Shown here: piece after piece, positions 1-40,348 of the stretch
How positions within the stretch are numbered: position 1 is the stretch's first letter
How the letters are laid out: every line of letters begins with the position of its first letter
Assembly (NCBI GenBank): GCA_026709225.1
Contig: JAPOTJ010000057.1
Coordinates: 1-40,348 of the forward strand
DNA length: 40,348 nucleotides
Direction: 5' to 3'
Source of the DNA: Gammaproteobacteria bacterium
GTDB lineage: Bacteria; Pseudomonadota; Gammaproteobacteria; Pseudomonadales; Azotimanducaceae
Made by a program: the position numbers and the translations under genes
Notes under the pieces: model-generated
Database searches by the model: none
Seen by the model: only the letters and a program-made list of their open reading frames with translations
Told to the model about the DNA's origin: nothing

Positions 1-89
1 TTGGCAATATGCCCGATATTCCCTGCGGACTGCGCCTTGCCCTCGGCGATTGTGCCCACTCTGAACCACACTTATTTATGGAGCACTAG
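1..89. repeat. Right end of a CTAG-bounded palindromic (MITE-like) element, cut by the window edge
   Basis: Bases 1-81 match the right part of the complete copy at 39277-39544 with one visible difference. The outermost bases differ: this copy ends GGAGCACTAG, like the element at 25896-26206, instead of GGACAGGACACTAG. It therefore looks like a hybrid of the two termini. It encodes nothing convincing. The terminal CTAG (86-89) supplies the stop codon of the minus-strand gene that follows. Confidence 0.85.
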
Positions 90-544
90 GATGGCGGTTC
101 AAGCCCCAAGGATCGCAATAATCGAGTTTCTGTCGACGGGAAATGCTCATCGTCACTCCCCCATTCCATTTGATCTGCTTCATGCCGACGAGATTGCCTG
201 TCGCCTCGCTCAAGCGATTCCATCTGTCGCTCGTGCTTCAACGCGAGTTGGCGGTCTTGACGTTCCTTCCAATCACGTAGGTACAATCGCTCGTTGTAGC
301 GCTGGCGAATCGAGAATGCAAATAAAAGTACAACGAGCACCACCAATACGCTGATGAGCAGAAGCATTTCCAAGGTGACGGTTTCTTGGAATTGACGAAT
401 GAAGCTAAGCGACATCACGATAGGCACGAGGGCCGACGCGAAGCCGCCGATGACTGCGAACATCCAATGAGAACTCTTGGCCCGCTTGGCCTCAGTAATG
501 TCCTCATCGTCTTGATCTTTAGCTTGAAGAGAGAGCATCTGCAT
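86..544 (-). CDS. Hypothetical protein with two membrane segments
   Basis: 152 residues; I do not recognise the family. A polar, acidic N-terminus (about 1-25) is followed by two hydrophobic segments at about 28-49 and 60-79. The tail from about 80 to 135 is strongly charged, rich in Arg, Glu and Gln, and is probably helical or coiled coil. This suggests a small inner-membrane protein with a cytoplasmic tail. The ORF begins with two closely spaced ATGs (544 and 538). Its TAG stop is the complement of the terminal CTAG of the repeat element at 1-89, so the last residues may be native or may have been truncated by the insertion. It is divergent from the MerR-TPR gene. Confidence 0.6.
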   Translation of the reverse strand: MQMLSLQAKDQDDEDITEAKRAKSSHWMFAVIGGFASALVPIVMSLSFIRQFQETVTLEMLLLISVLVVLVVLLFAFSIRQRYNERLYLRDWKERQDRQLALKHERQMESLERGDRQSRRHEADQMEWGSDDEHFPSTETRLLRSLGLEPPS

Positions 545-569
545 ATTCTACGGTAGTTAACAGTCCACA

Positions 570-630
570 GGGACAGGCACTTTTCACAACAGGGACAGGC
601 GCTTTGGGCTAAGAGCGAAGTGCCTGTCCC
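570..630. repeat. REP-like GGGACAGGCRC cluster with hairpin
   Basis: Two direct copies of GGGACAGGC(A/G)C (570-580 and 592-602) are followed by one inverted copy (620-630) and a T run (630-635). The second copy and the inverted copy can form a long stem. The cluster lies between divergent genes. On the plus strand the T run makes it resemble an intrinsic terminator, but the motif recurs at 4407, 5993 and 6016, which favours a dispersed REP-type repeat. Confidence 0.7.
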
Positions 631-713
631 TTTTTGGTCCTTTTGCGTCAACTGACAGTGTTTGACGTGCGCAATAACGCGAACTTCGGGTAGAGTTTTG
701 GTCTTGCTCGGAA

Positions 714-1523
714 ATGCCGATGGGCGATATAGACGACAGTCAAGAAAGTGTGGATTTGGCAACGGCCGCTCGGCTTACGGGGCTTTCGGTTCGTCAGATT
801 CGACACTGGCGAAGCATGGGCGTTGTAGGCGATGGTGAGGCGTGCATCAGTTTCATCGATCTTCGCCTGCTGCGCAGCTTTGCCACGCTGCTAAAGCTCC
901 GGTTGCCAGCAAGGCGACTCAATCGCGCTCTCGGAAGAATGAGCGTGCCATCTAACTCATTGACGACGGACGGCCAATACCTGCTCTATCGTCGCAACAG
1001 CCGCCTTTGGAATGCCGAGACGGGGCAAGGGCACATCGAATTCGAAGAGGCGACCGCACCCTCAAAGTCTGAGTCGCCAGTGATGCTCCGCGAAGATACA
1101 GGGCAGACGCAAAAGGCTCTCTCTGCTGAACAGTGGTACCAGCTCGGCGTGAAGCAGGAATACTCAGACATCAAGTCGTCTCAAAATGCTTATCTCAAGG
1201 CTATTCAATCTGATCCAGAGTACGTTGCGGCTCGCATCAATCTCGGACGTCTTCGGCAATTGCGAGGTCAGATTTCATCCGCGGTGCACCAGTACCGCGC
1301 GGTGATTCGTCTTGAGCCGCGAAACCTTGAAGCTTTTTACAACCTAGCGACCGTGTTTGATGACCTTGGGGAAAGGGAAGTAGCCATCAAGTACTACCAG
1401 ATCGCCTCGCGCGGCGTGCCCGAGTCTCATCTTCATCTCGGGCGACTGCTTGAAGAACAGGGTCAATCTATGCGAGCCACATGGCACTTCAAGGCATGGG
1501 AAAAGCTGGCTGAAGCTGGCTGA
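714..1523 (+). CDS. MerR-type DNA-binding / TPR fusion protein
   Basis: 269 residues. Residues about 13-80 read as a MerR-family winged helix-turn-helix: the stretch AARLTGLSVRQIRHW is a classic recognition-helix pattern. A polar linker (about 85-135) follows. From about 138 to the end there are three to four tetratricopeptide repeats, with phrases such as YLKAIQSDPEYVAARINLG and EAFYNLATVFDDLGE. MerR proteins activate promoters by DNA distortion, usually as dimers; TPRs bind proteins. The fusion suggests a regulator whose effector is a protein rather than a small molecule (inference). I see no metal-binding cysteines. ATG at 714 was chosen; an ATG at 720 is an alternative. It is convergent with feoB, with a gap of 133 bases in which I see no gene. 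Confidence 0.8.
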   Translation: MPMGDIDDSQESVDLATAARLTGLSVRQIRHWRSMGVVGDGEACISFIDLRLLRSFATLLKLRLPARRLNRALGRMSVPSNSLTTDGQYLLYRRNSRLWNAETGQGHIEFEEATAPSKSESPVMLREDTGQTQKALSAEQWYQLGVKQEYSDIKSSQNAYLKAIQSDPEYVAARINLGRLRQLRGQISSAVHQYRAVIRLEPRNLEAFYNLATVFDDLGEREVAIKYYQIASRGVPESHLHLGRLLEEQGQSMRATWHFKAWEKLAEAG

Positions 1524-1656
1524 AATCAAGTTCAGCGCGATGAGCTGGCAATGCCTTAGCTGGCGATTGCCCGACCCCGACGACGCCGGTTCGCGACCGA
1601 AGACGCGCGCATCAAGCTCCCCAGCCTGTATCCGGCAACATCGGTTTGATGGAGCA

Positions 1657-3759
1657 CTACTGCACTTGGCGAACTGCGATCAGATCTCTATTGCCGATGC
1701 CCCTGGTGAGTCCCCAGCGCACGAAGCCAACGTACACCAAGGCGATGAGCGCTGCCATCCCTAATATCCATAGCGAGCTGTTGAGTGGCTGGTCTGTATA
1801 TGTCCCCAATTGATAGCAGATTACCGCAAGCGAATAGGCGAGAGTGAGCGACCAAGCGACCGAAAATACGGCAAAAAAGCTTCCAAGTTCTCGAAATAAG
1901 GCACCGACTGTGGCAACGCAGGGGATGTACAGAAGAATAAACATGAGGTAGCAAAAGGCAGCGAGATCGGACGAAAAAGCGCGTCGAAGCTGTTCTACCG
2001 TGGTTGCCTGACCTACAAGCTCCATGCCTGCGGCAGACGCGTTGACTTGACCAAAGGCCAGCGGGTCCGCGGCGCTCTCCCCAAGTCCTAATAGATTTTC
2101 GGGAATCGTGCTTATGGCATTGCCAATAGTTGGCCAAAACTGAAATTCGCCGACTAGCGGCTCCGCCTCGGAATAGAGGGCGTCAAACGTTCCAACCACA
2201 ACCTCCTTGGCGAACATGCCTGTGAACAAGCCGACTGCGGCGGGCCAGTTGTCCTCTTCCACGCCCATCGGCGCGAGTATCGGCGTGATGCGCTTGCCAA
2301 TCTCGGACAGTACCGAGCTTTCAGTGTTCTCGTTACCGTAGCTGCCATCGGTTCCTAAGGAATTCAAGATGTTGAGCGCAACGACGACAATGACGATTGC
2401 TTTCCCGGCGCGCACTACGAAATCGCGCAACCGATGCCAGGCGACTCTCAGGACGTTGCCAAGTCTTGGTACGTGGTAGCTTGGCATTTCGAGCGTGAAT
2501 CCGCTTGATACGGGCGCGACAAGGTGCGAACGCAGCAGTAATACGGTAATGACTGCAACGAGAATTCCAATCACATAAAGCAAGAAGACTATTTCCGCCG
2601 CGTAGCCACGGAAGAAAGCTGCCGCGAACAGCGCGTAGACCGTCAATCGCGCGCCACATGACATGTAAGGCGCCATCAGCGCGGAGAACACCCGCTCAGC
2701 ATTACCCGGCAGCGCGCGGGTTGCCATCACCGCGGGCACGTTGCAGCCGAACCCGATGATAAGAGGCAGGAACGCATGACCCGGCAGCCCGGCTTTTCGC
2801 AGGAGTCGGTCCATCAAGAAGGCAGTGCGAGCCATATATCCCGAGCTCTCAAGCAGGGACAGGCACAGAAATAGAGTGCCGATGATCGGGATGAAGGTGC
2901 CGACAAGCTGAACTCCGCCGCCGACGCCGTCCGCGATGAACGTGGACAGCCAGTCTGGTGCGCCTGCGTGCAGCAGCAATGTCCGTGGCCCCTCGACGAA
3001 AAGTGCGGAGCCGACACCATCAAAGAAGTCGATAAACGCCCCGCCAACACCAATGGTGACGAGGAACATGAAATACACGACAGCCAGAAACAGCGGCAGA
3101 CCGAGCACAGGGTTGAGTAAAAGTGCGTCCAATCGGTCTGTTAGTCGCCCGGCGTTGCGTCCACCGGACACGGCTTCTGCACAGATTTGTTCCACGTGTC
3201 GATAACGCTCGGAAGGTCCAAGTGTGGTCTTCGAGGCGTTGCGAAGATGCACCTCGGGATTGGCAGCTGCGCGGCCGACGGCCGCCTTGAGTTGAGCAAT
3301 ACCTTCGTAGCGGCTTGCCGATACGCTCACCACTTCGCAGTTGAGATATTGCTCAAGCGCGCCACAATCAATCCTGAGGCCATGCCGGCGAGCCAAATCG
3401 CTCATGTTGAGCGCGACCACCATTGGCAACCCGAAGTCGCGCAACTGAGTGGCGATATAGAGGCCGCGCGTGAGTGAGGTGGCATCGACAACGCAAATGA
3501 CGGTGTCTGACTGACGGGAGGCGAGGAAATCGCTTGCGATTCGTTGATCGGCGGACATCATTGTTTGGCGCTCGGAGAAATCCGAAAGACCGGGCAGGTC
3601 TGTGACTTCACACGTCAAGGTGCCAACGCGAAATCGCCCTACTTTTTTGTCAACAGTGACGCCGGGCCAATTGCCGATGTGCTGTCGTGCGCCTGTCAGC
3701 ACGTTGAACAAGGTTGACTTGCCGACATTGGGGTTGCCTGCAAGAGCGACGCGAATCAT
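1657..3759 (-). CDS. feoB: Ferrous iron transport protein B (GTPase-coupled Fe2+ permease)
   Basis: 700 residues, somewhat shorter than E. coli FeoB. The N-terminal G domain shows G1 GNPNVGKST at residues 8-16, G3 DLPGLSDF and G4 NMSD. It is followed by a multi-spanning membrane domain with two Gate regions; one carries FGCNVPAVMATRALP with the conserved cysteine implicated in Fe2+ passage. The protein imports Fe2+ across the inner membrane. The ATG overlaps the feoA stop (ATGA), so the two are translationally coupled. No feoC is seen downstream. It is convergent with the MerR-TPR gene. Confidence 0.97.
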   Translation of the reverse strand: MIRVALAGNPNVGKSTLFNVLTGARQHIGNWPGVTVDKKVGRFRVGTLTCEVTDLPGLSDFSERQTMMSADQRIASDFLASRQSDTVICVVDATSLTRGLYIATQLRDFGLPMVVALNMSDLARRHGLRIDCGALEQYLNCEVVSVSASRYEGIAQLKAAVGRAAANPEVHLRNASKTTLGPSERYRHVEQICAEAVSGGRNAGRLTDRLDALLLNPVLGLPLFLAVVYFMFLVTIGVGGAFIDFFDGVGSALFVEGPRTLLLHAGAPDWLSTFIADGVGGGVQLVGTFIPIIGTLFLCLSLLESSGYMARTAFLMDRLLRKAGLPGHAFLPLIIGFGCNVPAVMATRALPGNAERVFSALMAPYMSCGARLTVYALFAAAFFRGYAAEIVFLLYVIGILVAVITVLLLRSHLVAPVSSGFTLEMPSYHVPRLGNVLRVAWHRLRDFVVRAGKAIVIVVVALNILNSLGTDGSYGNENTESSVLSEIGKRITPILAPMGVEEDNWPAAVGLFTGMFAKEVVVGTFDALYSEAEPLVGEFQFWPTIGNAISTIPENLLGLGESAADPLAFGQVNASAAGMELVGQATTVEQLRRAFSSDLAAFCYLMFILLYIPCVATVGALFRELGSFFAVFSVAWSLTLAYSLAVICYQLGTYTDQPLNSSLWILGMAALIALVYVGFVRWGLTRGIGNRDLIAVRQVQ

Positions 3760-3977
3760 GGTTGTGCCTCTAGGATGAGCGCCGAAATTTCAGACTTTCG
3801 CAGCGCCACACGTGCGCCGCGAACTCGCAATTGGACCGGGTCGCCGAGTGGCGCTTTTCTGATGAACTCGACAAGTGCGCCCGGCGTGAACCCGAGGCTC
3901 TGGAGTCTTTTTGCGTACGGGCTGTCTTCGTCCACGAAACCGCGAACGCGAGCGAACTTTTGTTTCTCATCAAGCAT
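3756..3977 (-). CDS. feoA: Ferrous iron transport protein A
   Basis: 73 residues forming the SH3-like FeoA domain: a short N-terminal helix, RLQSLGFTPGALVEFI, then a core of GDPVQLRVRGARVALR. FeoA is a small cytosolic partner required for FeoB activity. It is the first gene of a two-gene feoAB operon and overlaps feoB by four bases. Start at 3977 (ATG). I could not pick out a clear Fur box in the upstream region, but strong hairpins lie there. Confidence 0.95.
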   Translation of the reverse strand: MLDEKQKFARVRGFVDEDSPYAKRLQSLGFTPGALVEFIRKAPLGDPVQLRVRGARVALRKSEISALILEAQP

Positions 3978-4033
3978 ATCTATCTGATTGACTGCGACTT
4001 ATCGAGCACAGAAAGAAGTCTTTGTAGGCTCGC

Positions 4034-4134
4034 GAATTCAATGCCTTACGGTACTGAATTCATCAGGCACTTCCTTCTGCCCGCCCCTGCGGGCGGCTCT
4101 GCCGTGCATCTTTGCTCCTGCAAAGATGTCGGCG
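4034..4134. other. Structured gene-free region upstream of feoAB
   Basis: Three adjacent inverted repeats are visible. GAATTCA (4034-4040) pairs with TGAATTC (4055-4061). GCCCGC/GCGGGC has a four-base loop (4080-4095). A nine-base stem, CATCTTTGC/GCAAAGATG, has loop TCCT (4108-4129) and can be extended by GCCG/CGGC to 4102-4134. On the minus strand these would fall in or just before the feoA leader, 57-157 bases upstream of the start. They could be an operator, a leader structure or a repeat; I match no known riboswitch. Confidence 0.5.
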
Positions 4135-4150
4135 ACACATCCATGTGCCG

Positions 4151-4332
4151 CTAGGAGTCTGCGCCGTAGGAAGTCGGTCAAGCGAAAATTCGATTCCGCC
4201 GTCCCTTTGAGCGGTCGATTGAGAATAATATCGAGACATATCTGACGAAATCGAATTGAACGAGGCCGAATGTTCAAAGGGGCGGGCGGAAGCGGATTTG
4301 CAACCATGAATTCCTGCGGCGCAGGCTCCTAG
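4151..4332. repeat. 182-bp CTAG-bounded palindromic (MITE-like) element
   Basis: The ends are imperfect inverted repeats: the left end CTAGGAGTCTGCGCCGTAGG (4151-4170) matches the complement of the right end (4313-4332) at 18 of 20 positions. A second inverted pair lies further in, CCGCCGTCCCTTTGA (about 4196-4210) against the complement of the stretch at about 4275-4289. There is no credible coding sequence. Termini and internal symmetry are those of a non-autonomous element; no transposase with matching ends is in the window. Confidence 0.75.
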
Positions 4333-4404
4333 GGAAACTCTATTATTCAGGATCTCGCTTTGCATTCAAACAAGAACCATTCTCAATTGCAATAGAGACG
4401 GGCG

Positions 4405-4437
4405 AAGGGACAGGCACCGCTGAGGTGCCTGTCCCTT
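4405..4437. repeat. REP-like hairpin downstream of epmA
   Basis: AAGGGACAGGCACC (4405-4418), loop GCTGA, then the perfect 14-base complement (4424-4437). It lies 26 bases past the epmA stop. There is no T run on the minus side, so it is a poor intrinsic terminator. It carries the same GGGACAGGCRC motif as the clusters at 570-630 and 5993-6026. Confidence 0.8.
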
Positions 4438-4463
4438 GATGCGCTGATGCCCGGCCCTCGAAA

Positions 4464-5387
4464 TCATCGAGTCTTGTCGGAAAACGTAAGGACTTGTGAG
4501 ATAGTGCGTTTGCCAAGCTTCAGCATCAGTAGACGGTCGAGGCCGAGAGCCACGCCCGAAGTCGGCGTAAGGCCAGAGCACAACGCTGCCTCGAGGCGAG
4601 TGTCGCACTCGACATGCGCGAGACCGCGAGCACGCCGGATTTCGTTGTTGCAGTTCACTCGCCGCCGAAATTCGTCGGCATCAAGCAGTTCTTGGCAGCC
4701 GTTGGCAAGCTCGATTCCGTCGATGATAAATTCAAAACGGTCAGCGACACCGTCATGCCCAATTGCAGCGAGCGAGGCGAGGGGCAGCGGGAAACCGTGT
4801 ACTACGACGCGGCCGGACAAGTCGGACACGGCATGCTCATACAGGCAGTCGAGCGCATTGAACTGATCAGCGTGCGCGGCCACGCGCCGCGCTGCTTCGA
4901 TCAGCGTGGATTCGTCGCATGTGCAGATATCCAAGCCATGCTTGTCTCGAATGAGACTCTCAAAGGATACTCGTTCTACTCGGCCGGGCTTGAGAAGCGT
5001 ATCAATCAGCTTGGCTGTCAATTCAGTCATGTCGGAGGTGCTCGCGCCAGGCGCATACCACTCGATTATGGTGAATTCCGAGTTATGCAGGTGGCCGGTC
5101 TCTCCTCTTCGAAAAGCGAGGCAGATTTGATACACCGGCCTTGGCGTGTGCGCGAGTAGCCGCTTCATGTGGAACTCAGGAGACGTTTGCAGATAGCGTC
5201 GCGCTTCGCCGTCCGTCAAGGTATACGAATCGAGAAACGGGTCGCTCGCAGTATGGTTTGAGAGACTTGGGGTTTGTATTTCCAAGTATCCGCGGGCATC
5301 GAAAAACTTGCGTGCGTCCCTCAATATCGCGGCGCGCGCCTCAAGTGCATCTGCGCCGCACTCCGGCTGCCACCAGGACCGGCTCAC
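4464..5387 (-). CDS. epmA: EF-P-(R)-beta-lysine ligase
   Basis: 307 residues, a class II lysyl-tRNA-synthetase-like catalytic domain without the anticodon-binding domain (GenX/PoxA/YjeA family). Landmarks are [16 protein letters not shown] (motif 1), [37 protein letters not shown] (motif 2) and [12 protein letters not shown] (motif 3). It activates (R)-beta-lysine and attaches it to Lys34 of EF-P. It is immediately downstream of efp and overlaps it as GTGA, giving a GTG start at 5387. The EpmB aminomutase that makes beta-lysine is not in this window. Confidence 0.96.
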
Positions 5388-5956
5388 CCCTTCGCCCTGC
5401 CGACGTATTCTCCGGTTCGAGTGTCGATTCGAAGCACTTCGCCTGCTTCAATGAAAAGTGGGACGCGAATGCTCGCGCCTGTTGACATGATGGCCGTCTT
5501 GCTGCCGCCGGTGGCCGTGTCCCCGCGCACGCCCGGGTCAGTTTGTACGACCTCAAGTTCGACGAAAATAGGCGGCGTGATCGAGATTGGACGTCCGTCC
5601 CAAAGCACCACTTGGCAGAGGTCTTCCTCGCGAATCCAGTACTTGGCGTCGCCGAGGGTCGCAGCATCTACTTCCACCTGTTCGTAAGAGCCATCGCTGA
5701 GCATGAAATGGTAGGTGTCTCCGTCAAAGTAGAGATACTGCATTGCAACTTCCCTCACATCCGCGGTGGGAAGTGACTCGCCGGACTTGAAGGTGCGCTC
5801 CCAAGTCCGCGAAGTGATCAAGTTCTTCAAGCGGACGCGAGTGAATGCCTGCCCCTTGCCCGGCTTTACAAACTCGGTTTCGACCATCGTGCAGGGGTCG
5901 CCATCGAGTAGCACCCTGAGACCCGGGCGGAATTCATTGGTGGAGATGTTCGGCAT
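5384..5956 (-). CDS. efp: Translation elongation factor P
   Basis: 190 residues from the ATG at 5956. This start was chosen over a TTG at 5962 because it places the modifiable lysine of VKPGKGQAF exactly at residue 34, as in E. coli. Three beta-barrel domains are evident: the KOW-like N-domain, the OB domain ([16 protein letters not shown]) and the C-terminal OB domain ([23 protein letters not shown]). EF-P relieves ribosome stalling at polyproline stretches after beta-lysylation. The adjacent epmA fits that chemistry. Transcribed on the minus strand, with parC upstream and REP-like repeats between. Confidence 0.97.
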
Positions 5957-5992
5957 CGACAAAGTGTATCAGGCGAAGATTGAGAATGACGG

Positions 5993-6026
5993 GGGACAGG
6001 CGCCGCGAAACCAAAGGGACAGGCGC
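5993..6026. repeat. Two direct REP-like GGGACAGGCGC copies
   Basis: GGGACAGGCGC occurs at 5993-6003 and again at 6016-6026, each followed by CG, in the short gap between parC and efp. This is the same motif as at 570-630 and 4405-4437, here in direct rather than inverted arrangement. Confidence 0.75.
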
Positions 6027-6046
6027 CGCCGAAGCGTGCTCTTGCT

Positions 6047-8308
6047 TCATTCCACTTCGAGGCGCCGAATCTTTTGATAGTTCTTGCTGACCTTGATGCC
6101 GCGGCGGGCACGCTCCCCTAGATGCTGAAGGAGCGCCTCACCACGAAGTCGGGTGTAGCTTCGCGCGGCATGCACCAGCAGCTTGCCGTCGCGGGGCAGC
6201 ACCACAGGCGCAAGCAGGCGTTCGCCCTCGGCCAAAGCCTTGGCCGGAATCGCGATGAGCTTCACGCCCTTGCCTTTCGCCTGCGCTGGCACCTCTTCGA
6301 GATCGATGAGCAGCAGGTGTCCCGATGTGGTCGCAAGCGCCACCAAGGCGTTGACGCGCTTCTCAGCCGCGAGCACAAACGGCTTGAGCACGTCACCCTT
6401 GTTGGGGTTCAGGCCAGCTTTGCCTGCCGATTGTCGGCTCACGCAGTCGGCGAGCGTTGTCACAAAACCGCTCCCTGCGCTCGAAGCGCAGAGCAGCAAA
6501 TCGGTCGGTGCGCCCATCGCAAGGCCGACAAAGTTGACGCCAGGTCTTGGTGCCAAGCGGCCGGTCAAAGGCTCGCCTTGGCCGCGGGCGGAAGCAAGGC
6601 TGTGTGGCGGCAGGGAATAGAAACGCCCAGCAGAGTCGATGAATACGAGAAGATCGGTGCTCGCGCCGCGCGCGGAGTCAAAGGGCCTGTCGCCTGTGCG
6701 GTAGGCGAGGCTAGTCGGGTCGAGTTCGTGCCCTTTGCCAGCGCGCACCCAGCCTTGCTCGGAGAGGATGACCGTAACGGGTTCTCGAACCAGCAAATCG
6801 TCAGCGCTGAAGCTTTTTGCTTCTTCCGCCTCAACAAACGGCGAACGCCGCGCATCTCCATACTTCTCGGCATCGGCGGCGATTTCCTTTTTGAGCAGCG
6901 TTTTGAACCGCCGAGGCGAATCGAGCACGGCCTGAATACCCGTCCATTCATCCATCAGCGCGTTCTTTTCTTGCTTGATTCTCTCTTCTTCAAGGCGAGC
7001 GAGCTGGCGAAGCCGCAGCTCAAGGACGGCATCCACCTGTTCCGTGGTGAGTTTGAATGCTTCGATCAATGCCCTCTTCGGATTGTCCGACGCTCGGATA
7101 ATCGCGATCACTTGATCGAGATTGAGGAACACCAGCATGAAACCATCGAGAATGTGCATGCGTGACTGGATCACGTCGCTTCGATACTGAAGTCGCCGAC
7201 GAACTGTGCTGCGACGATATTCAACCCACTCGCCGAGTAGCTCAGCGAGCCCAAAGACTTGCGGCCTGCCATCAAGTCCGAGCACGTTGAAGTTCAGCGT
7301 GTGACTCGCCTCGAGGTCGGTTTCAGCAAAAAGATGGCTCATAAGCCGTGCGGCATCGAAACGCTTGTTCTTGGGAACAATCACCAGCCGCGTCGGATGC
7401 TCATGATCCGATTCGTCGCGAATGTCGGCAATCATCGGCAGGTTCTTTTTCTCCATCTCCGCGCCGATGCGCTCCAGAATCTTGGAGGGCGATGCCTGCC
7501 AAGGCAAGGCTTCAATAATGATCTCGCCGGTTTTCCTATCTTGTTGCCATATTGCCCGCGACACAACCGTGCCACGGCCTTTCTCGTAGGCAGCGATAAT
7601 CTGTTCGCGCGGCGTAATAATGCAGGCATCCGTCGGAAAGTCCGGACCGAGGCACATCTGCCCCGTCATAAGCTCGCGCGTGCTTGCAGTCGGATGATCG
7701 ATCAGATGCACAACCGCATTCGCGAGTTCGCGAAGGTTGTGCGGCGGGATGCTTGTGGCCATGCCAACCGCGATGCCAGTGCCGCCGTTCGCGAGCACCA
7801 GCGGCAGGCGGGATGGCAGCGTTACTGGCTCCTCAAGCGTGCCGTCAAAATTTGGTGCGAAATCAACGGTGCCCTGCCCAAGCTCGGAAAGCAAGAGCTC
7901 CGAGAATTTGGACAGGCGCGCCTCGGTGTAGCGCATGGCAGCAAAGGATTTGGGATCATCGGGAGCGCCCCAGTTGCCCTGTCCTTCAATGAGCGGATAG
8001 CGAAACGAAAAAGGCTGTGCCATCAGCACCATTGCTTCGTAGCATGCGCTGTCACCATGCGGGTGGAACTTGCCGAGGACATCACCGACTGTCCGCGCCG
8101 ACTTGGCGGGCTTGGCATTGGCGCCGAGACCGAGCTGACCCATGCCGTACACGAGTCTTCGCTGCACCGGCTTGAGGCCATCGCCCACCTTGGGCAGCGC
8201 CCGGTCGTTGATGACATACATTGAGTAGTCGAGATAGGCACGTTCGGTGAAGGTGGCGAGCGGCAGGCGCTCAAACCCGGCTTCACCGTCCGAAAGCAAG
8301 TCCGCCAT
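6047..8308 (-). CDS. parC: DNA topoisomerase IV subunit A
   Basis: 753 residues from the ATG at 8308, close to the 752 of E. coli. A start at 8362 would overlap parE by 44 bases and add an atypical leader, so 8308 was preferred; it lies 10 bases after the parE stop. The catalytic tyrosine is Tyr127 ([11 protein letters not shown]). The quinolone-resistance region reads [12 protein letters not shown] with Ser87 and Glu91, the equivalents of E. coli Ser80 and Glu84, so it is wild type at both. A GyrA-like C-terminal domain follows. With ParE it decatenates daughter chromosomes. Confidence 0.96.
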
Positions 8309-8318
8309 CAGCTGCGCA

Positions 8319-11000
<2,682 letters not shown>

Positions 11001-11001
<1 letters not shown>

Positions 11002-11867
11002 TATATGTTGGATTCGTATGTGTGGTGTGTCATTGCAGGCTCATAAATCATATCGCGTTCGCTGATCGCATGGGGGGGTGATATGGCATGGGCGAGAAGG
11101 CGGGTGGTTGGGGTGCCTGTCCCTTGCACTTGTTTGCGAGTGGTGGCAAGCGAGCCAAGCGATGCTGGACGAGTTGCTGGATTTTCTCGAACGGATTGAC
11201 GCTCAGAATCTGTAGGATTGTGTGGAGGCTGGCCGGGATTCCGAGGCGCTTGCTGATGATCGCGCGCGATCAGGACATGGATCGAGACGGCGATCCATAC
11301 CCGGATATTCACCGCGTTCTCCGACCTGCCAAAGAACGACTTGATCCTCAGATGCTGCTTGATCCACTTGAAGAAGCGCGCCATCCGCCACCGCGCCCGG
11401 TAGAGTTCGGCGATGGTCGGCGCGGGAAGGACGTAGTCGTTGGTGAGAAAGCCCAAGGTCTTGTTCCGTTCCCCGTCGACACGTCTTACGCGGCGCAGCT
11501 TGCCGGGATAGTCCTTCAATGACGTGGCGCCGTCCGGCCTGACAACCTGGTGGCAGATGACGCCGACGCCGTGCAGGTGCAGCGCACGGAGGCGGGAGAA
11601 GTCGAGGTAGGCAGGGTCCATGATGTGGAACGCGCCCGACTCTGGGACGAGCATGTCGAGGATGTTGACATCGTGGATCAGGTGCTGGGCGAACGCCGCG
11701 TGGATGCGCCAGTCCCCGGCATTGTTGGCGTTGGATTCGGAAATTTTGTGGTGTATGAGTGCGCGGCTATCGAATGGAAAATATGCGCCCAAGGGCTTGA
11801 GGCCCCGCGACACTTTTGCATCGAGGTCAACGAATGTCTCGATGCCCCCGATGCGTGAAGCAGTCAA
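11001..11867 (-). pseudogene. Decayed IS4-family transposase
   Basis: An open frame of 288 codons holds disconnected pieces of an IS4-type DDE transposase: NANNAGDWRIHAAFAQHLI (N-terminal part), then directly HDVNILDMLVPESGAFHIMD (middle), then KDYPGKLRRVRRVDGE and YRARWRMARFFKWIKQHLRI (the YREK-type C-terminal region). The stretch between the first and second pieces, which should carry the first catalytic aspartate, is missing. The next section is also shortened. Near 11200 the expected continuation (ILQILSVNPFEKIQQLV) is readable only in another frame. It cannot be active. Its downstream edge touches the cpdA start and its upstream edge overlaps the EthD-like gene by four bases. Confidence 0.85.
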
Positions 11868-12211
11868 TCACTTCGGTGCTCATCCACCTGAAAGAGCTGT
11901 GTAGCCTCGCTGATTAGGAAATGCGCTTCGTCGCCGCGAATTTGCGCAATCACTTCAGGTGTTCTGATTCGTATCCAGAAGGCATCGAGCGCATCCTGGT
12001 CTTCAAACCAGAGCTCAGTCATCATATCAAAGCCAAGTGAAAGCGGCTCGGCGCCGCTCGCCGCGGAGCTGTCCACATAGCTGCGCCTGTATTCGGCGAT
12101 CATGGGCAGCAGACTTTGCACGAGCGGCGCGTGCGTTGTCTCGTAGTGCTTTATGAAATCAGCGCGAGAAATCTCTGGTTTGGCGGTGATGAGGGCGACC
12201 AGCTTGAGCAT
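11864..12211 (-). CDS. EthD-family / dimeric alpha-beta barrel protein
   Basis: 115 residues. The N-terminus MLKLVALITAKPEISRADFIKHYETTHAPL matches the EthD pattern, with an F-x-x-Y-E-x-x-H-x-P-L core and a final strand ending near FQVDEH. Such proteins are small ferredoxin-fold dimers; some take part in degradation of ethers or aromatics, but most have no assigned substrate. No reaction can be assigned here. The C-terminus has the normal family length, so the adjacent IS relic probably sits just beyond it. It is divergent from the amidohydrolase with 66 bases between, so the two may be co-regulated. Confidence 0.75.
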   Translation of the reverse strand: MLKLVALITAKPEISRADFIKHYETTHAPLVQSLLPMIAEYRRSYVDSSAASGAEPLSLGFDMMTELWFEDQDALDAFWIRIRTPEVIAQIRGDEAHFLISEATQLFQVDEHRSD

Positions 12212-12277
12212 GGCGGAGAACTCAAACGCATTGATGGAAGGGATTATAGTGATAGGTCAGCGGTGAGAGCGCGGTAA

Positions 12278-14245
12278 ATGAGAACTTGGATCGTGGTCGT
12301 TGTGCTGTGCGCCATGCTCGCGGGGTGCGAGCGGCACACATCGGAGCGTGCGCAGCCTGCCGATATCGTCTTTACGGGCGGCACCATCTACACTGCGGAC
12401 GATTCAAGGCAAATCGTCAGCGCATTGGCGGTGCGCGCAAATCGTATCGTGTACGCGGGTGACGATGCCGGCGTAGCCGAGATCATCGGCGAGCAGACGA
12501 GCGTGCATGCGCTTGAGGGTGCGATGGTGCTGCCAGGCTTGCACGATATGCACATTCACGCCCTGGCCATCGTTCCCCCGGATGGCTGCGATATCAACAG
12601 CGAACCCATGACCTTGGCCGAGATCGCGGAGTTTGTTGCTTCCTGCATCGAAGCAGAAGCGCTTGCCGACGGCGAGTGGCTCAGCGTCACCCAGTGGAGC
12701 TTCTCGAACGGCAATCAGCCTGACGACGCGCTGAAGACCATGCGACAAGCGCTTGATCTGGGTGCGCCGAACAATCCGGTGATGCTGTGGGGCAATGATG
12801 GTCATCACGGCGCAGCAAATTCGCTTGCGCTCGCGCAGGCGAAGAATGCCAATGGTGAAACGGTCGGCATCTCCGCGCTCACCCTTGACACAGACTTCGC
12901 GGAATATCGCGAGACCATTGGCGTTGATGAGAACGGCGAGCCGAACGGCGGCATCAATGAAACGGCGCGCGACCTGATTCAGCCCCTTGAAGCAGGCCTG
13001 TTTGGCAGCATTCCGGATGATGCGGTAGAGAAGGTGGGCGAAGTGCTTGCTTCGCGAGGCATCACATCGATCATGGATGCGGCCATGCCGCCATCTCAGC
13101 TTGCGCTCTTCAAGCCCTTCGCTGAACGTGGCGAACTCGGCTACAACCTCGCTGCCGCCTTGTTTCTGACGCCTTCGGACTATCTTGCCGACGATGGCAG
13201 TCTCGACACCGAGTCCATGATCAAGGTATTGGTTGCAACGCGCGACGAATACGAGTCTGTGCCGCAAATTCGCGCCGATTTTGGCAAGGTATTTGTTGAT
13301 GGCGTTATTGAAGGCAATCCTTTCTCCGACCCGCCCACCCTACCCAACGCCGCTGTGCTTGAAGCCTATGAGCAGCCGTTGCTCGCCTACGACGCATCAT
13401 CCGACACGCTCGAAATCCGCGGCTATGTGGATGCCGCGAGCAGGGCCTGCGAGGAGTCTTCACAGGCTGTGCCGGCGTTTCGAGCCGAGCACGGCTTCCA
13501 CCCAAAGCAATGCCGGCAAAGCCGAGGTGTCCTCGAACACGACGAATATGTGATTCACGACTACATGCGCGCGCTCGATGCAGCCGGGTTCAAGATTCAT
13601 GCGCACGTGATTGGCGACCGCGCATTGCGGGTGGCCTTGGATGGCTTTGAATCGCTTGAGTCTGCCGATGCCGCGCGCCACAGCCTTGCGCACATCCAGC
13701 TCGTTCATCCTGACGATTACCAACGAATTGGCAATCTCGGCGTGTCGCTTGCCTTTACCTATGCGTGGATCACAACCGATCTTCCCTACGACCTGACGGT
13801 CATTCCGTTTATTGATCAAGTCGAGGGGGTGCGAGACCTCTATCGAGAGGACGGCTACTATTTCCAGAACGCCTATCCGGTGGCGGCGCTTCAAGACGCC
13901 GGAGCTGTGCTGGTGGCTGGCAGCGATGCGCCAGTGGACACGCGAGACCCGCGCCCGTTCGTCAACATCGCGCAAGCCGTGACGCGCGCTGGCACAGATG
14001 GCTCAGTGCTGAATACGTCGCACGCCATCAGCATTCTCGATGTACTCGATGCCTACACGATCAATGGCGCTCGTCTCTTCGGCCACGCGCAGCAAACCGG
14101 CTCACTTGAGGTCGGCAAGCTCGCCGACCTCACGGTCGTTGACCGGGATTTGATTCACCTCGCCGAGACAGGTCGTGCGCACGAGATTTCTGAGGCGCGC
14201 GTTGTCAAGACAATGTTCGAGGGGCAATGGGTGTTCGAACTCTAA
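12278..14245 (+). CDS. Predicted lipoprotein amidohydrolase (YtcJ-like)
   Basis: 655 residues. A lipoprotein signal (MRTWIVVVVLCAMLAGC, lipobox LAGC) is followed by an amidohydrolase family 3 fold. Metal-site phrases are HDMHIHA near residue 90, GNDGHHGAANS near 170, HVIGDRALRVALDGF in the second half, AHIQLVHPDDY, and AGSDAPVDTRDPRPF near the end. The composite beta-sandwich strands flank the barrel (DIVFTGGTIYTADD at the start, GKLADLTVVDRDL at the end). Members hydrolyse amides or cyclic ureas; the substrate is unknown. It is expected to be membrane-anchored and exposed in the periplasm. It ends about 40 bases before the rRNA promoter. Confidence 0.88.
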   Translation: MRTWIVVVVLCAMLAGCERHTSERAQPADIVFTGGTIYTADDSRQIVSALAVRANRIVYAGDDAGVAEIIGEQTSVHALEGAMVLPGLHDMHIHALAIVPPDGCDINSEPMTLAEIAEFVASCIEAEALADGEWLSVTQWSFSNGNQPDDALKTMRQALDLGAPNNPVMLWGNDGHHGAANSLALAQAKNANGETVGISALTLDTDFAEYRETIGVDENGEPNGGINETARDLIQPLEAGLFGSIPDDAVEKVGEVLASRGITSIMDAAMPPSQLALFKPFAERGELGYNLAAALFLTPSDYLADDGSLDTESMIKVLVATRDEYESVPQIRADFGKVFVDGVIEGNPFSDPPTLPNAAVLEAYEQPLLAYDASSDTLEIRGYVDAASRACEESSQAVPAFRAEHGFHPKQCRQSRGVLEHDEYVIHDYMRALDAAGFKIHAHVIGDRALRVALDGFESLESADAARHSLAHIQLVHPDDYQRIGNLGVSLAFTYAWITTDLPYDLTVIPFIDQVEGVRDLYREDGYYFQNAYPVAALQDAGAVLVAGSDAPVDTRDPRPFVNIAQAVTRAGTDGSVLNTSHAISILDVLDAYTINGARLFGHAQQTGSLEVGKLADLTVVDRDLIHLAETGRAHEISEARVVKTMFEGQWVFEL

Positions 14246-14262
14246 GAAGTCTTTTTTCGGGG

Positions 14263-14290
14263 TTGCGCATCTTTCAATAGCGCGTATAAT
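14263..14290 (+). promoter_or_regulatory. Sigma70 promoter of the rRNA unit
   Basis: TTGCGC (14263-14268), a 16-base spacer, then a perfect TATAAT (14285-14290), followed by a G/C-rich discriminator (GCGCCCCC) typical of stringently controlled stable-RNA promoters. Transcription should start near 14297 and reach tRNA-Ile after about 110 bases. Confidence 0.75.
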
Positions 14291-14333
14291 GCGCCCCCTT
14301 CGCTGCAGGGTTCTTGATTGAACTGTGTGGCGC

Positions 14334-14345
14334 GTTCTTTAAGAA
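14334..14345 (+). promoter_or_regulatory. Leader boxA-like antitermination site
   Basis: GTTCTTTAAGAA resembles the rrn boxA core (GCTCTTTAACAA), preceded by a CTGTGTGG element also seen in rrn leaders. Its position between the promoter and tRNA-Ile indicates a genuine rRNA leader even though no 16S gene follows. Confidence 0.55.
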
Positions 14346-14409
14346 GAATAGTTTTTGTGTTTAAGCGGCCTGCCGCCGGTAGGCGCATTTGGCGCTTATC
14401 TCGCACGCG

Positions 14410-14487
<78 letters not shown>

Positions 14488-14490
14488 TTC

Positions 14491-14540
14491 ATGTGATACA
14501 TGACATGTGATAAATGACATATGTAGATGACATGCAGATG
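14491..14540 (+). repeat. Short tandem repeat between the two tRNAs
   Basis: ATGTGATACATGAC (14491-14504), ATGTGATAAATGAC (14505-14518), a 13-base variant (14519-14531) and a partial ATGCAGATG (14532-14540). About 3.5 units fill most of the tRNA-Ile to tRNA-Ala spacer. Confidence 0.75.
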
Positions 14541-14556
14541 TCCTTCACAGAATATC

Positions 14557-14632
14557 GGGGCCGTAGCTCAGCTGGGAGAGCGCCTGCCTTGCACGCAGGA
14601 GGTCAGGAGTTCGATCCTCCTCGGCTCCACCA
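14557..14632 (+). tRNA. tRNA-Ala (TGC)
   Basis: 76 bases. The acceptor GGGGCCG pairs with CGGCTCC, the anticodon TGC is at 14590-14592 (CCTGCCTTGCACGCAGG), the T arm is AGTTCGATCCT, and CCA is encoded. It is the standard second tRNA of the Ile-Ala spacer type. Confidence 0.97.
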
Positions 14633-14721
14633 ATTGTCGCTTAAACAAGACCTGTCCGATTCAAAGCTGGCAGGTACAACAGATTAGTGATTCGCGCGGC
14701 CCGATTGGTCGCCCGATCAAC

Positions 14722-14733
14722 GCTCTTTAACAA
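14722..14733 (+). promoter_or_regulatory. Spacer boxA upstream of 23S
   Basis: GCTCTTTAACAA is an exact match to the E. coli rrn boxA core. It lies in the 336-base spacer between tRNA-Ala and 23S. Nothing else coding is seen in that spacer. Confidence 0.85.
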
Positions 14734-14949
14734 GTGAAAGGCAAGAAATCCCCCGGCCCGGAGCTGGGGGTCGCGCAATCCAACCCGAGGCAATTGCTTT
14801 GATTGCTTTGCAGGATTGTGTGGATGCGTCAAGGTATATGTATAAACAAATCAGGCGAATCGTTTGCGCCTACCTTTCATTCTCGGATCGGTGGGACCCA
14901 AGCGATCATCGTATGGTTGATCCATATGCCCGGCATGTTTTCCGTTCGG

Positions 14950-14970
14950 AAGATGCGTCGGGTTATATGG
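14950..14970 (+). other. 23S processing stem, 5' strand
   Basis: 21 bases pair with 19105-19125 with one G-U wobble, bringing together the two ends of the 23S gene. This is the long duplex cut by RNase III in pre-23S rRNA. Its integrity indicates a functional 23S transcript. Confidence 0.9.
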
Positions 14971-16077
14971 TCAAGCAATGAAGCGCACTTGGTGGATGCC
15001 TTGGCAACTAGAGGCGATGAAGGACGTCGTAGCCTGCGAAAAGCTTCGGGGAGTCGGCTAGCAGACTTTGATCCGGAGATGTCCGAATGGGGAAACCCAC
15101 CCGACTTGTCGGGTATCCTCACCTGAATACATAGGGTGTGGAAGCAAACCCGGGGAACTGAAATATCTAAGTACCCGGAGGAAAAGAAATCAATCGAGAT
15201 TTCCTTAGTAGCGACGAGCGAACGGGAATCAGCCCTTAAGCAGGTTGGAACATATTAATGTTGAAGTTAGCAGAAGTGTCTGGAAAGGCACACCATAGCG
15301 GGTGATAGTCCCGTATGCGAAAACTGCCAATCAGTGAAATCGAGTAGGGCGGGACACGTGAAATCCTGTCTGAACAGCATCGCGCTTCGGCGCGGTGCGA
15401 GGGGGGACCATCCTCCAAGGCTAAATACTCCTAGTTGACCGATAGCGAACCAGTACCGTGAGGGAAAGGCGAAAAGAACCCCGGAAGGGGAGTGAAATAG
15501 AACCTGAAACCGGGTGCGTACAAGCAGTGGGAGCCCTTGATGTCCCGTTTGTTTCTTCGGAAACACCTTTGGGACGAATAAGGGTGACTGCGTACCTTTT
15601 GTATAATGGGTCAGCGAGTTGCTGTTAGTGGCAAGGTTAACCGTGTAGGGGAGCCGTAGGGAAACCGAGTCTTAATAGGGCGAATGAGTCGCTAGGAGCA
15701 GACCCGAAACCGGGCGAGCTAGCCATGGCCAGGGTGAAGGTTCGGTAACACGAACTGGAGGCCCGAACCCACCTATGTTGAAAAATGGGGGGATGAGCTG
15801 TGGCTCGGAGTGAAAGGCTAATCAAGCCCGGAGATAGCTGGTTCTCCTCGAAAACTATTTAGGTAGTGCCTCTTGTATCACCGCCGGGGGTAGAGCACTG
15901 TTTGGGCTAGGGGGTCATCTCGACTTACCAAACCCATGCAAACTCCGAATACCGGTGAGTGCAGCAAGGGAGACAGACGGTGGGTGCTAAGGTCCATCGT
16001 CGAAAGGGAAACAGCCCAGACCGCCAGCTAAGGTCCCAAAGTGATAGTTAAGTGGGAAACGATGTGGGAAGGCACAA

Positions 16078-16139
<62 letters not shown>

Positions 16140-16864
16140 GAGTCGGCCTGCGCGGAAGATGTAACGGGGCTCAAACTATCCACCGAAGCTGCGGGTTCGT
16201 GAACACCTTCGGGTGTTCATGGGCGGTAGAGGAGCGTTCTGTAAGCCGTTGAAGGCGAGCCGTGAGGCTTGCTGGAGGTATCAGAAGTGAGAATGCTGAC
16301 ATGAGTAACGATAAAGGGAGTGAAAATCTCCCTCGCCGAAAGACTAAGGGTTCCTGCGCCACGCTCATCGGCGCAGGGTGAGTCGGCCCCTAAGGTGAGG
16401 CCGAAAGGCGTAGCCGATGGGAAACGGGTCAAAATTCCCGTACCAATGATGACTGCGATGGAGTGACGGAGAAGGCTAGGTCATGCCTGGCGATGGTCGT
16501 CCAGGTCCAAGCATGTAGGCTGGGTTCTTAGGAAAATCCGGGAGCCTTTCAAGGCCGAGATGTGATGGCGAACTCCTCCTATGTGGGGAGGAAGTGGCTG
16601 ATGCCATGCTTCCAGGAAAAACTTCTAAGCTTTAAGGTCATCATTGACCGTACCGCAAACCGACACAGGTAGTCAGGTAGAGAATACTAAGGCGCTTGAG
16701 AGAACTCGGGTGAAGGAACTAGGCAAAATAGCACCGTAACTTCGGGAGAAGGTGCGCCCCCATTAGGTGAAGACACTTGCTGTCCGAGCCGAAGGGGGCC
16801 GCAGATACCAGGTGGCTGCGACTGTTTACTAAAAACACAGCACTCTGCAAACTCGCAAGAGGAC

Positions 16865-16897
<33 letters not shown>

Positions 16898-16967
16898 ATT
16901 AAGTGATCAGGTTAGCCTTCGGGCGAAGCTTGTGACCGAAGTCCTGGTAAACGGCGGCCGTAACTAT

Positions 16968-17777
16968 GAGCTAAACTCTGACCATTGTAGTTACGTAAAT
17001 AAACTTGGCTATATGCTGGAATATCCGGTGTATCTGGTGGTACTCGTTTGACATCTCATTTGACAATGACGTTCAAACAGTGACAATCCATCCAGTGCGG
17101 ACAATCAGCAGGAAAGGTTCCTGTCATGGCTTCGAAAGATCAACACAAGATTCCTGACCGAATCGGTTATTACCTCGCGGGGTTTGCCGACGGTGAAGGA
17201 AGCTTCAGCCTCTCTTTTCGTAAGCGCAAAGATTATTCACAGCCGTGGAAAATCTCCCTGTGTTTCAACGTCTCCCAGCGTGACAAAGTCATTTTGGCTT
17301 TGTTCAAGAGGCATTTGAAGTGCGGAACGCTGCGCTCCAGAAAAGACGGTGTTTGGTATTACGAAGTCAACAATCATCGAGCGATTTGCGAGAATGTGAT
17401 CCCATTCTTTAATCAGTTCGGATTCTTGTCGGCTAAGAAAAAGCGCGATTTTGCGAAATTCAAGCAGGTCGCGGCGCTTATTAGCGAGGGAGCACATCTG
17501 ACTGAAGACGGAATTAGACGGATTCTTGAGATTCGCAGTGACATGAACGATGGCGGTGCGCGAAGACGTAAGTACTCGGACACCGAAATCGTCCAAGTAT
17601 TGCTTCAAAGCAATGTGACGGGAAAATCCTCAGAGACTACACGCCAAGCCGCTTCATTGAACTCATGCAAGTGATGCAATGGCGCGGATGATATAGTCCG
17701 AACTCTGTGGCGACATAGAGAGCCAGACGGAAACGATCTGGCCGGTTCGACAACTTTTCGAACTAGTAACAAACTTG
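16968..17777 (+). other. Group I intron 1 (insertion at 23S position 1917)
   Basis: 810 nt. The 5' exon ends GUAACUAU and pairs with the internal guide GUAGUUAC (16987-16994), leaving the diagnostic U-G pair at the splice site. ACCAUU just before the guide can pair with the 3' exon AACGGU (P10, one mismatch). The intron ends in G17777. Core landmarks are TGCGGACAATCAGCAGGAAAG (17095-17115, P4-P6 region) and P7 formed by GACTA (17635-17639) and TAGTC (17694-17698). Numbering is by alignment to the E. coli sequence from memory. Confidence 0.93.
17126..17674 (+). CDS. LAGLIDADG homing endonuclease in intron 1
   Basis: 182 residues. A single LAGLIDADG motif, YYLAGFADGEGSF (residues 15-27, catalytic acid Asp22), implies a homodimer like I-CreI or I-CeuI. 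The rest follows the family fold (SLCFNVSQRDKVILALFKRHL, WYYEVNNH, IIPFF-like VIPFFNQFGFLS). Its expected function is to cut intronless 23S alleles at the insertion site and so spread the intron. The ATG is preceded by AGGAAAGG. The last 15-20 codons run through the intron P7 region (17635-17639), so coding and ribozyme constraints overlap there. It is intact, with no frameshift. Confidence 0.93.
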   Translation: MASKDQHKIPDRIGYYLAGFADGEGSFSLSFRKRKDYSQPWKISLCFNVSQRDKVILALFKRHLKCGTLRSRKDGVWYYEVNNHRAICENVIPFFNQFGFLSAKKKRDFAKFKQVAALISEGAHLTEDGIRRILEIRSDMNDGGARRRKYSDTEIVQVLLQSNVTGKSSETTRQAASLNSCK

Positions 17778-17791
17778 AACGGTCCTAAGGT
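17778..17791 (+). other. 14-nt 23S exon between the introns
   Basis: AACGGTCCTAAGGT corresponds to E. coli 23S positions 1918-1931. Joined to GTAACTAT upstream and AGCGAAATTCC downstream it restores the conserved helix 69 region precisely. Its first six bases serve intron 1 (P10) and its last seven serve intron 2 (P1). Confidence 0.93.
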
Positions 17792-18136
17792 AAAGGTTTA
17801 TTCGTTGCCTTAGTAAAATCTGGCTATATGCTGGGAACTCCGAGTATCCGTCGGTACTTGCTTCTGCAAGTGACAATCCGGCGGTGCGGACAATCAGCAG
17901 GAAAGACCGGCAAATCAATGCTTTGCGAACTTATGCATAGCAGAGACTTGACGGAATCCTCAGAGACTACACGCCAGACCGCAAATCTCGTGAAGATGAG
18001 CGGAAGATATAGTCCGAACTATGTGGCGACACGTAGAGCAGTCCACGAAAGTGGCTGCCGCCTCAATTTTTCGCCAGTAATGGCGATGATGCTTTGAGGT
18101 CTGGTCGCATGCTCATGCGACCCAAGTAACAGCACG
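17792..18136 (+). other. Group I intron 2 (insertion at 23S position 1931)
   Basis: 345 nt, without a credible ORF. The 5' exon end CUAAGGU pairs with guide GCCUUAG (17807-17813), again leaving a terminal U-G. UUCGUU (17801-17806) pairs fully with the 3' exon AGCGAA as P10. The intron ends in G18136. The core carries the same TGCGGACAATCAGCAGGAAAG block (17885-17905) and P7 (GACTA 17965-17969, TAGTC 18010-18014) as intron 1, so the two are close relatives. Confidence 0.93.
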
Positions 18137-18183
<47 letters not shown>

Positions 18184-18589
18184 CGATGGCCACACTGTCT
18201 CCACCCGAGACTCAGTGAAATTGAATTCGCGGTCAAGATGCCGTGTACCCGCGGCTAGACGAGAAGACCCCGTGAACCTTTACTACAGCTTCACACTGAA
18301 CTTTGATCTATCTTGTGTAGGATAGGTGGGAGGCTTTGAAGCCTGGGCGCCAGCCCGGGTGGAGCCATCCTTGAAATACCACCCTGGTTAGGTTGGAGTT
18401 CTAACTCAGGCCCGTTATCCGGGTCGAGGACCGTGTGTGGTGGGTAGTTTGACTGGGGCGGTCTCCTCCTAAAGAGTAACGGAGGAGCGCGATGGTGCGC
18501 TCAGCATGGTCGGAAATCATGCAATGCGTGTAAAGGCAAAAGCGCGCCTGACTGCGAGACCGACGGGTCGAGCAGGGTCGAAAGACGGT

Positions 18590-18665
<76 letters not shown>

Positions 18666-18694
18666 ACCGCCCAAGAGTTCACATCGACGGCGGT

Positions 18695-18772
<78 letters not shown>

Positions 18773-18938
18773 TGGTACGCGAGCTGGGTTTAGAACGTCG
18801 TGAGACAGTTCGGTCCCTATCTGCCGTGGGCGTTTGAGATTTGAGAGGAGCTGCTCCTAGTACGAGAGGGCCGGAGTGGACGAACCTCTGGTGTTCCGGT
18901 TGTCACGCCAGTGGCACCGCCGGGTAGCTATGTTCGGA

Positions 18939-18974
<36 letters not shown>

Positions 18975-19104
18975 CCCTCAAGATGAGATCTCACCGAATC
19001 TTCGGATTCATGAAGGGCCCTTGTAGACGACAAGGTTGATAGGCGGGATGTGTAAGCGCCGCGAGGCGTTCAGCTAACCCGTACTAATTGCCCGTTTGGC
19101 TTGG

Positions 19105-19125
19105 CCATATAACTCGACGCATCTT
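19105..19125 (+). other. 23S processing stem, 3' strand
   Basis: Complement of 14950-14970 with one G-U pair. The 24 bases that follow lead straight into 5S. Confidence 0.9.
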
Positions 19126-19149
19126 TTTCTTGCCTTTCACTTCCCTTTT

Positions 19150-19269
19150 TGCCTGACGACCATAGCGGGCTGGTCCCACCTGATCCCATTCCGAACTCAG
19201 AAGTGAAACGGCCCTGCGCCGATGGTAGTGTGGGGTTTCCCCATGTGAGAGTAGGACATCGTCAGGCAT
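19150..19269 (+). rRNA. 5S rRNA
   Basis: 120 bases. TGCCTGAC pairs with GTCAGGCAT at the ends. Internal landmarks are GGTCCCACCTGA, CCGAACTCAGAAGTGAAACG, GCCGATGGTAGTGTGGGG and TGAGAGTAGGACATC. It is in the usual place after 23S, in the same transcription unit. Confidence 0.97.
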
Positions 19270-19281
19270 TTTATTTCAGAG

Positions 19282-19324
19282 AAGCCCGGTTTCTTCCCGC
19301 CAAGAAGCTGGGCTTTTTCTTTAT
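19282..19324 (+). terminator. Terminator of the rRNA unit
   Basis: AAGCCCGG...TTCTT, loop, AAGAA..CTGGGCTT, followed by TTTTTCTTT. An intrinsic terminator directly after 5S. Confidence 0.85.
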
Positions 19325-19352
19325 GTGCATAATGTCTATTTAGGGGTGAAAT

Positions 19353-19547
19353 ATGCCTGATACAGTGGTGTTGGAGGCCGCAATGCTCGATGTCAAACCC
19401 ACGCTTGGAGATCACACTGTCGGCTTTAGGCAGTCGGTGCAGTATCAGCAATGGCGAGCGCTACTGCATCACTTTTGCGACTCGTTCCCATCGCTAGAGC
19501 ATTTCGTTGAAGTGTTGCAGCCTTCTCACCACACCGAAACGCCATGA
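19353..19547 (+). CDS. Small hypothetical protein coupled to birA
   Basis: 64 residues, family not recognised. A good Shine-Dalgarno (AGGGGTG) lies five bases before the ATG, and the stop overlaps the birA start as ATGA, which argues that it is translated and coupled to birA. The protein is acidic to neutral, histidine-rich near the C-terminus, with no signal peptide or membrane segment. It contains no helix-turn-helix that could be a separated BirA DNA-binding domain. Given its size it could still be a leader peptide rather than a functional protein. Confidence 0.5.
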   Translation: MPDTVVLEAAMLDVKPTLGDHTVGFRQSVQYQQWRALLHHFCDSFPSLEHFVEVLQPSHHTETP

Positions 19548-20482
19548 GCACGGAAGCACTCGTCGAGTTTTTCGATCGCCTCGTGGCTGAAGGCATCGCA
19601 AATATTGGTGAGCTTGATCGCGAGCACCTATTGACGATCGGTGTTGCAATTGATGGCGACACTGCTCGACTCGACCCGAGCACGGAAGTGCTTGACGAAA
19701 CGCGTATTCTCAGCCTGCTCGACGAGGAAGCCAAGGCATGGCTTGCTTCGATTGTCATCAAGCCCGCGACCGGTTCGACGAATAGCGACCTCATGCAATC
19801 CGAGGCGCCCTCAATCGACGGGCGTGTCATTCTTGCCGAAACACAGCTCTTGGGTCGTGGGCGGCGTGGCCGCACATGGATGAGTCCCTTCGCGCGCAAT
19901 ATCGCGCTCACAATGGGATGTGGCGTGCAGCGCTCCGGGCACGACCTCGGTGGCTTAAGTCTTGTGGTCGGCTATGCCGTCCTCGAGGCGTTGGAGGCGC
20001 TTGGCGTTGAAGACCTTGCGCTCAAATGGCCGAACGATGTGCTCTATCAAGGTCGCAAGCTCTGCGGCGTGCTCATTGAGATGGCCCACTCATCGCATCA
20101 TTCGCCGCAGGCTGTCATCGGCATCGGCATCAACCATAGCGGCGCACAGCTTGTGCGCGCGCAAGTTGATCAAGGACTAGCTGAACTTGTTGAATCCAAA
20201 AATCCACCGACGCGCAACGAGACCGCAGCAGCCGTGATTTCCGGTGTGCGCAAGCAGGTTGATCGATTTAACGCGCACGGATTTGAGGCGTTCCGGCCAG
20301 AGTGGGATGCGAGGCACTACTTTTCCGGGCGCCAAGTTCGCGTCGCCGGTGCGGGGAAGGCGGTGATCGGACGAGTGCTCGGCGTGTCACCGTTCGGGGA
20401 GCTGCACCTTTCGACCCCGCACGGCCAAGAGTTCTTGAGTGGCGGCGAGATTTCCATGCGCGATCTGCATGCCCATGACTGA
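19544..20482 (+). CDS. birA: Biotin-[acetyl-CoA-carboxylase] ligase
   Basis: 312 residues. The catalytic domain is complete: GSTNSDLM, the biotinyl-AMP loop GRGRRGRTWMSPF, KWPNDVLYQGRKLCGVLIE and GIGINH, then the small C-terminal SH3-like domain ending GGEISMRDL. It attaches biotin to the carboxyl carrier protein AccB. The N-terminus is shorter than in E. coli BirA and lacks the SRAAINKHI-type recognition helix, so it may not act as a biotin-operon repressor (inference). An upstream in-frame stop rules out a longer start. vsr overlaps its end by eight bases. Confidence 0.93.
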   Translation: MSTEALVEFFDRLVAEGIANIGELDREHLLTIGVAIDGDTARLDPSTEVLDETRILSLLDEEAKAWLASIVIKPATGSTNSDLMQSEAPSIDGRVILAETQLLGRGRRGRTWMSPFARNIALTMGCGVQRSGHDLGGLSLVVGYAVLEALEALGVEDLALKWPNDVLYQGRKLCGVLIEMAHSSHHSPQAVIGIGINHSGAQLVRAQVDQGLAELVESKNPPTRNETAAAVISGVRKQVDRFNAHGFEAFRPEWDARHYFSGRQVRVAGAGKAVIGRVLGVSPFGELHLSTPHGQEFLSGGEISMRDLHAHD

Positions 20483-20909
20483 CACGCTGACACCAGAGGC
20501 GCGGAGCGCGCTCATGAGTCGAATCCGCGGCAAGGACACGGTGCCCGAGCTCTACGTTCGTCGCCTTGTGCATGCGATGGGCTATCGCTATCGCTTGCAT
20601 CGGCGCGATCTGCCCGGTACGCCCGATTTGGTTTTTGCAGGACGCAGGAAAGTTATCTTCATGCATGGCTGCTTCTGGCATTTGCATGATGACCCAAACT
20701 GCAAGCTCGCCCGGATGCCAAGCTCCAATCAAGACTACTGGAAACCCAAGCTCGAACGAAACCGAGCGCGCGACCGGGAGAATCAAAGGAAGCTCGAAGC
20801 GCTTGGCTGGCAAGTTCTCGTTATCTGGGAGTGCCAGACTCGGCAAAAGGACCCTGAGCCTTTGCGTCGCCAGGTCAGCGTCTTTCTCGAATCTCCGTCT
20901 ACCCCGTAG
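20475..20909 (+). CDS. vsr: Very short patch repair endonuclease
   Basis: 144 residues from the ATG at 20475, eight bases inside birA. The Vsr signature is complete: MSRIRGKDTVPE, RYRLH, LPGTPDLVF with catalytic Asp51, MHGCFWHLHDD with His64 and His69 at the same positions as in E. coli Vsr, WKPKLERNRARD, and GWQVLVIWECQ. It nicks 5' of the T in T:G mismatches that arise by deamination of 5-methylcytosine. No cytosine methyltransferase is adjacent, which is unusual because vsr genes normally travel with a dcm-like gene. Its end overlaps the convergent comM end by 11 bases. Confidence 0.93.
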   Translation: MTDTLTPEARSALMSRIRGKDTVPELYVRRLVHAMGYRYRLHRRDLPGTPDLVFAGRRKVIFMHGCFWHLHDDPNCKLARMPSSNQDYWKPKLERNRARDRENQRKLEALGWQVLVIWECQTRQKDPEPLRRQVSVFLESPSTP

Positions 20910-22425
20910 CCCGGTAGCCGAGCGCTTCGGAAAGATGCGATGCGGCGATGTCGTCTGCGCCCTGCAAATCCGCGATCGTTCTCGCCACCTTGAGGGTTTT
21001 GTGGCAGGCGCGGGCGGATAGTTCGAGTTTCTCTGCTGCCTTGGTGAAGAATCGTGTGTCATCCGCTGCCAACGCACAGTCACGTAAGACTTCCTTATTT
21101 GTGAGGTCTCGGTTCAGCTTGCCAGCGCGGGCTCGCTGCCGGCGGGCAGCTTGTGAGATGAGCGCCTTGACGGCATCGTCATCGTGCGCCGGCGGCATCG
21201 AAGACTGATCGAAGAGCTCGGATGGCGGGACGCGCTCGACGCGCACATAGATATCGATGCGATCCATCAGCGGGCCGGAGATGCGGTTGCGATAGCGCGC
21301 CTTCTCACCCGGCGTACATCGGCAGGCATGGTCATTTTGGCAATCACGACCTGCCGGGCAAGGGTTCATGGCTGCGACCAATTGCACTTCGGCTGGATAG
21401 CGCACCGAGCCGTGCGCGCGCGCAATCTCAACTTCCCTGCTCTCAAGCGGCTCGCGCAAAGCTTCAAGCACCGAGCGGCTGAACTCCGGCAGTTCATCCA
21501 AGAACAGAACACCCTTGTGCGCGAGCGAAATTTCCCCTGGTCGAATCGGCTTCCCGCCGCCGATGATCGCCACCGCGCTCGATGTGTGGTGCGGACTGCG
21601 AAACGGAGGTTCATCGAGAAGGTCAGTCACGTGCCTGCTGCCCGCGACCGAGTGGATTTGCACCGACTCAAGCGCATCGGCGCGTCGCGGCGAGGGTTTC
21701 AGCCCGATCAGGCGCTTGGCAAGCATGGTCTTGCCTGTGCCCGGTGGCCCTTCCATTAATAGATGATGTCCGCCCGCTGCCGCGATGATGAGCGCGCGCT
21801 TGGCGAACGCCTGCCCGCGTACATCTTGCAGGGTGAGGGCTTTTTTTGAATCCGCACTCTTTTGGTGCGCGAGCGGCGCGCTCGGCTGATGCTCGTTGGA
21901 GGTGTCAGTTTGAGTGACCTGTCCTAGCAGTAATTCCCGGATGTTCATAATCTGGCGCACTCCGTGGACTCGTTTCGCACCGCATAGCTGCGCTTCTTGA
22001 AGGTTATCCATGGGAACGACGAGTTGCCGCGTTTCAGGCAAGGCAATCGCCGCGGGCAGCACGCCTCGAACCGGGCGTACAAGCCCGGTCAGTCCGAGTT
22101 CGCCTAGGAATTCATATCGACTCAGCTCGTGCGCGGGCAAGTGACCACTCGCTGCGAGCAGCCCGACGGCGATGCCCAAATCAAATCGACTGCCTTCCTT
22201 CGGCAGGTCGGCGGGAGCAAGGTTGACAGTGACAAAACCATCGGGGAAGCTATAGCCAGCGTGTTCAATAGCGCCTTTGACGCGGCTGCGCGATTCCCGC
22301 ACCGCCGCCTTTGGCAGGCCGACGATGTGCATTTGCGCGAGGCCCGCCGTGAGGCGAACCTCGATGGTGACCAGCACGGCGTGCAATCCGAGCTGAGCGC
22401 GACTGTAGATGCGTGCGGTTGACAT
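20899..22425 (-). CDS. comM: ComM/YifB family AAA+ ATPase (Mg-chelatase-like)
   Basis: 508 residues from the ATG at 22425 (E. coli YifB 506). The open frame extends 79 codons further but that part has no family character. The N-terminal Lon-like fold reads MSTARIYSRAQLGLHAVLV and IVGLPKAAVRESRSRVK. The AAA+ core has Walker A MEGPPGTGKTMLAKRL, Walker B GVLFLDELPEF and the sensor/cysteine region MNPCPAGRDC..CRCTPG. ComM is a hexameric helicase that promotes branch migration during integration of transforming DNA. No other competence genes are in the window. Divergent from the porin gene. Confidence 0.95.
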   Translation of the reverse strand: MSTARIYSRAQLGLHAVLVTIEVRLTAGLAQMHIVGLPKAAVRESRSRVKGAIEHAGYSFPDGFVTVNLAPADLPKEGSRFDLGIAVGLLAASGHLPAHELSRYEFLGELGLTGLVRPVRGVLPAAIALPETRQLVVPMDNLQEAQLCGAKRVHGVRQIMNIRELLLGQVTQTDTSNEHQPSAPLAHQKSADSKKALTLQDVRGQAFAKRALIIAAAGGHHLLMEGPPGTGKTMLAKRLIGLKPSPRRADALESVQIHSVAGSRHVTDLLDEPPFRSPHHTSSAVAIIGGGKPIRPGEISLAHKGVLFLDELPEFSRSVLEALREPLESREVEIARAHGSVRYPAEVQLVAAMNPCPAGRDCQNDHACRCTPGEKARYRNRISGPLMDRIDIYVRVERVPPSELFDQSSMPPAHDDDAVKALISQAARRQRARAGKLNRDLTNKEVLRDCALAADDTRFFTKAAEKLELSARACHKTLKVARTIADLQGADDIAASHLSEALGYRATG

Positions 22426-22516
22426 GGCACGGAGTATGCGACGAGCAGAGCGCGCATGCACTACGGCTTTGTAGGAGATCGCCTGGAAGCTGTGTAGGCG
22501 GAGCCTGTTTCCTTCT

Positions 22517-22532
22517 TGGCACGTAATATGCT
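22517..22532 (+). promoter_or_regulatory. Sigma54 promoter for the porin-glnK unit
   Basis: TGGCACGTAATATGCT matches the -24/-12 consensus TGGCACG-N4-TTGCW with one deviation. GG (22518-22519) and GC (22530-22531) are exactly 10 bases apart. It lies 70 bases upstream of the porin start. A nitrogen-regulated (NtrC-activated) promoter fits the glnK neighbour; I could not identify a convincing NtrC site. Confidence 0.75.
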
Positions 22533-22601
22533 TATACATTCTGGCAAGAGGACACATCCTCGATTGATCGAAATTTTCAAGCACACATTTTGGAGTACAT
22601 G

Positions 22602-23312
22602 ATGAAATACCTTTTGAGATATGCGTTGGGTCTCGTTGCCTTGGCCGCGTGCGGCATCGCAAGCGCGAACGAATTTTCGGCCAATGTCGCCCTATCGTCG
22701 GATTACAGGTTCCGCGGTATTTCCCAGACTAACGATGCGCCAGCCATATCGGGAGGCTTTGATTACGGCCTCGAATCGGGCGTGTACATCGGCACTTGGG
22801 CTTCCAACGTTGCCGACTGGTCAGAAGGCACGACCGAAATCGACTATTACGGCGGCTACGCCTTCGACATCACCGATGGTGTTGGCGGCGACGTCGGCAT
22901 CCTGTATTACCAGTACCCATCTGATGGACAAGACCCTGACCTCGACTATGTCGAGGTGTACGCAAGCATCGCCTTTTCCGGAGCGACGGTTGGTGTCAAC
23001 TATTCGCCTGACTACTTTGCCGAAACCGATAGCTTTTGGTACCTCTACGGTGGCTATGACTTTCCAGTCAGCGATACCTTGTCAGTCGGCGTGCATTTGG
23101 GCTACAACGCCTTTGCCGATGAAGAAGCCTTCGACTCCTTTATAGGCGCCGACTCCGGAGAGGATGGCTATCTTGACTATTCTGTCAGCCTGAACGCTGC
23201 CTTGCCATTGGTTGATTTTTCGCTGGCGGTGATCGGCACCGACATCGATGATGAAATCTGCAAAGACAACTGCGAGGCCTCGTTGGTCGCGACCATCTCG
23301 AAATCCATGTAG
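22602..23312 (+). CDS. TorF-type putative outer-membrane porin
   Basis: 236 residues from the second of two adjacent ATGs (22602), six bases after TGGAG. A Sec signal peptide (MKYLLRYALGLVALAACGIASA) precedes a mature chain beginning NEFSANVALSSDYRFRGISQT, the hallmark of the TIGR02001/TorF proteobacterial porin family. The rest is alternating aromatic and polar strands (GVYIGTWASNV, IDYYGGYAF, VGVNYSPDYF, FWYLYGGYDF) consistent with a beta-barrel. The family is commonly found next to glnK and amtB, suggesting a role in nitrogen compound uptake (inference). The sigma54 site upstream agrees. Confidence 0.85.
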   Translation: MKYLLRYALGLVALAACGIASANEFSANVALSSDYRFRGISQTNDAPAISGGFDYGLESGVYIGTWASNVADWSEGTTEIDYYGGYAFDITDGVGGDVGILYYQYPSDGQDPDLDYVEVYASIAFSGATVGVNYSPDYFAETDSFWYLYGGYDFPVSDTLSVGVHLGYNAFADEEAFDSFIGADSGEDGYLDYSVSLNAALPLVDFSLAVIGTDIDDEICKDNCEASLVATISKSM

Positions 23313-23373
23313 ATTCTTCGCCGCGTAACCGCTACTTGTACTATCATTCTTCAGACATCACGGAGGCCAACCC

Positions 23374-23712
23374 ATGAAACTCGTCACTGCAATCATCAAG
23401 CCATTCAAGCTCGAGGACGTGAGGGAAGCGCTACAAAAGACCAACGTCCACGGTATGACAGTGACCGAAGTCAAGGGCTTTGGTCGGCAAAAAGGGCATA
23501 CCGAGCTCTATCGGGGTGCCGAATACGTGGTGGACTTCCTGCCCAAGGTCAAGCTTGAAATCGCGGTCGCGGACGACATGCTTGAACAGTGCATAGACGC
23601 AATTGTCAGCGCCGCAAGCACCGGCAAGGTGGGTGATGGCAAGATCTGGGTGAGCGATCTGCAAGAAGTGGTGCGCATCCGAACTGGCGAAACCGGCGCG
23701 GAGGCTGTGTAG
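23374..23712 (+). CDS. glnK: Nitrogen regulatory P-II protein
   Basis: 112 residues, the length of GlnB/GlnK. The T-loop tyrosine for uridylylation is Tyr51 ([15 protein letters not shown]). The ATP-binding B-loop reads [11 protein letters not shown], and the start is [23 protein letters not shown] senses 2-oxoglutarate and ATP/ADP and controls ammonium uptake and glutamine synthetase. The sigma54 promoter and porin partner favour the glnK over the glnB assignment, but the amtB normally following glnK is missing and thrC comes next. Confidence 0.92.
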
Positions 23713-23724
23713 CGCTATAGCGAC

Positions 23725-23747
23725 TGCCCCATCGGTCTGGTGGGGCA
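23725..23747 (+). terminator. Hairpin after glnK, possible terminator
   Basis: TGCCCCA (23725-23731), nine-base loop, TGGGGCA (23741-23747). There is no T run, so it may be a Rho-dependent or attenuating structure rather than a classic intrinsic terminator. Confidence 0.4.
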
Positions 23748-23811
23748 ATAGGGGACGCCCGTTTTAGGCCGCTCTGTTGGCCTGTGTGGGCGTTCGTGTA
23801 CACTCAGCAAC

Positions 23812-25191
23812 ATGCGCTACGTGAGCACGAGGGGCAAGACCCCTCCAATGGATTTTGGCGAGGCCGTGTTGACAGGGCTCGCACCCGATGGCGGCTTGCT
23901 GCTGCCGCATTCCCCTCCGAACTTTCGTTCTGAGCTTCCCGAACTTCAAACCCTTGACTATCTTGAGTTCAGCGCAAGATTCGTCTCCCACTTCGGCCTT
24001 GCAAGAGAAGATGCCAACTCGCTCATTCGCCGAGCCTACGCGAGCTTTGACTGCGAAGATGTCGTGCGTTTCGAGTCTTTAGGGCAACTGCGCTTGATGG
24101 AGCTTTTTCACGGCCCGACGCTCGCCTTCAAAGACATCGCCCTGCAGTTTCTCGGACATGTGTTCGAAGTGCTGCTCGCGCGCACCGGCGGTGTGCTCAA
24201 TATCCTAGGCGCGACCAGCGGCGATACCGGCAGCGCGGCGATTCATGCCGCCAAGGGCCGTGCGCGCACACGCATCTTCATGCTCTATCCGCGAGGTCGC
24301 GTGAGTCGTCTGCAGGAGCGGCAGATGGTCTCGGTCGATGCCGAGAATGTGTCGTGCCTGTCCGTGGACGGGAGCTTTGACGACTGTCAAGCCTTGGTCA
24401 AAACCCTGTTCGCCGACCTTGCGTTCAAGGAGGCGCACAGCTTGGGCGCGGTCAATTCGGTCAATTGGGCGCGCATCCTCGCGCAAGCTGTCTACTATGG
24501 CTATGCATCGCTTAAAATTGATGCAAGCGCTGGTGTCGTGCCGGTTGTGCCGACGGGCAATTTCGGGAACATTTTCTCCGGCTACCTCGCAATGCGCATG
24601 GGCTTCCCGATTTCAAGACTCGTGCTCGCCACCAACGACAACGACATCTTGGCGCGCTTTTTCGCGACGGGTGTATACAAGCGAGGCACTGTGCAACACA
24701 CCGAAAGCCCCTCGATGGATATTCAATCGGCGAGCAATCTGGAGCGCTTCCTCTACTATCTCTTCGGCGAAGACGGTGAGCGCGTGACTTGGTTCATGAA
24801 GCGTTTTCATGAACATGGTGAGGCGCGACTTGAACCGGCCGAGCGCGACCATTTGAACGATGCCATTCGCGGTGTGCGCATCACGAGCGAGGCGATGCGG
24901 GCGGCCATCAAGACGGTTTATGATCAACATGGCTATGTGCTTGACCCACACAGCGCCATTGGCGTGGCGGCTGCCCACAGCATGGCGAGCGAGCTGGGTC
25001 AAGCAACGCCTGTTTGTATGGCCACCGCGCACCCTGCCAAATTTCCCGAGACCATTGACCAGGTCATTGGCGAGTGGCCTCGGCATCCGAGGCTTGATGC
25101 GCTTGTCGAAGGACGCGGGCGGGTAACCGAAATCCCCGCCGACTTGGGCGTCCTCAAGGCGCACATCGAAAGCTATCCGCCGCTTAGCTAA
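23812..25191 (+). CDS. thrC: Threonine synthase
   Basis: 459 residues, a PLP enzyme converting O-phosphohomoserine to threonine. The PLP lysine is Lys107 in HGPTLAFKDIALQ, the same number as in E. coli ThrC. The phosphate-binding loop is LGATSGDTGSAAIHA, and VPTGNFGNIFSGYLAMRMG completes the cofactor site. The N-terminus MRYVSTRG is the standard start. No thrA or thrB is nearby, as is common outside the enterics. Its end overlaps the convergent yigB end by eight bases. Confidence 0.96.
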   Translation: MRYVSTRGKTPPMDFGEAVLTGLAPDGGLLLPHSPPNFRSELPELQTLDYLEFSARFVSHFGLAREDANSLIRRAYASFDCEDVVRFESLGQLRLMELFHGPTLAFKDIALQFLGHVFEVLLARTGGVLNILGATSGDTGSAAIHAAKGRARTRIFMLYPRGRVSRLQERQMVSVDAENVSCLSVDGSFDDCQALVKTLFADLAFKEAHSLGAVNSVNWARILAQAVYYGYASLKIDASAGVVPVVPTGNFGNIFSGYLAMRMGFPISRLVLATNDNDILARFFATGVYKRGTVQHTESPSMDIQSASNLERFLYYLFGEDGERVTWFMKRFHEHGEARLEPAERDHLNDAIRGVRITSEAMRAAIKTVYDQHGYVLDPHSAIGVAAAHSMASELGQATPVCMATAHPAKFPETIDQVIGEWPRHPRLDALVEGRGRVTEIPADLGVLKAHIESYPPLS

Positions 25192-25894
25192 GCTGAGCGA
25201 TCTGCTCGACACAGGGCTCGATATCAGCGACCTGTCGTGCCTCGAACTTCACCTCTTGGTCCGCTGGCTTGTCTTGGCCATCGAAGTTCGCCCATATCGA
25301 ATGCATGCCGACGGCCTCGGCGGGCGCGATGTCGAGCCTTAGGCTGTCACCGACGTGTACTGCCTGAGCGGGGCGCACTTCTGCGAAGTCAAGCGCGGCG
25401 AGGAACATGTCCGGATAGGGCTTGCCGCGCTCAACCGTTGCCGCGCTGTAAAAAAAAGCGAAATGGTGCTCGATGCCAGCTCGCTCAATACTCGCATTGC
25501 CGTTGGTGAGTGCGCCGAGCGTGAAGCGTGCGGCGAGTCGCTCAAGCACGGCTTCCATGCCAGGGAACAGCGAAACACGCTGGCGCATCTCGAGAAACAC
25601 GTCAAAAGCGCTTTGCGCAAGCGCCTGCGCGTCTTGTTCGGGAAGGCCAACGGCGAGAAGCGCCTGAAACAGAACACGCAGCCGGAAGCGCGAGACATCA
25701 AAACGAAGCGACGGCTCGTCGGCGAGCACCTGTTCGCGAATATCGCCAACACTGCCGGCGGTAAGGAATTCCCGATACGCTGGGACGCGCGCAAGCAAAT
25801 AGTCGGTCGATGCCTGATCAGCCTTGCTGAGGGTCGGTTGCAGCGGCCAAAGCGTCTCGTCAAGGTCAAAGGTGATAAGGCGTATATCAGCCAC
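25184..25894 (-). CDS. yigB: HAD-superfamily phosphatase, YigB-like
   Basis: 236 residues with HAD motifs I (FDLDETLW, residues 9-16), II (LTNGN), III (GKPYPDMF) and IV (VHVGDSLRLDI), and a helical C1 cap. E. coli YigB dephosphorylates FMN and a riboflavin precursor, and there too it follows xerC, which supports the name. The start is GTG at 25894. It lies only two bases from the terminal CTAG of the 311-bp repeat element. The only visible Shine-Dalgarno (GGAG, seven bases upstream) is inside that element, so insertion has replaced the native translation signal. Confidence 0.88.
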   Translation of the reverse strand: MADIRLITFDLDETLWPLQPTLSKADQASTDYLLARVPAYREFLTAGSVGDIREQVLADEPSLRFDVSRFRLRVLFQALLAVGLPEQDAQALAQSAFDVFLEMRQRVSLFPGMEAVLERLAARFTLGALTNGNASIERAGIEHHFAFFYSAATVERGKPYPDMFLAALDFAEVRPAQAVHVGDSLRLDIAPAEAVGMHSIWANFDGQDKPADQEVKFEARQVADIEPCVEQIAQLS

Positions 25895-25895
25895 G

Positions 25896-26206
25896 CTAGT
25901 GCTCCGTCAAACTAAAAATGAGGTGTCAGTGGCTGCGGGCAGTTTCCGTGCAAGGCGCGTCGCGCAGGGAATACCCCGCCGTATTTCCAAGCGGCGCAAC
26001 GCCGCACGGGGACTGCCCGCAGCCACCCGAAGGGCGCGCCCACAAGCGCCCATCGACATTCTTGCGAGGGTGCCCCTCGCGCCTTTTGGCTGAGGGCTCC
26101 GTTGCGGCCCTTGGAAATACGGCCAGGTATTCCCTGCGGGCCGCGCCTTGCATCTGGGCGCTTGTGGGCGCGCTGATACCTCATTTTTAGTTTGACGGAG
26201 CACTAG
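25896..26206. repeat. 311-bp CTAG-bounded palindromic (MITE-like) element
   Basis: It fills the entire xerC-yigB gap. The terminal inverted repeats read CTAGTGCTCCGTCAAACTAA at the left, with the exact complement at the right, continuing through an AAAATGAGGT block. Inside, the two halves are again inverted: a box around TATTCCCTGCGG..GCGCCTTGC occurs at about 26131-26151 and its complement at about 25953-25973. The same internal box occurs in the element at 39277-39544, although the termini differ. No transposase is encoded; the ORFs read across it merely mirror its symmetry. Confidence 0.9.
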
Positions 26207-27105
26207 TCTTTTGTCCTTGAGCGGCGCGCACGCGGATGCGCTGTGTCGTACACCTCGGCGAGATGCTGAAAATCGAGATGCGTGTAGACTTGCGTCGTGG
26301 CGATATCGGCGTGGCCGAGCATCTCCTGCACCGCTCTCAAGTCGCCCGAGGATTCAAGCACGTGGCTTGCGAAGCTATGCCGCAGCATGTGCGGGTGCAG
26401 CGCACTGCTGCCGAGCTGTTCGATGCCATAGCGCTTCAGGCGGGATTGCATTGAGCGCACGCTCAAGCGCTGTCCGCTCTTGCCGACAAAGAGCGGTGCG
26501 CTTGGAAACACATCGCTTCTGTCTCTGAGCATGGCGCGAATCGCCGCGCGCGCTTGGCCTCCCACTGGGACGAGCCGTTCCTTGCTGCCCTTGCCGAGGA
26601 CGCGCACGAAGCCATTGTCAAAGTCGAGATCTTCGCAGTTGAGGCCGGCCAGTTCGGAGATGCGAAGACCGCTGCTATAGAGCAGTTCCATGATGGCGAG
26701 ATCGCGGCGTTCGATCGCTGTTGCCGGTTCGAAGTTGAGCAGTGCTTGCGCCTGATCGACATCGAGCACCTTGGGAAGCCTCCGCGCCGATTTCGGCGTT
26801 TGGAATCCGCGCGCGGGATTGTGACTAACGCGTGTGCCAAGCCAGTCAAAGAAGGCCCGAATGGACGAGAGTTTGCGTGACACGGTCTTGGGCGCCGCGC
26901 CGTTCCGGTTCAATTGCGCGACGAATCCTGCAAGATGATGGCTGCGGCAGTCGTCCCATGTGTCAAGACCGGTGTGGGCGAGAAACTGTCGAAGGTCGCG
27001 CTCATAGGCGGCGACGGTGTGGCGAGAGTAGCGCTTGGCGTGAATGATCTCGCGAAGATACGCTTCAAGCCACGCGTCCGTACCCGTTTTGTTCGCATCG
27101 GTCAC
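26203..27105 (-). CDS. xerC: Site-specific tyrosine recombinase XerC
   Basis: 300 residues from the GTG at 27105, which overlaps the dapF stop as GTGA; E. coli XerC has 298. A longer frame to 27129 also opens with GTG but would overlap dapF by 28 bases. The SAM-like N-terminal domain (about 1-95) is followed by the catalytic domain with SGLRISEL (Arg), GKGSKER (Lys), HMLRHSFASH (His-Arg), GHADIATTQVYTH (His and the nucleophilic Tyr). With XerD it resolves chromosome dimers at dif. Its TAG stop is the terminal CTAG of the repeat element; the protein has normal length, so the element apparently entered at the natural stop. Confidence 0.95.
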   Translation of the reverse strand: MTDANKTGTDAWLEAYLREIIHAKRYSRHTVAAYERDLRQFLAHTGLDTWDDCRSHHLAGFVAQLNRNGAAPKTVSRKLSSIRAFFDWLGTRVSHNPARGFQTPKSARRLPKVLDVDQAQALLNFEPATAIERRDLAIMELLYSSGLRISELAGLNCEDLDFDNGFVRVLGKGSKERLVPVGGQARAAIRAMLRDRSDVFPSAPLFVGKSGQRLSVRSMQSRLKRYGIEQLGSSALHPHMLRHSFASHVLESSGDLRAVQEMLGHADIATTQVYTHLDFQHLAEVYDTAHPRARRSRTKD

Positions 27106-27917
27106 AAAGAAGCGCTCCCGCGAAAGCACGTTTGCGCAGGACCGCGCAACTCAATCGTTGTTCCCGTGCCCCGCCAATCGACTTCTAGCATTCCGCCCGG
27201 CACGTCGATGCTGACGCTTGCGTCTGTTCTGCCGAGGATATGTGCGGCAGCGGCTGCCGCGCACGCGCCTGAGCCACACGCGAGCGTCTCGCCGACACCG
27301 CGCTCAAAGACTCGAAGCTTCAAGTGTTCGCGGTCAATCACTTGGCAGTAGCCTGCATTCACGCCTTCGATGCCATCGACCAAGGCTGTGTCGGTATTGT
27401 CAACCATGAACACCGCATGTAGATTGCCAAGATGAACCGGCGTGAACTCGGCTGTATCGATCACAAAAAGAAACTCGCCCGCCTGCCGAGCATCTGCGCG
27501 CAGCGCCGATGGCATCTTCTCGATTGAGAAGCTGGGCACGCCCATCTCCACCGTGAAGCTGGCCTCGCTGTGGCGTCGTGTGACAAAGCAATCGAGAGGC
27601 CCGTCCTCTGATGCCACATCCCACGTCAGAGCCTGCTTGTGAGAGAAGGCGTTGTCGAAGACAAAGCGCGCCACGCAGCGTGCGCCGTTGCCGCAATGCC
27701 CGGCTTGCGAGCCGTCGCTGTTGTAGATGGCGAGCGCGAAGTCAGACTTAGGACGCAGCGGCGGCTCAATGAGCAAGAGTTGATCAAACCCGACGCCGAA
27801 GTGACGGTCCGCGAGTCGCTTGATCGTGGTGGCTTCGAGCGTGACCGGACGGCTCAGAGCTTCGCAGACAAGAAAGTCGTTGCCGCAGCCGTGCATTTTG
27901 GAGAAGGACAGTCGCAC
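27102..27917 (-). CDS. dapF: Diaminopimelate epimerase
   Basis: 271 residues from the GTG at 27917, chosen because the family begins just before FSKMHGCGNDFLV; the open frame upstream encodes unrelated residues and would overlap lysA. The two catalytic cysteines lie in AGHCGNGARC and LACGSGACA. It converts LL- to meso-diaminopimelate for lysine and peptidoglycan. It starts four bases after the lysA stop and overlaps xerC, within an argH-lptM-lysA-dapF-xerC-yigB series. Confidence 0.95.
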   Translation of the reverse strand: MRLSFSKMHGCGNDFLVCEALSRPVTLEATTIKRLADRHFGVGFDQLLLIEPPLRPKSDFALAIYNSDGSQAGHCGNGARCVARFVFDNAFSHKQALTWDVASEDGPLDCFVTRRHSEASFTVEMGVPSFSIEKMPSALRADARQAGEFLFVIDTAEFTPVHLGNLHAVFMVDNTDTALVDGIEGVNAGYCQVIDREHLKLRVFERGVGETLACGSGACAAAAAAHILGRTDASVSIDVPGGMLEVDWRGTGTTIELRGPAQTCFRGSASL

Positions 27918-27921
27918 GGGC

Positions 27922-29178
27922 TTATTCCAAGAACGGCGTTTCGAGCGCGAGCTGATCATTGAGGCACTCGCGGCGGCGCACGAGGCGCATCGAATCGGCA
28001 TCGACAAGCACTTCGGCGACGCGATTGCGGGCGTTGTAGTTTGAGCTTAAGACCGAGACATAGGCGCCGCAGGCGTCGATAGAAAGAAGGTCGCCTTTGG
28101 CAATGGCGAGTTCGCGTCCGCTTGCGAGCGTATCGGCCGTTTCGCAGATCGGGCCGACGATCTCCCATGGGCCGTCGCTTGCCTCATCACTTGAAGGGCA
28201 AGCGTTCGAGACCCGATGCCAAGCCTGATAGAGACTCGGGCGCATCAGGTCGTTCATGGCCGCATCGACGATTGCGAAGCGCTGCGCATCGCTTGTCTTG
28301 GTGCGAATCACCCGCGTCAGCAAGGTGCCTGCGTTGGCAATCAAGTAGCGTCCGGGTTCGGTGACGAGTTTGAGTCCGCGCCCTGTAAGATGACCCGAGA
28401 TCGCGCGCACGTACTCGTCAAGGCCGAACTCAGGTTCATTCTCGTAGCAGATACCAAATCCACCGCCGAGGTCAATCAGTTCAAGCGCCACCCCGCGAGC
28501 TTGAAGCTCGTCAACAAGATTGAGAAGAAGCGAACATGCGCGCACCAAGGGCTCGGCATCTGTCATCTGTGAACCGAGATGACAGGCGATGCCGACTGCG
28601 CGCGCGTGCGGAGATGCGTCCGCGCGCGATAGCAGCGAGAGAGCTTTTTCGGCGGACACGCCAAACTTGGTCGTCTTGTCGCCGGTGGCGATATAGGGAT
28701 GTGTGCTGACGCGAATATCGGGGTTGACGCGCACGCTCAAAGGCGCTTTGATGCCCGCGAGCGCGGCGCGCTCAAGCGCAAGCTCACATTCGTCGCTGCT
28801 CTCGACGTTGATGGACAGCACGCCCGCGAACAGCGCAAAGTCGATCTCTTCGGCGAGCTTGCCGACCCCCGAAAAAACCACTTTCGAAGCATCGCCTCCG
28901 GCGCGAAGCACGCGCTCAAGCTCGTTGCCGGAAACGACATCAAAGCCCGTGCCGCGCTTCGCCATGAGCGAGAGGATGGAGAGGTTGTTGTTGGCCTTGA
29001 CGGCGTAGCAGGGCAGGTGGTCAAGTTCACCAAAGGCGCGCACGAACCGTGTGACGCGAGCGTCGATCTCAGATCGCGAGTAGACAAGCGTTGGCGTGCC
29101 GAAACGGTCTGCGATGTCGCGGAGCCGCACGCCTTCAATTGTCGGATCAACGCTATTCGGATCGTGCATCAAGGACAT
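27922..29178 (-). CDS. lysA: Diaminopimelate decarboxylase
   Basis: 418 residues from the ATG at 29178; a second ATG at 29169 is possible. The frame upstream belongs to lptM read out of frame. The PLP lysine is Lys61 in CYAVKANNNLSIL. Other landmarks are HLGSQ, DLGGGFGI, EPGRYL, and the active-site GPICETADTLASG. It decarboxylates meso-diaminopimelate to L-lysine. The start lies inside the end of lptM (26-base overlap), indicating translational coupling. Confidence 0.95.
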   Translation of the reverse strand: MSLMHDPNSVDPTIEGVRLRDIADRFGTPTLVYSRSEIDARVTRFVRAFGELDHLPCYAVKANNNLSILSLMAKRGTGFDVVSGNELERVLRAGGDASKVVFSGVGKLAEEIDFALFAGVLSINVESSDECELALERAALAGIKAPLSVRVNPDIRVSTHPYIATGDKTTKFGVSAEKALSLLSRADASPHARAVGIACHLGSQMTDAEPLVRACSLLLNLVDELQARGVALELIDLGGGFGICYENEPEFGLDEYVRAISGHLTGRGLKLVTEPGRYLIANAGTLLTRVIRTKTSDAQRFAIVDAAMNDLMRPSLYQAWHRVSNACPSSDEASDGPWEIVGPICETADTLASGRELAIAKGDLLSIDACGAYVSVLSSNYNARNRVAEVLVDADSMRLVRRRECLNDQLALETPFLE

Positions 29179-29284
29179 AAGGCAGGTGCTGCTCGGCCGC
29201 GGTGGACGGAGGCTCAAGCGGGCCTTTTTGTCCGCAGTTTGCGGCGACAAAGCTGATAATAATGATGAGAAGAAATCGAGTCAT
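29153..29284 (-). CDS. lptM: LptM/LppL-type small lipoprotein
   Basis: 43 residues. The protein begins MTRFLLIIIISFVAANCGQK and continues GPLEPPST. The hydrophobic signal followed by CGQKGPL corresponds to the CGLKGPL start of mature E. coli YifL/LptM. A Shine-Dalgarno TTGAGG lies six bases before the ATG. The residue before the lipidated cysteine is Asn, which is atypical for a lipobox. LptM assists maturation of the LptDE lipopolysaccharide translocon. The place between argH and lysA-dapF is the conserved one. It is short and easily missed; its 3' end overlaps lysA. Confidence 0.85.
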   Translation of the reverse strand: MTRFLLIIIISFVAANCGQKGPLEPPSTAAEQHLPYVLDARSE

Positions 29285-29315
29285 GTCAACCTCAAGTGAG
29301 TTGCTGTAAAAATCG

Positions 29316-30704
29316 CTACAAAAGCCGTGAACGCCAGCGCTCGATGGCTGTTTCGGCGGCGCGTTTCACCTGCGCCGGCGCCGTGCCACCGAGATGGTTG
29401 CGTGCGCGGACAGATCCTTCGGGAGTCAGGCAGGGCAGTGCGTCGGCCTCGATGAGGTCGCTGTGCGCGCGCAGCTCCTCAAGCGAAAAGTCGGCGAGGC
29501 GAATCGCGCGCGCATTCGCTTCGCGAACAATCGCGCCGATGATATGGTGCGCGTCGCGAAAAGGCGTGCCCTTTTGTACCAAGTATTCGGCGAGGTCGGT
29601 CGCTTCGAGCAGGCCGTGGCTCGCAGTCTCGCGCATTGCTTCGACATCGAACTTCAAGTGCTCGCAGATGCCTTTCATGGCGCACAGGCAGGCTTTGAGG
29701 GTATCGACCGTATCAAAGAGCGGCATCTTGTCTTCTTGATTGTCGCGATTGTAGGCGAGTGGCTGCGCTTTCATGATGGTGAGCAGCGACATCAGATGCC
29801 CGTACACGCGCGCCGTCTTGCCGCGAATCAGCTCCGGCACGTCAGGGTTCTTCTTCTGCGGCATGATGCTCGATCCGGTGGTGAAGCGATCAGCGAGTTC
29901 GACAAAGCCGAAGCGCTCCGAAGACCAGAGAATCAGTTCTTCGCACCAGCGCGACAAATGCATCATCAGAATCGCGGCGCTCGACGCGAATTCAATGAGG
30001 AAGTCGCGGTCGCTCACCGCATCAAGTGAATTGTCGCACATGCCTTCAAAGCCGAGCAGCTTCGCTGTCAGGTTTCGGTCGACCGGCACGCTCGTGCCGG
30101 CAAGCGCCGCGCTGCCCAAGGGCATCTGGTTGACCCGCTTGCGGAGATCTGTCAAACGCTCGGCATCGCGCGCGAGCATCGCTGCCCACGCGAGCAGGTG
30201 ATGACCGAGCGTCACACACTGGGCAGGCTGCAAATGCGTGAACCCAGGCATGATGTCGTCCGCATGGTCGAGCGCCAGCTTCGAGAGGTGTGCGCCAAGC
30301 GCGGCGATGAGTCCCTGAATGTCGTCGATCTCGCCGCGCAGATAGAGCCGCGTCGCGGTCGCCACCTGATCATTGCGCGAGCGCCCCGTATGCAGCTTCT
30401 TGCCGGCATCGCCGATCTGCCGGGTGAGCGCCGACTCGATGTTCATGTGCACATCTTCGAGTGCTTGATCCCACACAAAGGTGCCGGCGTCAATATCGGC
30501 TTTGATTGTGCGCAGCCCATTTTCGATGGCGGCGGCCTCTTCGTCATCAAGTACGCCAGTGGCACTGAGCATTTTGCTGTGCGCAATCGACCCTTCTATG
30601 TCAGCCGCGTAGAGCCGCTGATCGAACGACACAGATTCTGTGAATGCCTCGACAAAGGCATCGGTCGGCTCAGAAAAGCGCCCGCCCCAAACCTTGTCCG
30701 ACAT
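29316..30704 (-). CDS. argH: Argininosuccinate lyase
   Basis: 462 residues from the ATG at 30704, preceded by GGAGAG at good spacing; the longer open frame adds 23 atypical residues. The fumarase/aspartase-superfamily signature is [19 protein letters not shown]. Other active-site stretches are [19 protein letters not shown] and GFTHLQPAQ. It cleaves argininosuccinate to arginine and fumarate. It is the probable first gene of the minus-strand series running to yigB, 31 bases before lptM. Confidence 0.96.
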
Positions 30705-30777
30705 AGGTACTCTCCGGGCCGTTGCCCCGAAACACACAGTATAGCGATGCCCGCATACGCGCGATAAAAACAATGAA

Positions 30778-30794
30778 GGGCGGAAGAACCGCCC
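30778..30794 (-). terminator. Terminator of the TonB-dependent receptor gene
   Basis: On the minus strand GGGCGG, loop TTCTT, CCGCCC, then a T-rich run (TTCATTGTTTTTA). It separates the receptor gene from argH. Confidence 0.75.
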
Positions 30795-30823
30795 CTCACA
30801 GGTCTCGCGATCGCGGTGCGCCT

Positions 30824-33800
30824 TTAGAACTCAACACCAAGATTGACAAAGATGTACCTGCCTAGCGCATCAAAGTACGCAGGGAAGGTGTTGCCATTGC
30901 CCGGCGCAGTGCCGGCATCAGATGTCACCGGCGGGTCTTGGTCGAACACATTGCTCACGCCAAGGGTCGCTGAGTAGTTGTCGAAAGGCGTCCATTGGGC
31001 AGTGAGATCCCAGTAGACCTCGGCATTGAAATCAATGTCGTTGGAACCGAGGTCTTCGGTGCCGCCGAGATAGCGCATGCCAACGCCGAGGCGAAGATCC
31101 CACTCGGTTTGCAGGGTTGCCTTGTAGTTGCCGCTCCATTCGGGCTGCGGATTCTTTTCGCATGATGATCCCCAAGCGCCAGCGCACTCGACAGCGGCGT
31201 CGCCTGGAAGCTCGATCTTGTCAAATGCCAACAGATAGGTGGTGACACCTTCAAGCGTCAGCGGGCCGACAGGCGTATCCATGTCATACGAGAAGATGAA
31301 ATCGACGCCTTCGACGGTCTCTTCGCTCAGGTTGGTGGTCTGGGCAGAAATATATCCGCCGGTCAGCCACAGAGAGCCGTTGTTTGGGTTGCGGTTGATC
31401 AAGTCACAAAAAACAGCTTGCCCAGTTTCGAGACACTTGTTGAGCGCCGTGGCCGCTGAAATATTGTCGATTCCGTCTTCGACATGAATGTCGAAATAGT
31501 CCACGGTCAGCACCAAGCCCGGCAGGAACGACGGTGTCAGGACAACGCCAAGGGTGATCGACTCGGCTTCTTCCGGCGAGACCTGCTCGTTGCCGCCTTG
31601 CAATATGTTGTATTGACCGGCTGGCGACACGAGGTCAGTGCCGTAGAGATCGGCGGGGAGTCCAGTGTTGGCGCATTGCTGCGGCGTTGCGGCCATTGAC
31701 TCACCGCACGGGTCGTCAGGCAAGTCCGTGAGGTTAAAGCCTGTGGCGCGGAAGAGTTCATACAGGTTCGCATGACGTGTCGCGGACTGAAAGGATGCGC
31801 GCACGGCGACATCAGGCAAGGCTTGCCAGAAGGCACCAAGCTTGTAGGTGTCGGTCTCGGCACCTGTGGAGTAGTCGGCATAGCGGTAGCCGAGGTCGAG
31901 ACTGAGGTTGTCGCGCACAGGCACACCAATTTCGGCGAAGAATTCGTCGACTTCGTATCCACCTGAAAGTGGCAAGGTCGCGCCGCCGGAACCGGCACGG
32001 TCGCCGGTGCGGCTTGGGCGGTCAGGTCGGAAGTCCGTCTTCAAGTCTTTCGATTCATAACCAACAGCAACCGAAATGCCACTCGGCGCGCCCGGAATCG
32101 TGATGCCTGACTGTCCCGATACGACAGCTTGGAATATGCGCTGCTCACCAGAGCCGTTGACGAAGGTGGAATTGGCGATATAGCGCTGCAGCCCTTCACC
32201 GCCATCTATTACGCTTTGGATGCCGCCATCGGCTGGCATGCCGCCGCTGAAGAGATTGTAGGGGATGCAGCTCTCGTCGGCGCCGGTGAGTGCGGCGACG
32301 CACGTGGGGGTGCCGCCGACGCTGATGACGTTGATGGCGCGGTTCATCGCCGTGACCGACAAGTCGTTTCGATACTCTTCCGAATATTCGACTTCGGAGA
32401 GCTGATAGGACACATCAAAGCTCCAGTCCTCAAGGAATTCACCACGCACGCCGTAGCTTTGCACGATGTTGTCGAAGGTGGTCAGCAATTGACGCGGACC
32501 GCCTTCAACGTTTCGCTTGAGTGATACGACTGGCGCCTCGTAGCCGATGATGTCGCCATCGCCGACTGCGATATCCAGTCCCGAAATATAGGCGAGCGCC
32601 TCCGCGCTTGTGGCAAAGTCGGGCGCATGGTCGCCGCCCATGCCAACCCAGTCGCCGCACACGGTATCGTATTGCTGCTTTGAAAGCAGCGGGTTGTAGC
32701 AAGGAATTGATTCAATGTTTCCGAAGGTGCCGGAGTAGGCGATCTGGGCGTTGGAATCGGAGTTCATCGATTGGATGCTGGCATAGGCTTCAATGTACTC
32801 ATTGATGGCGAACTTGCCGAAGAAGCCAGCGTTCAAACGCTCGTCAGGGCGCTGGAAGAAATTGGTCGGATTGTAGTTGTAGACTTGCCCGTCGCGCGGC
32901 ACGAACTCATCGCCGAGCACCTTAAGATCCACTCGGGTGACGGAGGGGTCTTTGTTGACGAATCCCATCCTGCCGTATGCGCCGAAATCAGCCCAGCGGC
33001 CCGGCGGGATGGTCGAGGAACCGCCACAAACGCTCTTGCCACCGAACAACGCACACGCCGAAATATCGTAGTCGCCTTGCAAAATCGGTTTGGTGTCGGT
33101 CCTTTCAACAAAACCAGTGATGTGTCCACGTCCATCGAACGCAGAGCCGCCGAATGCCAATGAGATCTTGTCGGTTTCGCCGGTGGTTACGTCATTCGGT
33201 GCCAGCGCGAAGTCGAAGCTCTCAACGAGTTCACGCATGCTGTCATGGTCGTTGGTGTGCTGATACAGGCTATGCGAGTAGCTCGCCTTGAAGCCTTCGT
33301 ACTCGTCGTCGAGGATGAAGTTGACCACGCCGGCGACAGCGTCCGAACCATAGACCGACGAAGCGCCACCGGTGAGCACTTCGACCCGCTCCAAAAGGAG
33401 ACTGGGAATCGTGTTCAGGTCGGCGCAGTTCCCTCCATTGGTGGTGCCTGGTGCGAGTCGTTGGCCATTGACCAGCACGAGGGTGCGCTCGCAGCCAAGG
33501 TTCCGCAGGTTGACCGTCGCCGCGCCGGTCGCACCGTTGGATGCGGTGATTGCCTGCCCAGGCGAGACTTGCGGCAGGTCGTTGAGGTAATCCTCCACCC
33601 GTGTGACACCGCGGTCAGCGATATCTTCCATCGTGACGGTGGTAATTTGCGACGAACTATAGACGTTGCGGTCTCGGATACGAGAACCCGTGACAACGAC
33701 TTCCTCAATGGCAGGACTTGTAGACGCCCCCCCCCCTTCTTGTTGTTGCCCTTCCTCGGCATGCGCCGTTGCGAACAATAACGCGCATGGCAGTGTGACC

Positions 33801-33835
33801 AATGCCAGCGCGCGCAGCAGACCATAAAACTTCAT
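30824..33835 (-). CDS. TonB-dependent outer-membrane receptor
   Basis: 1003 residues from the ATG at 33835, six bases after GGAGG; the longer frame has no signal-peptide logic. Signal peptide 1-26 (ends FATAHA), a low-complexity QQQEGGG stretch, a TonB-box-like [11 protein letters not shown], and a plug domain with [19 protein letters not shown] and [19 protein letters not shown] large 22-strand-type barrel follows, ending in the canonical terminal Phe (NLGVEF). It imports an unknown substrate with TonB energy. A ten-G tract in codons 34-37 could make expression phase-variable. Divergent from the ABC exporter genes. Confidence 0.93.
33727..33736 (-). repeat. Ten-G homopolymer in the receptor coding sequence
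   Basis: Ten consecutive G on the coding strand (C on plus), within codons 34-37, just after the signal peptide. At this length the current frame is open; gain or loss of one base would stop the receptor early. Confidence 0.85.
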
Positions 33836-34026
33836 TGCGACCTCCAGAAATCGCGTGAAATGTGGGTAATGTGTGTCGGTATGTTGCAGACCGATACGTA
33901 GAACTCTAGCAGGAAAATGAACGAAAAAGACAAAAAAGATGGATTTTGTATTCATTTTCTACGTTTTGTCCGCGTAGAACAGTCGCTTTTCATGCTTTTC
34001 GAACTTTGGGCACGACCCATGCTGCT

Positions 34027-34070
34027 GCCCTCAAGCGTCCGGTCGTTGGCCTTTATCGCTGCTTGAGGGC
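34027..34070 (+). promoter_or_regulatory. Perfect 10-base inverted repeat before the exporter operon
   Basis: GCCCTCAAGC (34027-34036) and GCTTGAGGGC (34061-34070), 24-base loop. The right arm contains GAGGG, the best Shine-Dalgarno candidate for the gene at 34080. As RNA it could mask that site; as DNA it could be an operator. Confidence 0.5.
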
Positions 34071-34079
34071 GCTTCAAAC

Positions 34080-35402
34080 ATGCTATCTTGGTGCCGCTTC
34101 ATCTCGTCGTTGACTGCACGCTTGCAAGACGTAGCCCAAGATACTATCGGCCCCGCCTCGAAGCTTGATCAGCTACGTATTGATCGCTCCGTGCCGGTTC
34201 AGCCACGGGGCCTGCGCAAGCCCCTGCTATTCCTCGTGTTGGTCGCCCTGCTCGGCGCAGCGGCGTTCGTCTACTTCTTTTTCGAACTTGGCGGCGCGGA
34301 TGCGTATGAAGTGCGGCTCGGGACGGCGCGGCTCGAAGCGGGTGCGCCGTCAGCGCCAAGCGTGCTTGATGCGTCTGGCTACGTGGTTGCGCGCCGCATG
34401 GCAACAGTGAGCGCCGAGGTCACTGGCAAGGTCGTTGAAGTGCTGATTGAAGAGGGCATGGCGGTCAAGCAAGGAGACTTGCTTGCACGGCTCGAAGATG
34501 ACATTGCGCGCGCCCAGTTTGACCTTGCCAAGTCTCGCCTTGAAGCGGGCAGGGCGGCGGTCGCGGAAATCGATATCAACATAGAGAAGAGCAGGCTCGA
34601 CCTTGAGCGAACTGCCGCACTCAGTGAAAAGAAGCTGGTGAGCGCATCGGCGTTCGATCAAGCGCGATTGAGCTTGGATGCCTTGCGAGCGCGGCGCGCA
34701 AGCGTGCTCGAGGACATCAAAGTCGCCGAGCGCGAGCTCGAAATACAGCAGCGCTACCTGAAAGATATGCTCATTCGCGCGCCCTTCGATGGCGTGGTAG
34801 TCGCGAAGACCGCGCAGCCCGGTGAGATCATCTCGCCGGTCTCCGCTGGCGGCGGCTTCACGCGCACCGGCATCTGCACCATTGTTGACATGTCGTCCTT
34901 GGAAGTCGAAGTCGATGTCAACGAGGCGTATATCAACCGTGTCAAGGCAGGTCAGCCCGTGCAGGTGGTGTTGAACGCTTGGCCAGATGATCCCTACGCG
35001 GCGAAGACCATTGCCATTGTGCCGACCGCTGATCGCAGCAAGGCAACGGTTCGTGTTCGCATCGGCTTTGTCAATCGCGACGAGCGGGTGCTGCCTGACA
35101 TGGGTGTCAAGGTCGCTTTCCTCGAGGAGGATGTTGTCGTCACCAGCGGCGATCGGCCCTCCAAGGTGACGATTCCGGCAAGCGCCGTAGTGCGCGAGGG
35201 CGGCGAGACCTTCGTGCTCGTCTACGCAAACGGCATGGTGAATCGAACGCACATCTCAGCCGCTGAGACACGCGCATCAAGAGCCGAAGTGCTTGCCGGG
35301 CTCAAAGGCGGTGAGCGAGTCGTGGTATCGCCTTCTGAAGCCTTGCGAGCGGCTGCCCGAGACGATGGCGACCTGGCCGTTACTTTGAATGCAGGGGCAT
35401 AA
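34080..35402 (+). CDS. Periplasmic adaptor (MacA/HlyD-like) of an ABC exporter
   Basis: 440 residues. A single membrane segment (about 46-68, LLFLVLVALLGAAAFVYFFF) follows a short cytoplasmic tail. Beyond it come a biotinyl-lipoyl-like half (GYVVARRMATVSAEVTGKVVEVLIEEGMAVKQGDLLARL), a coiled-coil hairpin (about 138-222), the second lipoyl half (IRAPFDGVVVAKTAQPGEIISP), and beta-barrel and membrane-proximal domains. It would link an inner-membrane ABC transporter to an outer-membrane channel. No TolC-type gene is in the window. The first 30 residues are poorly conserved in character, so the true start could lie later. First gene of a four-gene operon. Confidence 0.9.
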   Translation: MLSWCRFISSLTARLQDVAQDTIGPASKLDQLRIDRSVPVQPRGLRKPLLFLVLVALLGAAAFVYFFFELGGADAYEVRLGTARLEAGAPSAPSVLDASGYVVARRMATVSAEVTGKVVEVLIEEGMAVKQGDLLARLEDDIARAQFDLAKSRLEAGRAAVAEIDINIEKSRLDLERTAALSEKKLVSASAFDQARLSLDALRARRASVLEDIKVAERELEIQQRYLKDMLIRAPFDGVVVAKTAQPGEIISPVSAGGGFTRTGICTIVDMSSLEVEVDVNEAYINRVKAGQPVQVVLNAWPDDPYAAKTIAIVPTADRSKATVRVRIGFVNRDERVLPDMGVKVAFLEEDVVVTSGDRPSKVTIPASAVVREGGETFVLVYANGMVNRTHISAAETRASRAEVLAGLKGGERVVVSPSEALRAAARDDGDLAVTLNAGA

Positions 35403-35406
35403 ACTC

Positions 35407-36093
35407 ATGAATCAGATTATCGATATCCGAGGACTGCACAAGACCTATCACCGCGGAGGCGAGCGAATTGCAGTGCTCGACGATATTGACCTCAGTGTCA
35501 AGGACGGCGGCTATCTCGCGCTGATGGGTCCCTCTGGATCGGGCAAGACCACGCTGCTCAACATGATTGGCGGACTCGATGTGCCGACCAAGGGATCTGT
35601 GAACGTCTGCGGCGTGAACATTGCTGAGCTCAAGGGCCGCGCGCTCGCAAGCTGGCGCGCGCAGAACATCGGCTTCGTGTTTCAGTTCTACAATCTCATG
35701 GACGTCTTAAGCGCGCAGCGAAACGTTGAGTTGCCGCTGCTGCTGACCAAGCTCTCGAAGAAGGAACGACAGAAACGCGCACTGACGGCGCTCGACATTG
35801 TTGGCCTTGCCAATCGCGCCAAACACAAGCCTTCCGAACTCTCCGGCGGGCAATTGCAGCGCGTTGCTATTGCCCGCGCGCTCGTTGCTGATCAGCGTAT
35901 TTTGGTGTGTGACGAGCCGACCGGCGATCTTGATCGCGCTTCGGCCAATCAAATCCTCGAACTCATGGAAATCCTCAACACCTCGCACAACAAGACGATC
36001 ATCATGGTCACCCACGACCCCGAGGCGGCTCGGCACGCGCACGAATGCCTGCACCTTGACAAGGGACGCTTGCGCGCGGAGGCGGACGCATGA
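35407..36093 (+). CDS. ABC transporter ATP-binding protein (MacB/LolD type)
   Basis: 228 residues from the ATG at 35407, four bases after the adaptor stop; an earlier ATG at 35389 lies inside the adaptor gene. Walker A GPSGSGKT (41-48), Q-loop FVFQFYNLM, signature LSGGQLQRVAIARAL, Walker B ILVCDEPTGDLD and switch His in MVTHDPEAA are all present. It powers the two FtsX-like permeases that follow and overlaps the first by four bases (ATGA). Confidence 0.95.
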   Translation: MNQIIDIRGLHKTYHRGGERIAVLDDIDLSVKDGGYLALMGPSGSGKTTLLNMIGGLDVPTKGSVNVCGVNIAELKGRALASWRAQNIGFVFQFYNLMDVLSAQRNVELPLLLTKLSKKERQKRALTALDIVGLANRAKHKPSELSGGQLQRVAIARALVADQRILVCDEPTGDLDRASANQILELMEILNTSHNKTIIMVTHDPEAARHAHECLHLDKGRLRAEADA

Positions 36094-37253
36094 GCTATTT
36101 TGGTTTTCTCTTCGCCAACCTTGGCCGCAAGAAAGTGCGTACCTGGCTCACATTCCTCTCCATCGTGGTGTGTTTCCTGCTGTTTGGGCTGCTGCGCACG
36201 GTTGGCGGCATGTTCTCAGGCCCGGTGAGTCTTGCTGGCGCGGACCGACTCGTGGTCTCCCCCAAATATTCGATGGTCACCGACCCCTTGCCTGTCAGTC
36301 ACACGAATGCGCTTCGCGCGCTCGCCGGCGTTGACGGCGCCGCCCATGCCGACTGGTTCGGGGGCAATTACTTGGACTTCGGCCTTGCCTTTCCGACCAT
36401 TCCTGTGAAGCCGCGTGAGTACTTCAACGTCTACTCGGAGTTCAGGATTGCCGAGGACGAACTCGAAACCTTTGAAAACACGCGAACAGGCGCGGTGGCG
36501 AGCCGCGGCACTGCGGAGCGCTTTGGATGGCAGATAGGCGACACCATCCCCATTGTGGGCAATATTTACCCGAAAGAAGACGGTTCCCTGCTCTGGGAGT
36601 TTGAATTGGTTGGTCTCTATGATCGGCCCAATAGCACTGCCGGCAACTTCGAGGACTTCTATATTCACTACGACTACTTTGACGAGGCCAGGCAGCACAG
36701 CAAGGGCATGGTTGGATGGATCATGGTCAAAGTCGAGAACCCGGACGAAGCGGCGCTCCTTGCGAGTGAAATCGACGCGCTCTTTGCAAATTCGGGCAAT
36801 CCGACGCGCACCATGACCGAAAACGAATACAACGCGCAGTTCGCCAAGCAGCTCGGCGACATCGGCATGGTGGTCAATATGATCCTGACAGCCGTGTTCT
36901 TCAGCATATTGCTGCTCGTTGCCAACACCATGATTCAGTCATTCCGAGAGCGGCTCGGCGACCTCGGTGTGCTCAAAGCGCTTGGTTTCAGCGATGGTCG
37001 GGTGGCGCGAATGGTGCTCTACGAATCCTTGGTGCTGAATGTCGGTGGTGCAGCTGTCGGCATCGGCCTGTCCTACGCTTTGCTGATTGGCGTAGAGCCG
37101 ATGCTGGCGAATTTCGGCGCGGTCGAGTTGACGAGCGCCAATCTCATCGCCGGGCTCACCATTGCCGCGCTGCTCGGATTGCTAGTGGGCGCGATCCCGG
37201 CGATTCGGGCGGCGTCGCTGCCGATTGTTGACGTGCTGAGGGCGCGCGGGTGA
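36090..37253 (+). CDS. FtsX-like ABC permease, subunit 1
   Basis: 387 residues. One membrane segment near the N-terminus (about 13-36) precedes a large extracytoplasmic domain (about 40-255) of the MacB_PCD type. Three segments at the C-terminal end (about 263-287, 311-335, 350-372) complete the FtsX fold. It ends with the typical LPIVDVLRARG. MacB-type systems do not pump through a channel in the membrane but drive periplasmic transport by mechanotransmission. The substrate is unknown. The stop overlaps the next GTG start (GTGA). Confidence 0.9.
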   Translation: MSYFGFLFANLGRKKVRTWLTFLSIVVCFLLFGLLRTVGGMFSGPVSLAGADRLVVSPKYSMVTDPLPVSHTNALRALAGVDGAAHADWFGGNYLDFGLAFPTIPVKPREYFNVYSEFRIAEDELETFENTRTGAVASRGTAERFGWQIGDTIPIVGNIYPKEDGSLLWEFELVGLYDRPNSTAGNFEDFYIHYDYFDEARQHSKGMVGWIMVKVENPDEAALLASEIDALFANSGNPTRTMTENEYNAQFAKQLGDIGMVVNMILTAVFFSILLLVANTMIQSFRERLGDLGVLKALGFSDGRVARMVLYESLVLNVGGAAVGIGLSYALLIGVEPMLANFGAVELTSANLIAGLTIAALLGLLVGAIPAIRAASLPIVDVLRARG

Positions 37254-38407
37254 TCGCGCAAACCCTTGAGATCACGCGATTCAATCTGCTCGGGCTGAAG
37301 AGTCGGCTGTACTCGTCCTTGGTCATCGTGGTTGGGATTGGCGCTGTCGTGAGCGTGCTTGTCTCGATTCTTGCCATGGGCAATGGCTTCCGCGCGAGCC
37401 TCGTGGACGCTGCGCGCGCTGACCGGGCGCTCGTGCTTCGCGCGGGTTCCGATGGCGAGATGAATTCGAGTGTCTCAATTGAACAGGCCGCGATCATTTC
37501 GCAGATGGAAGGCGTATTCGAAACGAGCACAGAGCTCTTTGCAGTGATGGACGTGCCAAAGCGCGACAATAATGCGATAGCCAACTTGCCGCTGCGCGGC
37601 GTGTCGGCTGAAGCCTTCTCGATTCGACCGGAAATCAATATGATTGCCGGCCGTCCCTTCGAATGGGGCACGAGCGAGGTGATCGCGGGCGTCAAAGCAT
37701 CTGCGGAATTTCAAGGCGTGGACTTGCGCAGCGAGCTGCCCATGCGCGATATGCAATTGTCCATTGTTGGCCTGTTTGAATCCGACGGCGGCATCTACGA
37801 GAGCGAGATTTGGGGGGATGTGCGCACGCTGCAAGGCGCGATGCGTCGGCCCGACTTCACCTCGCTGCGCGTTCGCTTTGATCCGTCAATGATCGACGCG
37901 CTCAATCAGCGACTCGAGGACGATAAGCGCCTTCAGCACTCGTTCCTACCCGAATCGGAGTTCTATGCGCAACAGTCCGAATCGACAAGCGGCCTCATTA
38001 CTGTCTTCGGCTACATCGTCGCGAGCATCATGGCCGTCGGCGCAATTTTTGGCGCGCTCAACACCATGTACAGCGCGGTCTCGGTTCGTGCGCGCGAGAT
38101 CGCGACCCTGCGCGCACTCGGTTTCGCGGCGCTGCCTGTGGTGATTTCGGTGATGATCGAGGCGCTCGCACTTGCTTTGGCCGGTGGCATCGTCGGCGCT
38201 GGCAGTGCGTATCTGCTCTTCAACGGCTACACGGCATCAACGCTCAATCAGTCGTCATTTAGCCAAGTGGCATTCGATTTTGCTGTGACCCCAGAACTCA
38301 TGACATTAGGTGTGACTTGGGCCATCACCTTGGGCTTTGTCGGCGGCCTGCTCCCCGCCTTGCAAGCGGCGCGTATGCCGATTGTCCAGGTGCTGCGGGG
38401 GGAGTAG
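37250..38407 (+). CDS. FtsX-like ABC permease, subunit 2
   Basis: 385 residues with a GTG start in the GTGA overlap. Architecture is the same as its neighbour: an N-terminal membrane segment (about 18-42), a periplasmic domain, then three C-terminal segments, the last ending near RMPIVQVLRGE. Separate paralogous permeases suggest a heterodimeric transporter rather than the MacB homodimer. Convergent with the toxin gene, 15 bases apart. Confidence 0.9.
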   Translation: MIAQTLEITRFNLLGLKSRLYSSLVIVVGIGAVVSVLVSILAMGNGFRASLVDAARADRALVLRAGSDGEMNSSVSIEQAAIISQMEGVFETSTELFAVMDVPKRDNNAIANLPLRGVSAEAFSIRPEINMIAGRPFEWGTSEVIAGVKASAEFQGVDLRSELPMRDMQLSIVGLFESDGGIYESEIWGDVRTLQGAMRRPDFTSLRVRFDPSMIDALNQRLEDDKRLQHSFLPESEFYAQQSESTSGLITVFGYIVASIMAVGAIFGALNTMYSAVSVRAREIATLRALGFAALPVVISVMIEALALALAGGIVGAGSAYLLFNGYTASTLNQSSFSQVAFDFAVTPELMTLGVTWAITLGFVGGLLPALQAARMPIVQVLRGE

Positions 38408-38422
38408 AAGCGAGAGCGAGGC

Positions 38423-38842
38423 TCAAGCTTGCTCCCACGGATTCATGATGTCTACGCTCAAGAACTCAAAGTCTTTCACGTTTCGAGTCGCGAGACAGAG
38501 ATCATTCGATACCGCGGTCGCAGCGATGAGCGCATCCGCACGAGAGATTCCACGGCCATTGCTGAGGGCGCGCGCCCGAATCTTTCCAGACCATCGCGCT
38601 TCGCGCAAACCTACACCTAGCAAGTTGTTCTCAAATTGCATGGCGGTTGATTCTAGCCAGTCGACAAGCCGGTCACGTCGTCGGCCTAGCGGTAGGCGCT
38701 CCACGCCCATCTGCAATTCTTCAATTGTGATCACGGAGGCCCACAATTCTAGATTCGCGGCCAGAAACTGCTCAACCGCAGGGTGCGGCACATCCCTTGA
38801 CAACTCTGACAATACGTTCGTATCGAGTAGGTAGCGCTTCAA
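38423..38842 (-). CDS. PIN-domain toxin (VapC/FitB type)
   Basis: 139 residues from a TTG that overlaps the antitoxin stop (TTGA). The PIN acidic residues are visible in LLDTNVLSEL, ITIEELQMG, ISRADALIAATA and ATRNVKDF. VapC toxins are Mg2+-dependent ribonucleases, often cutting initiator tRNA or the sarcin-ricin loop; the target here is unknown. Coupling and spacing with the upstream antitoxin are typical of a type II pair. Confidence 0.88.
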   Translation of the reverse strand: MKRYLLDTNVLSELSRDVPHPAVEQFLAANLELWASVITIEELQMGVERLPLGRRRDRLVDWLESTAMQFENNLLGVGLREARWSGKIRARALSNGRGISRADALIAATAVSNDLCLATRNVKDFEFLSVDIMNPWEQA

Positions 38843-39147
38843 TCCTCGTCGCCCCCGGCATCAACCGCATAGTCAATGAACGGAATAGGACGCGAGCACA
38901 CTTCCCGAGGCGGGATTTCCAAGTTTGTTCCGCGTGGCGCATTTTTGAGAAGCCAGCGCCCGAGATGTACTTTCTTAGGGTCTTTGAGCCCCTGCGCACG
39001 TTCCCAGAGTTCGAGCGAGACCAATACGCAGGTTTTACGAGTGCCTATCATTTGCGCCTCGCCATTCTCGGCAAGGCGCATGATTTCAGACAATCGAGCT
39101 TTGGCTTCGGAGATTTTCCACACGGATGGCCCGTCGTTCGCAAGCAT
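38839..39147 (-). CDS. Phd/YefM-type antitoxin
   Basis: 102 residues from the ATG at 39147; the frame opens at an ATG at 39180, giving 113. The N-terminal fold WKISEAKARLSEIMRLAENGEAQMIGTRKTCVLVSLELWE is that of Phd/YefM DNA-binding antitoxins; the C-terminal part (about 60 onward) should wrap the toxin. A -10-like TACAAT lies only six bases before the 39180 ATG, so a start there would be leaderless. AGTC/GACT arms around that -10 could be an operator. Confidence 0.82.
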   Translation of the reverse strand: MLANDGPSVWKISEAKARLSEIMRLAENGEAQMIGTRKTCVLVSLELWERAQGLKDPKKVHLGRWLLKNAPRGTNLEIPPREVCSRPIPFIDYAVDAGGDED

Positions 39148-39276
39148 TTGTTGACCCAAGCGACTCAAGCAGATATACATAGTCCATTGTAGACTATTTT
39201 TTGGAGCGGCTTACGAACGCGCATGGTTACAATTCAGATAGATACCAATGCTGTGCCTGAAATGATGCGACACCAT

Positions 39277-39544
39277 CTAGTGTCCTGTCCCATAAATAAG
39301 TGTGGATTCAGCGCGCAGGAGAAGGGCTGTGGCAAGGCGCTGAAGCAGGCAATACTTTGCCGTATTGCCAAGGGACGCAACGCGGCCACAGCCCTTCTCC
39401 TGCGCGCCCTTCGGGAGTGGGCACAATCGCCGACGGCTGCGTTGCAGCCCTTGGCAATATACCCGATATTCCCTGCGGACTGCGCCTTGCCCTCGGCGAT
39501 TGTGCCCACTCTGAACCACACTTATTTATGGGACAGGACACTAG
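39277..39544. repeat. Complete 268-bp CTAG-bounded palindromic (MITE-like) element
   Basis: CTAGTGTCCTGTCCCATAAA at the left and its complement at the right form inverted repeats extending through AAGTGTGG. The halves are internally inverted as well (GCAAGGCGC..GGCAATA against TATTCCCTGCGG..GCGCCTTGC). It fills most of the 472-base gap between the two toxin-antitoxin pairs. Partial copies at the two window edges match it nearly perfectly, in the same orientation for the one at 40285. Confidence 0.92.
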
Positions 39545-39619
39545 CGCCACAGATATATTCGCTTGATAGTTATGGTAAAGACCAGCATACTGGTCTAATC
39601 AGTCTTGAGGTGCTTGACG

Positions 39620-39859
39620 ATGCACGAAGAAATCGGCTCATATGAAGCCAAGACAAAGCTCCCGGAGATCCTGCGACGAGTTGATTCCGGCGAGTCATTC
39701 ACGATTACCAATCGCGGCACGCCGGTAGCCGATATCGTGCCGAGTAGAGTAGGCCGTCGCCGATCAGTACAGAGGGCAATTGAGCATATTCTCAAGGCTC
39801 CAAAGCACTTGGTTTCGGACGAAGCTCTCTTTGAACTCAAGGAATCCGGCCGCAAGTGA
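39620..39859 (+). CDS. Phd/YefM-type antitoxin
   Basis: 79 residues from the ATG at 39620, eight bases after TTGAGGTG; a TTG at 39605 is less likely. MHEEIGSYEAKTKLPEILRRVDSGESFTITNRGTPVADIVP is the canonical antitoxin N-terminus. The last 40 residues are helical and basic. Its stop overlaps the toxin GTG (GTGA). It probably represses its own operon together with the toxin. Confidence 0.88.
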   Translation: MHEEIGSYEAKTKLPEILRRVDSGESFTITNRGTPVADIVPSRVGRRRSVQRAIEHILKAPKHLVSDEALFELKESGRK

Positions 39860-40281
39860 CCAGTTTCGTGCTGGACAACTCTGTGTCTATGCGCTGGCTT
39901 CTTGAGAGTGGAAAAAAGTCTGATCAAGCTTATGCCGAAGCAGTACTGAACAGTCTCTTGGATGCCACTGCGGTCGTCCCTAATTTGTGGCATCTGGAAG
40001 CTTCAAACGTACTCATCGGAGCGTTGCAGCGAAATGAGTTGGATTCGGAAGAGGTAGAGCGCTTTCTCTCGCAATTGGAAGCTCTGCCGATCCAGATTGA
40101 TTCGTCAACAGCCCGCCGGGCGTTTAGGCGAACATTTATCTTGTCAAAAGATCATGGCTTGAGCAGCTACGATGCCGCATATTTGGAATTGGCAGTAAGA
40201 GAAGGACTGCCGCTTGCCACATTGGATAAAAAGTTAGTGAAGGCGGCCCGCAGTTCCAATGTGGCCTTGTATCTCAAATGA
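39856..40281 (+). CDS. PIN-domain toxin (VapC type)
   Basis: 141 residues, GTG start. The acidic PIN residues are in FVLDNSVSMRWL (Asp7), NLWHLEASNVL, SSYDAAYLELA and PLATLDKKL. It belongs to a different VapC subgroup from the toxin at 38423 and the two share little visible identity. The pair is bounded on both sides by copies of the same palindromic element. Confidence 0.9.
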   Translation: MTSFVLDNSVSMRWLLESGKKSDQAYAEAVLNSLLDATAVVPNLWHLEASNVLIGALQRNELDSEEVERFLSQLEALPIQIDSSTARRAFRRTFILSKDHGLSSYDAAYLELAVREGLPLATLDKKLVKAARSSNVALYLK

Positions 40282-40284
40282 GAT

Positions 40285-40348
40285 CTAGTGTCCTGTCCCA
40301 TAAATAAGTGTGGGTTCAGCGCGCAGGAGAAGGGCTGTGGCAAGGCGC
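40285..40348. repeat. Left end of a further CTAG-bounded element, cut by the window edge
   Basis: All 64 bases match the left end of the copy at 39277 except one (A to G). It begins four bases after the toxin stop codon. Confidence 0.92.

What the first reader, a model, noticed from the sequence alone, without database searches (positions are those of the whole stretch)
16968..18136. Two group I introns 14 nt apart in the 23S rRNA gene
Introns of 810 and 345 nt interrupt 23S rRNA at positions equivalent to E. coli 1917 and 1931, leaving an exon of 14 nt. Both have a P1 with the splice-site U-G pair, a P10 and a terminal G, and removing both restores the conserved rRNA exactly. Group I introns at 23S positions in this region are known (for example Coxiella L1917 and Thermotoga L1931), but I know of no case with two this close.
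Basis: partly seen in the sequence, partly recalled or inferred. Interest (0 to 1): 0.92.

Follow-up and report, generated by a model that had tools for sequence, protein, structure and literature searches.

The report
Paired group I introns in 23S rRNA
The large ribosomal RNA gene of this uncultured bacterium is interrupted by two related group I introns only 14 letters apart, which are predicted to cut themselves out one by one; the same pair of sites is already published for other organisms, but in each of the six genomes of its class where we found the first intron the second was there too, so the two likely travel together.

Summary
Intron 1 (16968-17777, 810 nt) and intron 2 (17792-18136, 345 nt) sit after E. 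coli positions 1917 and 1931 and leave the exon AACGGTCCTAAGGT. Both show P1 with a U.G pair, P3, P4, P7, P9 and a terminal G; only intron 2 passes Rfam's group I cut-off. Intron 1 carries an open LAGLIDADG endonuclease gene (17126-17674), intron 2 none. P10 is clear in intron 2, weak in intron 1.

The claim that no two are known this close is wrong: Synechococcus sp. C9 (2007) and the Navicula vanseea plastid (2024) have both sites, and the coordinates printed for Thiomargarita (2016) also imply a 14-nt exon.

New here: six gammaproteobacterial genomes with an L1917 intron were found, and all six also have L1931. Four pairs have one open endonuclease gene, two have none, no pair has two. In one relative the L1931 intron carries an L1917-type endonuclease; in another the neighbours agree in 89 of 90 core positions. 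I infer separate splicing and joint spread on one endonuclease; both are untested. A new member of a known kind with a testable evolutionary twist.

The parts
14969..19108 (+). 23S rRNA gene, interrupted twice
   Evidence: Rfam RF02541, 2692.8 bits; E. coli 23S aligns as 1-1917 and 1932-2898
16968..17777 (+). Intron 1, L1917, 810 nt, terminal G
   Evidence: Boundaries by comparison with E. coli 23S; paired elements; Rfam 23.3 bits, below the cut-off of 50
17126..17674 (+). LAGLIDADG endonuclease gene, 182 aa, in the P6 region of intron 1 and running on through the R strand of the core
   Evidence: ORF; Pfam PF00961, 69.1 bits, cut-off 23.1; motif LAGFADGEG
17778..17791 (+). 14-nt exon AACGGTCCTAAGGT, equal to E. 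coli 1918-1931
17792..18136 (+). Intron 2, L1931, 345 nt, no endonuclease gene, terminal G
   Evidence: Rfam RF00028, 55.5 bits; no endonuclease motif in the three frames of its strand
16960..16994 (+). P1 of intron 1: exon 16960-16967 GTAACTAT with guide 16987-16994 GTAGTTAC, last pair U.G
17785..17813 (+). P1 of intron 2: exon 17785-17791 CTAAGGT with guide 17807-17813 GCCTTAG, last pair U.G
17801..17806 (+). P10 strand of intron 2, TTCGTT, pairs with 3' exon AGCGAA at 18137-18142
17004..17648 (+). P3 of intron 1: 17004-17009 CTTGGC with 17643-17648 GCCAAG
   Evidence: two-sided changes among relatives
17635..17698 (+). P7 of intron 1: 17635-17639 GACTA with 17694-17698 TAGTC
17703..17720 (+). 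P9 of intron 1, GCGA loop
17819..17978 (+). P3 of intron 2: 17819-17824 TCTGGC with 17973-17978 GCCAGA
   Evidence: alignment
17965..18014 (+). P7 of intron 2: 17965-17969 GACTA with 18010-18014 TAGTC
   Evidence: alignment
18019..18036 (+). P9 of intron 2, GCGA loop

Best explanation
[quoted passage not shown] Shown by sequence: the boundaries, the paired elements of both ribozymes, the open endonuclease gene, and an exon identical to E. coli 1918-1931. Inferred: each intron is aimed by its own guide sequence, which does not fit the other's 5' splice site; in the 14-nt exon, nt 1-5 are left for the weak P10 of intron 1 and nt 8-14 serve P1 of intron 2, so the two do not overlap and either splicing order is possible; a cut by the L1917 enzyme in an intron-free gene would be repaired from the donor and would copy the L1931 intron, 14 bp away, as a passenger.
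For: Anatomy; P3 and P9 stay paired through two-sided changes (72 of 72 cells in 12 introns and 77 of 77 in 11 introns; 0 of 10,000 shuffles each). Guides fit their own site in full and the other site in 3 of 8 and 3 of 7 positions. Joint occurrence: the L1917 junction pattern hit 5 of 369 genomes of the class and one more among 36 of G084's order (G739); all six distinct genomes have both introns with the 14-nt exon; an L1931 pattern hit 4 of the same 369, all of them among those five (6.6e-9 if independent, kinship ignored). The five class genomes lie in five families. Open endonuclease genes: one in 4 of 6 pairs (twice in L1917, twice in L1931), none in 2 of 6, two in 0 of 6.
Against: No RNA or reads were examined. 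Synechococcus C9 and Navicula have an endonuclease gene in both introns. L1917 occurs without L1931 in a Gemmatimonadetes and a Planctomycetota MAG. Three of the six genomes have further large inserts in 23S, so tolerance of introns may explain the joint occurrence. Denominators are genomes, not 23S genes. P10 of intron 1 is poor, and intron 1 stays below Rfam's cut-off.
Confidence: 0.7

Rival explanations
1. Two independent invasions: each intron came by its own homing event into hosts whose rRNA genes tolerate introns, and intron 2 later lost its endonuclease gene. There is no joint mobility.
For: G174 has an L1931 intron with a different enzyme (30-32% identical to the five others); G174, G084 and G739 have further large inserts in 23S; C9 has full enzyme genes in both introns.
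Against: In the window and in G097 the pair is the only large insert in the part of 23S compared; 4 of 4 L1931-pattern carriers were among the five L1917 carriers; the L1931 enzyme of G092 is of the L1917 type.
Confidence: 0.3
2. Exon skipping dominates: the 5' site of intron 1 joins the 3' site of intron 2, both introns and the 14-nt exon leave together, and much of the 23S RNA is defective.
For: Exon skipping is known with similar or short-spaced group I introns: Twort orf142 (23 nt), Coxiella (34 nt), engineered Tetrahymena pairs (PMC10136302, sections 1 and 4). The two introns are alike in the core.
Against: The guides do not fit each other's 5' site; one 23S copy was found in the assembly, so loss of half of helix 69 (name recalled) should be costly; Ueda et al. 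say that distinct splice-site elements suppress stepwise skipping.
Confidence: 0.06
3. The inserts are removed without ligation, as intervening sequences are, and the rRNA stays in pieces.
For: Such inserts are known in bacterial 23S genes (PMC4990558, passages).
Against: Full group I core, guides and terminal G in both, and a 14-nt exon that would be lost as a loose fragment (inference).
Confidence: 0.03
4. Assembly artefact joining two loci.
For: Draft genome of 111 contigs, and no 16S gene precedes this 23S gene in the window.
Against: The same order and the same 14-nt exon appear in five other genomes, and both flanks continue as one 23S gene.
Confidence: 0.02

Closest known systems
Synechococcus sp. 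C9 23S introns L1917, L1931, L2593 (PMC1995217, parts 1-3 of 5 read)
   Same: Same two sites in one bacterial gene, hence the same 14-nt spacing; L1917 intron of 743 nt with a 181-aa LAGLIDADG gene that runs through the core
   Different: L1931 there is 666 nt with its own enzyme gene; introns and enzymes there group by site, whereas here the two sites look related
Ca. Thiomargarita nelsonii Bud S10 23S introns (PMC4853749, passages)
   Same: Gammaproteobacterium; printed coordinates 2038-2823 and 2838-3111 give 786 and 274 nt with 14 nt between, much like this pair
   Different: Site names, intron class and enzyme genes not given there (no Rfam match reported); a third intron follows 23 nt later; that these are L1917 and L1931 is my inference from spacing
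Navicula vanseea plastid rrl introns L1917 and L1931 (PMC11019260, passages)
   Same: Same two sites in one gene
   Different: Plastid, subgroup IB4, enzyme genes in both introns, enzymes group by site
Coxiella burnetii L1917 and L1951 (PMC10136302 introduction; PMC4990558 and PMC11019260 passages; the primary paper is not held)
   Same: Two group I introns around a short exon in a gammaproteobacterial 23S gene; exon skipping reported
   Different: 34-nt exon, second site 1951, introns of different subgroups (IB2 and IA3)
Phage Twort orf142 introns 2 and 3 (PMC10136302 introduction)
   Same: Two similar group I introns around a short exon (23 nt)
   Different: Protein gene of a phage; exon skipping observed
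Sponge cox1 introns 714 and 723 (PMC5360047, passages)
   Same: Neighbouring group I introns (9 nt apart by their names); that study reports that two intact ones never occur together, one is always degenerating, much as no pair here has two open enzyme genes
   Different: Mitochondrial protein gene

Membership tests
Group I intron (intron 1) | P1 with U.G at the 5' splice site, P3/P4/P7 core, terminal G | tested here: met
   (P4 offset in that script was one base off; TGCTG/CAGCA read by eye)
Group I intron (intron 1) | Rfam RF00028 gathering score of 50 | tested here: not met
   23.3 bits; the 549-nt gene inside the core is a plausible reason, not shown
Group I intron (intron 2) | Rfam RF00028 gathering score of 50 | tested here: met
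   55.5 bits
Group I intron (intron 2) | P1 with U.G, P3/P4/P7 core, P10, terminal G | tested here: met
Group I intron (both) | Guanosine-dependent self-splicing | not testable with these tools
   needs RNA work
Group I subgroup (IB, IC and so on) | Peripheral elements typical of one subgroup | not tested
   no subgroup models on hand
LAGLIDADG homing endonuclease (17126-17674) | LAGLIDADG_1 domain with the motif, open reading frame | tested here: met
   PF00961 69.1 bits; solved homologs such as I-SmaMI at 1.2e-32
LAGLIDADG homing endonuclease (17126-17674) | Cuts the intron-free L1917 site | not testable with these tools
   needs protein
Published L1931 site clade | Intron and enzyme nearest to others at L1931 | tested here: inconclusive
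   Segment A of the window's L1931 intron: 0.62 to the L1931 intron of G174, 0.71-0.79 to the four other L1931 introns, 0.66-0.80 to six of eight L1917 introns and 0.45 and 0.60 to the other two. Tree unresolved, AU p 0.24. Published L1931 introns were not available.

The most novel reading that the evidence does not exclude
The L1931 introns of this group are L1917 introns that jumped 14 nt downstream by exchanging their guide sequence. They now live with their parent as a composite mobile element: one enzyme gene, in whichever copy keeps it, moves both, and gene conversion between the neighbours homogenises their cores.
Probability: 0.35. Interest if true: 0.68.

Novelty: new member of a known kind. 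Interest (0 to 1): 0.4.

Why it matters
How group I introns reach new sites is open: a review says that there is no direct evidence for the reverse-splicing route and that the best circumstantial case is related introns at two sites of rRNA genes (PMC3984707, passages). This group offers such a case at a distance of 14 nt, with relatives in which the enzyme gene sits in one neighbour or the other and one relative with a nearly identical core tract. Local transposition, joint homing and conversion become testable, and so does accurate splicing around a very short rRNA exon.

Tried and rejected
Led nowhere: plasmid collection, no match; viral collection, 0 stretches for a tandem pattern and 117 for an L1931 pattern (80 listed), none of the held ones with 23S-like flanks by my test; intron 2 as a DNA query in the phylum, 3 of 299 genomes, the two besides the window with one short match each of 43 and 32 bases that I did not examine; the enzyme in the phylum, 1 of 299, the window itself; the genome-contig scan for the enzyme, 3 loci. 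The whole order gave 1 of 381, the window.

Rejected: a recent duplication in the window itself (segment A of its two introns is 0.66 identical; its best shared run ranks 17 of 55 by score and 20 of 55 by p); unligated intervening sequence; chance.

Limits of my tests: the run scan gives low p for many unrelated pairs because conserved core columns run together, so I rely only on the size of the G097 tract (44.4, next 27.7 of all 55 pairs). The within-host permutation is extreme in segment A (1 of 120; 1 of 24 without G097) but not in B (20 of 120; 5 of 24) and less in C (3 of 120; 3 of 24), and shared base composition may add to it. Rows dropped: one search used 11 of 14 introns (both of G739, near-copies of G084, and the divergent G174_1931 left out); one search used 12 (P3) and 11 (P9) of 14. 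G092's L1917 intron starts in a masked stretch, so its 5' splice site was not seen. G097's L1931 intron escaped the second pattern and was read by script. In one search the script took a false R copy for P3 and P7 of intron 2 and was one base off in P4; I corrected these by eye.

Full report
Observation. The 23S gene (14969-19108) contains two inserts with exact boundaries, 16968-17777 and 17792-18136, separated by AACGGTCCTAAGGT. An annotated E. coli 23S gene puts the sites at 1917 and 1931 and shows the exon letter for letter as 1918-1931. The rest of the gene aligns without large inserts. The genome search found one copy. The host is an uncultured gammaproteobacterium; the closest named relatives of its ParE protein are MAGs called Gammaproteobacteria or Pseudomonadales (names given for some of the 120 listed).

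Anatomy. Rfam scores intron 2 at 55.5 bits (cut-off 50) and intron 1 at 23.3. Both read as the same ribozyme type: P1 with U.G (8 and 7 bp), P3 (CTTGGC/GCCAAG and TCTGGC/GCCAGA), P7 GACTA/TAGTC, P9 with a GCGA loop, terminal G. Among relatives P3 and P9 change on both sides and stay paired: 72 of 72 cells in 12 introns and 77 of 77 in 11 introns, against 0 of 10,000 shuffles each. P10 is 6 bp in intron 2 and poor in intron 1. Each guide fits only its own splice site. The two introns resemble each other directly: blastn finds 72% over 107, 89% over 38 and 79% over 39 aligned positions.

Enzyme. Intron 1 encodes a 182-aa single-motif LAGLIDADG protein. Its C-terminal SSETTRQ is the translation of the catalytic core strand around TCCTCAGAGACTACACGCCA, and 117 of the 120 homologs listed (of 3876 found) carry a like motif in their last 35 residues, so this enzyme family appears tied to this ribozyme core.

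Relatives. The junction pattern GAACGGTCCTAAGGT hit 5 of 369 genomes of the class, 1 of 381 of the order (the window), 1 of 19, 1 of 2 and 1 of 6 in the orders of G097, G174 and G092 (the same genomes again) and 2 of 36 in the order of G084 (G084 and G739). All six distinct genomes have introns at both sites with the 14-nt exon. An L1931 pattern over the same 369 genomes hit 4, all among the five; it misses introns whose second base is G, such as G097's. L1917 alone occurs in a Gemmatimonadetes and a Planctomycetota MAG. G092 is named elsewhere as a Chromatiales MAG (contig length 14222). Denominators are genomes, not 23S genes; draft genomes may lack the gene.

Enzyme genes per pair. Window and G097: open in L1917. 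G092 and G174: open in L1931. G084 and G739: motif present in L1917 but the longest open stretch is 74 and 46 codons, so broken, and no motif in L1931. No pair has two. Synechococcus C9 and Navicula have both, so this is no law. A like pattern is reported for sponge cox1 introns (PMC5360047, passages).

Relation of the two sites. Published trees group introns and enzymes by site. Here the L1931 enzyme of G092 is 62-70% identical to four L1917 enzymes and 30% to the L1931 enzyme of G174. G097's two introns agree in 89 of 90 positions of segment A (P4 to the start of P6) while guide and 3' parts differ, the strongest shared tract of all 55 pairs. In the window no such tract stands out. Segment A of L1931 introns is not cleanly separated from L1917 introns, but the tree of 14 introns is unresolved and does not reject one L1931 clade (p 0.24). 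I therefore hold the jump from 1917 to 1931 as possible for the group, best supported by the G092 enzyme, and not shown.

Literature. The double site is in print: PMC1995217 (parts 1-3 of 5 read), PMC11019260 (passages) and, by spacing, PMC4853749 (passages). Short exons between group I introns with exon skipping are known (PMC10136302, introduction and discussion). A CPR survey lists 1917 and 1931 among frequent insert sites (PMC11270868, passages and section 5 part 1); whether one gene has both was not seen. In the listings of my nine paper searches I saw no title or abstract with the joint-mobility reading for rRNA introns of bacteria; most subscription papers are not held.

Mechanism. Two self-contained ribozymes, each aimed by its own guide, predicted to splice in either order; the enzyme is expected to cut intron-free L1917 sites, and repair would copy both introns because they lie 14 bp apart. 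The splicing part follows from the known chemistry of the family and the anatomy. The mobility part is inference from joint occurrence and the single enzyme gene; general tolerance of introns in these hosts is the main rival, since three of the six have further large inserts.

Verdict. Real, correctly placed and of a known kind. The recurrence in one class, the shifting place of the enzyme gene and the mixed kinship of the two sites are the new and testable parts.

Noticed in passing
window 12278-14632: No 16S gene lies upstream of tRNA-Ile (14410) and tRNA-Ala; a 655-aa ORF ends 165 bases before the tRNA. Either an unlinked 16S or an assembly join.
   Followed up: no
L015 2483-4181 (G174): Three inserts in a row at E. 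coli positions 1917, 1931 and 1951 (309, 624 and about 732 nt) with exons of 14 and 20 nt; the third carries an ORF of 182 codons with a GLIEGEGCF motif but has no Rfam match. Further inserts with endonuclease-like ORFs between 2475 and 2501.
   Followed up: partly
L014 6058; L027 (G084, G739): The L1931 intron of both ends in A instead of the usual terminal G. Their 23S genes also have inserts near 1165-1181 and 2500.
   Followed up: no
window 17940-17949: Intron 2 holds a second CAGAGACT about 22 nt upstream of the true R strand, a possible misfolding competitor.
   Followed up: no
window 17109-17128: The likely ribosome-binding site of the endonuclease gene (AGGAAAGG) is part of the ribozyme's Q/P6 strand, so folding may hide it (read by eye).
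   Followed up: no
P0001: A 186-aa enzyme 97% identical to the window's, with four extra residues (SSDM repeated), occurs in the protein database on contigs up to 3.36 Mb, so a near relative likely has the same intron.
   Followed up: no
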